DNA from: Gammaproteobacteria bacterium TMED112
GTDB lineage: Bacteria > Pseudomonadota > Gammaproteobacteria > Magnimaribacterales > TMED112
NCBI GenBank assembly: GCA_002170245.2
Contig: NHFN02000002.1
Location: 1-47,633 of the forward strand
Reading direction: 5' to 3'
Length of the DNA: 47,633 bases
Part shown: in pieces, positions 1 through 47,633 of the stretch
How the letters are laid out: every line of letters starts with the position of its first letter
Numbering within the stretch: position 1 is the first letter of the stretch
Translations under genes and position numbers: made by a program
The notes under the pieces: generated by a model
The model's input: the letters and a program-made list of their open reading frames with translations, nothing else
The model's database searches: none
Told to the model about the DNA's origin: nothing

Positions 1-75
1 GGTGCCCAGAGGTAGAATCGAACTACCGACACAAGGATTTTCAGTCCTTTGCTCTACCAACTGAGCTATCTGGGC
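1..75 (-). tRNA. tRNA-Phe (GAA)
   Basis: Read on the minus strand this folds as a full cloverleaf. The acceptor stem is GCCCAGA with TCTGGGC, the D-stem GCTC with GAGC, and the anticodon stem AAGGA with TCCTT holds loop CTGAAAA, so the anticodon is GAA (phenylalanine). The T-arm has GGTAG and CTACC around TTCGATT. The discriminator base is A at position 3, and the encoded CC of a CCA tail fills positions 1-2, so the final A falls just outside the window. All stems pair without mismatches. Confidence 0.97.
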
Positions 76-84
76 ACAAGATGA

Positions 85-112
85 AATATATTAACTGCTA
101 TCATGTTTCAAA
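85..112 (-). promoter_or_regulatory. putative sigma70 promoter of tRNA-Phe
   Basis: On the minus strand a -35-like TTTGAA (positions 107-112) and a -10-like TATATT (85-90) are 16 bases apart, and the -10 lies ten bases upstream of the mature tRNA 5' end. In DNA this AT-rich such matches arise easily by chance, so the call rests mainly on position. Confidence 0.4.
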
Positions 113-150
113 GCAAAATATAGAACTTAAAAATATTAAATTTTAAGGAC

Positions 151-179
151 TTGAGGGCAAGGTGATTACGGGATATATT
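151..179 (+). promoter_or_regulatory. putative sigma70 promoter of the 42-codon ORF
   Basis: TTGAGG at 151-156 and TATATT at 174-179 are separated by exactly 17 bases, a near-consensus sigma70 arrangement. The -10 ends 33 bases before the start codon at 213, leaving room for a short leader with its ribosome site. Confidence 0.5.
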
Positions 180-212
180 TAGTTTGAAAGCTGTAAATTA
201 TAGGAGAGAAAT

Positions 213-341
213 ATGTCGCAAAAAGTATGGGTTGTTTTTTCAAAATGGGGCCAAGAAATCGCAAGGTTTTCTAATCAAATGCAAGCAGATGCTTACGCCA
301 AAAATATCGATGGTGCTACAGTCCGGTATGTTGGAAACTAA
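213..341 (+). CDS. hypothetical 42-aa protein
   Basis: I do not recognise this protein. It is a short, complete ORF starting MSQKVWVVFSKWG and ending VRYVGN before TAA. Three things support it as real: a purine-rich ribosome site (AGGAGAG, six bases before the ATG), a good sigma70-like promoter at 151-179, and sensible codon use with no rare-codon runs. The product is soluble-looking, with aromatic beta-strand-like ends around a middle resembling an amphipathic helix, and it has no signal peptide or cysteine. It sits alone between tRNA-Phe (opposite strand) and the convergent peptidase gene. It is too short to assign a family with confidence. Confidence 0.6.
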   Translation: MSQKVWVVFSKWGQEIARFSNQMQADAYAKNIDGATVRYVGN

Positions 342-350
342 ATTAAAATA

Positions 351-2423
351 TTAATATTTTTTTAAATTTTTTAGGGCGAAAGCTTGCTCAGAAGTAAAGA
401 GCTCAATTCTCTTCCATTTTGGCATAGCGGCTCCTCCTCCGGAACCGTGTCCTGCTCTCACAGTATCAATCAGCATTACCGGGTTATTACAACCCTGAAA
501 CTCCTGTATTCTTGCCGTAAATTTATAGGAGTGTGAAGGCACCACTCTATCGTCTCGACGTCCTGTCGTTACCAGTGTAGGTGAGTAACATTCTCCTTCT
601 GTAAGCTGATGATAAGGAGAAATATCAAAATTAAAATCGAAATCTTCTTTGCTTAGTAATGGACTGCCATAATCGCCTCGCCAACCCCAGCCTTCAGTGA
701 ATTCTGTGAAGCGTAACATGTCGAGCACACCAACTGCTGGTAGAGTTGCTCCAAAATAATTTGGATTTTGAACAAGTGATGTCCCCACAAGTAGACCGCC
801 ATTGGATCGACCGCTAATTACAGTGGACTTACGATTACCAATCTCACTGGCCTCAAGGTATTTTGAAGCATATAAAAAGTCATCAAAAACATTCTGTTTT
901 TCTTTAAGACGACCGGCATTATGCCATTCTTTTCCAAGCTCTCCACCACCTCTAAGGTTTGCAATTGCGACAATACCACCTAGTTCAAGCCAACCAACAT
1001 ACTTACGACTGAAGGATGGTCTGATAGAAATGTTATATCCACCATAGCCGTATAAGAAAATTGGAGTTTCAGCATCAATAACAAGATCTTTTCTATGAAA
1101 GTAAGTAAGAGGAACCATAGTGCCGTCTTTGCTTTCATAATAGGTAAAGGTTTTCTTGTAATCTGACGGATTAAAGTTAGAGACTTTGTCTTGCCAGACT
1201 ATTGTATAGTCAAGAGTATCAAGATCTAAGTCTATGTATCTCGTTGGATTAATGAAATTAGACACAGAAAATCGTAGTTTTTCTTTGTGCATACTGAAAG
1301 AGCTAAACGTGCCTTGGATATTATTTGGTATTTTGTGATTTAAAAGCTCTCCATCTTTTGAATAAAATTCGATGAACGAATTCATATCAGTGTTAATAGA
1401 ATTTGTGATAATGAAGTCTTCCAAAATACTTACACTTTTCAAAGCTAGGGCTTTTTCTGGAATTATTTCAAGGATTTCACCTGTAAAAAGAACTTTTACT
1501 AATCGATAATTTGCTGCTTCAAAGTTGGTTAGAAAGAATAAACCTTCTGTATCACTATCCTGATAATTGAAACTGGCAACATTCTTTGGAGTAGCTAATT
1601 CCCAGACATCATCTTTTTTAATAATGTAATGATTTTCTTCTTCTGAACCATTAATTACCCGAATTAGAGGAATGTTGTCTTCACCGACAAAGCTCAAAGA
1701 ATAATTTTCTTCTGGATTCTGTTCGCCGTAAAATAGTGAACTTTTTCCAGTGGAAATATCAAAATAATAAATTGCAGCGTTTAGGCTTGGTTCGCATAAT
1801 CTGTTTTTTTCCTCGGGTTTTGGGTATTTATTGTAATAAAAACCTTTTGAATCTTGGCTCCAGTCTATAGAGGAAAATTTGACTTCAGTTACCGGAGTAG
1901 CAAGCTCTTCCATTGTTTCCAGATCGATCACATAAATAGTACGCCAATCGACTCCTCCGTCTGAAACTGTGTATGCTAGAAATTTTTCATCAGGACTAGT
2001 GGAAACATTTGCTAGATTAAGGGTTTGATCTGTAGACCATGTATCTGGGTCTAAAATAATTTCATTGCTATCCTTCTTAATGTACTTATTATGCTGACTA
2101 TTGCCAGAATTGTAGTAATAGAAGTTGCTCTCATCATCAAAGAAGCTCATAGAATAATATTCCGACGAATACGCCTCTTTTATTTGCTCATAAAGCTCGT
2201 TGTATTCCGAACCTTCTAAATAATTATTAGTAAATTCATTTTGGTTATTAGCCCATTCAATGACCTCTAAATTTTGACAGTCTTCCATATATAAATATGG
2301 ATCATTAATTGTTTCGCCATGCGCACTATAAGATAAAGACTTTTTTTCTGATTCAGGGTAATTAAAATTTGGTTCAGTACATCCTAAAATAAGAAGTGGA
2401 ATTGCTAAATATATTTTTTTCAT
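351..2423 (-). CDS. prolyl oligopeptidase family (S9A) lipoprotein
   Basis: This is a serine peptidase of the S9A family, which cleaves short proline-containing peptides. The first 15 residues are a lipoprotein signal ending in LILGC, so the enzyme is probably anchored in the periplasm or outer membrane and not cytosolic. Residues 40-430 would form the beta-propeller. The C-terminal alpha/beta-hydrolase domain carries the nucleophile Ser540 in GRSNGG (GGSNGG is usual), the acid in DDRVVP (624-625) and His659 in AGHGSG. The 690-aa length is normal for the family. It is transcribed away from the divergent fusion gene at 2459 and stops just after the convergent 42-codon ORF. A role in peptide scavenging is inference. 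Confidence 0.93.
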   Translation of the reverse strand: MKKIYLAIPLLILGCTEPNFNYPESEKKSLSYSAHGETINDPYLYMEDCQNLEVIEWANNQNEFTNNYLEGSEYNELYEQIKEAYSSEYYSMSFFDDESNFYYYNSGNSQHNKYIKKDSNEIILDPDTWSTDQTLNLANVSTSPDEKFLAYTVSDGGVDWRTIYVIDLETMEELATPVTEVKFSSIDWSQDSKGFYYNKYPKPEEKNRLCEPSLNAAIYYFDISTGKSSLFYGEQNPEENYSLSFVGEDNIPLIRVINGSEEENHYIIKKDDVWELATPKNVASFNYQDSDTEGLFFLTNFEAANYRLVKVLFTGEILEIIPEKALALKSVSILEDFIITNSINTDMNSFIEFYSKDGELLNHKIPNNIQGTFSSFSMHKEKLRFSVSNFINPTRYIDLDLDTLDYTIVWQDKVSNFNPSDYKKTFTYYESKDGTMVPLTYFHRKDLVIDAETPIFLYGYGGYNISIRPSFSRKYVGWLELGGIVAIANLRGGGELGKEWHNAGRLKEKQNVFDDFLYASKYLEASEIGNRKSTVISGRSNGGLLVGTSLVQNPNYFGATLPAVGVLDMLRFTEFTEGWGWRGDYGSPLLSKEDFDFNFDISPYHQLTEGECYSPTLVTTGRRDDRVVPSHSYKFTARIQEFQGCNNPVMLIDTVRAGHGSGGGAAMPKWKRIELFTSEQAFALKNLKKY

Positions 2424-2458
2424 AAGAAGATTTTAATATATTATGGTGGCTTGAAAAA

Positions 2459-3580
2459 ATGAATTCTTTAGAAGTACGAAAAAAAACCATATTAAATATT
2501 CACGAATCTGAATTTAAATTTGTGATCGTATCCAGCGGTGGGGGCAGCAATGCTATCGGCAGCCTTCTCAAAGTGCCTGGAGCTAGCAATTCTATATTAG
2601 AGGCTTACATACCTTACGCCAAAGAATCTCTAGATTTTTATCTTATGAAAAAGCCTGAGTCCTATTGCTCATTGGATACGACAACAAGAATGGCAGCTCG
2701 AGCATACAGTGCTGCGAAAAAGATCGATCAGCAAACAAATATAAAAAAACTTTTTGGTATTGCAATCTCTGCGTCATTGAGCACAAATTACGAAAAAAAG
2801 GGAGAGCACAGATTTCATATAGCTTTGCAAACAAGGGATTTCTCTCAATCTATTTCTTGCACATTAGATAAAGGGCTTAGAACTAGAGAGGAAGAGGAAG
2901 AGCTTGTTACAGAATTTGTGATTGCTTTAATTTCAGATTGTTGTGGTTTTGAATTTAAGTATCCAGTGATAGATGAAGAGGTAGAGCACACCAAAATTTC
3001 TGCCCAAGAAGGATGGGCAAATCTAATGTCAGAAAAAATAAAATTTGTCACATCGAACAAATCCATGCCTAAATTAATTTTTCCTGGTGCTTTCAATCCA
3101 ATGCATGAAGGACATCTTGCAATGAGTGAACTAGCAGAGAAAGAGCTCAATGAAGAAGTATTTTTTGAAATTTGTATTCAAAATGTTGATAAGCCGCCGC
3201 TAAGCTATCATCAAATTAAGAAAACCATAGATCAATTTGGCAATGCAAAAAATTGGGTCTTAACCAAAGCTGGAAAATTCTCAGATAAAGCAAAATTATT
3301 CCCAAATAGCACTTTTATTATTGGTGCAGATACTCTAGTTAGAATTTTTGATGAAAGATTCTATGCAAGCAGAAGAGAAATGATTGAGGAGTTTGAAATC
3401 TTTAATAAAAATGAAAACAATTTTTTAGTTTTTGGCAGAGAGTATAAAAATAAATTCATTGAACTTGGTGATATTCAAATACCTGATTCTATCAAAAGCC
3501 GTTTTAAAGGTTTTGGAGAAAATATTTTTCGAAAAGATGTTTCCTCAACAATCATTAGAGCACAGTCTGCAGAAGACTGA
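2459..3580 (+). CDS. CinA-like domain fused to a nucleotidyltransferase domain
   Basis: Two parts are visible. Residues 1-170 resemble the CinA C-terminal (nicotinamide-nucleotide amidase) fold, with SSGGGS at 25-30 in place of the usual TGGAGP-like loop. Residues 203-373 are a HIGH-type nucleotidylyltransferase related to NadD/CoaD: GAFNPMHEGH at 210-219 is the nucleotide-binding motif, GAD is at 289-291, and VSSTIIR at 361-367 matches the ISSTxxR motif. The pairing suggests NMN or NAD metabolism, but the substrate cannot be read from the sequence. The gene diverges from the peptidase lipoprotein with a 35-base gap and converges on yggX one base away. Confidence 0.75.
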   Translation: MNSLEVRKKTILNIHESEFKFVIVSSGGGSNAIGSLLKVPGASNSILEAYIPYAKESLDFYLMKKPESYCSLDTTTRMAARAYSAAKKIDQQTNIKKLFGIAISASLSTNYEKKGEHRFHIALQTRDFSQSISCTLDKGLRTREEEEELVTEFVIALISDCCGFEFKYPVIDEEVEHTKISAQEGWANLMSEKIKFVTSNKSMPKLIFPGAFNPMHEGHLAMSELAEKELNEEVFFEICIQNVDKPPLSYHQIKKTIDQFGNAKNWVLTKAGKFSDKAKLFPNSTFIIGADTLVRIFDERFYASRREMIEEFEIFNKNENNFLVFGREYKNKFIELGDIQIPDSIKSRFKGFGENIFRKDVSSTIIRAQSAED

Positions 3581-3581
3581 G

Positions 3582-3848
3582 TTACTTCTCTGGTATGTAG
3601 CCGGATGGTTTTTCATAATTTCCATTATTAAGAAATAAATCCATTTGGTTGTTAAGCCATGCTCGATTCTCTTTGATAGATAGATCTAAATGTTTTTCAT
3701 TTATTAACATTGTTTGCAAAGCAACCCATTCATTCCAGGCTTTTTGTGAGAAATTATTTTTAATACTTTCTCCCTTAGGCCCAGGAATAGGGGGATAAAT
3801 AAGCGCATCTAGCTCTTCATTAAATTTTTTGCATAAAATCTTAGCCAT
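3582..3848 (-). CDS. yggX: YggX, Fe(2+)-trafficking / oxidative damage protection protein
   Basis: This 88-aa protein is the usual size for the family and shows its hallmarks: a Cys-Lys-Lys-Phe N-terminus with Cys6, a YPPIPGPKG segment, AWNEW, and the very conserved QTMLINEKHL block. YggX helps protect Fe-S proteins from oxidants and is linked to iron trafficking. It lies directly downstream of mutY and overlaps it by 8 bases, the same pairing as mutY-yggX in E. coli; MutY itself carries a 4Fe-4S cluster. The convergent gene upstream on the other strand ends one base away. Confidence 0.95.
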   Translation of the reverse strand: MAKILCKKFNEELDALIYPPIPGPKGESIKNNFSQKAWNEWVALQTMLINEKHLDLSIKENRAWLNNQMDLFLNNGNYEKPSGYIPEK

Positions 3849-4800
3849 CTATTAATAATCTATTAAAAATAGGTTTTGGTATAGCAATTTGTGCTAATTC
3901 TTTCTTATCGAACCACTCTCCACTAATATTTTGAGGTTTTTGATTTGAATTTCTGAAACTTATATTTAATTCTCTATGAGATAGCTTATGGATGATATCG
4001 CTTTTGTGACGATTTACTGCCTGTACGGGTGGCATCCACAAATTATTCCAATAGCCCAAGTCATTTTCTTTTGTCATAAAATATTTGTGATTTTTTTTGA
4101 TAATTCTAAATTCAATGTACTCTTTTTTTTGCTTAATTGATCTTTTTAAAAGTATGGGAAATTCATTCCTTAAATTAGATTCACAATTTGTATTAATTGG
4201 ACATAAATTACATTTAGGATTTTTCGGTGAACACAACTGTGATCCTAAATCCATGACTCCTTGTTGAAAGTTAAAAATATTTTTTGTGTCTAAAATATCT
4301 TCTGACAGCTTCCAAAATGATTTTTCATCGAAATCCTTTTTAAAAAAAATTCTGCTTATTACTTTCTTTACATTAGCATCAAGTATTGGGTATGGCTTAT
4401 TGAATGCTATTGAGAGAATTGCTCCTGCTGTTGATCTCCCTATGCCTGGTAAGCTAACTAATTCGTCATAATTATTGGGCATCTTGCCCTTAAATTTATT
4501 ATGAATGAGCTCTTTAGCTTGATAAATATAGCTTGCTCGTCTGTAGTAGCCTAAACCACTCCACAATGCATAAATACTGTCTTCGGATGCATTTTTAATT
4601 GTCTCAAGATCAGGATATTTATCTATAAATTGATCAAAGTAAGCTATTGCTGTATTGACTTGAGTTTGTTGCAGCATAATTTCTGAGATCCAAACTCTGT
4701 AGGGAGAAATGCTGTGCCTCCACGGTAGGTTTTGCCGACCATTATCAACATACCAGTTTGATATTTTTTCTCCTAAATTATTCCTTTGTGTAATTTCCAT
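3841..4800 (-). CDS. mutY: A/G-specific adenine glycosylase MutY
   Basis: MutY removes adenine mispaired with 8-oxoguanine. From the ATG at 4800 the protein has 319 residues: a helix-hairpin-helix GPD domain with catalytic Glu40 (WISEIMLQQTQ), hairpin LPGIGRSTAG near 117-126, Asp141 in ILDANV, and the 4Fe-4S ligands Cys190, Cys197, Cys200 and Cys206 in the classic C-x6-C-x2-C-x5-C spacing. The C-terminal third is the NUDIX-like 8-oxoG recognition domain. The frame stays open to a TTG at 4842, but that start would bury more of gpmA; the ATG gives a standard MutY N-terminus with a 23-base overlap. It is followed by yggX. Confidence 0.96.
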   Translation of the reverse strand: MEITQRNNLGEKISNWYVDNGRQNLPWRHSISPYRVWISEIMLQQTQVNTAIAYFDQFIDKYPDLETIKNASEDSIYALWSGLGYYRRASYIYQAKELIHNKFKGKMPNNYDELVSLPGIGRSTAGAILSIAFNKPYPILDANVKKVISRIFFKKDFDEKSFWKLSEDILDTKNIFNFQQGVMDLGSQLCSPKNPKCNLCPINTNCESNLRNEFPILLKRSIKQKKEYIEFRIIKKNHKYFMTKENDLGYWNNLWMPPVQAVNRHKSDIIHKLSHRELNISFRNSNQKPQNISGEWFDKKELAQIAIPKPIFNRLLIDG

Positions 4801-5380
4801 TTGAAAATTTATAAATAATTGGAATGCCTGTTGCAATCTCAAGTTTGACTATTTCCTCTTTAGAAATATTCTCTAAATGCTTCACAAGTGCTCTTAATGA
4901 ATTGCCATGCGCTGCGATAAGGATATTTTTTGTTGTTATTTCAGGCTCTATGGTGTCCTTAAAAAAAGGAATAACTCTGTCGTAAGTATCCTTTAAGCTC
5001 TCTCCTTTTGGTGGGCTTACATCATATGATCTGCGCCAAATTTGAACTTGATCTTCGCCAAACTGTGCTCTTGCTTCATCCTTATTCATACCAGTTAAAT
5101 CACCATATGCTCTTTCATTTAAACTTTGATCTTTCACTGTTATCAAATCTGATTGGTTCATTTCTTGTAATATAATCTCTCCAGTTAACTGTGCTCTGGT
5201 TAGTTTAGAAGTAAACATTAAATCAAAATGAATATTTCTCTCCTTGAGAGATTTGCCTGCAGCATGTGCCTCATTTATCCCCTTTGATGTTAAGCCTATA
5301 TCGTGCCATCCAGTAAAAAGGTTTTTTTCATTCCACTCACTTTGGCCATGCCGGACAAGAACTAAATAATTTGAATTCAT
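4778..5380 (-). CDS. gpmA: 2,3-bisphosphoglycerate-dependent phosphoglycerate mutase
   Basis: This enzyme interconverts 3- and 2-phosphoglycerate in glycolysis. The phosphohistidine motif LVRHGQSEWN places the catalytic His at residue 11, with Glu89 in LNERAYGDL and the second His158 in AAHGNSLRA. At 200 aa it is the short form of the family, lacking part of the C-terminal tail of the 250-aa E. coli enzyme. Its end overlaps the start of mutY, so the two may be translationally coupled. It diverges from the rhodanese-like gene with a gap of about 50 bases. Confidence 0.95.
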   Translation of the reverse strand: MNSNYLVLVRHGQSEWNEKNLFTGWHDIGLTSKGINEAHAAGKSLKERNIHFDLMFTSKLTRAQLTGEIILQEMNQSDLITVKDQSLNERAYGDLTGMNKDEARAQFGEDQVQIWRRSYDVSPPKGESLKDTYDRVIPFFKDTIEPEITTKNILIAAHGNSLRALVKHLENISKEEIVKLEIATGIPIIYKFSNGNYTKE

Positions 5381-5432
5381 AAAATTTTTAAAATAACCTT
5401 TATATTGTATAAGCTTAGTACAATTTTTTTAT

Positions 5433-5837
5433 ATGGATTTCTTCGATTTTTTAATTAGTAGGTGGTATCTATCTCTACCACTGCTTTTGACATTAATTTT
5501 TTGGTATTTCCATGAGACAAGTAAAGGCGGGAAAAGGATTACTCCTTCACAAGCTGTGAATCTTATTAATGATAAAGACGCAATTTTCATAGATATTCGC
5601 GAAAAAGATAATTTTGATTCTGGACACATCCATGGATCTATTAATGTTCAGAAAGATTCATTCGAAAAACAGGAACATTTACTCAATAAAGGTAAACCTG
5701 TGGTAGTCATTACAGAAAATGGTTTAGATGCAGGAAGTGCTGGAGTTGAATTATTGAAGCTGGGTATCGAAGAAGTTTATTTACTCAAAGACGGTCTTAT
5801 TTCTTGGCAAGAAGAAAGCCTCCCATTAGTTAAATGA
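5433..5837 (+). CDS. membrane-anchored rhodanese-fold protein lacking the catalytic cysteine (YibN-like)
   Basis: One hydrophobic segment (residues 10-26) is followed by a single rhodanese domain (35-134) with the typical strands IFIDIREKDNFDSGHI and the tail LKDGLISWQ. Layout and length resemble E. coli YibN. The active-site loop reads ITENGLDAGS at 93-102, and by alignment the sulfur-carrying cysteine is replaced by Thr94; the whole protein contains no cysteine. It is therefore unlikely to be a sulfurtransferase and may be a binding or scaffold domain. It sits beside a phosphoglycerate mutase gene, as yibN does in enteric bacteria, although there the mutase is of a different type. Confidence 0.85.
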   Translation: MDFFDFLISRWYLSLPLLLTLIFWYFHETSKGGKRITPSQAVNLINDKDAIFIDIREKDNFDSGHIHGSINVQKDSFEKQEHLLNKGKPVVVITENGLDAGSAGVELLKLGIEEVYLLKDGLISWQEESLPLVK

Positions 5838-5843
5838 GAGGCT
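5817..5843. terminator. hairpin between the convergent rhodanese-like and glnII genes
   Basis: AGCCTC (5817-5822) pairs with GAGGCT (5838-5843), and inside it CATT pairs with AATG across one mismatch with a five-base loop. On the minus strand the stem is followed by TTTCTTCTT, which suits termination of glnII. On the plus strand the following bases are not T-rich. The stem spans the rhodanese-like stop codon. Confidence 0.5.
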
Positions 5844-5850
5844 AGAAATC

Positions 5851-6831
5851 TTACTTGGTTAAAGTGCCAACAATGTGGGCAACGATTTTATAGGGATCAG
5901 CATTAGAAGCAGGCCTTCTGTCTTCTAGGTAACCATTCCAATCATGCTCAACTGTGTAAACAGGTATTCTTATACTTGCACCGCGATCACTAACTCCATA
6001 AGAGAATTCAGTAATTTTTTGAGTTTCATGCAAGCCTGTTAATCTTTGATCATTGTCTGATCCATATGCTGCAATTCCCTCTGCATGAACTTCTCCAAGC
6101 TTCTCACACATTGATGAGAAAAGCTCCTTTGAACCGGCTGTTCTCATAGCTTCATTTGAGAAATTAGCGTGCATTCCAGATCCATTCCAATCACCTTTTT
6201 TTGGTTTTGGATGAATATTTACACCTACACCATATTCTTCAGCAACTTTATACAGCAAGTATCTACTTACCCATAAATCATCTGCAGCTTTAATCCCTTT
6301 GCCAAAGCATTGATATTCCCATTGACCTAAAGCTACTTCAGCGTTAGTACCAGTGAGATTTATACCGGCCGCCAGACATGCATCTAAGTGCGCTTCTGAA
6401 ACTTCTCTTCCAGAGACATTATCAGCCCCAACACCACAATAGTAGTCTCCTTGAGGTCTTGGTTCACCTTCTTCCCAACCTAAAGGTGAGCCATCTTTAT
6501 TAGTAAAAAAATACTCTTGTTCAAAACCAAACCACCACTCATCAGAAACAACAGCTTCTGCTGCTGCTCTGGTATTTGAGGGATGTGTTTTATGGTCTGC
6601 TGATTGTACTTGTGTCATTACTAAAAAATCCGAATACATTGGACTCTCATAGGTTTGCACAGGCAACAGCAAACAGTCAGAACTATCTCCTTCGGCTTGT
6701 TGCGTTGAAGATCCATCAAAAGACCACTCTGGTGGAGTATCTTCATCAGTTACTTTGATTTTACTTCTCATAGAAGGCTCTGGTTGAAATCCATCAAGCC
6801 AGATATATTCATATTTTTTTAAATCACCCAT
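5851..6831 (-). CDS. glnII: glutamine synthetase, type II (eukaryote-like)
   Basis: This enzyme makes glutamine from glutamate, ammonia and ATP. At 326 aa it is far shorter than the usual 470-aa bacterial GSI and matches the GSII family: EYIWLDG near the start, PEWSFDGSSTQQA, WWFGFEQEYF (metal and substrate Glu residues), NGSGMHANFS, and RGASIRIP near the C-terminus. GSII lacks the adenylylation site of GSI, so GlnE-type control is not expected. The ATG at 6831 has a strong ribosome site (GGAG, five bases upstream). The gene has its own promoter and a leader of about 195 bases with a glutamine-riboswitch aptamer. GSII is mainly known from eukaryotes, rhizobia and actinomycetes. Confidence 0.95.
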   Translation of the reverse strand: MGDLKKYEYIWLDGFQPEPSMRSKIKVTDEDTPPEWSFDGSSTQQAEGDSSDCLLLPVQTYESPMYSDFLVMTQVQSADHKTHPSNTRAAAEAVVSDEWWFGFEQEYFFTNKDGSPLGWEEGEPRPQGDYYCGVGADNVSGREVSEAHLDACLAAGINLTGTNAEVALGQWEYQCFGKGIKAADDLWVSRYLLYKVAEEYGVGVNIHPKPKKGDWNGSGMHANFSNEAMRTAGSKELFSSMCEKLGEVHAEGIAAYGSDNDQRLTGLHETQKITEFSYGVSDRGASIRIPVYTVEHDWNGYLEDRRPASNADPYKIVAHIVGTLTK

Positions 6832-6888
6832 TTTGGCTCCTAAAGTTTTTAATAATTATTTTATGCATCATTATCTGCAGGATTTAGA

Positions 6889-6922
6889 AGCTAAACTCGA
6901 CCGGGTTTAACGCTCGCGTTCC
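6889..6922 (-). promoter_or_regulatory. putative expression platform of the glnII riboswitch
   Basis: Directly after the aptamer, the 3' strand of its closing stem (GGAACG) can instead form AACG-CGAG-CGTT (6909-6922 on the minus strand). This is followed by a larger hairpin in which TAAAC pairs with GTTTA and AGC with GCT (6889-6914). These structures are mutually exclusive with, or compete for, the closing stem of the aptamer, which is what a ligand-controlled switch needs. There is no T-run after them, so translation or RNA stability is a more likely control point than intrinsic termination. The pairing is visible; the function is inference. Confidence 0.45.
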
Positions 6923-6965
6923 TTCGGCTTTCACCTACTTCCGTCTTTTTTCAAAGATGAACGAT
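6914..6965 (-). promoter_or_regulatory. glutamine riboswitch aptamer (glnA RNA motif)
   Basis: On the minus strand the sequence carries the conserved features of the glnA RNA class. The closing stem P1 is CGTTC (6959-6963) with GGAACG (6917-6922). Next comes hairpin TCTTT-GAAA-AAAGA with a GNRA loop, then the invariant-looking internal-loop block GACGGAAGTAGG, a short GG-TGAAAG-CC stem and the CGAAGGAACGC 3' strand. glnA RNAs bind L-glutamine and commonly sit in front of nitrogen-metabolism genes, chiefly in cyanobacteria and marine metagenomes. Here the motif is about 85 bases upstream of the glutamine synthetase start and on the same strand, so feedback by glutamine is the natural reading. 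Confidence 0.88.
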
Positions 6966-7010
6966 TTTAACTACTTCCCTAAAAGGGCCCCTTTTAAACC
7001 ATGGAGTATG

Positions 7011-7027
7011 GTGCAAAAGTAATGCAC
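7011..7027. repeat. perfect inverted repeat at the predicted glnII transcription start
   Basis: GTGCA and TGCAC flank seven bases (GTGCAAAAGTAATGCAC). The repeat lies about 5-20 bases downstream of the predicted -10 box, so it could be an operator or the first hairpin of the leader. The half-sites face the opposite way from the NtrC consensus. Confidence 0.4.
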
Positions 7028-7031
7028 TTCT

Positions 7032-7060
7032 AATTTAGTATTTTTAATTAAAATTGGCAA
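7032..7060 (-). promoter_or_regulatory. putative sigma70 promoter of glnII
   Basis: On the minus strand TTGCCA (7055-7060) and TAAATT (7032-7037) are 17 bases apart. They lie in the only sizeable gap between yqiA and glnII, upstream of the riboswitch, so the transcript would begin near 7025 with a leader of about 195 bases. Confidence 0.5.
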
Positions 7061-7066
7061 TTAGAA

Positions 7067-7642
7067 TTAAGAAAAATGCAAAAGAATTTGAGGGATTTTT
7101 TGTTCAAGCCCTTCAAAGCTATGAGAGCCTCCCTCATCTATGACAAATGTTGAGCCAGAAAAATATTTTTCGGCATATTTATAGTCCAGAGTTTCGTCAC
7201 CAGTCTGTAATAAGACTAAATATTTATCTGGAGAGGGATTTTCAACATAAATTTCTTCTAAGCTATCAACCCAATCTTGATCTATTAAATATTTTTCACC
7301 ATTATTAGGATTTTCATTCTCACCTCGATCATTTTCAAATATTTTGTAAGCCCAAACTGCTGGATTTATCATGGTTGCTTTTAAATTCAGGGTTTCAGCC
7401 AGAAAAACAGAATAATATCCTCCAAGTGAACTACCAATCAGATGCACATTATATTCGCGTTGTTTTTCAGAAATGAAATCTGTTAATTGTTTTATTACTT
7501 CTCTTGGATGATTTTTGAGAGTAATTGAGGCTGTTTCAAAAATATCGTGGTTTTTCAGTTCGTGTTTGATAAGTTTGGCTTTCCTTGCATTAGCATGCGA
7601 GTTCCAACCGTGGACATACAGAATTAAATCTCTTTTACTCAT
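7067..7642 (-). CDS. yqiA: YqiA-like alpha/beta-hydrolase (esterase)
   Basis: This is a small alpha/beta-hydrolase of the YqiA (UPF0227) family, 191 aa, whose E. coli member is an esterase with short-chain acyl activity. The catalytic triad is visible: Ser72 in GSSLGGYY, Asp149 in QTGDETLDY and His174 in GGSHSF. The N-terminal YVHGWNS forms the oxyanion region, and INPAVWAY with NENPNNGEKY match the family closely. It overlaps the end of the DUF1249 gene by 8 bases, keeping the yqiB-yqiA pairing seen in enterics. It is the last gene of the minus-strand ubiC operon. The physiological substrate is unknown. Confidence 0.93.
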   Translation of the reverse strand: MSKRDLILYVHGWNSHANARKAKLIKHELKNHDIFETASITLKNHPREVIKQLTDFISEKQREYNVHLIGSSLGGYYSVFLAETLNLKATMINPAVWAYKIFENDRGENENPNNGEKYLIDQDWVDSLEEIYVENPSPDKYLVLLQTGDETLDYKYAEKYFSGSTFVIDEGGSHSFEGLEQKIPQILLHFS

Positions 7643-8045
7643 AAAATCCGCCAGTGAGAATCATATCAAGAACTTCAGTGAAAAAACGATTTTGTTGGGA
7701 CTTTTCGTCCGACGATTTTGGTTGCTGTTCGAATTGAAATGGGAATTTGTTTGGAGCATATCCATTGAATGAAGCTACTTCTACTAATTCAACATCGTGG
7801 TAAATATTTGAGACAAAGTTAAAGGAGTGAAGGATTTTAGACTCTAAATTTGAAAACTCTAGGTAGAGCTCAGCTGTATGTTTTGAAACACTAGAATATT
7901 TAATATCTGCTATAAAATTTTTATTAGCATCGTTTTTTTTTAGTCTTTGTGAATTTTTTTTAAAATTAAACATTATTTTTTTTAAACGGAGGTAATTTGC
8001 AGAGCATACGGTTAAGTGATGATTTGTTTTTGTATATTCAGGCAT
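7635..8045 (-). CDS. yqiB: DUF1249 family protein (YqiB-like)
   Basis: From the ATG at 8045 the product has 136 residues. The middle and C-terminus match the DUF1249/YqiB family: the ELYLEF strand, IYHDVELVEVASF, and the tail with KSQQNRFFTEVLDMIL correspond to YqiB segments such as RLYHDAMVAEVC and EKHQINQFL. The frame is open to an upstream ATG, but 8045 gives the usual N-terminus (YLRLKKIM block) and an 8-base overlap with the gene before it. The family's function is not established. It is coupled to yqiA downstream. Confidence 0.85.
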   Translation of the reverse strand: MPEYTKTNHHLTVCSANYLRLKKIMFNFKKNSQRLKKNDANKNFIADIKYSSVSKHTAELYLEFSNLESKILHSFNFVSNIYHDVELVEVASFNGYAPNKFPFQFEQQPKSSDEKSQQNRFFTEVLDMILTGGFYE

Positions 8046-9126
8046 TTTTAAAAGGCAAATAGTCTTTTGATTGCTCAAAATGTTCTTTTATATGTTTTGA
8101 TTCAGTATCACAATAATCACTTATAGCCTCTCTAAATCGTTCATCGACTATCCAATGATAAGAAGTATTGATTATTGGTTCAAATCCTCTTTTTAGTTTA
8201 TGGTGGCCCTGTATGCCTGGATCAAATTCCTCACATTTATTCTTAATGGCAATTTCAATCCCTTGATAGTAACAACACTCAAAATGTAGGAAGTTTATGT
8301 GCTCTTTCGCACCCCAATATCTTCCATACAGCTTATCTTTTGACTGAAAAAATAATGATGCTGCAATCCTTTGGCCTTTTTTATGTGCAAAGACTATTAT
8401 TGGGTTTAGTTTTTCTAACTCTTCAAAGAACTGTGCAGTTAGATAAGGTCTTTGTCCTCTAACGGCATAAGTCATTGCATAAAACAAGTAAAACTCTTGC
8501 CAATCCTGATGGGTAATTTTAGTTACATACTCAAATTCGATATTTAGTTTTTTGATGTAGGCTCTTTCTTTTTTAATATTTTTTCTATGTCTTGAAGTGA
8601 GTTCAGATAAGAAGCTTTCAAAGTCCTCGTACGATCTATTTACCCATTTATAATTACAATCCAACCTTTCAATAAAATTATTTGATTGAAATATTTCTCT
8701 TTGAGTTTTATCAACATACAGTGCATGCAGTGAAGAATAATTTTGATCTTTAGTATGAGAAACTAAACTATTTAAGGCTTGAGAATTTGAGTTATGATCA
8801 GGCCCTATTATTCTTTTGCCATCAACAGGAGTAAAGGGGACACTCATTACTAGTTTTGGATAATAAGGCTGCCCATAACGAAAATAGGTGTTTGCCCATG
8901 CATAATCAAATACAAATTCACCCTGACTATTGAGTTTCTCATAAAAAGGAATTGATGAGCCATTTTCATGATTTAAGCATTTTGTTTTCCACCCAGAATC
9001 TGCATCAAGACAGTTTGTCTTCTCTAATGCATTTAGAAAGTCAAAAGAAGAAAATGGGTCTTCTGAAGGATAAGATTTAAATATTTCTTTTGCTGACTGA
9101 ATACTATTTTCAACTGAAAAATTCAT
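8038..9126 (-). CDS. FemAB/GNAT-like acyltransferase (peptidogalycan-type family)
   Basis: This 362-aa protein matches the FemAB-like GNAT family: SFDFLNALE near the N-terminus, FVFDYAWANTYFRYG, YYPKLVMSVPFTPV, the basic helix SRHRKNIKKERAY, and the late GAKEHINFLHFECCYYQGIE with FDPGIQGHHKLKRGF. These proteins are double-GNAT folds, often annotated as peptidogalycan biosynthesis proteins, and their substrates are unknown. No signal peptide or membrane segment is seen. It overlaps ubiA by 17 bases upstream and yqiB by 8 bases downstream, so all probably share one transcript. Confidence 0.85.
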   Translation of the reverse strand: MNFSVENSIQSAKEIFKSYPSEDPFSSFDFLNALEKTNCLDADSGWKTKCLNHENGSSIPFYEKLNSQGEFVFDYAWANTYFRYGQPYYPKLVMSVPFTPVDGKRIIGPDHNSNSQALNSLVSHTKDQNYSSLHALYVDKTQREIFQSNNFIERLDCNYKWVNRSYEDFESFLSELTSRHRKNIKKERAYIKKLNIEFEYVTKITHQDWQEFYLFYAMTYAVRGQRPYLTAQFFEELEKLNPIIVFAHKKGQRIAASLFFQSKDKLYGRYWGAKEHINFLHFECCYYQGIEIAIKNKCEEFDPGIQGHHKLKRGFEPIINTSYHWIVDERFREAISDYCDTESKHIKEHFEQSKDYLPFKNA

Positions 9127-9958
9127 TTTGATTTTCTATAAATATTAAAATTGCTAGCACTAACCCTATATGGCTATTAGCTTTGAATGCATCAAGGTTT
9201 TTGTTGGCTTTCGATAATTTATTCTGAAAATAAATTTGATATAGGAGGAATAGTACTCCTGCACCAAGAATCAAAGAAGAATTTTTCAACGCAAACACCA
9301 TAATAATTCCCACAAAGAGTAAAGAAAATAAAATAATTACTTTTTGTGAATCGTTTCCAAAGAAAATTGCTGATGAGTTTAGATTCAGTTTTCTGTCATC
9401 AGCTAGATCGCACAAAGCATAATATGTGTCATAAGCAATGATCCAAAAAATGCATCCTAAATATAAAAAAATTACCTCAAGGTTTATCGATGACTCTGCT
9501 ATGGAATAAGAAATTGGTAGAGATAATCCAAACGTTGCACCCAAAAATAATTGAGGTACTGCCAAAAAACGTTTCATTAAGGGATATACAATAATCATTG
9601 GTATAGCAAGATAACAAACTAACTTTATAGTGAATGAATTAGTTTGTAAGAGCAAAAATATACAGGAGCTTGCAAGCATTATTATAAAAACACTTGCCTC
9701 GAACAAAGACAGCTCTTTACTTGCTATTGGACGATTTTTTGTTCTTTCAACGTTTCTATCAAAATCTCTATCTAGAAAGTCGTTTATTGCGCATCCAATA
9801 GATCTTGTGAGAAACGAACCTAATACAACTATTGTAAAATTCTCAATATTAAAGCTATTTGATAAAAACAACCCCCATAAGCCTGGCCAGAGCAATAACC
9901 AGAAACCGATTGGGTTATTAAATCTTATAAGACTCAGATAAGCATTGATTTTAGTCAT
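9110..9958 (-). CDS. ubiA: 4-hydroxybenzoate polyprenyltransferase UbiA
   Basis: This integral membrane prenyltransferase attaches the polyprenyl tail to 4-hydroxybenzoate in ubiquinone synthesis. Both aspartate-rich motifs are present: NDFLDRDFD (59-67), followed by RNVERTKNRPIAS, and YDTYYALCDLADD (176-188). The N-terminal RFNNPIGFWLLLWPGLWGL is typical of the enzyme, and about eight or nine hydrophobic helices are evident. Its 282-aa length is normal. It lies right after ubiC with an 8-base overlap, so the first two committed steps of ubiquinone synthesis are co-transcribed. Confidence 0.96.
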   Translation of the reverse strand: MTKINAYLSLIRFNNPIGFWLLLWPGLWGLFLSNSFNIENFTIVVLGSFLTRSIGCAINDFLDRDFDRNVERTKNRPIASKELSLFEASVFIIMLASSCIFLLLQTNSFTIKLVCYLAIPMIIVYPLMKRFLAVPQLFLGATFGLSLPISYSIAESSINLEVIFLYLGCIFWIIAYDTYYALCDLADDRKLNLNSSAIFFGNDSQKVIILFSLLFVGIIMVFALKNSSLILGAGVLFLLYQIYFQNKLSKANKNLDAFKANSHIGLVLAILIFIENQNEFFS

Positions 9959-10427
9959 TAAATAAGAATACTTCTATCACAGAAAACTTTGAACCCGCAA
10001 AATCGTAAATACACTTTCTGCCTTGAAAATTTTGGTTATCTAAACTGTAAGTTGATACATAGGTTTCATGTTTTGAAATGCTTGAATCAGAGAACAAAAA
10101 CTTTCCTAAAGGTTCATCTCCTAATTTTTTAAACTTTGAAAATTTTTTAATAACATGATCGCTGAAAAATGTTTCGGCAAAAACAATATTTGAACTTCCA
10201 GTGAGAAAAATTTTTCTTAAGTTGCCGGATGTGTTGATTAAGTTAATTTCAGTGTCATTATGAGTACAAATTTCTTCAGAAATTACGTTTAAGACTATCT
10301 CCTGCTTTTCGTTATTAAGCCTTTTCATTAATGAATTATTTTCTTCCACCCAACTACTCATAGCTTTATTGAATAAATCATTATTTGATTTATAAAGTTG
10401 CCATTTAGTTTTTTGTTTTGGTGCCAT
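9951..10427 (-). CDS. ubiC: chorismate pyruvate-lyase UbiC
   Basis: UbiC converts chorismate to 4-hydroxybenzoate and pyruvate. The sequence is divergent and short (158 aa), but the family landmarks align: Arg71 in LRKIFL, the stretch IVFAETFF, the motif LGDEPLGKFLF with Leu107, and Glu152 in SVIEVFLF. Arg71, Leu107 and Glu152 correspond to active-site positions of the E. coli enzyme. Placement as the first gene before ubiA strongly supports the call. It diverges from the rubredoxin gene with a 48-base gap that must hold both promoters. Confidence 0.88.
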   Translation of the reverse strand: MAPKQKTKWQLYKSNNDLFNKAMSSWVEENNSLMKRLNNEKQEIVLNVISEEICTHNDTEINLINTSGNLRKIFLTGSSNIVFAETFFSDHVIKKFSKFKKLGDEPLGKFLFSDSSISKHETYVSTYSLDNQNFQGRKCIYDFAGSKFSVIEVFLFND

Positions 10428-10475
10428 AATTTAATGAGGATTGATTATAATACTTCAGGTAAGAAACTCATAAAA

Positions 10476-10646
10476 ATGAAATACAAAAAATGGGAATGCA
10501 TCGTCTGTGGTTGGATCTACGACGAAGAAAAAGGAAATCCAGAGGAAGGGATTGAGCCTGGCACGAGATGGGAAGATGTACCTGATGATTGGGTATGTCC
10601 TGAATGTGGTGTTGGGAAAGAAGATTTTGATATGATGGAAATATGA
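10476..10646 (+). CDS. rubA: rubredoxin
   Basis: This small one-iron electron carrier has 56 residues from the ATG at 10476. The four iron ligands are Cys8, Cys11, Cys41 and Cys44, in CIVCGWIYD and VCPECGVGKEDF; GTRWEDVPDDW between them is canonical. The frame extends further upstream, but that would add an unlikely N-terminus and run into the ubiC start. Its stop overlaps the next start codon (ATGA), so it is coupled to the symporter gene. The electron partner is unknown. Confidence 0.97.
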   Translation: MKYKKWECIVCGWIYDEEKGNPEEGIEPGTRWEDVPDDWVCPECGVGKEDFDMMEI

Positions 10647-11899
10647 ACGTTCTTTCACCACCTAAAAACCTAACAAAAAATGTATTGCTAGGTATGGCTG
10701 CAGGAGTAATTCTGGCATCTGCACTTTACTATAACCAAGATTTGATACCTACAGGACTTTACCTGGCTGTAGAAAAATATGTCTTTAATTTAGGGGGTCA
10801 AATCTTTAAGAATCTGTTAATGCTGGTTGTTGTTCCATTAGTTTTCTTTTCATTAGTGTCTGGGATTTCATCTTTATCGAATATGGTGAAGTTAGGCTCT
10901 ATCGCAACAAAAACTATTGGTCTTTATTTGATGACCACAGGAATTGCTGTGAGTATGGCTTTAATTTTTGGTTACATCTTTAATCTCTCTGGTTATGAAG
11001 GCGATGTTGAGGCATTCACACCTACTACTGGAGACTCAAGTCTTTATGGGACTGTGATGCGCATATTTCCAAATAATATTTTTGGTGCATTCGTTGAAAA
11101 TAATATGCTTGGCATAGTATTTATTAGCATACTTTTTGGTATTGCCCTTAATCTGACAGACGAACTAACAGGTGGCATGTCCAAAACCTTTGAAAAACTG
11201 AACACCGTTTTTTTAAAAATAGTCTTACTTATCATGAGTTTTGCTCCAGTTGGAGTATTTTGTTTAATGGGCAGCTATGTTATGGCTAAAGGCTTAAATG
11301 TGTTTGGTGATCTAGCTCAGTACGTTGCTCTATTAATATTTGTTTTAGCCTTTCACCTATTTTTCACCTATTCTTTAATACTTAAATTTTTTGCCAATTT
11401 AAATCCACTCGTCTTCTACAAAAAGATGAAAGACGTTGCACTTTTTGCATTTTCAACGTCTTCTAGTGCAGCCACTATACCAGTTACTCTAAAAACAGTA
11501 ACAGACGAGCTTGGTGTAAAAAAAGATGTGTCCGCTTTTGTTGTGCCCGTTGGAGCAACTATTAATATGGATGGAACTGCAATCATGCAAGGATTAGCAA
11601 CTATGTTCATTGCGAGCACAGTAGGGATTGATTTAACCTTAGTTCAATATGGCCAAATTGTCTTACTGGCTATAGTTACTTCAATAGGTACTGCAGCAGT
11701 GCCATCTGCTGGAACAGTAACATTAGCTTTAATACTCGGATCGCTCGGATTACCACTTGATGCCATAGGTTTAATACTTGCAGTTGATAGAATTTTAGAC
11801 ATGATTAGAACAGCAGTTAATGTTTGCGGAGATGCAGCTGTGTCATGTATAGTAGCTAAATCTGAAAATGAATTAGACGAAAAAATATTTAATAGGTAA
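10643..11899 (+). CDS. gltP: dicarboxylate/amino acid:cation symporter (glutamate/aspartate type)
   Basis: This is a DAACS-family inner-membrane symporter of 418 aa. Residues 273-280 (SSSAATIP) form the first hairpin, NMDGTA (308-313) the unwound cation and substrate site of TM7, and TM8 carries Asp386, Arg389, Asn393 and Asp397, which align with Asp394, Arg397, Asn401 and Asp405 of GltPh. The Arg indicates an acidic substrate such as glutamate, aspartate or a C4-dicarboxylate. It is coupled to rubredoxin by an ATGA overlap and lies six bases before the pyrophosphatase gene. Whether it is driven by H+ or Na+ cannot be read with certainty. Confidence 0.92.
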   Translation: MNVLSPPKNLTKNVLLGMAAGVILASALYYNQDLIPTGLYLAVEKYVFNLGGQIFKNLLMLVVVPLVFFSLVSGISSLSNMVKLGSIATKTIGLYLMTTGIAVSMALIFGYIFNLSGYEGDVEAFTPTTGDSSLYGTVMRIFPNNIFGAFVENNMLGIVFISILFGIALNLTDELTGGMSKTFEKLNTVFLKIVLLIMSFAPVGVFCLMGSYVMAKGLNVFGDLAQYVALLIFVLAFHLFFTYSLILKFFANLNPLVFYKKMKDVALFAFSTSSSAATIPVTLKTVTDELGVKKDVSAFVVPVGATINMDGTAIMQGLATMFIASTVGIDLTLVQYGQIVLLAIVTSIGTAAVPSAGTVTLALILGSLGLPLDAIGLILAVDRILDMIRTAVNVCGDAAVSCIVAKSENELDEKIFNR

Positions 11900-11905
11900 A
11901 AGATT

Positions 11906-13918
11906 ATGGAAAATTTTATTATTGGACCAATGACACCATGGGGGCCAGTTGCAACAGGCATTATTGGGTTAGTTTGTGCCTTTGTCTTGTATGGATTAAT
12001 CATGAAATATCCTGCAGGAAAAGGGACAGTTGTAAAAATAGGGGATCAAATACACCTTGGTGCAAAAGTCTTCATGATTACTGAGTATAAAATTCTTACT
12101 CCAGTAGTTATTGCACTCGTCATAGCATGCGGTCTATCTCCATTAGGATGGTATACAGCAACAGCAATCGCAGTTGGTGCTTTGTCTTCAGCAATCGCTG
12201 GTTTTATTGGTATGTATTCTGCTACCCAAGCAAATGTCAGAACAGCTACGGCTGCAGAAAATTCTGGTCAAGAACAAGCATTATCTATTTCATTTTTTGG
12301 CGGATCAATTATGGGCTTATGTGTTGCGTCTATGGGCTTAGTCGGTCTTGGCGGCCTGTACGTTTTTTTTAGTGGCGCTATAGAGGACCCAGATAAAATA
12401 GCAAAATCATTAGAAGGTTTTGGTGTAGGTGCATCAGCAGTAGCCCTATTCTCAAGAGTTGGCGGTGGCATCTTTACAAAAAGTGCTGATGTTGGTGCAG
12501 ATTTAGTAGGAAAAATTGAAGCTGGGATCCCGGAAGATGATCCAAGAAACCCGGGTGTTATAGCAGATAATGTTGGTGATAATGTTGGGGATATAGCTGG
12601 GATGGGCTCTGATATATTTGAGTCTTATTGTGGTGCGATGATTGCATCAATGGCTATTGCAGCATCTTATGGGAATACAGATCTAATGTTTTTGCCTTTA
12701 TGGCTTGCAGCAGCTGGCTTGTTCTGTTCTCTGCTAGGAATTCTCATTGTGAGAACACAAGTATCTAAGTCACCAGCTGTAGCTTTAAGATTTGGGACAT
12801 TCTTCTCACCAATTATATTTTTGGTTTTCGCAGGATTAAGTATTTATTATTCACCTAATATCGAAATGTCTGTGTTCTGGTCTGTGCTTACTGGTGCAGT
12901 TGGCGGAATCATTATTGGTCTTATAACAGAGTATTACACCGGCGGTGACACTGAAGATTCACCAGTAGGTAAAATTGCTAAGTCTGGTGAAACAGGACCA
13001 GCAACTGTAATGATTACTGGCCTTAGTGTTGGTATGCAGTCTGTTGTACTGCCGTTATTTGTTATTGCAGCCATCATTGGTATCTCAACTAGCTTAACTG
13101 GGCTTTATGGTGTAGGTATAGCTGCAGTAGGCATGCTTGCCACAGTAGGTATAACGATGGCTATTGACGCGTATGGTCCAGTTGCTGATAACGCTGGAGG
13201 AATAGCAGAAATGAGTGGTATGAAACCAGAAGTAAGGGAGATTACTGACTCTTTAGATGAGCTTGGAAATACAACTGCAGCAATTGGTAAAGGCTTTGCC
13301 ATCGGTGCAGCAGCGTTAGCTGCTCTGGCGATTATTGCAGCCTATATGATAGCTACAGGATTAGAATCACTTTCTCTAAATGATCCAAAAGTACTAATGG
13401 GCATGTTCATTGGTGGCACAATTCCATTTTTAGTTTCATCTATCACTATGACAGCAGTTGGAGATGCTGCGTTCGAAATGATTGAGGAAATCAGAAGACA
13501 ATTCAGAGAAATACCTGGACTACTTGAAGGTAAAGCAGAACCAGATAATGCAAAATGTGTTGATATCGCAACTAAAGCAGCACTCAACAAAATGCTTCTA
13601 CCTGGGGCAATTGCTATAGGCTCACCAGTTCTTGTAGGCTTTGCTTTAGGGCCCGTTGTGCTAGGAGGGATGCTTGCAGGCGCATTATTAGGATGTGTGC
13701 TTATGGCACTAATGATGGCTAATGCAGGTGGTGCATGGGATAACGCTAAGAAGTTTGTTGAGAAAGGAAACTTTGGCGGCAAAGGAACAGATACTCATTC
13801 AGCTACAGTAGTAGGTGATACGGTGGGCGATCCTTTCAAAGATACCTCAGGACCTGCAATGAATATTTTGATCAATGTTATGGCGATCGTCAGTTTAGTG
13901 ATAGCACCGTTACTGTAA
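11906..13918 (+). CDS. hppA: membrane-bound ion-translocating pyrophosphatase, K+-dependent type
   Basis: This pump couples pyrophosphate hydrolysis to H+ or Na+ export across the inner membrane. The 670-aa protein has about 16 hydrophobic helices. Signature motifs are [11 protein letters not shown] at 195-205, the acidic block [16 protein letters not shown] at 221-236, [12 protein letters not shown] at 421-432, and [14 protein letters not shown] near the C-terminus. The subtype residue after GNTT is Ala458; K+-independent enzymes have Lys there, so this should be the K+-dependent class, which includes both Na+ and H+ pumps. It ends the rubredoxin-symporter operon and is followed by a clear terminator. 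Confidence 0.96.
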
Positions 13919-13939
13919 GTTAAAATTTATAAAAAACTC

Positions 13940-13967
13940 AAAAGGTTGTTTAGTTCAGCCTTTTTTC
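13940..13967 (+). terminator. rho-independent terminator after hppA
   Basis: AAAAGGTTG and CAGCCTTTT form a nine-pair stem (one G-T pair) with a seven-base loop, and the T-tract runs on to position 13966. It begins about 20 bases after the hppA stop and closes the rubredoxin-symporter-pyrophosphatase operon. Confidence 0.85.
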
Positions 13968-14017
13968 TTATGCTTGAAACGTAAATTTTTTATACATACT
14001 ACATAAAGGGGGTTGAT

Positions 14018-14500
14018 ATGAAAAAAATACTTTTACTTTTATTACTAAGTTTTATTGCAAAACCTGATTATACTTCTTTCGGATTTGGAGTAGGAACTTC
14101 TGGAGATGTAGATACTATTGCAATTGGTTATGAGCAGGTTGATTCAAAATTCAGGTTCGTAACAGCTGGAGGCAGATCAGAGGTTTTTGATGTATCTTTT
14201 GGCGTTTATTCTGCTGGTCTTGATTATGCCTTTGGTAATTTTAACGAAGGTTCATTATATGCTGGATTAACTTATTCAAGAGTAGCAATTGGTGATGTAG
14301 CAGAATCAGATACACTCCTAGGCGTAGGTTATGGAAAACTATCTGGCGAAGGTCTAGACTATAATCTAGAAGTTGATTCAGAAGGAGATGTATCAACAAA
14401 TATCACACAATGGACCGAAGATGGTCTTGGTATAGGTGTAGGAGTTGTATTTACTGAATATGATGAAGCGATCACTCTTTCTCTTCAATATCAATTCTAA
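14018..14500 (+). CDS. small outer-membrane beta-barrel-like protein
   Basis: The 160-aa product begins with a short Sec-type signal (MKKILLLLLLSFIA). The rest is a series of alternating, glycine- and aromatic-rich strands (for example LDYAFGNFNEGSLYAGLTYS) ending in SLQYQF; a C-terminal phenylalanine is typical of outer-membrane beta-barrels recognised by BamA. The length would suit an eight-stranded barrel. A strong ribosome site (GGGGG) precedes the ATG. It is a single-gene unit bounded by terminators on both sides. No specific family is recognised. Confidence 0.7.
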   Translation: MKKILLLLLLSFIAKPDYTSFGFGVGTSGDVDTIAIGYEQVDSKFRFVTAGGRSEVFDVSFGVYSAGLDYAFGNFNEGSLYAGLTYSRVAIGDVAESDTLLGVGYGKLSGEGLDYNLEVDSEGDVSTNITQWTEDGLGIGVGVVFTEYDEAITLSLQYQF

Positions 14501-14520
14501 TAAGCATTGTCTATAAAGTT

Positions 14521-14547
14521 AAGGCTGCCTAAGGGCAGTCTTTTTTT
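14521..14547. terminator. rho-independent terminator between the beta-barrel gene and recG
   Basis: AAGGCTGCC (14521-14529) pairs with GGCAGTCTT (14534-14542) around a TAAG loop, followed by a T-run to 14547. On the minus strand the stem is followed by AACTTT, so it could also serve recG, whose stop codon lies right at its edge. Confidence 0.85.
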
Positions 14548-16603
14548 AAACATCTGAAAGTTCTAGGTGAGCTGGGAACCATCTCTCAACAATTTTTCGT
14601 TGCTGCTCAGCAGGTAGTTTTACAACTTCTTGAGCAAGTCTTTCAGCTTCATCTTGTAATGTCTCATCGGCAAGTAAGTCAAAAAAAGTAAAACTCGGCT
14701 GGCCTGTTTGCGATAGTCCTAGAATATCACCAGGACCTCTTAATTTAAGATCTTCTTCAGCAATCACAAATCCATCATTTGTCTCAGTAATAATCTGCAG
14801 GCGCTTTTCAGCTAACTCTGTAAGAGAATCACTATGCATTAAAATACAGAAGCTTTCTTTCTCTCCACGACCTACTCTCCCTCTTAGTTGATGTAGTTGT
14901 GCAAGCCCAAAGCGCTCCGAGTTCTCAATCACCATAATATTTGCATCTGGCACATCAATACCAACCTCAATTACTGTTGTCGCCAGCAGAATTTTCGTCT
15001 TTTTCTCCTTAAAGTCAGATAATATTCTTTGTTTATCTGTGTCCTTCATTTTGCCGTGAATTATTTCGTATTCTTTAGAATTAAATTCTTTCTTTAAGAT
15101 TTTCTCTAGGTCTTCAATACCGATGAGTTCACTTTCGCTTTCATCTATGAGAGGACAGACCCAATAAACTTGCGAATTTTTACTAATTGCACTTTTTATT
15201 CTATTGATCAAAGCATCTCTTCTATTATTCTGTAGTGTTGTAGTCACTACTGGTGTTCTATTGGGCGGCAGCGATTTAATTGTTGATATATCTAAACCTG
15301 ATAAAACTCCCATGGCCATAGTTCTTGGTATTGGTGTTGCAGACAACAGCAATTGATGCGGATAATCTTCTGCTTTTTCTTTAAGCTTTAGTCTTTGACT
15401 TACGCCAAACCTATGTTGCTCATCATAGATAACTAGAGATAAATCTTTATAAGTGACACCTTCTTGGAAAACAGCATGGGTGCCAATAATTATTTTTGTT
15501 TTACCTTCAGCAATATTCTCATAAATTAATCTTTTTTCTTTGGCAGGAATTTTAGAAGTAAGCAATTTAACCTCTTCTTCACCAAACCACTCAACAAAAT
15601 TCTGATAATGTTGATTAGCCAAAATAGTAGTTGGTGCAAGGATAGCAACTTGTTTTTTGTCTTCTACAACATGGGCTGCAACTAAACCTGCAACAATTGT
15701 CTTGCCTGATCCTACATCACCTTGGAGAAGCCTTAACATGGGGGTTTGAGTAGCTATATCAGCACTTATTTCTTCATAAGCTGAGACCTGATCATTTGTT
15801 AATTTGAAGGCTAAACTTGAATTAATAGTTTTTGCCAATCTATCGTTTTGGAAAGTGCTAGTTATTCTATTTTTATTTTGTTCTCTAATGGATAAATAAC
15901 TAATTTTGTTTGCAACCATTTCTTCAAGACCTATCCTCTTTCTAGCTTCTGAGCTGCCTCCAACAAGAAATTCTTCTATATTACTTTTTGGGTCAGGAGA
16001 ATGAATATTTACAATTGACTCATTTAGACTTGAAAAATTATGTGGAGGCAGTAAGTCAGAAACTTCAATTTTCTCAAGTTTGATTAATTCAATAGCTTCT
16101 GAGATTAGTTTTCTCATTTTTTGATGAGTAATACCTTTGGTTAAGGGATATTTTGCAAGGATCTGTGGTTTGAATTCATTGTCTTTTACAATTTCGTATT
16201 CAGGATGAACAGTTTCAAGACCGTATCGACCTAAGCGAGATGAGCCAGAGACTTGTATTAATGTTCCTTCTTTAAAGATATTCCTTAATCCAGGAAAATA
16301 GTAAAAGAATCTTAAATATAAATGTCCCGTATTATCTTTAATCTTTACTAAAAGCATTTTTCTGGGCACAAAAGTTTGTGAAACTTTTTCTATGACACCT
16401 TGCACGACAAAATCTTGGTTTGGCTCTAGTTCAGCAATTTTTTTCAGAGTTGTTCTGTCTTGATAACCAATAGGAAAATGAAAAAGTAAATCCTCGATAG
16501 TTATAATTCCAAGTTTAGATAACGTAGATGATAATTTCTCACCTACGCCTTTAATCGTTGAAACTAATAAAGCAGAGGCTTCAATCTTTTGATCTGAGGA
16601 CAT
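14546..16603 (-). CDS. recG: ATP-dependent DNA helicase RecG
   Basis: RecG remodels stalled replication forks and branch-migrates Holliday junctions. The 685-aa protein has the N-terminal wedge/OB domain (roughly 60-160, with FPIGYQDRT), Walker A LQGDVGSGKT near 288-297, the DEQH box in IYDEQHRFG near 390, SATPIPRT, and the helicase C domain with TTVIEVGIDVPDAN and QLRGRVGRG. Length is close to the 693-aa E. coli enzyme. It diverges from the NAD(P)-binding protein gene with a 31-base gap. Confidence 0.97.
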   Translation of the reverse strand: MSSDQKIEASALLVSTIKGVGEKLSSTLSKLGIITIEDLLFHFPIGYQDRTTLKKIAELEPNQDFVVQGVIEKVSQTFVPRKMLLVKIKDNTGHLYLRFFYYFPGLRNIFKEGTLIQVSGSSRLGRYGLETVHPEYEIVKDNEFKPQILAKYPLTKGITHQKMRKLISEAIELIKLEKIEVSDLLPPHNFSSLNESIVNIHSPDPKSNIEEFLVGGSSEARKRIGLEEMVANKISYLSIREQNKNRITSTFQNDRLAKTINSSLAFKLTNDQVSAYEEISADIATQTPMLRLLQGDVGSGKTIVAGLVAAHVVEDKKQVAILAPTTILANQHYQNFVEWFGEEEVKLLTSKIPAKEKRLIYENIAEGKTKIIIGTHAVFQEGVTYKDLSLVIYDEQHRFGVSQRLKLKEKAEDYPHQLLLSATPIPRTMAMGVLSGLDISTIKSLPPNRTPVVTTTLQNNRRDALINRIKSAISKNSQVYWVCPLIDESESELIGIEDLEKILKKEFNSKEYEIIHGKMKDTDKQRILSDFKEKKTKILLATTVIEVGIDVPDANIMVIENSERFGLAQLHQLRGRVGRGEKESFCILMHSDSLTELAEKRLQIITETNDGFVIAEEDLKLRGPGDILGLSQTGQPSFTFFDLLADETLQDEAERLAQEVVKLPAEQQRKIVERWFPAHLELSDV

Positions 16604-16634
16604 ATGTATTTATTATTATGTTTTCAAGGAAAAA

Positions 16635-17366
16635 ATGAAAATATTAATAATTGGATATGGAGAGATTGCAAACAATTTTGCACGGCTTAACCAAAATTAC
16701 AAATTTACAGGTTTGAGAAGAACTGATGCAACAGACCTGCCCAATGTCGATACTATCATTTGTGACTATATCAAAGGACTACCGAAAATTGAAAACCAAA
16801 GCTCTTATGACTGGGTCATCTTTTTTCCTAAGATTTCAGGCAGTAATCCTAAAAGTTATGAGGATGCTTATACTTCAAGACTCAGTGAGATTGAAAAAAA
16901 ACTTCCAACTAGTAAAAAAATTTTTATTTCTTCAACTAGAGTTTATTTAAATCATCAAAATGAAATAGTTGATGAAAACGAAACCTTAAAGTCATCGGAT
17001 CAACAGGGCAATATTATTCAAAGATACGAACAAATAATACTTAAGAACGATAATAACCAAATACTAAGATTAAGCGGCCTCATCACGAACAAATCTAATT
17101 TTGTGAACAAAGTAATCAAGGAAAAGTTATTCACAAGTAATAAATATATCAATGCTATCCATATTGACGATGTTTTAAAAATGCTGAAAGACATGATTGA
17201 AAAAAAATTAACAGCAAAAATAATTAATGCTGTTATGCCGTCAATTTCAATGTATTCAGAACTTGATACTGGATTTAAAGGGAGCCCTGTAAACGCTGCT
17301 ATAAAATCTATACACTACAATGATGCGAGGCAATTCAAAATTAAAACGGTTAAAGAGATAGTATGA
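16635..17366 (+). CDS. NAD(P)-binding SDR-like protein (YeeZ-like)
   Basis: The N-terminus MKILIIGYGEIANNFARL is a Rossmann-fold nucleotide-binding motif. IFISSTRVY near 95-103 resembles the SSxxVY region of extended short-chain dehydrogenases, and YEQIIL and LRLSGL also fit epimerase-like folds. The glycine loop is GYGEIA, shorter than the classic GxxGxxG, as in YeeZ-type proteins. Length is 243 aa with no signal or membrane segment. The stop overlaps the yicC start by four bases, so it probably leads the yicC-gmk-rpoZ-spoT-pyrB transcript. The substrate is unknown. Confidence 0.7.
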   Translation: MKILIIGYGEIANNFARLNQNYKFTGLRRTDATDLPNVDTIICDYIKGLPKIENQSSYDWVIFFPKISGSNPKSYEDAYTSRLSEIEKKLPTSKKIFISSTRVYLNHQNEIVDENETLKSSDQQGNIIQRYEQIILKNDNNQILRLSGLITNKSNFVNKVIKEKLFTSNKYINAIHIDDVLKMLKDMIEKKLTAKIINAVMPSISMYSELDTGFKGSPVNAAIKSIHYNDARQFKIKTVKEIV

Positions 17367-18208
17367 AGAGCATGACAGGCTTTAGTGAAGCAAGCTTACA
17401 CAAAGATGGTATTCAATTTAAATGTTTTGTTAAATCTTTAAATAGCCGTTTTATTGAAATAAATATAAGGCTGCCAAATAGTTTAAAAAAACATGAAGGA
17501 TGGGTAAGAGACTCTATAAAAAAGAATTTTGCTAGAGGGAAAATTGATTTTGATCTTAATTGTACTACTCCTGCTAAAGATCAATTAAAACTCTCAGAAA
17601 ATTTTTTAAAATTAGTTAAACAAAATGAAAATGTAGCTGGATCAAAGGGAATAGAATTGGCTGATTTAACCTATCTTGATCTGTTAAAGCTTAGAGATTC
17701 AATACAAAGCGATTATGTTCTAAGTGCAGTATCTCTAAAATCCCTGGTAAAGGAATCTTTATCTAATTTACAAAAAAATTGTCTACAAGATGGTGAATCC
17801 ACTAAAAGAGATGTAAAAAAATTGTTATCAAAAATGGGAAAATCTATCGCTAAAATTAAAAAAAAGGAAAAACAAAACACGAATCATGTTGCAAAAAAGT
17901 TTCAAAGACTGAAAAAAGAGTTTCAATTTAAAGATCAAGAAATAAATGTGAATGAGATTGTTTCCTCTTTTAGTAAGGCAGATATTAATGAGGAAATTGT
18001 GAGATTTAAATCTCATTTAGAATTAGTTACTAAGCTTTCAGAATCAAAAGCTCTTATTGGGAAAAAAATGGATTTTTACTCACAAGAAATGCTTAGAGAA
18101 GCGAACACCATAGCTTCAAAAGCACAGATTGTTGATATTAAAAATGAAGCAGTTGAATTGAAGTGTTTAATTGAAAAAATGAAGGAGCATGCTCAAAATG
18201 TTGAGTGA
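17363..18208 (+). CDS. yicC: YicC family endoribonuclease-like protein
   Basis: This 281-aa protein starts with the hallmark MKSMTGFSEAS. It keeps the N-terminal domain pattern (VKSLNSRFIEINIRLPNSL, RGKIDF) and the C-terminal DUF1732 helices ending in a conserved stretch with GKKMDFYSQEMLREANTI and [12 protein letters not shown]. coli YicC is an RNA-binding endoribonuclease implicated in small-RNA decay. A yicC-gmk pairing occurs in many bacteria. It overlaps both neighbours. Confidence 0.95.
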   Translation: MKSMTGFSEASLHKDGIQFKCFVKSLNSRFIEINIRLPNSLKKHEGWVRDSIKKNFARGKIDFDLNCTTPAKDQLKLSENFLKLVKQNENVAGSKGIELADLTYLDLLKLRDSIQSDYVLSAVSLKSLVKESLSNLQKNCLQDGESTKRDVKKLLSKMGKSIAKIKKKEKQNTNHVAKKFQRLKKEFQFKDQEINVNEIVSSFSKADINEEIVRFKSHLELVTKLSESKALIGKKMDFYSQEMLREANTIASKAQIVDIKNEAVELKCLIEKMKEHAQNVE

Positions 18209-18770
18209 TTTATTTATTGTTACAGCACCTTCTGGAGCTGGCAAAACAACTCTAATAAAAAAAGCCCTTGAATATGCATCGAATAATTCTAAGAAATTTG
18301 TTTTATCAATATCACATACAACAAGAAAACCACGAGATGGCGAGCAAAATGGTGAAGATTATGTCTTCTTAACTGAAGATGAGTTTTTAAATAATATTAA
18401 AAAAGAAGAATATCTAGAATATGCAATTGTGCATGGAAATTATTATGGGACTCCTAAATCTGAAATTGATCAAAATCTCAGTAAAGGCTTAAAAGTCATA
18501 TTAGAGATAGATTGGCAAGGAGCTTTACAAATAATGAAGCATTATCCAAGTGCAGAAAGTATATTTATTTCACCCCCCTCGGTTGATGAACTCAGGAAAA
18601 GATTGACTGATAGAGGTCTTGATTCTGACGAAGTTATTAATCGCAGGATTGAGGGTGCACAAGAAGAAATGAGTAAATCAAATCACTTTAAGCATCAAAT
18701 AACCAATATTTCACTAGACATAGCAACCAAAAACCTTTTAAATATCATGTTCAGAGAAAACCATGGCTAG
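18198..18770 (+). CDS. gmk: guanylate kinase
   Basis: This enzyme phosphorylates GMP to GDP with ATP. The P-loop is PSGAGKT (11-17), [17 protein letters not shown] is the GMP-binding stretch, and [12 protein letters not shown] and the [10 protein letters not shown] helix are typical. Two starts are possible, 18189 and 18198; GGAG at 18184-18187 is one base from the first ATG and ten from the second, so I chose 18198 (190 aa). The gene overlaps yicC by 11 bases and rpoZ by 8. It feeds guanine nucleotides into the pool from which SpoT, two genes on, can make (p)ppGpp. Confidence 0.95.
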
Positions 18771-19020
18771 AATTACAGTAGAAGATTGTTTAGAGAAAGT
18801 TGAAAGTAGATTCGATTTGGTTCTAAAAGCATCAGAAAGAGCTAGAGATTTAATCTCAACAAGTGCTGAGCCCTTAGTTGATCCTGAAAATGATAAGCCT
18901 ACTATCATCGCGTTGCGAGAAATTGCTGAAGGTTTTCTAGATGAAGACTATGTGCCACCAAGTGAAACCGAAGAGGATGACACTGGTGAAGAATTTCTTG
19001 ATAATGTTGATAAGGAGTAG
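18763..19020 (+). CDS. rpoZ: RNA polymerase omega subunit
   Basis: The omega subunit helps assemble RNA polymerase and forms part of a ppGpp-binding site. The 85-aa product begins [20 protein letters not shown], the standard start. The usual LVxxAxxRAR helix is present as [11 protein letters not shown], and [10 protein letters not shown] matches the conserved central helix. The C-terminal 25 residues are very acidic. It overlaps gmk by 8 bases and lies 8 bases before spoT, the common gmk-rpoZ-spoT order. Confidence 0.95.
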
Positions 19021-19028
19021 AAAAATCA

Positions 19029-21176
19029 TTGTTCGAATCAATAAGTCTTTTTAGTAAACCAAAAACTTCACGTTTGAGTGTCGAGCTCGACCAATTATCT
19101 AAATTATATCTAAACCCTTTATCCAATCAGAAGATAAAAAAAGCTGTTTCTTTTGCTGATAAAGCGCATGAGGGGCAGTTTCGTAAAAGTGGTGAACCTT
19201 TTTTAATACATCCTATAAATGTTGGATTAATACTTGCCTCATTAAAAATGGATGCAGATACAATCATTGCTGGTTTGTTGCACGATGTAGTTGAAGATTG
19301 TGAGATTTCTTTAAAAACTGTAAAAAAAGAGTTTGGTAATAACGTTGCTAAGTTAGTAGATGGTATGACTAAATTACTACAACTTGACGATAAACTTAAA
19401 GATCAAAGCCAAGCAGAATACTTTCAAAAGATGGCACTTGCTACTGCTGAAGATGTTCGTGTTGTAATTATAAAACTTGCTGATCGTTTACATAATCTAC
19501 AAACTATTGAACATTTGCCTAGAGATAAGCAGATAAAAAAAGCTAAGGAAACACTCGAATTATATGCCCCCTTAGCTCATCAGATCGGGATGCATAAAAT
19601 GGCAACTGATTTAGAAGACCATTCTTTTAAAACAATACATCCCTTTAGACATAAACTTATTGAGCAAGCTTTAAAGAAAAATGAGCTTAATAGAAAAACA
19701 TTAATATCTAAAGTAAAGAAAACATTAAGAGCAAAATTTAAAAAAAATAAATTACTTGCAGATACAAAAGGCAGAAGAAAAAGGATTTATAGCATTTATC
19801 AAAAGATGAAATCTAAACATAAATCTTTTAGAGATATATATGATGTCTTTGCTTTTAGAGTAACTGTTGAAAAAGTTGAAGAGTGCTATAAGACGTTAGG
19901 AATAATTCACAATGTTTTCTCACCAATATCTGGAAAATTTAAGGACTATATAGCAGTTCCAAAGATGAATGGCTATCAAGCTCTTCACACTGTAGTGATG
20001 ACTTTTGATGGGGTGCCAATGGAAGTCCAAATCCAAACTTCCGCGATGGAAACTTTTGCAAACTATGGGATTGCGTCCCATGGGTTATACAAAACAAAGG
20101 TTAATGATGATCAAGTAAAGGCAAAATCAAGGCAATTAGTTCAAAGGCTTACTGATATGAGTAAAAGGAGCTCGTCGTCTTTAGAATTTCTCGAAAGCCT
20201 TAAGACGGATATGAAAGGTAAAGAAGTATATGTATTTTCTCCTAATGGAAGAATATTTTCTCTTAAACAAGGTTCCACCAGTATTGATTATGCTTATGCA
20301 GTTCATAGTAGCCTTGGAAACTATTGCCTTTCATGTGAAATAGATAAAAAACTTTCCCCTTTATCAACAGCTTTAAAAAGTGGTCAAACTGTTGAAATAA
20401 TTAAAAGCAAAAAGAAAACTGTAAATGCAGCTTGGCTAAATTTTGTAGTTACTTCGAAGGCAATCACAGAAATAAAAAAAGAACTTAGAAAAGTTAAAAT
20501 AAGTGACGCTAGAGTTTTAGGTAAAGACTTGCTTGAAGATAGTTTGCATGATGCAGGAATGGAACTAAGTGAGTATCCAAATGAACAATTAAAAGGAGTA
20601 TTCAATCTCTTGGGTGTTAGATCCCTAAACCAATTGCTTGTTGATATCGGGTCAGGAAGAAAAAGAAGTAACGTGGTTTCTCAAAGTTTTGCCGAGGGCT
20701 TAAGAGGTTTTTCAAGCTCAAAGGTAGTTGCCGCAGAGTTGAAGATAGGTTCATCAGAGAAATATGGGGCTATTAAGTTTCCAGAGTGTTGCTATCCTGT
20801 GCATGGTGATCCTTGTTTAGCAGTTCATAATGAGCTAGGTATAACGATACATAGAGCTAATTGTGAAAATTTGAAAGGCTTTTTAAATACTCCGGGCAGA
20901 TGTTCGAACATCAATTGGGAAAAAAATGACGATTCAGAATATTTAGCTGCCCTAACTATGAATTTAGTTAATGAACCAGGGGCTTTAGCTGATGTATCAA
21001 AAATTATCTCTAACAATGAATCAAATATACAGAGCGTATTAACGAAAACACTTGATGAAAACTTTATCGAGCTCACTCTTAAAATTTTAGTTAGAGATAT
21101 CGATCACTTAAATACAATAAACTCAAAATTAATAAAAAATAAAACTGTAACAAACATAGAGAGAAAACTAACTTGA
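19029..21176 (+). CDS. spoT: bifunctional (p)ppGpp synthetase/hydrolase SpoT
   Basis: This enzyme makes and breaks the (p)ppGpp alarmone. The 715-aa protein has an HD hydrolase domain (AHEGQFRKSGEPFLIHP and LLHDVVED, His85-Asp86), an apparently intact synthetase domain (FKDYIAVPKMNGYQALHT near 303-320), a TGS domain from about 400 (VFSPNGRIFSLKQG, DYAYAVHS) and a C-terminal ACT domain from about 637. Both catalytic halves look intact. The start is TTG, with GGAG 11 bases upstream; no better start is available. It overlaps pyrB by four bases (TTGA). Confidence 0.95.
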   Translation: MFESISLFSKPKTSRLSVELDQLSKLYLNPLSNQKIKKAVSFADKAHEGQFRKSGEPFLIHPINVGLILASLKMDADTIIAGLLHDVVEDCEISLKTVKKEFGNNVAKLVDGMTKLLQLDDKLKDQSQAEYFQKMALATAEDVRVVIIKLADRLHNLQTIEHLPRDKQIKKAKETLELYAPLAHQIGMHKMATDLEDHSFKTIHPFRHKLIEQALKKNELNRKTLISKVKKTLRAKFKKNKLLADTKGRRKRIYSIYQKMKSKHKSFRDIYDVFAFRVTVEKVEECYKTLGIIHNVFSPISGKFKDYIAVPKMNGYQALHTVVMTFDGVPMEVQIQTSAMETFANYGIASHGLYKTKVNDDQVKAKSRQLVQRLTDMSKRSSSSLEFLESLKTDMKGKEVYVFSPNGRIFSLKQGSTSIDYAYAVHSSLGNYCLSCEIDKKLSPLSTALKSGQTVEIIKSKKKTVNAAWLNFVVTSKAITEIKKELRKVKISDARVLGKDLLEDSLHDAGMELSEYPNEQLKGVFNLLGVRSLNQLLVDIGSGRKRSNVVSQSFAEGLRGFSSSKVVAAELKIGSSEKYGAIKFPECCYPVHGDPCLAVHNELGITIHRANCENLKGFLNTPGRCSNINWEKNDDSEYLAALTMNLVNEPGALADVSKIISNNESNIQSVLTKTLDENFIELTLKILVRDIDHLNTINSKLIKNKTVTNIERKLT

Positions 21177-22063
21177 ATAAAATTCCTGATATCGCCAGCC
21201 TCGAAAAAGTTTTTTTTGATGAGGTGCTTGACCTTACTACCAAAATAAGTGATGAGTGGCCAAATATTGAACAAGTTGGCGCCGGTAAAACAATTTGCCT
21301 ATTATTTTGGGAGCCAAGTACCAGAACAAAACTTTCTTTCGAGCATGCAGCAAAAAAATTGGGTTTTAATGTCTTAGATTTCTCTCCAGAAAACTCTTCA
21401 TTGAAAAAAGGTGAATCCTTTGAAGACACAATTCTTACTTTATTGGCAATGCAAGTAGATGGTTTTATTATTCGTCATCCAGAGGATAATATCTCAAAGA
21501 AAATTACATCTATGTTGCCAGAAAACGTTTTCTACATAAATGCTGGAGATGGAAATTATGCACATCCTACGCAAGCTATGTTGGATGTCTATACAATGAA
21601 AGAAAAGTTCGATGATTTATCCAGTTTAAAGCTAACAATTCTTGGTGACGTTAATCATTCAAGAGTAATCCCTTCTCAGCTTGAGCTTCTAAAGAAATAT
21701 TCATCTAAAGATATTAATTTTCTTGGGCCTGAATCACTCATTTCTAAAAATTTCTCACCATCATATTCAGAAGTTTCTGAAGATTTTTTAGTTGATAGAG
21801 ATATTTTGTATATTCTTAGGATACAAAAAGAAAGATTCAAAGACGACGATGGCATTGATGAGACTCAGTTCATTGAAAACTTTCAAGTTAATGAAAAGTT
21901 TCTTAAAAATACAGGTTTTAAAGGATTTCTTATGCATCCAGGGCCAATGAATATTGGCGCTGAAATAACCAGAGATATTGCTCATAGCAAAAATTCTTTA
22001 GTTTTAAGACAAGTTGAAAATGGACTTTACCTGAGAGCAGCTCTATTGAGCCTTATTCTTTAA
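21173..22063 (+). CDS. pyrB: aspartate carbamoyltransferase catalytic subunit
   Basis: PyrB condenses carbamoyl phosphate and aspartate in pyrimidine synthesis. Visible motifs are EPSTRTKLSFEHAAKKLG from about residue 46 (carbamoyl phosphate site), NAGDGNYAHPTQAMLD near 124-139, GDVNHSRVI and the late MHPGPMNIGAEI. The 296-aa length is normal. The start is TTG, overlapping the spoT stop (TTGA), so it is probably translated by reinitiation. No pyrI regulatory subunit or linked dihydroorotase is present here. Its last 21 bases overlap the convergent ribE gene. Confidence 0.95.
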   Translation: MNKIPDIASLEKVFFDEVLDLTTKISDEWPNIEQVGAGKTICLLFWEPSTRTKLSFEHAAKKLGFNVLDFSPENSSLKKGESFEDTILTLLAMQVDGFIIRHPEDNISKKITSMLPENVFYINAGDGNYAHPTQAMLDVYTMKEKFDDLSSLKLTILGDVNHSRVIPSQLELLKKYSSKDINFLGPESLISKNFSPSYSEVSEDFLVDRDILYILRIQKERFKDDDGIDETQFIENFQVNEKFLKNTGFKGFLMHPGPMNIGAEITRDIAHSKNSLVLRQVENGLYLRAALLSLIL

Positions 22064-22654
22064 TATTCGTTCAGTTGTGTCCACAATAGCTATAGTTGAC
22101 TGATCTATTTCTAGGTTAACTTCATTGTCAAAAACCAAATCATCTAAATTGGTAGTCTTAAGAGTTTCAGGTATTAAATGTACCTGAAATCTGGAATTAT
22201 TAATTTTGCCAATTGTAATGCTACAACCATTTATACCTATATACCCTTTCTCAGAGAGGTATTTAGACCACTCTGATGAGGTATCTATAACAATATCTTT
22301 TGAATCTCCGTTGATCAAAACTTCTTTAACTAAACCTCTCAAATGAATATGACCGGACATTAGGTGGCCTCCAACTGGCCCCCCAAAAAATAAGGAGGAT
22401 TCCAAGTTTACACATGAATCAACGGCGTAATTTTTTATTATAGTTCTATCTAGCGTCTCGTTAACTGCGTCAAAGGTTAAAGAATGATTATTCTTTTCAG
22501 TAATAGTTAAACAAACACCATCTACTGCAACACTGTCACCAATTTTTTTATCTTTGATAAAACTCTTAGAACAATTGACTGTGATAATTAAGTGTCCATT
22601 GCCTTGTAATAAGGTATTTATTACTCCCTTTTCTTGTACAATTCCACTAAACAT
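22043..22654 (-). CDS. ribE: riboflavin synthase alpha subunit
   Basis: Riboflavin synthase turns two 6,7-dimethyl-8-ribityllumazine molecules into riboflavin. The start at 22654 gives the canonical MFSGIVQEKG; an earlier in-frame start would extend into pyrE. Two tandem lumazine-binding repeats are seen: the first with DGVCLTI and GGHLMSGHIH, the second with KGYIGINGCSITIG and IPETLKTT. Length is 203 aa. It overlaps pyrE upstream by 8 bases and the convergent pyrB by 21 bases. No FMN riboswitch precedes it; it is read within the rph-pyrE operon. Confidence 0.95.
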   Translation of the reverse strand: MFSGIVQEKGVINTLLQGNGHLIITVNCSKSFIKDKKIGDSVAVDGVCLTITEKNNHSLTFDAVNETLDRTIIKNYAVDSCVNLESSLFFGGPVGGHLMSGHIHLRGLVKEVLINGDSKDIVIDTSSEWSKYLSEKGYIGINGCSITIGKINNSRFQVHLIPETLKTTNLDDLVFDNEVNLEIDQSTIAIVDTTERILKNKAQ

Positions 22655-23285
22655 CTTCACCGCCAAATTCATCTCTATAGATTCTTATACTTTTAAGAAT
22701 ATCTTTATCAATTACTTCATTTGCACTCAATAGATCATCAAGAGAAATTATTGAAAAAACATCAAGGCCTTCTTTTTTAAGTTCTGATGATGCCTTGAGC
22801 ATTGAACTCTGACCTTTTTCTTGACGATCTAGGGTTACCAGAGCTCCACAAATATTGACCTCATTCCCGTTTAAAAAAGTTAAAGCCTCTCTTATTGCTA
22901 AGCCGGATGAGACTACATCATCAATAATGAGTACATTCCCTTTTTGAATTGCTCCAATAAGAGTTCCACCTTCTCCATGATCCTTAATTTCCTTTCTATT
23001 AAAGCAAATAGGCATATTCCCTTCTTTGCTAAGCTTAGTGGCCAAAATTGATGCAAGGAAAATACCCTTATAAGCTGGCCCAAAAATCATATCAAATTTT
23101 AAATTTGAATCTTTTACTTTTGCAGCTAGGATTTCTGCTAACTCATCCAAGGCACCATATTCAATAAACGCTGATGCATTGAAAAAATATGGACTTTTTC
23201 TACCAGACTTAAGTGTAAAGTCGCCAAATTTAAGTGCGTTTGCTTTCAGAGCAAGTCTTATAAAGTTTTTCTGATAATCTTTCAC
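22647..23285 (-). CDS. pyrE: orotate phosphoribosyltransferase
   Basis: PyrE joins orotate and PRPP to give orotidine monophosphate. The PRPP-binding motif is VLIIDDVVSSGLAIREAL, and MIFGPAYKGIFLA, FCFNRKEIKDHGEGG-like flexible loop residues and SGRKSPYFFNAS near the N-terminus are all characteristic. The 212-aa length is normal. It starts with a four-base overlap of the rph stop, keeping the rph-pyrE order known from enteric bacteria, where pyrE is controlled by attenuation; I see no attenuator here. Confidence 0.96.
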   Translation of the reverse strand: MKDYQKNFIRLALKANALKFGDFTLKSGRKSPYFFNASAFIEYGALDELAEILAAKVKDSNLKFDMIFGPAYKGIFLASILATKLSKEGNMPICFNRKEIKDHGEGGTLIGAIQKGNVLIIDDVVSSGLAIREALTFLNGNEVNICGALVTLDRQEKGQSSMLKASSELKKEGLDVFSIISLDDLLSANEVIDKDILKSIRIYRDEFGGEDV

Positions 23286-23989
23286 CTAGAGTTAATTATT
23301 TCGTTTTGCAATTTAAAGAGGTCTTTAATTCCACTCTCAGCTAAGTCTAAAAGAGCATTGAATTGTTCCTTGGAAAATGCTTTTTCCTCCCCTGTACCTT
23401 GAATCTCAATAAAATCAAGCTTTTCGTTCATTACTATGTTCACATCACACTCTGCATTACTATCTTCTTCATAATTTAAGTCAAGCAATAATCCTTCTTT
23501 ATAGATACCAACGCTAATTGCAGCAACTAAGTTTTTAACAGCATTTTCTTTACCAATTTTCTTCAATGCTTTGCATAAAGCAATTGTTCCACCAGTTATT
23601 GATGCTGTTCTTGTTCCACCATCTGCTTGTATTACGTCACAATCAATAGTGATCGTGTACCCTGTTAATTGATCGAGATCTACAACCTGTCTTAATGATC
23701 TTCCAATTAATCTTTGTATTTCCATAGTTCTTCCAGATTGCTTCCCTCTCTGAGCTTCGCGGTTCATTCTTTCGTTAGTTGAACGAGGCAACATGCCATA
23801 CTCAGCTGTTATCCATCCTGTTTTTTTATCTTGCATCCACCTAGGAACAGCTTTTTCTATGCTTGCATTACAAATTACATGTGTATCCCCAAATTTAATT
23901 AAAGCTGAACCTTCAGCATGCTTATTAAAATCAGGGACAATACTGACTTCTCTTAATTGATCATATTTACGGTTATCTAATCTATGCAT
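23282..23989 (-). CDS. rph: ribonuclease PH
   Basis: RNase PH trims the 3' ends of tRNA precursors using phosphate. The 235-aa protein shows the family pattern: FGDTHVICNASIE, GWITAEYGMLPRST, the RGKQSGRTMEIQRLIGRSLR block, DCDVIQADGGTRTASITGG, and DVNIVMNEKLDFIEIQGT. It appears full-length and intact, unlike the frameshifted rph of some E. coli K-12 lines. It begins the rph-pyrE-ribE operon and diverges from the amidohydrolase pair. Confidence 0.97.
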   Translation of the reverse strand: MHRLDNRKYDQLREVSIVPDFNKHAEGSALIKFGDTHVICNASIEKAVPRWMQDKKTGWITAEYGMLPRSTNERMNREAQRGKQSGRTMEIQRLIGRSLRQVVDLDQLTGYTITIDCDVIQADGGTRTASITGGTIALCKALKKIGKENAVKNLVAAISVGIYKEGLLLDLNYEEDSNAECDVNIVMNEKLDFIEIQGTGEEKAFSKEQFNALLDLAESGIKDLFKLQNEIINSR

Positions 23990-24033
23990 AGTTAATTTTG
24001 TTGTTTACTATTATACAGTCAAGGATTAATTAG

Positions 24034-25416
24034 ATGACAAAGAAATTATTACTACCACTTTTTACAGTTTTTCTTCTTGGTTGTACCGATCAGACAAGTT
24101 CATTTTTTCAAAATGAAGTGGAAGGTTCTGTTACAAATTTTAAAGATGACTTACATGGCACATATGCATCGACGTACAAGCCACTTAAATCTCAAAATAT
24201 TGTTATACGAAATGCAACAGTTTTCGATGGTAATGGAAATAAATTTCAAAACTTTGATGTACATTTTTCCGATGGAAAAATTCAAGGTGTTGGATTGAGA
24301 TTGGATGTTGGTGATGCAAAAGAAATAGATGGTACAGGAAAATATGTCACTCCAGGTATCATAGATAATCATTCACATATGGGTGTATATCCTGCTCCAA
24401 GTGTAAGAACAAGTAGTGATGGTAATGAAGCAACTAATCCTGTAACTTCTGAAGTTTGGGCAGAACACAGTGTTTGGACACAAGATCCACAATACAAACT
24501 TGCATTAGCAGGAGGGATAACCACTTTCCATGTCTTACCTGGCTCGGCAAATCTTTTTGGTGGCAGAGGTGTAACTTTAAAAAATGTTTCAGCAAATACT
24601 GTTCCAGAAATGAAATTTCCTCGTGCTCCTCATTCGTTAAAAATGGCTTGCGGTGAAAATCCTAAAAGAGTCTACAGCTCTAGAGGCCCTTCCACAAGAA
24701 TGGGTAATGTTGCAGGATATAGAAATGCTTGGATTGGTGCAGAAAATTACAAAGAACAACTTGAGCGTGATGCCACACATAGGGATATCAGAAATGAAAC
24801 TTTAGCTGGCGTTCTTGATGGAGAAATATTAGTTCACAACCATTGCTATAGAGCAGATGAGATGGCAACAATGATAAATATTGGCGAAGAGTTTGGTTAT
24901 AAAATTTCCACTTTTCATCATGGAGTAGAAGCTTATAAGATAGCAGATCTTCTTGCTGACGAAGGGATATGTGCAGCCCTTTGGGCAGACTGGTGGGGCT
25001 TTAAACATGAGGCATATGATATGACTATTGCAAATATAGCTATAGTGGATCAAGCAAGAGGCGGCACTGGTTGTGCAATAGTTCATTCAGATGATGAAAG
25101 TGGTATTCAACGACTCAATCAAGAAGCTGCAAAAGCTCTTGCTGCTGGTAGACGAGCAGGTTTTGAGATTTCAGAAGGAAGGGCTATGACCTGGATCACA
25201 AAAAACCCAGCAAAATCGCTAGGCATACTTGATCAAACTGGAACTTTAGATGCGGGAAAGGATGCAGATTTAGTAATTTGGAGCGGAAATCCTTTTAGTG
25301 TTTATACAAAAGCAGATCAAGTATATATAGACGGAGCTCTTGCGTTTGATAAAGCAACAAACTTTATGCCTCACACGGACTTTGATCTTGGAATAAAAGA
25401 GTGGGAGGTTAGATAG
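24034..25416 (+). CDS. secreted metal-dependent amidohydrolase lipoprotein
   Basis: A lipoprotein signal ends at Cys17 (LFTVFLLGCTDQ), so the enzyme acts outside the cytoplasm. The body is an amidohydrolase TIM barrel of the imidazolonepropionase-like group: H113-x-H115 in DNHSHMG, His268/His270 in VHNHCYRADE, His295/His296 in FHHGVEAYK, and Asp353 in VHSDDESG provide the usual metal ligands. The C-terminal GTLDAGKDADLVIWSGNP is a standard amidohydrolase ending. It is followed directly by a paralogue that has lost these ligands. Substrate unknown; a role on cyclic amides or peptides is a guess. Confidence 0.9.
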   Translation: MTKKLLLPLFTVFLLGCTDQTSSFFQNEVEGSVTNFKDDLHGTYASTYKPLKSQNIVIRNATVFDGNGNKFQNFDVHFSDGKIQGVGLRLDVGDAKEIDGTGKYVTPGIIDNHSHMGVYPAPSVRTSSDGNEATNPVTSEVWAEHSVWTQDPQYKLALAGGITTFHVLPGSANLFGGRGVTLKNVSANTVPEMKFPRAPHSLKMACGENPKRVYSSRGPSTRMGNVAGYRNAWIGAENYKEQLERDATHRDIRNETLAGVLDGEILVHNHCYRADEMATMINIGEEFGYKISTFHHGVEAYKIADLLADEGICAALWADWWGFKHEAYDMTIANIAIVDQARGGTGCAIVHSDDESGIQRLNQEAAKALAAGRRAGFEISEGRAMTWITKNPAKSLGILDQTGTLDAGKDADLVIWSGNPFSVYTKADQVYIDGALAFDKATNFMPHTDFDLGIKEWEVR

Positions 25417-26675
25417 TGAAATTTTTAAGAATTCTAATGTTCTTGCCATTTTTAATTTTTTCTGATTCTGGTGATATGTATCTTATAAAAGGAGGAATGA
25501 CTTTTTTACCCGATGGTAGTTTTGCAAAGAAAGATATTTTAGTAGATGAAGGATTAATTATTCTTATTGAAGATAATATTGGAGATGTAGGAGCGGAAAA
25601 TATCATTGATGCAAACGGCAAATTCGTTACACCAGGCTTAATAGTATTTTCATCTTTGGGCTTATTAGAATTAGAATCATTGCCTGAAACAAATGATACT
25701 TCATCAAATATCTATAATGCTGGTTTTGATCCCAGCAAAGCATATAATCCTTTCTCACAAGCCGTAAGACTCAATAGAGCAAAAGGAGTGTCTTCCACTG
25801 TGCATGTACCACAAGCATCAGGTTATTTTTCAGGCCTATTAACATATACAAAGATCAATGAAGGTTATAAGCAAAAGAAACAGGGACCACTCGGTCTGGT
25901 TACAAGTTTTGGTCAATCTTACAACGATTCAAGAGCAGCAAACTTATTGTTCATGGAAGACCTTTTTAATTACGTACGTGCAAATAAAGATGATAACTAT
26001 GCTGATATGACCCAATTCATGATTGGAACAGCTAATGATTACAAATTTACAAGCAGAGATTTCAAAGCATTATTAAAAGTCTTGAATGGTGAAATACCAC
26101 TAGTTGTAGAGGTAAGCAGAGCTACTGATATTCTAAATATTTTAAAGTTTTCTGAAAGTCAGCAGATTGATCTTGTGTTATGGGGCGCTGCCGAAGCTCA
26201 TATGGTTGCAGATGAAATAGCTAAAGCAGATGTACCAGTTATATTAGACCCTCTAGATAATGTGCCAAGAACATTCGATTCATTAAATTCTACTTATGAA
26301 AACGTTATTAGACTGGATCAAGCAGGTGTAAAAATGGCATTTTATTACTCACAAGGAGCTGGCTCTCATAATGCATACCTAGCTACTCAGTCAGCAGGTA
26401 ATTCTGTAGCAATGGGCCTCGATTACATTACTGCAATGAAATCAATAACTTCTAATCCAGCAGATATCTTTGGTTTAGTTGGGGTAGGGTCATTAGCACC
26501 AGGCTTTGATGCAGATCTTGTGATTTGGGACGATGACCCGCTAGAGCTGATGACTAATGTTGATAATCTTCTTGTAGACGGAATAGACCAAGATTTGTCT
26601 AATAGGTACGAAGAGCTTACTGAAAGATATTTGAAGGAAAAAGAACTGCCTAATTCTTATAGATCAAGAGAGTAA
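25416..26675 (+). CDS. amidohydrolase-like protein without metal ligands (probable pseudoenzyme)
   Basis: This is a paralogue of the preceding gene: same fold, an N-terminal secretion signal (residues 1-17, not a clear lipobox), FVTPGLIV near 70-77 and a late LAPGFDADLVIWDDDP. The metal-binding HxH is replaced by FSSLG, the mid-barrel His positions by EVSRATD and WGAAEAH, and the Asp by SQGAGSH, so catalysis by the usual metal mechanism is not possible. It starts with GTG overlapping the previous stop by one base, so both are probably made in equal amounts and may form a complex. Its end overlaps the convergent yqeY gene by 12 bases. Confidence 0.85.
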   Translation: MKFLRILMFLPFLIFSDSGDMYLIKGGMTFLPDGSFAKKDILVDEGLIILIEDNIGDVGAENIIDANGKFVTPGLIVFSSLGLLELESLPETNDTSSNIYNAGFDPSKAYNPFSQAVRLNRAKGVSSTVHVPQASGYFSGLLTYTKINEGYKQKKQGPLGLVTSFGQSYNDSRAANLLFMEDLFNYVRANKDDNYADMTQFMIGTANDYKFTSRDFKALLKVLNGEIPLVVEVSRATDILNILKFSESQQIDLVLWGAAEAHMVADEIAKADVPVILDPLDNVPRTFDSLNSTYENVIRLDQAGVKMAFYYSQGAGSHNAYLATQSAGNSVAMGLDYITAMKSITSNPADIFGLVGVGSLAPGFDADLVIWDDDPLELMTNVDNLLVDGIDQDLSNRYEELTERYLKEKELPNSYRSRE

Positions 26676-27107
26676 AGTTTTTACCAAAGAACTCGCCTCC
26701 GACATCTCTGCGTTGGAATGTTTAGTTTTGAGCTCCTTCATTACATTACCCATATCTTGCATACCACTAAAACTATTTTCAGAAATTATCGCACTTATAG
26801 CAGTTTTTAATGCGTCACCGCTCAAAGCTTGTGGCAAATATGTCGATAACAAATCAAGTTCTTTCTGTTCAATTTCCTCTAAATCAGGCCTTCCACCATC
26901 TTTATATTGTTGAATAGAATCTTTTCTTTGTTTTGCCATCCTTTTTAGAATCGCAATAACGTCATCGTCTGTAGGTTCTTGCCTATTATCTACCTCAAAT
27001 CTTTTGATTTCTGACGTTACTAATCTCAATGTATCTCTTTCAAAGACGTCTTTATTAAGCATCGCTTGTTTCAGCTCAGAATATATTTGATCTTTTAAGG
27101 TAGACAA
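26664..27107 (-). CDS. yqeY: GatB/YqeY domain protein
   Basis: The 147-aa protein matches the YqeY family: MLNKDVFERDTLRLVTSEIKR-like start, DDVIAILKRMAKQRKDSIQQY, ELDLLSTYLPQALS, and a final MGNVMKELKTKH. The fold equals the tRNA-binding tail of the GatB amidotransferase subunit, but the function of free YqeY is unclear. It lies one base after the S21 stop, as in many proteobacteria, where dnaG and rpoD normally follow; here they do not, and a convergent amidohydrolase gene comes next. Confidence 0.94.
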   Translation of the reverse strand: MSTLKDQIYSELKQAMLNKDVFERDTLRLVTSEIKRFEVDNRQEPTDDDVIAILKRMAKQRKDSIQQYKDGGRPDLEEIEQKELDLLSTYLPQALSGDALKTAISAIISENSFSGMQDMGNVMKELKTKHSNAEMSEASSLVKTLLS

Positions 27108-27108
27108 C

Positions 27109-27318
27109 TTATTTAAGTTTAGAGAAAGAGTCTTTCATAACTCTTTTATAATTTCTTTTTACTGCAGCAGCAGCTTTTCTCTTTCTTTCTTCCGTAGGCT
27201 TCTCAAAAAACTCTCTTTTACGAACTTCAGTAACAACGCCTGCTCTTTCACAAGCTCTTCTAAATTTTCGCAAACCTACATCAAAAGATTCAGTTTCTTT
27301 AATTTTTATACTTGGCAT
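27109..27318 (-). CDS. rpsU: 30S ribosomal protein S21
   Basis: The 69-aa basic protein has the S21 signature: [19 protein letters not shown] followed by a lysine- and arginine-rich C-terminal helix with [15 protein letters not shown]-like residues. S21 helps start-site selection during translation initiation. It diverges from tsaD with a 42-base gap, an arrangement conserved in many gammaproteobacteria, and is followed by yqeY. Confidence 0.97.
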
Positions 27319-27360
27319 AATGTAGTGTGTATTTTAAGGATAAATTTAAAAGAATCAACA

Positions 27361-28365
27361 ATGTTAATTTTAGGTATTGAAAGTTCTTGTGATGAAACAG
27401 GTTTAGCTCTCTATTCTCAGGAGGAAGGCCTCGTTGCTCATATGGTAAATTCTCAAGTAGAACTATTCACAGAATATGGAGGTGTTATCCCTGAAATAGC
27501 AGCCAGAGACCACAGTGTGAAGATAATTAATATCTTAAAAAACTTACTCAAAAAATCTGATAAAAAACTTGAAGATATATCTTTGATAGCATTTACGGCA
27601 GGACCTGGTCTTATAGGATCTTTAATGGTTGGTGAGACTGTTGCAAAAACTATTGCAAATGTTTTAGATATTGAACTACTCCCAATAAATCATCTTGAAG
27701 GTCACATTCTTGCACCTGGTTTGGAAGATAATAATTTAGAAACACCATATCTATGTCTGCTCGTTTCTGGCGGACACACACAAATAATAAAATGTTTAGA
27801 GTATGGAAATTACCAAATACTTGGTGAGACAATTGATGACGCGTGTGGTGAAGCTTTTGACAAAGTAGGCAAGTTATTAAATTTAGAATATCCTGGAGGT
27901 CCAAAAGTTTCAAAACTAGCTGAAAAAGGAAATCCAAATAGATTTAATTTTCCACGAGCATTGATGAAAGAAAAAAACTTAAATTTTAGTTTTAGCGGTT
28001 TAAAGACAGCAGTTTTATATGCGTTAGATGAGCTTGAAGAGAAAGATTATCCTGATGTAGCTGCATCTTTTCAAGAAGCTGTTGTAGATGTTCTTACAAA
28101 AAAACTAGCATATGCTATAGAACAAACAGGCATAAAAAAACTGATCTGTTCTGGAGGTGTTGCAGCAAATAGTCTACTCAGAAAAAGGCTTACTGAAATG
28201 GCCAGAACATTGGATCTAAAAATGAGTTATCCAAAAATGGAGTTTTGTACAGATAATGCTGCAATGATTGCCTATGCAGGATATATAAGAAAGAAATATA
28301 ATCTTAGGAAGTATCCAACAAAGTATGCCAGACCCAGATGGCCTCTAGGTGAATTGTATGATTAA
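27361..28365 (+). CDS. tsaD: tRNA t6A threonylcarbamoyltransferase TsaD
   Basis: TsaD transfers the threonylcarbamoyl group to A37 of ANN-reading tRNAs. From the ATG at 27361 it has 334 aa, starting MLILGIESSCDETG, which is canonical; the frame opens 36 bases earlier but those residues are not family-like. Metal-binding His111 and His115 lie in HLEGH, with LVSGGHTQ and CSGGVAANSLLR downstream and FCTDNAAMIA near the end. TsaE, a partner in this pathway, is encoded at 37054-37527. It overlaps folB by 8 bases. Confidence 0.97.
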   Translation: MLILGIESSCDETGLALYSQEEGLVAHMVNSQVELFTEYGGVIPEIAARDHSVKIINILKNLLKKSDKKLEDISLIAFTAGPGLIGSLMVGETVAKTIANVLDIELLPINHLEGHILAPGLEDNNLETPYLCLLVSGGHTQIIKCLEYGNYQILGETIDDACGEAFDKVGKLLNLEYPGGPKVSKLAEKGNPNRFNFPRALMKEKNLNFSFSGLKTAVLYALDELEEKDYPDVAASFQEAVVDVLTKKLAYAIEQTGIKKLICSGGVAANSLLRKRLTEMARTLDLKMSYPKMEFCTDNAAMIAYAGYIRKKYNLRKYPTKYARPRWPLGELYD

Positions 28366-28729
28366 AAAAGATCGAATTTATGTTGAAGATCTTCGTGTCA
28401 AAGGAACAATAGGTATCTTTGATTGGGAGAAAAAGATTAAACAGGAAATTAGTCTTTCCTATGAAATTGATCACGATAATTTCTCAGCCTCAAAAGAAGA
28501 TAAGATAGAAGCCACCACCGATTACAAGACAATTACAAAAAAAATTATCTCGTTCATTGAAGAACACAAATTTGAACTCGTTGAAACCTTTGCAGAGAAA
28601 ATTGCTGAAATGGTTATAAAAGATTTTGACGTAAATTGGATTAAACTTAGAGTCTCAAAGCCAGGTGCATTACGATTTTCCCAGGATGTTGGGGTCATTA
28701 TTGAACGTACCTCAGAAGACTATGAATAA
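28358..28729 (+). CDS. folB: dihydroneopterin aldolase
   Basis: FolB cleaves dihydroneopterin to 6-hydroxymethyl-dihydropterin in folate synthesis. From the ATG at 28358 it has 123 aa and shows IYVEDLRVKGTIGIFDWEK, DYKTITKKI, and FELVETFAEKIAEMV with the substrate Glu, then LRVSKPGALR near the C-terminus. The start sits in an 8-base overlap with tsaD and its stop overlaps folK by 8 bases, so the next folate enzyme follows immediately. An ATG nine bases earlier is possible but less likely. Confidence 0.95.
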   Translation: MIKKDRIYVEDLRVKGTIGIFDWEKKIKQEISLSYEIDHDNFSASKEDKIEATTDYKTITKKIISFIEEHKFELVETFAEKIAEMVIKDFDVNWIKLRVSKPGALRFSQDVGVIIERTSEDYE

Positions 28730-29123
28730 GTTTTATGTTCTTGTTGGTTCAAATATTGAACCTCAAGAAAATATCAAAAAAGGTCTGAATCTTATTAAAG
28801 AAACAAATAAAATCATATTAGAAGCAGTTAGCAATGAACACATTTCACAAGCTGTAGGCATGGATAGCGACGATTTTTTAAATTTAGCCTTACGATGCAC
28901 TACTAGCTTGAATTTTAAAGATACACGTAATTTGCTTAAGGACATAGAAACCTCTTGTGGTAGAGAAAGAGATCCTAATAATAAGTTTACGCCTCGTACC
29001 CTCGATTTAGATATTATTATCTGGAACGATTTTGAAGGAATTATTGATGGTTATCAATTACCAGATCCTGATATAAATAAATACGATTTTATTCAAAAAC
29101 CTCTGGCAGAAATACTTAACTAA
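28722..29123 (+). CDS. folK: 6-hydroxymethyl-7,8-dihydropterin pyrophosphokinase
   Basis: FolK pyrophosphorylates the pterin made by FolB. From 28722 the product is 133 aa, starting MNKFYVLVGSNIEPQENI, with FLNLALRCTT, CGRERDPNNKFTPRTLDLDI (the nucleotide and metal region) and a late LPDPDINKYDFIQKPLAEI. It is somewhat shorter than the 159-aa E. coli enzyme. In many gammaproteobacteria folK follows pcnB; here it is paired with folB while pcnB lies elsewhere in the window. It converges on the DUF1338 gene five bases away. Confidence 0.94.
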   Translation: MNKFYVLVGSNIEPQENIKKGLNLIKETNKIILEAVSNEHISQAVGMDSDDFLNLALRCTTSLNFKDTRNLLKDIETSCGRERDPNNKFTPRTLDLDIIIWNDFEGIIDGYQLPDPDINKYDFIQKPLAEILN

Positions 29124-29128
29124 AAGAA

Positions 29129-29905
29129 TTATTTATTAGTACTCTCAAAAATCTTATCTGCAGAAGTAGTCACAAAGCCTTGATATATTTTTCCAGAGTT
29201 ATCTGAATAACGTTTAGCAAATTCGTAATAGCAACTCGGCACAATTTCATCAATCGCTCCAAATCTTACTTTTATTTTATCTGCCATGATCGAAGATTGT
29301 TCTAACATTTCTTGCTTTGTGCCTTTGATTTCTCCTCCTGAACTGTTCAGAGTGAAGCCATTTGCCTTAATCATTGCATTAACAGCCTCAATGTCTTGGT
29401 ATTTAGTTAAGTGGTTTATAGATACAGTAAAATGATTTGGACAAAAGCCCCATACATATAACCATGAGGCATATTCACTTTCTTGAGCAAGTTTTGTGTA
29501 AATATCATAATCTATTTCCCAAAACCTACCTCCCATGAATAATTCTTTTTCAGAAAGGTGAATTTTACTAAAAATATTCACAAAAAATTCTTTTAACTCC
29601 GAGGAAAATTCTTCAAGAATGAGTTCAGATAGAAAAATTTTAGGTAGTCTTTCTTCCACATTTTCTAAATGAACAGCATTTAATTTCTTTTGCTCAAAAT
29701 GATAATCTCCTGAAATTGTATAACCAAACTGTTGTAGATAATTGGCTTGTTTGAATATGTTGCACTGGTCCAAATTTAATGTTCTAAAAGCAATATGATC
29801 ATTTGTTACATGTTCACCAAAAAGCTTGGATATTTTTTCAGCTGAGGGAGTATATGAAATGTAATCTCTCCACATTTCACTTAACAATGCATCAATATTA
29901 CTCAT
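29129..29905 (-). CDS. DUF1338 family protein (HglS-like VOC-fold oxygenase)
   Basis: From the ATG at 29905 the protein has 258 aa. DUF1338 includes HglS, the iron-dependent 2-oxoadipate dioxygenase/decarboxylase of lysine breakdown. Candidate iron ligands are visible: His37 in NDHIAFRT, His158 in PNHFTV and Glu228 in YYEFAKR. The protein is much shorter than the 464-aa HglS, so it represents the compact form. It overlaps the APH-type kinase by four bases (ATGA). No other lysine catabolic genes are nearby, so its substrate is uncertain. Confidence 0.8.
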   Translation of the reverse strand: MSNIDALLSEMWRDYISYTPSAEKISKLFGEHVTNDHIAFRTLNLDQCNIFKQANYLQQFGYTISGDYHFEQKKLNAVHLENVEERLPKIFLSELILEEFSSELKEFFVNIFSKIHLSEKELFMGGRFWEIDYDIYTKLAQESEYASWLYVWGFCPNHFTVSINHLTKYQDIEAVNAMIKANGFTLNSSGGEIKGTKQEMLEQSSIMADKIKVRFGAIDEIVPSCYYEFAKRYSDNSGKIYQGFVTTSADKIFESTNK

Positions 29906-30936
29906 GATATTTTTTTTGCCTTCTCCCACCCTAGATCTGCAAACATTTTGGCACGTTTACCCATTTGTATAGCAAAGTCACTTGCTGCCGTTCCATCTCT
30001 TACTCTACCTAAGATGCCTTGGCATATGCCTGCTACTTTGAAAAGTGAAAAAATAATATAAAAATCCCATTCTCTCTCTAATTCCATTTTAGTTCTTTTC
30101 AAATAGAGTTCTAAATACTCTTTTTCAGTATGTATCCCCAGGTTTTTGGCAGCGTCATCATCAATATTGCCAATATGCCAAAGCAAACAGTGATAACCAA
30201 AATCTGCGAGAGGATCTCCTATAGTTGAAAGCTCCCAATCAAGCATCGCCATATTTTTATCATCACTTGTCATGACAACATTATCTAATCGATAGTCTCC
30301 GTGAACTATAGTCGTATACTTTTGTTTGGGTGTTTTATGAGGAAGCCAATCAATTAATTTGTGCATCGAATCAAGAGCTTCAGTTTCTGAATCAAAATAT
30401 TGTTTTGACCATCGAGAAATCTGTCTTTCTATGTAGTTACCATCTTTACCAAAATTCTCTAAACCTAGTTTTTTATAATCTTGTGAGTGAAGAGCGCTTA
30501 TTCCAAAATTTAATTGATCGAAGATTCCTTTTCGTCTTTCAGTATTTACTTCTGAAGCTACAGGATCCCAATAAATTACGCCGTCACAGTATTCCATTAT
30601 GTAAAAAGCTGTTCCAATAATTTCTGGATCTTCACAGAGATGATAAGTCTTTGGTGTTGGAACAGGAGTATTTTCTAATGCTGTAATTACTCTGTACTCT
30701 CTATCAACGGCATGCGCACTTTTAAGGAGCTTTCCAGGCGGTTTGCGTCTAAGCACATAATTTTTATTATCTCCACTCAATAAATATGTTGGATTCGACT
30801 GTCCTCCTTTGAATTGTTTACATTCTGATATCATAGGAATGTCTATTCCTACTTTCTGTATGTAACTATTCAAAGCTGCAAGATTAAAGGCAAGGTTTTC
30901 TGCAACCTCTTTAGTTCCTGAAAACTGATTATTCAC
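29902..30936 (-). CDS. APH-family phosphotransferase (acyl-CoA dehydrogenase-associated type)
   Basis: The 344-aa protein has the aminoglycoside-phosphotransferase/choline-kinase fold: KGGQSNPTYLL and YVLRRKPPG form the nucleotide loop and Lys region, VHGDYRLDNV (211-220) is the catalytic loop, and MLDWELSTIGDP holds the metal Asp. The set YVLRRKPPG, FYIMEYCDGV and STIGDPLADFGY is typical of the ACAD10/11-like kinases linked to hydroxy-acid and fatty-acid breakdown, not antibiotic resistance. It overlaps the coiled-coil gene by 8 bases and the DUF1338 gene by four. Confidence 0.85.
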   Translation of the reverse strand: MNNQFSGTKEVAENLAFNLAALNSYIQKVGIDIPMISECKQFKGGQSNPTYLLSGDNKNYVLRRKPPGKLLKSAHAVDREYRVITALENTPVPTPKTYHLCEDPEIIGTAFYIMEYCDGVIYWDPVASEVNTERRKGIFDQLNFGISALHSQDYKKLGLENFGKDGNYIERQISRWSKQYFDSETEALDSMHKLIDWLPHKTPKQKYTTIVHGDYRLDNVVMTSDDKNMAMLDWELSTIGDPLADFGYHCLLWHIGNIDDDAAKNLGIHTEKEYLELYLKRTKMELEREWDFYIIFSLFKVAGICQGILGRVRDGTAASDFAIQMGKRAKMFADLGWEKAKKIS

Positions 30937-31111
30937 TATTATTCTCTGAAGATTTTATGACTAAAGATTGATTTTCTCTTTCAAGATTCTCTATCTTTAT
31001 TCGTAACTCTTCAATTTTATTACGCATAGACTTTGATTCTGTTTTTAATTTGAAATTTTGTTCTATAAGTTTATCTACTAAGGCTGATAATTTTTTTATT
31101 TTTTCGTGCAT
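30929..31111 (-). CDS. small coiled-coil protein (TIGR02449-like)
   Basis: The 60-aa product is almost entirely one charged helix with leucine/isoleucine heptads from residue 5 to 50, so it should form a coiled coil, probably a dimer. Gammaproteobacteria carry a short coiled-coil gene of this kind (TIGR02449) divergent from pepP-ubiH and usually followed by zapA, encoding the cell-division protein. Here the position next to pepP is kept but zapA does not follow. Only 11 bases separate its start from the pepP start, so the two promoters must lie inside the opposing genes. Confidence 0.7.
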   Translation of the reverse strand: MHEKIKKLSALVDKLIEQNFKLKTESKSMRNKIEELRIKIENLERENQSLVIKSSENNSE

Positions 31112-31122
31112 AATATGCGTCT

Positions 31123-32421
31123 ATGTCAGATTTAAACTTAAATACTTTTAAAGCTAGAAGAGCTGAAGCCATAAAAAGAATGGAAAAAAATTCCGTTCTT
31201 GTGATTAGTTCGGCAAAACTAGTATCAAGAAATAATGATACTACATTTCCTTTTAGACAAGACAGTAACTTCTATTACTTAACGGGCTTCCAAGAATCTG
31301 ATTCTGTCATGCTATTGCACAGCGATGGTCGCTCAGCCTTATTTTGTAGAGAAAAGAATCCTGATTTAGAAAAATGGGATGGTTTTATGTGGGGCCCAGA
31401 GGCGGCAAAAGATTTTTTTGGTTTTGATGAAGCTTTTGACATCAATAAAATTAATGATGTTTTACCAGAATTAATTAGGGGCAATCAGACTTTATATGCC
31501 TTAGTTGGCAAGAATATAGATTTTGATTCAAAGATAACTAATTGGATCAATTCAGCTAATTCAATGGAAAGGCACCAAGGCAACATAGATTTAAAAAACT
31601 TTTCGAATATTTTAGGTAGCATGAGATTAGTTAAAGACGACGAAGAAATTAGCTTAATAAAAAAATCTTGTGAAATAGCCGCAATATCACATAAAAATGT
31701 AATGCAAAATGTTAGCGTTGGTATGTCTGAATATGATCTTGAATGCATGTATCTGAATGAATTCAAAATTAATGGTTCTCGAGAAGCTTCTTACACACCA
31801 ATTGTCGCTGGTGGATCTAGAGCATGTGTATTGCACTACATCCAGAACAATCAAAATATTCATGACGGTGAATTAGTTTTAGTTGATGCAGGTTGCGAAT
31901 ATGGCATGTATGCTTCTGATATAACTAGAACATTTCCAATCAATGGAAAATTTTCTGCTGAGCAAAAAGCAGTTTATGACATTGTTTTAGCAGCTCATAA
32001 TGCAGCATGTGAGGCTGCAAAAATTGGTGAACCATGTACTAACCCACAAAAAACGTCAGAAAAAGTTTTATCTCAAGGTTTACTTGACATTGGGTTCCTA
32101 AAAGGAAGTTTAGATGAGATTCTTGAAAAGAAAGCTTTCAAGGAATTTTATTACCATAAAATTGGTCACTGGATGGGATTAGATGTTCATGATGATTGTC
32201 CATATACCCTGGATGGTAAAGAAATTAATTTTAAGAAAGGCATGGTAATGACTATAGAACCAGGAATCTATGTTAATGATAATGCAGATGTCGATGATAA
32301 ATGGAAAGGTATTGGAATTAGAATTGAAAATGATATTTTAATTACTGATGATGGGTTCGAAAATCTTACCTCAAAGGTGCCTGTTGAAACTGACGAAATT
32401 GAAAACTTAATGAAGTCATAA
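31123..32421 (+). CDS. pepP: Xaa-Pro aminopeptidase PepP
   Basis: PepP removes N-terminal residues that precede proline. The 432-aa protein has the AMP_N domain (1-160, with FPFRQDSNFYYLTGF) and the pita-bread metallopeptidase domain with all metal ligands: Asp255, Asp266, His349 (HKIGHWMG), Glu379 (TIEPGIY) and Glu402. There is no signal peptide. Its stop overlaps the ubiH start by one base, keeping the gammaproteobacterial pepP-ubiH operon. Confidence 0.97.
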   Translation: MSDLNLNTFKARRAEAIKRMEKNSVLVISSAKLVSRNNDTTFPFRQDSNFYYLTGFQESDSVMLLHSDGRSALFCREKNPDLEKWDGFMWGPEAAKDFFGFDEAFDINKINDVLPELIRGNQTLYALVGKNIDFDSKITNWINSANSMERHQGNIDLKNFSNILGSMRLVKDDEEISLIKKSCEIAAISHKNVMQNVSVGMSEYDLECMYLNEFKINGSREASYTPIVAGGSRACVLHYIQNNQNIHDGELVLVDAGCEYGMYASDITRTFPINGKFSAEQKAVYDIVLAAHNAACEAAKIGEPCTNPQKTSEKVLSQGLLDIGFLKGSLDEILEKKAFKEFYYHKIGHWMGLDVHDDCPYTLDGKEINFKKGMVMTIEPGIYVNDNADVDDKWKGIGIRIENDILITDDGFENLTSKVPVETDEIENLMKS

Positions 32422-33509
32422 TGTCAAAACCAATTGTTATTATAGGTGCTGGAGTAATAGGATGCCTCTTAGGCATGATATTAAAAAAAAGAGACATACC
32501 TTTCACTATTCTTGAAAAAAACAAAGAACTGAAAAAAATTCCTTATAGAACAGTAGCTTTAACAAAAGACACGGTTCTATTTCTCAACTCACTTGATAAA
32601 AAAATAGACATAAATAGATGGGCCACGCCTGTCAGCAGAATGGAACTATATCAAGATCATGATTTAACAATGACTCTTAATAAAAATGATAATGATAAAG
32701 TTACCTCAATTTGTTTGCTTTACGATTTACATGAAAAGCTAATTAAAAATGTTCAAAAGAATATTAAATGGGATGAAGAAATAATAGATTTAAAGAATCC
32801 TGATAATCCAATAGTGCAAACAAATAAAAATAAGATTGAGGCTGAATTCTTGTTCGCTACCGATGGAATGAATTCGAAGGTACGACAATTATTAGATTTT
32901 GAAAGTGAAGACTGGTTCTACGGGCAAAAAGCTTACGTGACCTGTGTAAAAGCAAAACATAATAATGTAGCAAAACAGTATTTCTTAAATTCAGGAACTT
33001 TAGCATTGCTACCTTTAAATGATAAAGAAGAACACTATTCAATAATATTCTGTTCCAATTCAACGGGGAATGTCAGTGAAGATCTTAAAGAAGTAAATGA
33101 TAAGTTTGCATTAGGATTAAATTCTAATGAATTAGAGCTTGGCAATGGTTTTGAACTGAAACACTCAAGAGCAAAGAATTTATATATAGGAAAAACTGTA
33201 TTATGTGGAGATGCTGCAAATACTTTTCATCCTATGGCAGGCCAAGGCTTAAATTTAGGTATTGGCGATATCATGCAGCTGAATAATAGTCTTGATCAAA
33301 TCATCTCTGGAGATATGCATGCACTTAGTGAATACAATAAAAAAAGAAATAGTAAAAATATTCAAATGACATGGATAATTCAGAGTATTTTTGGAGCTTT
33401 TGGAAATGCTGATGGGCTATCGGAAAAAATACTAAACTCGGGCATGAAATTTTTGAATAAAATCCCAGATCTGAAAGAAAAGATTGTAGATTACGCGAAC
33501 AAAAATTAA
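32421..33509 (+). CDS. ubiH: UbiH/UbiF-family FAD-dependent ubiquinone hydroxylase
   Basis: This flavin monooxygenase acts on ring positions in ubiquinone synthesis. The N-terminal GAGVIG (9-14) binds the FAD ADP part, ATDGMNSKVR is the DG motif, and CGDAANTFHPMAGQGLNLG (about 262-280) is the second FAD motif typical of UbiH/F/I. Length is 362 aa, slightly short. Which of the three ring hydroxylations it performs cannot be read from the sequence; the symbol follows the pepP-ubiH gene order. It overlaps the convergent maf by four bases. Confidence 0.88.
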   Translation: MSKPIVIIGAGVIGCLLGMILKKRDIPFTILEKNKELKKIPYRTVALTKDTVLFLNSLDKKIDINRWATPVSRMELYQDHDLTMTLNKNDNDKVTSICLLYDLHEKLIKNVQKNIKWDEEIIDLKNPDNPIVQTNKNKIEAEFLFATDGMNSKVRQLLDFESEDWFYGQKAYVTCVKAKHNNVAKQYFLNSGTLALLPLNDKEEHYSIIFCSNSTGNVSEDLKEVNDKFALGLNSNELELGNGFELKHSRAKNLYIGKTVLCGDAANTFHPMAGQGLNLGIGDIMQLNNSLDQIISGDMHALSEYNKKRNSKNIQMTWIIQSIFGAFGNADGLSEKILNSGMKFLNKIPDLKEKIVDYANKN

Positions 33510-34081
33510 AGAAGATCTAGTTCTTTTAAAATTTCATATGTCTCATGAACTGGTAAACCTACAACGTTCGTATAACTACCTTCGATGTTTGTGACATATT
33601 TTCCTGCTGGCCCATGAATACCGTAAGCGCCGGCCTTACCTACTCCCTCTTCCGACAAAACATACTCTTCTATCTCTTGGTCAGTCATATTTTTAAAAGA
33701 AACTTTTGTTTCGCATGTTTTTAAGATGGATTGTTCAGTTGTGCTAACCATTATTGTTGAAAAAACACTATGGGTAGTACCTGAGAATTCTCTAAGAAGT
33801 TCTCTTGAATGCTCATGATTTTCAGGTTTTCCGACTATATTTTTAGAAGGTGTAAATACTAATGTATCTGCAGTTAATACTGGGAAATTTTTATCACTGC
33901 TCTCTAGTAGTAACGCTCTAGCACTTTTATTTTTACCCTCTACAATCAGTTTTGAGCATAATATAGGATCCTTTTCGACTACGGAATCTTCGTCAAAGTT
34001 TTGGTCAATAACCTTATGATTTATACCAATTAAATCGAGTAATTCTGTACGTCTTTGAGATGCTGAAGCAAGTAAAAGCAA
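33506..34081 (-). CDS. maf: Maf-family nucleoside triphosphate pyrophosphatase
   Basis: Maf proteins hydrolyse non-canonical or modified nucleoside triphosphates. The 191-aa product starts LLLASASQRRTELLD, the substrate-binding motif, followed by FDEDSV, a VLTADTLVF strand with the catalytic Asp and GKAGAYGIHG near 150-159. It lies two bases after the L28 stop, so it may be co-transcribed with a ribosomal protein. Substrate subfamily (dTTP/UTP-type YhdE or m7GTP-type YceF) is not decided here. Confidence 0.94.
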   Translation of the reverse strand: MLLLASASQRRTELLDLIGINHKVIDQNFDEDSVVEKDPILCSKLIVEGKNKSARALLLESSDKNFPVLTADTLVFTPSKNIVGKPENHEHSRELLREFSGTTHSVFSTIMVSTTEQSILKTCETKVSFKNMTDQEIEEYVLSEEGVGKAGAYGIHGPAGKYVTNIEGSYTNVVGLPVHETYEILKELDLL

Positions 34082-34083
34082 AA

Positions 34084-34320
34084 TTAAACTTTTATGCCTC
34101 TTGATCTCATATCTTTGAGAACTGTATCAATACCTTTCTTATCAATAATTCTCATTCCTTTAGTAGATAAAGTTAGGGTCACAAATTTGTTCTCTGATTC
34201 TACCCAGAATTTATGTTTGTGAAGATTTGGTTTAAACAAACGTTTTACACGGTTTTTTGCATGGGAGACATGATTGCCAACCATCGCCTTTTTACCTGTT
34301 ACTTGACATACCTTACTCAT
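34084..34320 (-). CDS. rpmB: 50S ribosomal protein L28
   Basis: The 78-aa protein starts [20 protein letters not shown] and continues with [14 protein letters not shown] and [14 protein letters not shown], matching the enteric L28 closely. It has no zinc-binding CxxC pair. The usual partner rpmG (L33) does not follow; maf does. It diverges from dut with a 57-base gap. Confidence 0.97.
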
Positions 34321-34377
34321 AAGAACGGATGATAATAAAATAGTAATTCATTTTATGCAATAATTAATCCTTCACTT

Positions 34378-34827
34378 ATGAAATTGAAATTTAAAATTCT
34401 TGACTCAAGGATAGGTAAAGATTTTCAAATACCTAAATATCAGACTTCAGGTTCAGCTGGATTAGATTTAATTGCATGTATCGATACTCAAGTGGTTTTA
34501 TCACCAAATGAGTCAACAATAATCTCTTCAGGTATTTCAATATTCATAGAAGATCCAGAATTTGCTGGAATGGTAATACCAAGATCAGGACTAGGTGCAA
34601 AAAAAGGTCTAGTATGCGGAAATTTAATGGGCCTTATAGATTCTGACTATCAGGGACCTCTTAGCATTTCTCTCTGGAACAGGTCAGATAAAGATATTTT
34701 AATTGAGCCAGGCGATAGGGTAGCCCAATTGATAATTATTAAAGTTGCACAAGTTGAATTGGATAAAGTTGATGAATTTGCTGAGACTGATAGAGGTGTC
34801 AAAGGTTTTGGCAGTACTGGAAGTTAG
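34378..34827 (+). CDS. dut: dUTP diphosphatase
   Basis: dUTPase keeps uracil out of DNA and supplies dUMP. The five trimeric dUTPase motifs are visible in 149 aa: [11 protein letters not shown] (motif 1), [11 protein letters not shown] (2), [14 protein letters not shown] (3), [10 protein letters not shown] (4) and the flexible C-terminal arm [11 protein letters not shown] (5). Its stop overlaps the convergent L31 gene by four bases. Confidence 0.96.
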
Positions 34828-35075
34828 CCCGACTTCTTTCCAAATTTTTTCTCAAATCTCTGAACTCTTCCACCCGAATCAAGTATCTTTTGTTGTCCTG
34901 TATAGAACGGATGAGATGCTGATGATGTGTCAACAACACAATAAGGATATGTTTTACCATCTTCCCATTTTTTTGTTTGTGTAGTTTTTAAGGTTGAGCG
35001 AATAAGAAAATATTGATCCACACTGGTGTCGTGGAATAGTACTTCACGAGTTTCTGGATGTATATTTTTTTTCAT
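34824..35075 (-). CDS. rpmE2: 50S ribosomal protein L31, type B
   Basis: From the ATG at 35075 the protein is 83 aa: [20 protein letters not shown], then [23 protein letters not shown]. The zinc-ligand cysteines of type A L31 are missing (only one Cys, in YPYCVV), and the extra central region matches the zinc-free type B that replaces RpmE in low zinc. No type A gene is in this window. It diverges from priA with a gap of about 55 bases. Confidence 0.92.
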
Positions 35076-35130
35076 AACAAATAATTTGAATTCGAATAAT
35101 ATCAAATTAATAATCTATTACAATAAATTC

Positions 35131-37095
35131 ATGAATTTTGTTCAAATAGCAATTCCATCTCCATTACGCCAAACATTTACTTATAAAAATCAATTTAAAC
35201 GTGATTTAGTCGGTAAAAGAGTTTTAGTTGAGTTTGGTAGAAGAAAGCTTGTAGGGATTGTTATTAACCAATCGGATCATTTTAATGACAGCTATAAATT
35301 GAAAGAAATTGATGAAGTACTAGACGAAATACCATTATTTGATAGACAAATATTAAAACAAATAATCTATATTTCTGATTATTACATGCATCCAATTGGA
35401 ATTGTTTTTGAATCTTTTATTCCAACTTTTTTAAGAAAAGCCAAACATCAAACCATCCTCGAAAAATATATAACTAAAACTAAGTCTCATAGTATTTCAA
35501 ATAACTTACATAACTTAACAAAAGATCAAAGAAAGGCTCTAGATTCTATTGAAGCAAAGGGCACAGGAGAAATATTGCTTTCTGGCATCACATCTTCTGG
35601 AAAAACAGAAATTTATAAACATTTTATCAAGGAACTTATAAATGGAGGAAAGAGCGCATTGGTAATGGTTCCCGAAATTTTCTTGACTCCTCAAATCTTT
35701 AATAATTTTCAGAAAACTTTTGGAAACAAGGTTTTTCTAAACCATTCAGGCCTAACGCCTATTCAAAGGATAAAAGTATGGCTTGCTGCTAAAGATAAGA
35801 AACCAAAAATTATAATTGGAACAAGGTCTTCAATCTTTTTACCAATCGAAAACCTCGGAGCAATTATTTTTGATGAAGAACATGATCAATCATATAAACA
35901 ACAAGATGGTTTTAGATATGATGCCAAAGAGATATCCAAAATACTTTATAGTTCAAAAGCAAGGATTGTATATGCATCTGCTACTCCATCACTAATGAAT
36001 ATAAATAGAGCAGACAATGGAGAAATTGACACTTGTGCATTAGATAGAAGAATATCGGATATTCCATTACCAAAAATATCTATACATCAAGTGTCAAAAA
36101 ATAAAACAACCGGGGGCATATCAAATGAATTGCTCAAAAAGATTGCTGAAAATGAAAAAGCTGGTCATCAAACACTAATCCTTTTAAATAGAAGGGGCTA
36201 TGCACCAATTTTTATGTGTAATTCATGTGGTTGGATTGCAAAAGGTAATTGTTGTGATGCAACCTTAGTTCTACACCAAAATGTACAAAGACTTAAATGT
36301 CATAGATGCGAAAGTGTTTGGGGAATCCCTAGATCTTGTCCAGATTGTGGAAGTAATGATTTTACGGATAGAGGATTAGGAACACAGCAAGTTGAGCAGG
36401 TACTTAAGAGGGAACTTCCTCAGGCAAATGTAGTGAGAATCGATAAGGATACCGTATCTGGAAAAGCCAAAAGAGAAGAAAGCACTACCAGCCTCGAAGA
36501 TACTAAGCCAAAAATATTTGTGGGTACACAGTTACTTGCTAAAGGACACGATTTTAAAAATATCAGCTTAGTCATTGTATTAAATATGGATTTTGGTCTA
36601 TTTGGTGCAGATATTCATATGCAAGAACAAACTGCTCAATTAATTGTACAGGTTGCAGGAAGGGCTGGGAGGTCAGGAATAGAAAATAACGTATATTTGC
36701 AAACAAAAGTATCTGATCATCCTTTATTTAACTTAATTCAAACAGGAAGTTACCAAAAAATTGCTAAAGAGCTCCTAGCAGACAGAAAAAAACTTGATTT
36801 AGCACCTTACATAAATCTTATATATTTAAAAGCAGAAGACGCTAATCAATCAAGATTAAGAAAGTTTCTAGTTGATGCTAAAAAAGAATTATCTGAAGAA
36901 GATATTGAGATTTATGGACCATTCGATAGTCCAGTAACAAAAATTGGGTTTAAACATAGAATGTTTTGCATTATACAAAGTACAAAAAAGCAAAAGATGC
37001 ATGAAGTTTTATCTAGATTTACTAAAAATACTGAAAAATCAAAAAAGGAAATATCAAATTGGGTTGTTGATATTGATCCCATCAATGCAGTTTAA
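35131..37095 (+). CDS. priA: primosomal protein N' (PriA helicase)
   Basis: PriA restarts collapsed replication forks. From the ATG at 35131 it has 654 aa, shorter than the 732-aa E. coli enzyme: the N-terminal 3'-DNA-binding region (AIPSPLRQTFTY), Walker A GITSSGKTE near 152-160, DEEH near 247-251, then a zinc-binding cluster of paired cysteines (CNSCGW, CHRCES, CPDCGS, about 363-410) and the helicase C domain with GTQLLAKGHDF and GRAGRSG. The frame extends further upstream, but that region has no family resemblance. The last 42 bases overlap the convergent tsaE. Confidence 0.96.
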   Translation: MNFVQIAIPSPLRQTFTYKNQFKRDLVGKRVLVEFGRRKLVGIVINQSDHFNDSYKLKEIDEVLDEIPLFDRQILKQIIYISDYYMHPIGIVFESFIPTFLRKAKHQTILEKYITKTKSHSISNNLHNLTKDQRKALDSIEAKGTGEILLSGITSSGKTEIYKHFIKELINGGKSALVMVPEIFLTPQIFNNFQKTFGNKVFLNHSGLTPIQRIKVWLAAKDKKPKIIIGTRSSIFLPIENLGAIIFDEEHDQSYKQQDGFRYDAKEISKILYSSKARIVYASATPSLMNINRADNGEIDTCALDRRISDIPLPKISIHQVSKNKTTGGISNELLKKIAENEKAGHQTLILLNRRGYAPIFMCNSCGWIAKGNCCDATLVLHQNVQRLKCHRCESVWGIPRSCPDCGSNDFTDRGLGTQQVEQVLKRELPQANVVRIDKDTVSGKAKREESTTSLEDTKPKIFVGTQLLAKGHDFKNISLVIVLNMDFGLFGADIHMQEQTAQLIVQVAGRAGRSGIENNVYLQTKVSDHPLFNLIQTGSYQKIAKELLADRKKLDLAPYINLIYLKAEDANQSRLRKFLVDAKKELSEEDIEIYGPFDSPVTKIGFKHRMFCIIQSTKKQKMHEVLSRFTKNTEKSKKEISNWVVDIDPINAV

Positions 37096-37527
37096 AAATT
37101 TTTTATTGTTTGTCTCAAACTCTATATATCGCGTTTGATTGGTTAAAGATAATTTTAAAAAAAACTCTTCACCAAAATTGAATCTAGAAACTTTATTAGG
37201 CCATTCAATGAAGAAAATTCCATTCGAGTTTTCAGTAATTTCAATTCCAAGCATATCAAAATCGTTCTGATTATCGAGCCTATATAAATCGCAGTGAAAA
37301 ATGTCTTTATTAGCTATCTGATATTCCTCCAAAATACTAAATGTTGGACTCTTAACAGCATTTTTCCAACCCATTGCTTTTAAAATCTCTCTAACTAATG
37401 TTGTTTTACCTGCACCCAAATTACCATCTAGATAAAATATTGCCAAGCCATCAAAATTTGATAAAAATTCACCAATTTTTTTTCCGAGCAATTCTGTCTG
37501 CAAAAGCTTTGATATATCTATCTTCAT
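37054..37527 (-). CDS. tsaE: tRNA t6A ATPase subunit TsaE
   Basis: TsaE is the small P-loop ATPase that supports TsaB-TsaD in t6A synthesis. The 157-aa product has GNLGAGKTT (35-43), SPTFSILEEY, the HCDLYRL motif and FIEWPNK, all diagnostic. Its C-terminal coding region overlaps the convergent priA by 42 bases, the largest convergent overlap in the window. It shares one base with the deoxynucleoside kinase upstream. Confidence 0.95.
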   Translation of the reverse strand: MKIDISKLLQTELLGKKIGEFLSNFDGLAIFYLDGNLGAGKTTLVREILKAMGWKNAVKSPTFSILEEYQIANKDIFHCDLYRLDNQNDFDMLGIEITENSNGIFFIEWPNKVSRFNFGEEFFLKLSLTNQTRYIEFETNNKKFLNCIDGININNPI

Positions 37528-38180
37528 TAAAAAAAGCTTGGTGTTAAATTTACAAATTCTCTGCCTTTTATTTCTCTCTTAAGGCAATCTACGACTTTTT
37601 TATAATCTTCATTATTCTCAACAAAATCTACATCATTGACATCTAGAACCAATAGGGGAGTCTCGGAGTAATCAAAGAAAAATTCAGTATAAGATTCACA
37701 AAGCCTCTCAAGATATTCTAAAGCGACATGATCTTCATATGATCTAGCTCTTTTATTAACTCTTTCAAGAACTCTCTCAGGTGTAGCTTGTAAGTATATT
37801 AGCAAGTCTGGTTTCGGGTAAGAATCATAAAATTTTGACTTAACTTCCTTAAAAATTTTGAATTCATCTGATGTTAGGTTTAGGCCTGCAAAGAGATCTT
37901 CTTTTTGAAACATAAAATCTGCAACAACCCTTCTTTTTATTAGATCATCTGAAAAGAACATATCTATCTGCTGAGATCTTTGCATCACAAAATACAATTG
38001 AGACGCAAAAGCATAATTCTGCTTATCTTTATAGAATGATTTTAAAAAAGGGTTTTCATCCGATTCCTCTAGACAAAGTTCGTGACCAAAATCTATGGCA
38101 ATCTTTCTTGAAAGTGAAGTTTTACCAACACCTATAGGGCCTTCGATTGCAATATAGTTAGGAATTTTGCTTTCTTGCAT
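37527..38180 (-). CDS. deoxynucleoside kinase family protein
   Basis: The 217-aa protein begins IAIEGPIGVGKTSLSRKIA (P-loop at 14-22) and continues with ENPFLKSFYKDKQNYAFASQLYF, ADFMFQKEDLFA and RARSYEDHVALEYLERL, which match the dCK/dGK deoxynucleoside kinase family. These enzymes salvage deoxynucleosides; the specific base is not evident. In many gammaproteobacteria a gene of this type lies near pcnB, as here, where the two overlap by 23 bases. Confidence 0.9.
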   Translation of the reverse strand: MQESKIPNYIAIEGPIGVGKTSLSRKIAIDFGHELCLEESDENPFLKSFYKDKQNYAFASQLYFVMQRSQQIDMFFSDDLIKRRVVADFMFQKEDLFAGLNLTSDEFKIFKEVKSKFYDSYPKPDLLIYLQATPERVLERVNKRARSYEDHVALEYLERLCESYTEFFFDYSETPLLVLDVNDVDFVENNEDYKKVVDCLKREIKGREFVNLTPSFF

Positions 38181-39390
38181 TTTTTTTCTTATTTGTGTTC
38201 AGTAACCTTATCTTCTTATCATAGTTTGCTGTTTTAAATTCTGTCCACCATTTGATTGATGCTTCTAAATTTTGTTCATTAATATTTCTTAGTAACAAAA
38301 AATCATAAGCAGCTCGAAATCTTAGATTTTTTGTAAAATTGATTGATTTCTTTCCAACTCTATTAAAACGGACCTGATTCATCCAAACATCTTTTATAAA
38401 ACTCGAGAATTTTTTTGGAATAGATGTAATCATTTGTTGTCTTCTGACAACCTCAGCAATGGATCTATAAAATCTTTTAAAATTAATATGTATGCTAATA
38501 CCAGAATCAAGAAAAACTTTAGGCCAAAGTAGTACTGCAAAGATAAAGCCAACATTAAGTTTCTTATTCAACTTAAATCGTTCGTCAGTTTCTCTAAATG
38601 CCTCAACATAAAACTTATCAAATATTCCATCTTCATCCTTAAAATGAGGAAATAATATATCAAAAACTCCATACGCTTTTAACTGTATAAACGATTGCTC
38701 TGCATGACCTGTCATAAACATTTTAACCACTTCTTCATAAAGTCTTGCTGTTGGCATTTCTAATAATTGATTTTTATGTTCTTTAATACTTTCAGCTATT
38801 TCTTGATCAATTGTGAAGTTTAATTTTGCAGCAAATCTTAATGCTCTTAGAATTCTTACAGGATCTTCTAGTATTCTCTCACCTGTATTACCAATAAATT
38901 TTATCTTTTTATCTTTGAGATCTTTGATTCCCCTTGTGTAATCAATAATTTCATGTGAAAAAGGATCATAATATATAGAATTTATAGTTAAATCTCTTCT
39001 CCATACATCCTCTTCTTGTGTACCCCAATTGTTATCCCTTACTATCCTACCCTTTTCGTTTATTTCAATTGATTCTGTTGTATTTGTACCTCCTGAGCGG
39101 AAGGTTGTTGCTTCTATAATTTCATCAGCAAAAGCTATGTGTACAAGCTTAAATCTTCTACCAATTATTCTAGAGTTTCTAAAAATCTTTCTAATTTTTT
39201 CTGGCTCACAGTTTGTAACTATGTCGAAGTCCTTAGGCTTAAGCCCTTTAATCATATCTCTGATACCACCACCAACTATGTATGCTTCAAACCCAGATTT
39301 ATGTAATTTTGATATTATATTTAAAGCATTTTTAGAGATAGATGCGTGGTTAATTCCAAATCTCTTGTCGTTATAAATATCAGGAGTCAC
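38158..39390 (-). CDS. pcnB: poly(A) polymerase I
   Basis: PcnB adds A-tails that mark RNAs for decay. The 410-aa product has the class II nucleotidyltransferase core: VGGGIRDMIKGLKPKDFDIV (39-58, with metal Asp54 and Asp56), RNSRIIGRRFKLVHI and RRDLTINSIYYDP, then RILRALRFAAKL, the RNA-binding neck. A basic tail follows. tRNA CCA-adding enzymes share this fold, but the RIIGRRFKL block and the neighbour genes favour PcnB. It is two bases after the PfkB kinase gene. Confidence 0.9.
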   Translation of the reverse strand: MTPDIYNDKRFGINHASISKNALNIISKLHKSGFEAYIVGGGIRDMIKGLKPKDFDIVTNCEPEKIRKIFRNSRIIGRRFKLVHIAFADEIIEATTFRSGGTNTTESIEINEKGRIVRDNNWGTQEEDVWRRDLTINSIYYDPFSHEIIDYTRGIKDLKDKKIKFIGNTGERILEDPVRILRALRFAAKLNFTIDQEIAESIKEHKNQLLEMPTARLYEEVVKMFMTGHAEQSFIQLKAYGVFDILFPHFKDEDGIFDKFYVEAFRETDERFKLNKKLNVGFIFAVLLWPKVFLDSGISIHINFKRFYRSIAEVVRRQQMITSIPKKFSSFIKDVWMNQVRFNRVGKKSINFTKNLRFRAAYDFLLLRNINEQNLEASIKWWTEFKTANYDKKIRLLNTNKKKNARKQNS

Positions 39391-39391
39391 T

Positions 39392-40366
39392 TCAATAATC
39401 AGCTTTTAATTTCTTGTACTGATCAATAGAAAGTCTTGGGCTTTTTTCTTGAACAATTTTGGATGATGCATAATTTCCAAATTCACATGCATTTAAAAAA
39501 CTTTCTTCTTCAATAATTTTATTTAAAGCTGCTCCAGCAAATATGTCTCCAGCTCCATTTGAATCAATAGCTTTTACATTTTTTGCTTTTATTTCTGAAT
39601 AAGAACCATTTTCAACTAAAAATGAGGTTTTTGCCCCATTAGTAACAACGAAATTTTCTGCAATTGAGCTAAGTTCTTTTACAAAATTATCTCCGACTAG
39701 AGATATTGCTTCTTCTTTGTTGCAAAATAGGTAATCAACTTTTCTTACATTAAATACTTCTTTAAAACGATTTTTGAAGGCCTGTACTACACCTGGGTCT
39801 GAAAGGCTTAATGCGAGTTTAGTTGTGTGTTTTGTTTTTTTAAGAATATTAAGGAAAGCTAGAAAATTTTCATCTGATGTGAATTGATAGCCCTCAGAAA
39901 ATAAAATTTTTGAGTTATTTGCCACTTCAATAAAGTCTTCATTGAATATTAATTTTTCAGAAGCACCAAGATAAGTTCCCATAGTTCTCTCACTATTTGG
40001 AGTTATGAATACAAGGCATCTGCCAGTACGTACTTCTTCATGATAAAAATTATTAATTGATGTAATGCCGTTCTCTTTGAGATTATTTTCATAAAGTTTG
40101 CCTCTTTCATCGTTTGCTAATTGACAGATATGCGCGCAATTGGAACCAAAGTTAGAAGTTGCAGCAAGACTATTTGTTGTTGAACCTCCACATACAATAT
40201 CAGGTGCAGAATCTGAGGGTAATCCAGATAGAATATCTTCCTGATCCTGATATGAAATTGACTTAAATTGATTAAAAAAAAGATTTGTAGAATCAACAAA
40301 TTTTTTTTCAACATAAAAAGTCTCATCTACTAACGCATTTCCAACTCCTAAAATATCAAATTTCAT
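39392..40366 (-). CDS. PfkB-family carbohydrate/nucleoside kinase (adenosine-kinase-like)
   Basis: This 324-aa ribokinase-superfamily enzyme starts DILGVGNALVDETFYV, close to bacterial adenosine-kinase-like proteins. GGSTTNSLAATSNFG is the substrate-side glycine motif and DSNGAGDIFAGAAL (about 268-281) is PfkB signature 2 with the catalytic Asp; the usual DTxGAGD has Ser in place of Thr. It overlaps hemL by 11 bases upstream and sits two bases before pcnB. Adenosine is the best guess for substrate, which would suit nucleoside salvage beside the deoxynucleoside kinase. Confidence 0.82.
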   Translation of the reverse strand: MKFDILGVGNALVDETFYVEKKFVDSTNLFFNQFKSISYQDQEDILSGLPSDSAPDIVCGGSTTNSLAATSNFGSNCAHICQLANDERGKLYENNLKENGITSINNFYHEEVRTGRCLVFITPNSERTMGTYLGASEKLIFNEDFIEVANNSKILFSEGYQFTSDENFLAFLNILKKTKHTTKLALSLSDPGVVQAFKNRFKEVFNVRKVDYLFCNKEEAISLVGDNFVKELSSIAENFVVTNGAKTSFLVENGSYSEIKAKNVKAIDSNGAGDIFAGAALNKIIEEESFLNACEFGNYASSKIVQEKSPRLSIDQYKKLKADY

Positions 40367-41651
40367 CTTTTATTTCTTTAAGCGATTCTTTTGCAAGTTT
40401 AGCAGCTTTTAACATCTTATCTTCATCATGCAAAGTTGATATAAAGCAACTTTCATAAGCTGAAGGTGGTAAATAAATACTTTTCTCGAGCATTTTTCTA
40501 AAAAATTTTGAAAATAATGCAATATCTGTTTTCTGAACATCATCGAAATTTTTTGGCAATGAATTTGAAAAGAAAAAACCAAACATTCCGCCTCTGACAT
40601 TAAATGAGAAAGGCATATTAAGTTCGTTTGTATATTCTTTAATTGGATTTAAGAATTTTTTTGCATTCTCTTCCATAGAAGTATAAATTTCTTTATTCCC
40701 TAGCTGCTTTAGCAAGGCTGTTCCTGCACTTACAGCAATTGGATTTCCAGATAAAGTGCCAGCCTGATAGACCGGTCCATCCGGAGAAATATTATTCATT
40801 ATTTCAGCCTTGCCACCGTAAACACCTACTGGCAAACCTCCACCAACGATCTTACCAAGCGCAGTTAAATCTGGAGTTATCCCTAATAATTCTTGCACAC
40901 CACCTCTTGCAACTCTAAAACCAGTCATAACTTCATCGAATATTAAAATCGTTTTATTCTTGGTGCATAAATTTCTTAATTCTTTAAGAAAATTTAAATC
41001 AGGCTCTATAAAACCCATATTTCCAGCAATTGGTTCAATTATTACTGCTGCTATGTCATTAGCATGTTCTTGAAATACTTTATTGAGGGATGAGATATCG
41101 TTATATGGAAGCGATATTGTTAGTTGTGATAATTCTTCAGGGATTCCAGGGGAATCAGGCACTCCCAAAGTTGCTAATCCTGAACCAGCTTTTACAAGCA
41201 ATGAATCTACATGCCCATGATAACAACCAATGAATTTAATTATTTTTTTTCTACCAGTTGTGCCTCTAGCTAATCTTATACAACTCATTGTTGCTTCTGT
41301 TCCAGAGTTAACCATTCTCAGTTTTTCAATACTAGGCAAATATGATTTTATAATTTTTGCAATTTCTAACTCATTTTTAGTGGGTGCGCCAAAACTTATT
41401 CCTTTGCTTGCCTGATTTTTTATTGCACTGACTATGTTTTTGTTCGAATGACCAAGAACCATCGGTCCCCAAGAGCCAACAAAGTCAAGATATTTATTTC
41501 CATCTTCATCATATAAGTAACATTCTCTAGATTTTTTAAAAAATATAGGCGTTCCGCCTACACTTTTAAAAGCCCTAACCGGAGAATTTACGCCTCCAGC
41601 TATATGATGTTTAGATTTTTCAAATAAATCTTGTGATTTCTTAGTTTTCAT
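40356..41651 (-). CDS. hemL: glutamate-1-semialdehyde 2,1-aminomutase
   Basis: HemL forms 5-aminolevulinate in the C5 heme pathway, using PLP. From the ATG at 41651 it has 431 aa: IAGGVNSPVRAFKSVGGTP near the start, VNSGTEATMSCIRLARG, FDEVMTGFR with the PLP Asp, and the Schiff-base Lys near 268 in TALGKIVGGGLPVG. The frame extends ten codons upstream but the family start is at 41651. It overlaps the PfkB kinase by 11 bases. hemG lies upstream on the same strand after a 105-base gap. Confidence 0.96.
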   Translation of the reverse strand: MKTKKSQDLFEKSKHHIAGGVNSPVRAFKSVGGTPIFFKKSRECYLYDEDGNKYLDFVGSWGPMVLGHSNKNIVSAIKNQASKGISFGAPTKNELEIAKIIKSYLPSIEKLRMVNSGTEATMSCIRLARGTTGRKKIIKFIGCYHGHVDSLLVKAGSGLATLGVPDSPGIPEELSQLTISLPYNDISSLNKVFQEHANDIAAVIIEPIAGNMGFIEPDLNFLKELRNLCTKNKTILIFDEVMTGFRVARGGVQELLGITPDLTALGKIVGGGLPVGVYGGKAEIMNNISPDGPVYQAGTLSGNPIAVSAGTALLKQLGNKEIYTSMEENAKKFLNPIKEYTNELNMPFSFNVRGGMFGFFFSNSLPKNFDDVQKTDIALFSKFFRKMLEKSIYLPPSAYESCFISTLHDEDKMLKAAKLAKESLKEIKDEI

Positions 41652-41756
41652 TAAGACGTTACAATTAATCTTTGATCCCAAAGACCTTATTTTTTACATT
41701 TATAATGATAGTTTTATATGACTAATTAAGCTAATACCAACAGCAAGCAAATGAGT

Positions 41757-42293
41757 TTAAGTTTTAAGATAATTATTCAAAACTTTATTTCCAAAGGACT
41801 CAACTTTATCCCAATCTGTAAATTCATAAATTTTTGAGGGATTAGTAGGACCTTTAGACATCCACATAATAAATCTAATCATATGCTTATCAAAAAAGTG
41901 ATATTTAGGGTAAGAAATTTTTCCTGCAAAAACTTCGAGAAGAGTAGGTTTCCAAGCAACTTTTTTTAAGAATTTTATAAGGTATGGATTAGTTTCAGGA
42001 GTATTTTTATCCTCTTTTCTGGCAACAGCGTTTACATTAAAAAATGCTGTTTTTTTTACATTTAATATTTTTATATTTTTTTTAATAAAGCTAAATAAAC
42101 TAGCTTTATGATTACCATACCTAATGCTTGCCCCTATTAAAATAAAATCAAAACCTTCAAGATCAAGAGAATCAGCCTTCTCGATGCTTGATAGCGTTAC
42201 TGTTGACTCATGTTTTAAAATGTCTATGATTCTTTCGCAGATTCTTACAGTATGACCATCTGTGCTAGAAAATAGAATTACAGTTTTCTTCAT
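41757..42293 (-). CDS. hemG: flavodoxin-like protoporphyrinogen IX dehydrogenase HemG
   Basis: HemG oxidises protoporphyrinogen IX with a quinone acceptor. The 178-aa protein is a long-chain flavodoxin: LFSSTDGHTVRICE is the FMN phosphate loop, ILIGASIRYGNH follows, and the late MWMSKGPTNPSKIYEFTDWDKV is diagnostic for HemG. Being quinone-linked, it works without direct use of oxygen, using the ubiquinone that other genes in this window make. It diverges from erpA with a gap of 54 bases. Confidence 0.93.
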   Translation of the reverse strand: MKKTVILFSSTDGHTVRICERIIDILKHESTVTLSSIEKADSLDLEGFDFILIGASIRYGNHKASLFSFIKKNIKILNVKKTAFFNVNAVARKEDKNTPETNPYLIKFLKKVAWKPTLLEVFAGKISYPKYHFFDKHMIRFIMWMSKGPTNPSKIYEFTDWDKVESFGNKVLNNYLKT

Positions 42294-42347
42294 AACGATA
42301 AGAATTATAAGTCAATAATTATTTTTGATAGAATATGTAACACATAT

Positions 42348-42695
42348 ATGGATATACAAATTAAAAAAGCAGCACCTTTTGAGCTTTCAGAAAGCGCGAT
42401 TAAAAAAATTTCTTCAATGGAAGCATTAGAGAATAATAAATTCTTTAGAGTTTATGTTACTGGAGGAGGATGTTCTGGCTTTCAATATGGATTTAAATTT
42501 GATGAATTTGACCATGATGAAGATGCAAAGCTTGATTTTGATAATGGGGTTCAAGTTGTCTTAGACCATTTGTCTTATCCTTATATATTTGGTTCAAAAA
42601 TAGATTACGTCGAGAACTTAATGGGTTCAAAGTTCACTGTAGAAAATCCAAATGCATCCTCTACTTGTGGATGTGGTGCATCCTTTTCTATTTAA
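42348..42695 (+). CDS. erpA: iron-sulfur cluster insertion protein ErpA
   Basis: ErpA is an A-type carrier that delivers Fe-S clusters to apo-proteins. The 115-aa product has the three conserved cysteines: Cys42 in TGGGCSGFQYGF, and Cys107 and Cys109 in STCGCGASF. The N-terminal AAPFELSESAIKKI and VENLMGSKFTVENPNA are typical. Clients in this window could include MutY. It converges directly on anmK with no gap. Confidence 0.95.
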   Translation: MDIQIKKAAPFELSESAIKKISSMEALENNKFFRVYVTGGGCSGFQYGFKFDEFDHDEDAKLDFDNGVQVVLDHLSYPYIFGSKIDYVENLMGSKFTVENPNASSTCGCGASFSI

Positions 42696-43667
42696 TTATT
42701 TAAATAAAACAGCTCTCTCTTCAAAAGCTAGGTATGCAAATGCAGCTGATTCTACGTATTTTGAGGAAATTAAACTGTCAATTGTATTGATCTCAGCTTT
42801 GATGGTCTCTTTTATTCTTTTCATCAGGTATTTATTCTCTGTGCCACCTCCATGAAAAATAACTTTTGCTGGAGCATTACAAAAATAAAAATACTCTTCA
42901 ATTTTTTTTACAGTAAGTTCTGCAAAGGTACTTAAAATATCTTCAGGATCTCTTTCTTCAAAAGATTTTTTATATTTATCAAATAAATTCATATAGATAC
43001 TTATATCATCTGCTCGAGGATAGGATAGAAAATCAATTTCGCTCAAAAGCTTTTCCAATAAATTATCATCTATGCAACCTTTGGATGCTAACAATCCTTC
43101 GTTGTCGAAGGTTCCTAATTTAAAATTTCTTATGGTTGCATCTAATAGACAATTACCAGGACCAATATCTGACGCATGTTCAATATTAGCGTCTTTTAGG
43201 TAAGTTCCATTGCATATACCTCCGATATTTATGACTAATTTCTCTGTTTCTGCCTCTGATAATAAATACTTATGGAATATTGGGATGAGAGGAGCTCCTT
43301 TGCCTCCTCTAGCAATATCAAAATTTCTAAAATCTGAATACACTGGGATTCTTGTCGCTTTGGCAATTATTTCAGGTGAGCCAGCTTGTAAACTGAAGTC
43401 ATCATTATGTAAGATTGTCTGACCAGGAAAAGCTATTGCTACTACATCTTGTATGTCTATGTTCCTGATCAGTTTCTTCACTAGTTCAATACTTTTACTA
43501 GTAATTTCTTCACCTATAAACGCTTTGTCTTGAGAAGTTTGATATCCTTCAGAGAAATCAATGGTTTCAGAGGCAAATATCTTAAAACCATTATCAAAAG
43601 AAACTAGACAACCATCCAGGCTGTCTCGACTGGTGCCAGACATAAGACCTACGTATAGGTTTTTCAT
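42696..43667 (-). CDS. anmK: anhydro-N-acetylmuramic acid kinase
   Basis: AnmK phosphorylates 1,6-anhydroMurNAc from recycled murein, giving MurNAc-6-phosphate. The start LMSGTSRDSLDGCLVSF is the ATP motif (MSGTSxDGxD is usual), VINIGGICN and DIGPGNCLLDATIR hold the substrate and catalytic Asp, and KVIFHGGGTENKYLM is the late glycine motif. At 323 aa it is about 45 residues shorter than the E. coli enzyme. It overlaps the M23 peptidase gene upstream by four bases. Confidence 0.94.
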   Translation of the reverse strand: MKNLYVGLMSGTSRDSLDGCLVSFDNGFKIFASETIDFSEGYQTSQDKAFIGEEITSKSIELVKKLIRNIDIQDVVAIAFPGQTILHNDDFSLQAGSPEIIAKATRIPVYSDFRNFDIARGGKGAPLIPIFHKYLLSEAETEKLVINIGGICNGTYLKDANIEHASDIGPGNCLLDATIRNFKLGTFDNEGLLASKGCIDDNLLEKLLSEIDFLSYPRADDISIYMNLFDKYKKSFEERDPEDILSTFAELTVKKIEEYFYFCNAPAKVIFHGGGTENKYLMKRIKETIKAEINTIDSLISSKYVESAAFAYLAFEERAVLFK

Positions 43668-44902
43668 TGAATGCTCGAGATATTAGAAATAATTTCTGTT
43701 CTCTCTTGTACAAGTTTATCGAAGTATTTTTTATTATAAGAGTTTATAGACTGAGCATTTGGCGGTTCAACTTTAACAGGATCAGTATGTTTCCCATTAA
43801 TGTGAAATTCATAATGCAAATGAGGCCCAGTTGCTAATCCTGTTGAACCAACGTATCCAATAGTTTGACCCTGACTTACTTTTACACCTTTTCTTATGCC
43901 TTCGGCAAAGCCATTAAGATGTGCATATCTAGTCATATATTTATTGAAATGCATAATATCAATGTAGTTTCCATAAGAGCTGGAGTATTGAGCATTTTTA
44001 ATTACACCATCTCCTGTTGTTTTGACAGCAGTGCCAGTTTTTGCAGCATAGTCTGTTCCCTTATGTGCTCGAATTGTATTAAGTATTGGATGTTTTCTAT
44101 TAGGATTATAGTGTGAACTTATACGAGCAAATTCTATTGGTGTTCTTAAAAAAGCTTTACGAACATTACTGCTATCTGTTGTGTAATAGTCTTTCCTGCC
44201 TCTTTGGGTAAAGCGTATAACAGTTATTTCTGTACCTTTATTCGTAAATTCTGCTGCTAAAATATCTCCATTTGAAACAAGTCTTCCGTTTGAAAATATA
44301 TCTTCATAGAGAATTTTTACTTTATCACCATTTCTGATATCAAAGGCATAGTCGATGTCCCAACCAAAAATGTAGATCAGATCTCCCAATACTGATTCTG
44401 GAACATTTGCCTTTTTCCCGGAAGAGTATAAAGAATCTGATATTACAAACTCTCTAAATTGAGCTATTTTCTCTAAATTATCGCGTTTTTTTTCGAATGT
44501 ATAATCACCATTCTTGATATTAAGCACATCTAAATAAAAGTTTTCATCAAATCTTTTTACAAACAAGCCTTCTTTATCGGAAGTAATATAAAGTTCATCG
44601 TTGACACGTAAACTTATGAATTTTTTTAATTTACGATCCTTCGCAATCTTATTTATGATCACAGGACTAACACCAAAACCAATCAATGTTGAATAAAATG
44701 TATCACCAGATTTAATTTTAATTTTGTTTTCCTTAGGTATGTTTATATCCCTATTTGCCTGGTCAAAAGATATTCTTTCAATAGTAAGCTCTGGATCATT
44801 AATAAAGTTTCTATTTTCTGAATCAGCTGCTATCAGAAATATAAAAATTGATGGCACCAATAATATGGCAAGAATTAGTTTTAAATGAGAGCCTGTGTAC
44901 AT
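43664..44902 (-). CDS. M23 family murein endopeptidase (MepM-like)
   Basis: An N-terminal hydrophobic helix (residues 8-25) anchors this 412-aa protein to the inner membrane. A central OapA/LysM-like region follows (KIKSGDTFYSTLIGFGVS). The C-terminal M23 zinc peptidase domain has HKGTDYA near 280-286 (His and Asp ligands), YAHLNGF and the HLHYEFH motif near 358-364, so it should be active on peptidoglycan cross-links. It is coupled to anmK, which recycles murein fragments, and diverges from tyrS with a 25-base gap. Confidence 0.93.
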   Translation of the reverse strand: MYTGSHLKLILAILLVPSIFIFLIAADSENRNFINDPELTIERISFDQANRDINIPKENKIKIKSGDTFYSTLIGFGVSPVIINKIAKDRKLKKFISLRVNDELYITSDKEGLFVKRFDENFYLDVLNIKNGDYTFEKKRDNLEKIAQFREFVISDSLYSSGKKANVPESVLGDLIYIFGWDIDYAFDIRNGDKVKILYEDIFSNGRLVSNGDILAAEFTNKGTEITVIRFTQRGRKDYYTTDSSNVRKAFLRTPIEFARISSHYNPNRKHPILNTIRAHKGTDYAAKTGTAVKTTGDGVIKNAQYSSSYGNYIDIMHFNKYMTRYAHLNGFAEGIRKGVKVSQGQTIGYVGSTGLATGPHLHYEFHINGKHTDPVKVEPPNAQSINSYNKKYFDKLVQERTEIISNISSIQ

Positions 44903-44927
44903 GTTCTGATATTATATATAAAGCTTT

Positions 44928-46127
44928 ATGAATCCAAAAAAACAAATTGAGATTATAAAACAAGGAATTGATGAGATCATTGGTGAGGATGATCTAATTG
45001 AGAAACTTAAACAGGGAAAAAAACTTACAGTTAAAGTTGGTTTTGATCCTACTGCCCCAGATTTACACCTTGGTCATACCGTTGTTCTTAGAAAAATGCG
45101 GCAATTTCAAGATTTAGGCCATAAAGTAATTTTTCTTATTGGAGATTTTACCGGAAAAATAGGTGACCCCAGTGGCAAAAATAAAACTAGGCCTCCATTA
45201 ACCGATGAAGAAATTAAAGAAAATGCGAATACCTATGCTGAGCAAGTGTTTAATGTGCTTGATGAAGACAAAACTGTTGTTGATTTCAATTCAAGGTGGG
45301 GCGATCAGATGACAGCTGCGGATATGATAAAGCTTTCAGCTCAATCAACTGTTGCCAGGATGATTGAGAGAGATGATTTCTCCAAAAGATACAAAAATAA
45401 TCAGCCTATTTCTATTCATGAATTTTTATATCCATTAATGCAAGGCCAAGATTCAGTTGAGCTTAAGGCAGATGTTGAATTAGGAGGAACTGATCAGAAG
45501 TTTAATCTTTTAGTCGGTCGAGATCTGCAAAAAAACCAAGGCATGTCTCCTCAAACTATTATTACCTTGCCGTTACTAGAAGGACTTGATGGTATAAAAA
45601 AAATGTCAAAGTCTGAAAATAACTATATTGGAATTACCGAAGATGCTGATCAAATCTTCGGAAAAACTATGTCAATTCCAGATGAGATAATGTTTAAATG
45701 GTTTGACTTATTGAGTCTCCAATCCACAGATGAGATAGAGAAAATAAAGAAATCAGTTGATGAGGGCGGTAATCCGAGAGATGCAAAAATTCTGTTAGCA
45801 GTCGAACTGACTGAGAGATTTACCTCTGCAAAAGAGGCGGAAACTGCTAAAGAAAATTTTTTTAAAAAATTTGCAAAAAATGAATTACCCAGTGATATTG
45901 AGGAAAAAACTCTAATGCATAAAGGAGATTATCCTTTACCTAATCTAATTAAAGATATTGGCTTTGCCTCAAGCACTTCAGAAGCTTTACGTCTTCTAAG
46001 CCAGGGCGCAGTAAAAGTTGACCAAATCAAAGTAGATTCAAAAGATTTTCATATCGAACCTAACACAAAAAAACTTATCCAAGTTGGCAAGAAAAAAATT
46101 ATTTATATCACTATTCAAGGGAGCTGA
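44928..46127 (+). CDS. tyrS: tyrosyl-tRNA synthetase
   Basis: This class I synthetase charges tRNA-Tyr. The 399-aa protein has the HIGH-like motif in [17 protein letters not shown] (residues 39-55), the [13 protein letters not shown] stretch, KMSKS at about 225-229 in [11 protein letters not shown], and a C-terminal S4 RNA-binding domain ([16 protein letters not shown]). The HLGH form and the length point to the TyrZ-like subgroup. It begins divergent from the M23 peptidase and lies two bases before the next gene. Confidence 0.96.
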
Positions 46128-46129
46128 GC

Positions 46130-47284
46130 ATGAGTGAAAAAGAATATGACTTATTAGTCTTTGGCGCGACCAGTTTTACTGGAAAATTAGTAGTGGAATA
46201 TTTAAATGAAAATTATTCTGACCTGAAATGGGCTTTAGCGGCGAGAAATCAGGAAAAAATTGATGCAGTTAAAGCTGAACTTTCATGTGATGTTCCAAGC
46301 ATCTTACTGGATTCAACTAAGATAGAGGATATTGAAAACGCTCTGAGCGCGACGAATTTAATTTTAACTACAGTTGGTCCATACCAACTTTACGGAAATG
46401 ACATTCTGGCCATGTGCGCTAAACATGGTGTCGATTATGTGGATTTATCTGGAGAGCCAGGTTGGATGTTTGAAATGCAAAAACATTTAGCTACTGCCAA
46501 AGAGTCAGGTGCTCGGATAGTACATAGTTGTGGTTTTGATTCTATTCCCTCAGATTTAGGTGTCCTCATGCTCCAAAAAATTGCAAAAGAAAGATTCGGC
46601 AAACCAGTCGAGCAAGTTAAATGCAGAGTTAGATCCATGAAAGGAGAATTTTCTGGTGGTACTGCTGCATCGCTTAGGGCAACACTAGGAAAATTAAAAA
46701 CTAACCCCGACTTCTTTAACGTTTTGATTGATCCATTTTGTCTATGCGAGGGTTTCAAAGGGCCTGAACAAGTTAGAGATAACAAACCTTATCACGATGA
46801 AATCACCCACGAGTGGGTTGCTCCGTTTTTTATGGCAGCCATTAATACTAAAAATGTCCACAGATCAAATGCAATGATGGGACATCTCTATGGCAAAAAT
46901 TTTTTTTATGATGAGATGTTTTCTTGTGGGCCGGGAGAAGCCGGCCAAAAAAAAGCAGAGTTAATTTCAGCTTATAACCCACTACTTGGCGATAACGTTC
47001 CTAAACCTGGCGAAGGTCCTTCAAAAGAATCCAGAGATTCTGGGAGCTACGATATGTTATTTACTGGAGTAGACGATGGGGAGATAAAAATTAATGTCTC
47101 TGTTAAAGGGGAAGGGGACCCTGGTTATTCCTCTACTTCGAAAATGATTGCTGAAAGTGCTTTGTGTTTGTTATTTGATTGTCCTGAATTAGCTGGCGGC
47201 ATTTACACTACTGCGCCAGCCATGGGTCAAAAATTAATTGATCGGCTTGAAGAAAAACATGTTATGTTTTTTGCTGAAGAATAA
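46130..47284 (+). CDS. saccharopine dehydrogenase-like NAD(P)-binding protein (trans-acting enoyl reductase type)
   Basis: The N-terminus YDLLVFGATSFTGKLVVEYL is a Rossmann motif (GATSFTG), followed by WALAARNQEKID, TVGPYQLYGNDILAMCAKHG and YVDLSGEPGWM. This set is typical of the saccharopine-dehydrogenase-like family that includes mycobacterial trans-acting enoyl reductases; these proteins generally do not have saccharopine dehydrogenase activity. HSCGFDSIPSDLGVLM and SGGTAASLRATL are further family blocks. Length is 384 aa, cytosolic. It lies two bases after tyrS. The lipid or other substrate is unknown. Confidence 0.85.
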   Translation: MSEKEYDLLVFGATSFTGKLVVEYLNENYSDLKWALAARNQEKIDAVKAELSCDVPSILLDSTKIEDIENALSATNLILTTVGPYQLYGNDILAMCAKHGVDYVDLSGEPGWMFEMQKHLATAKESGARIVHSCGFDSIPSDLGVLMLQKIAKERFGKPVEQVKCRVRSMKGEFSGGTAASLRATLGKLKTNPDFFNVLIDPFCLCEGFKGPEQVRDNKPYHDEITHEWVAPFFMAAINTKNVHRSNAMMGHLYGKNFFYDEMFSCGPGEAGQKKAELISAYNPLLGDNVPKPGEGPSKESRDSGSYDMLFTGVDDGEIKINVSVKGEGDPGYSSTSKMIAESALCLLFDCPELAGGIYTTAPAMGQKLIDRLEEKHVMFFAEE

Positions 47285-47398
47285 GAACTGTCACAAAATA
47301 GAAACAAAAAATTTTTAATACTGTTTCAATTCTTCAAATTTCTGTAACAAATAATTCTTAATATCTAATTTCGAACAATTTTGTTTGTGGGGAATTTT

Positions 47399-47633
47399 AT
47401 GAAAAATTTTTTTAATCCTATTTCGATCGTAATAGCGACTTTATTTGTTGCAGCTTGTGGTGGTGGTTCAAGTGAGCCAGCTCCTACTCCTGCTCCAACG
47501 CCGGCACCAACGCCAGCGCCAACGCCGGCTCCAACGCCAGCGCCAACCCCGGCTCCAACGCCAGAACCAACACCAGAACCAACACCTGCACCTTCTGCAT
47601 GTGCTGCTGGTGAAGATTCAGGTATTGTTGCTA
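47399..47633 (+). CDS. proline-rich lipoprotein, 5' part (cut by window end)
   Basis: The gene starts at the ATG at 47399 with GGGGA seven bases upstream and runs off the window without a stop, so only 78 codons are visible. The first 20 residues end in [10 protein letters not shown], a lipobox with Cys20, so the protein is lipid-anchored. Next come nine Pro-x-Pro-Thr units and a final PAPS (residues 27-66), then [14 protein letters not shown] flexible proline-threonine spacer of this kind usually holds a domain away from the membrane. The domain beyond the window cannot be named. Confidence 0.8.
47477..47596 (+). repeat. 12-base tandem repeat encoding the PxPT linker
   Basis: Ten in-frame 12-base units encode Pro-Ala-Pro-Thr, two of them Pro-Glu-Pro-Thr and the last Pro-Ala-Pro-Ser. 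Units differ at third codon positions (CCA, CCG, CCT and GCT, GCG, GCA). The tract is much richer in G and C than its surroundings. Confidence 0.9.

Follow-up and report, generated by a model that had tools for sequence, protein, structure and literature searches.

The leader of glnII, the type II glutamine synthetase (GSII) gene in the window (the whole 47,633-nucleotide stretch of Gammaproteobacteria bacterium TMED112 DNA analysed here), is probably a glutamine riboswitch of class I, extended on its 5' side by an accessory pseudoknot, and as such would be the main product-feedback control of the organism's only glutamine synthetase (GS). In this lineage, loss of NtrBC, RpoN and PII goes together with the presence of glutamine riboswitches before GS and ammonium-uptake genes, in one and the same place on the chromosome, and the question of a riboswitch taking over from a two-component system is now directly testable. 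A covarying accessory domain is also added to a well-studied riboswitch class; since this domain is not part of the Rfam model, what it does to affinity or folding is open to measurement. The features of the locus are collected in Table 1.

Table 1. Features of the glnII locus in the window, from the 3' end of the gene to its promoter
Feature	Position	Strand	Basis
Intrinsic terminator-like stem 3' of glnII	5817..5843	-	place of ntrB-ntrC in relatives (synteny)
Type II glutamine synthetase gene glnII, 326 aa	5851..6831	-	NCBIfam GlnII NF041605, E 1.4e-115
UUUAGGAGC with Shine-Dalgarno AGGAG of glnII	6836..6844	-	sequence, pairing test
Predicted anti-Shine-Dalgarno strand GCUUCUAAA	6883..6891	-	complementary to 6836-6844
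Platform hairpin H1, GUUAAAC/GUUUAGC, directly 3' of P1	6890..6911	-	19 leaders
Glutamine riboswitch aptamer RF01739, P1-P2-P3	6913..6965	-	cmscan and P2/P3 covariation in relatives
Tentative second pseudoknot CCC-UUUUA-GGG...UAAAA	6965..6987	-	pattern scan only
H-type pseudoknot PK1	6988..7012	-	pattern matches in relatives, S2 covariation
Sigma-70-like promoter TTGCCA-17-TAAATT	7032..7060	-	consensus scan only

The aptamer, its target and its distribution

A cmscan search of the minus-strand leader recovered RF01739 at 67.2 bits, against a gathering score of 35 (E 7.4e-13 for the window), with the match spanning the full model (1-53), no broken pairs and a distance of 82 nt to the glnII start. 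The original prediction of a glnA RNA core in front of a GSII gene is borne out by this score, as it is by the recovery of every part that it had listed, namely P1 CGUUC/GGAACG, P2 UCUUU-GAAA-AAAGA, GACGGAAGUAGG and CGAAGGAACGC. It had also proposed looking for the core in the GSII leaders of related genomes, and in relatives the core is conserved and covarying, with two-sided changes at four pairs of P2 and three of P3, while P1 is invariant. With a score above the gathering threshold, a P1-P2-P3 core that covaries in P2 and P3, and a location within the 5' UTR of a nitrogen gene, the element is securely identified as the glutamine riboswitch RF01739; judging from its sequence, the window copy is expected to bind L-glutamine. 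A motif resembling the promoter of Table 1 is visible in the leaders of relatives as well.

The downstream ORF, which has full GSII length, finds its best match in the NCBIfam GlnII model, and its product appears GSII-like, as had been proposed for the riboswitch target, at 386 bits where the curated cut-off of NF041605 is 500 bits. It is the single PF00120 match in the window genome, and hence the only GS found there. The GlnE domain was found in none of the 21 genomes searched, in agreement with the earlier claim that this GS lacks adenylylation control. In a GSII protein tree, genus g10 groups with other genera of f3 and not with the window genus, g1, with moderate support; the leaders of g1 and g10 nevertheless look homologous, and the riboswitch leader may thus have moved between genera independently of the GSII gene. 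In genome G020, synteny reveals a type I GS in the glnII slot with the leader kept. This locus (L361, 5664-7070) and its counterpart L013 of genome G007 both combine a type I GS in the GSII slot with a retained pseudoknot and tandem aptamers.

The window genome (1.02 Mb, 20 contigs) is a member of the SAR86 cluster, an abundant, streamlined lineage of marine Gammaproteobacteria, which confirms the gammaproteobacterial setting read from the gene content; a further genome of the window genus, G006, measures 1,003,251 bp. Matches to RF01739 occur in 93 of 199 SAR86-order genomes; a single genome has as many as seven, and tandem matches are frequent. The second aptamer of the window genome (C12:61969) precedes an operon of a Gcw_chp porin and an ammonium transporter, which is divergent from a gene interpreted as glutamate synthase. 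The aptamers of g1 and g10 precede genes for GSII, GS I, porin/amt and a TonB receptor, those of g8 precede gltB, not GS, and those of the remaining SAR86 genera stand mostly before tiny ORFs and an ATP-grasp-like gene.

Several of these other arrangements have features of their own. At L033, L070, L072, L076 and L090, single or tandem aptamers with a short platform, CAUCUUUU..AAGGAGAUG, stand before tiny ORFs; one of these has a weak match to DUF4278 (23.0 bits, cut-off 25.3), the domain that makes up IF17, a GS inhibitor of cyanobacteria, while a different one weakly matches DUF4177. Three consecutive aptamers precede a porin-like gene in g10 (L050, L053, L085), and a possible hairpin, AAAAAAUGC..GCAUUUUUU, with a U run lies 3' of them as a possible terminator. 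The ATP-grasp-like gene, with a single aptamer before it (L024, L025, L026, L031, L055, L069), resembles, by eye only, a neighbour of Anbu-type proteasome systems.

A conserved pseudoknot 5' of the aptamer

Directly 5' of the aptamer is a pseudoknot that the original prediction had overlooked. PK1 (7012-6988, ACCAU-A-CUCC-AUGGU-UUAAAA-GGGG) is made up of S1 ACCAU/AUGGU, L1 A, S2 CUCC/GGGG and L3 UUAAAA, and one to three copies of the element occur per leader in relatives. For a test of S2, copies were picked only by CCAT-N4/5-ATGG and position: among 31 distinct copies, 116 of the 124 possible S2 pairs form, against a mean of 97.7 and a maximum of 110 in 5000 trials of random re-pairing. In the pseudoknot alignment, 97% of cells are paired and 20 are two-sided; covariation stands at 0.327 versus 0.098 for shuffled alignments, with 0 of 500 shuffles reaching it, and sliding the S2 partner brings pairing to at most 44%. 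S2 appears as CUCC/GGAG, CUCC/GGGG, UUCC/GGAA, CCCC/GGGG and UAAC/GUUA, and porin leaders have three pseudoknots in a row with CUCC/GGAG, UAAC/GUUA and CUCC/GGAG. PK1 thus has the two crossing stems and the compensatory changes of an H-type pseudoknot, and is a conserved RNA structure backed by strong covariation. A search of the Rfam families gave no relevant match to it, even at permissive E-values.

The tentative second pseudoknot of Table 1 is missing or weak in the homologues L014, L023 and L044; free pseudoknot scans in such AT-rich leaders are very noisy. Two other readings of the PK1 sequence were rejected: GGAG as a decoy Shine-Dalgarno is not general, as S2 has GUUA, GGAA or GACU elsewhere, and the frame of a mini-ORF starting from the AUG inside S1 is not conserved.

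The pseudoknot pattern yields 52 matches in 27 of the 199 SAR86-order genomes, solely in g1 and g10, and by their coordinates each is followed within 90 nt by a glutamine aptamer; with the pattern reversed, the same 199 genomes give no match. As all 52 adjoin aptamers, we discarded the idea that the pseudoknot serves other genes alone in SAR86. Among the matches listed from public genome contigs, those from SAR86 adjoin aptamers except for one at a locus edge, and none of about 100 from outside SAR86 does so; the latter are chance matches.

The motif extends to viruses. Of 120 viral contigs picked solely for having the aptamer, 2 contain it, and further scanning brought up about 25 viral contigs in which CCAUAA-GUC-AUGG-N2-AAAA-GAC-UAC directly precedes the aptamer; these contigs have DUF4278-like small genes and, in several cases, T4-like phage genes (by eye). 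Most viral glutamine aptamers are without the pseudoknot, and BLAST against annotated phages gave no match. With eight viral copies added, partly found by a search in which the second stem was fixed, covariation is 0.450 versus 0.123 shuffled. In L365, L366, L370, L375 and L380 the pseudoknot is followed by an aptamer whose P3 region holds a long insertion (RF01739 49.3 bits in L365), with DUF4278-like genes downstream in the two that were checked. L225, an IMG/VR contig of 6323 bp, has a SAR86 g10 pseudoknot-aptamer-GSII leader with the GSII frame cut short; its neighbours are possibly phage-like, and either an assembly chimera or an acquired host gene is possible.

As to its role, we infer that the rigid pseudoknot or pseudoknots at the 5' end most likely insulate the aptamer and stabilise it during folding, which fits its short loops and its closeness to the aptamer. 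Recognition of a ligand or protein may still have room in the unchanging CCAU/AUGG and A-rich loop. The pseudoknot could then sense a second input, either a metabolite or an RNA-binding protein, and with the glutamine aptamer turn the leader into a two-input gate. Such a sensor would account for an S1 and A-rich loop that are invariant while S2 is free to vary, in SAR86 and viral contigs alike, but part of the S1 invariance reflects the way in which copies were picked; the occurrence of as many as three copies in tandem and modular loss of the pseudoknot (e.g., L082 versus L030) also favour it, whereas an L1 of 0-2 nt and an L2 of 0 offer no obvious pocket, and the pseudoknot never stands alone before another gene in SAR86. 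We consider a second sensor unlikely. Less likely again is the broader proposal that the array represents an undescribed sensor class that works only with the aptamer, in an all-RNA two-input nitrogen control that replaced NtrBC-PII and is also borne by marine phages.

The downstream platform and predicted shut-off of translation

GS-type leaders have in common, 3' of P1, the sequence CGUUAAAC...GUUUARCUUC. Within this platform, CGUU just before H1 is complementary to AACG of P1, GUUAAAC pairs with GUUUARC to give H1, and CUUC with the next bases is complementary to the Shine-Dalgarno region, the window strands GCUUCUAAA and UUUAGGAGC forming nine pairs. In 19 leaders, 96.9% of H1 cells are paired, with no two-sided changes; the pairing that masks the Shine-Dalgarno has modest covariation across 12 distinct leaders, a level reached by 311 of 20000 permutations. 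When the aptamer is forced in constrained folding, H1 rises in most leaders; Shine-Dalgarno exposure is unchanged in the same equilibrium calculation. In its plain minimum-energy fold the leader does not exceed shuffled sequences in stability (z -0.04), plain folding being uninformative here because the program cannot form pseudoknots.

These complementarities suggest the following switch. Plentiful glutamine would bind the aptamer and close P1; closed P1 would free CGUUAAAC to form the H1 hairpin with GUUUARC; and with H1 formed, the CUUCUAAA strand would cover the Shine-Dalgarno and GS synthesis would fall. When glutamine is scarce, AACG from the 3' strand of P1 would pair with the adjacent CGUU, weakening H1 and opening the ribosome site. 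Lowering of GS by glutamine through its leader would be the natural reading of this arrangement, OFF polarity its best reading, and glutamine-induced shut-off of GS translation its most likely function.

The proximal pseudoknot strand could itself be part of the switch through a helix, P0, in which AGUUAAA 5' of the aptamer pairs with downstream UUUARCU. This complementarity is seen in GSII, GS I, TonB and porin leaders, where it is always kept by A-U or G-U changes; it was, however, judged by eye, the GUUAAA repeats make chance matches easy, and there are no compensatory two-sided changes. P0 is doubtful. An opposite polarity, with glutamine raising GS expression as for the cyanobacterial gifB leader, would draw on the shared aptamer class, for which ON polarity has been reviewed (PMC6316151), and on the gifB-like small ORFs of other SAR86 genera, albeit behind a different short platform. 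It would imply positive feedback on GS, and the GS platform is unlike the CAUCUUUU..AAGGAGAUG platform of the small-ORF genes and has a masking strand complementary to the Shine-Dalgarno; we thus regard an ON switch as quite improbable.

Loss of NtrBC, RpoN and PII, and relation to known systems

At a threshold of E<1e-30, NtrC-type activators are absent from all genomes of g1 (21/21), g10 (10/10) and g8 (9/9), and present in 138 of the 159 others, i.e., the SAR86-order genomes of genera outside these three; the 21 of these 159 that are also without an NtrC match are so partly through incompleteness. PII (PF00543) is absent from 21/21 genomes of g1 and 9/10 of g10 and present in 151/159 others, and is kept by g8. 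RpoN is absent from g1, g10, g8 and some other genera, e.g., g7. Genus g7 keeps NtrC without RpoN, and g4 and g14 have only short ORFs (~80 aa) covering the C-terminal part of the RpoN DNA-binding domain. In NtrC-bearing relatives the gene order is yqiA-glnII-ntrB-ntrC-rhodanese-gpm; in the window, G006, G012 (g1) and G034 (g10) it is yqiA-[pseudoknot-riboswitch]-glnII-rhodanese-gpm, with no ntrB-ntrC. Thus, NtrBC and RpoN are gone from g1 and g10, as is PII in nearly every genome, and both genera carry the riboswitch leader instead, an in-place swap of the leader for ntrB-ntrC. A counterpoint is g8, which lost NtrC and yet has the switch on gltB rather than GS. It is very improbable that the palindrome ACCAT-N5-ATGGT, which lies just after the promoter and adjoins a TTTTGCAC also found in leaders of NtrC-bearing relatives, is no RNA element and merely a DNA operator for a transcription factor, such as a relic NtrC site, given that S2 (CUCC/GGAG, UUCC/GGAA, UAAC/GUUA, AGUC/GACU) covaries across it, which a DNA site does not need, and that NtrC is absent from the pseudoknot-bearing genomes.

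Neither the RNA class nor its use in tandem nor its marine link to GS, PII, gltB and amt genes is new: glnA RNA was associated with these genes in marine sequences (PMC2864571), and tandem glutamine aptamers number 157 doublets and 4 triplets (PMC9481103). A review described glutamine riboswitches as restricted to cyanobacteria, where those reviewed are ON switches, with GS/amt associations from environmental samples only (PMC6316151). The present findings point to SAR86 as a lineage behind at least part of these associations once known only from environmental sequences. The literature searched (PMC3127080 and PMC6212724 being outside its coverage) ties the riboswitch neither to SAR86 nor to NtrBC/PII loss, and mentions no upstream pseudoknot.

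The SAR86 leader is like glutamine riboswitch class I (glnA RNA, RF01739) in aptamer sequence and structure, 5' UTR position, nitrogen targets and frequent tandems; it differs in the added H-type pseudoknot or pseudoknots 5' of the aptamer, in its gammaproteobacterial host and in targeting GS itself within a lineage that has a name. The cyanobacterial gifB riboswitch (PMC6316151) has the same aptamer class and acts on GS control, but turns on a GS inhibitor, whereas the SAR86 switch sits on the GS gene, has another platform and is predicted to be OFF. The Glutamine-II riboswitch (Downstream-peptide, RF01704; PMC6698751) likewise combines a glutamine ligand with a pseudoknot, which there is the aptamer itself, in contrast to the separate upstream pseudoknot of SAR86. 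RF01704 has no match in the window leader, and its only score, 18.6 bits in L020 against a cut-off of 33, overlaps the aptamer and not the pseudoknot. Finally, the NtrBC/PII system of proteobacteria also controls glnA and amt by glutamine status, but as a protein cascade that is missing in the window genus, whose switch would do the job of the NtrB-NtrC and PII proteins of its sister genera.
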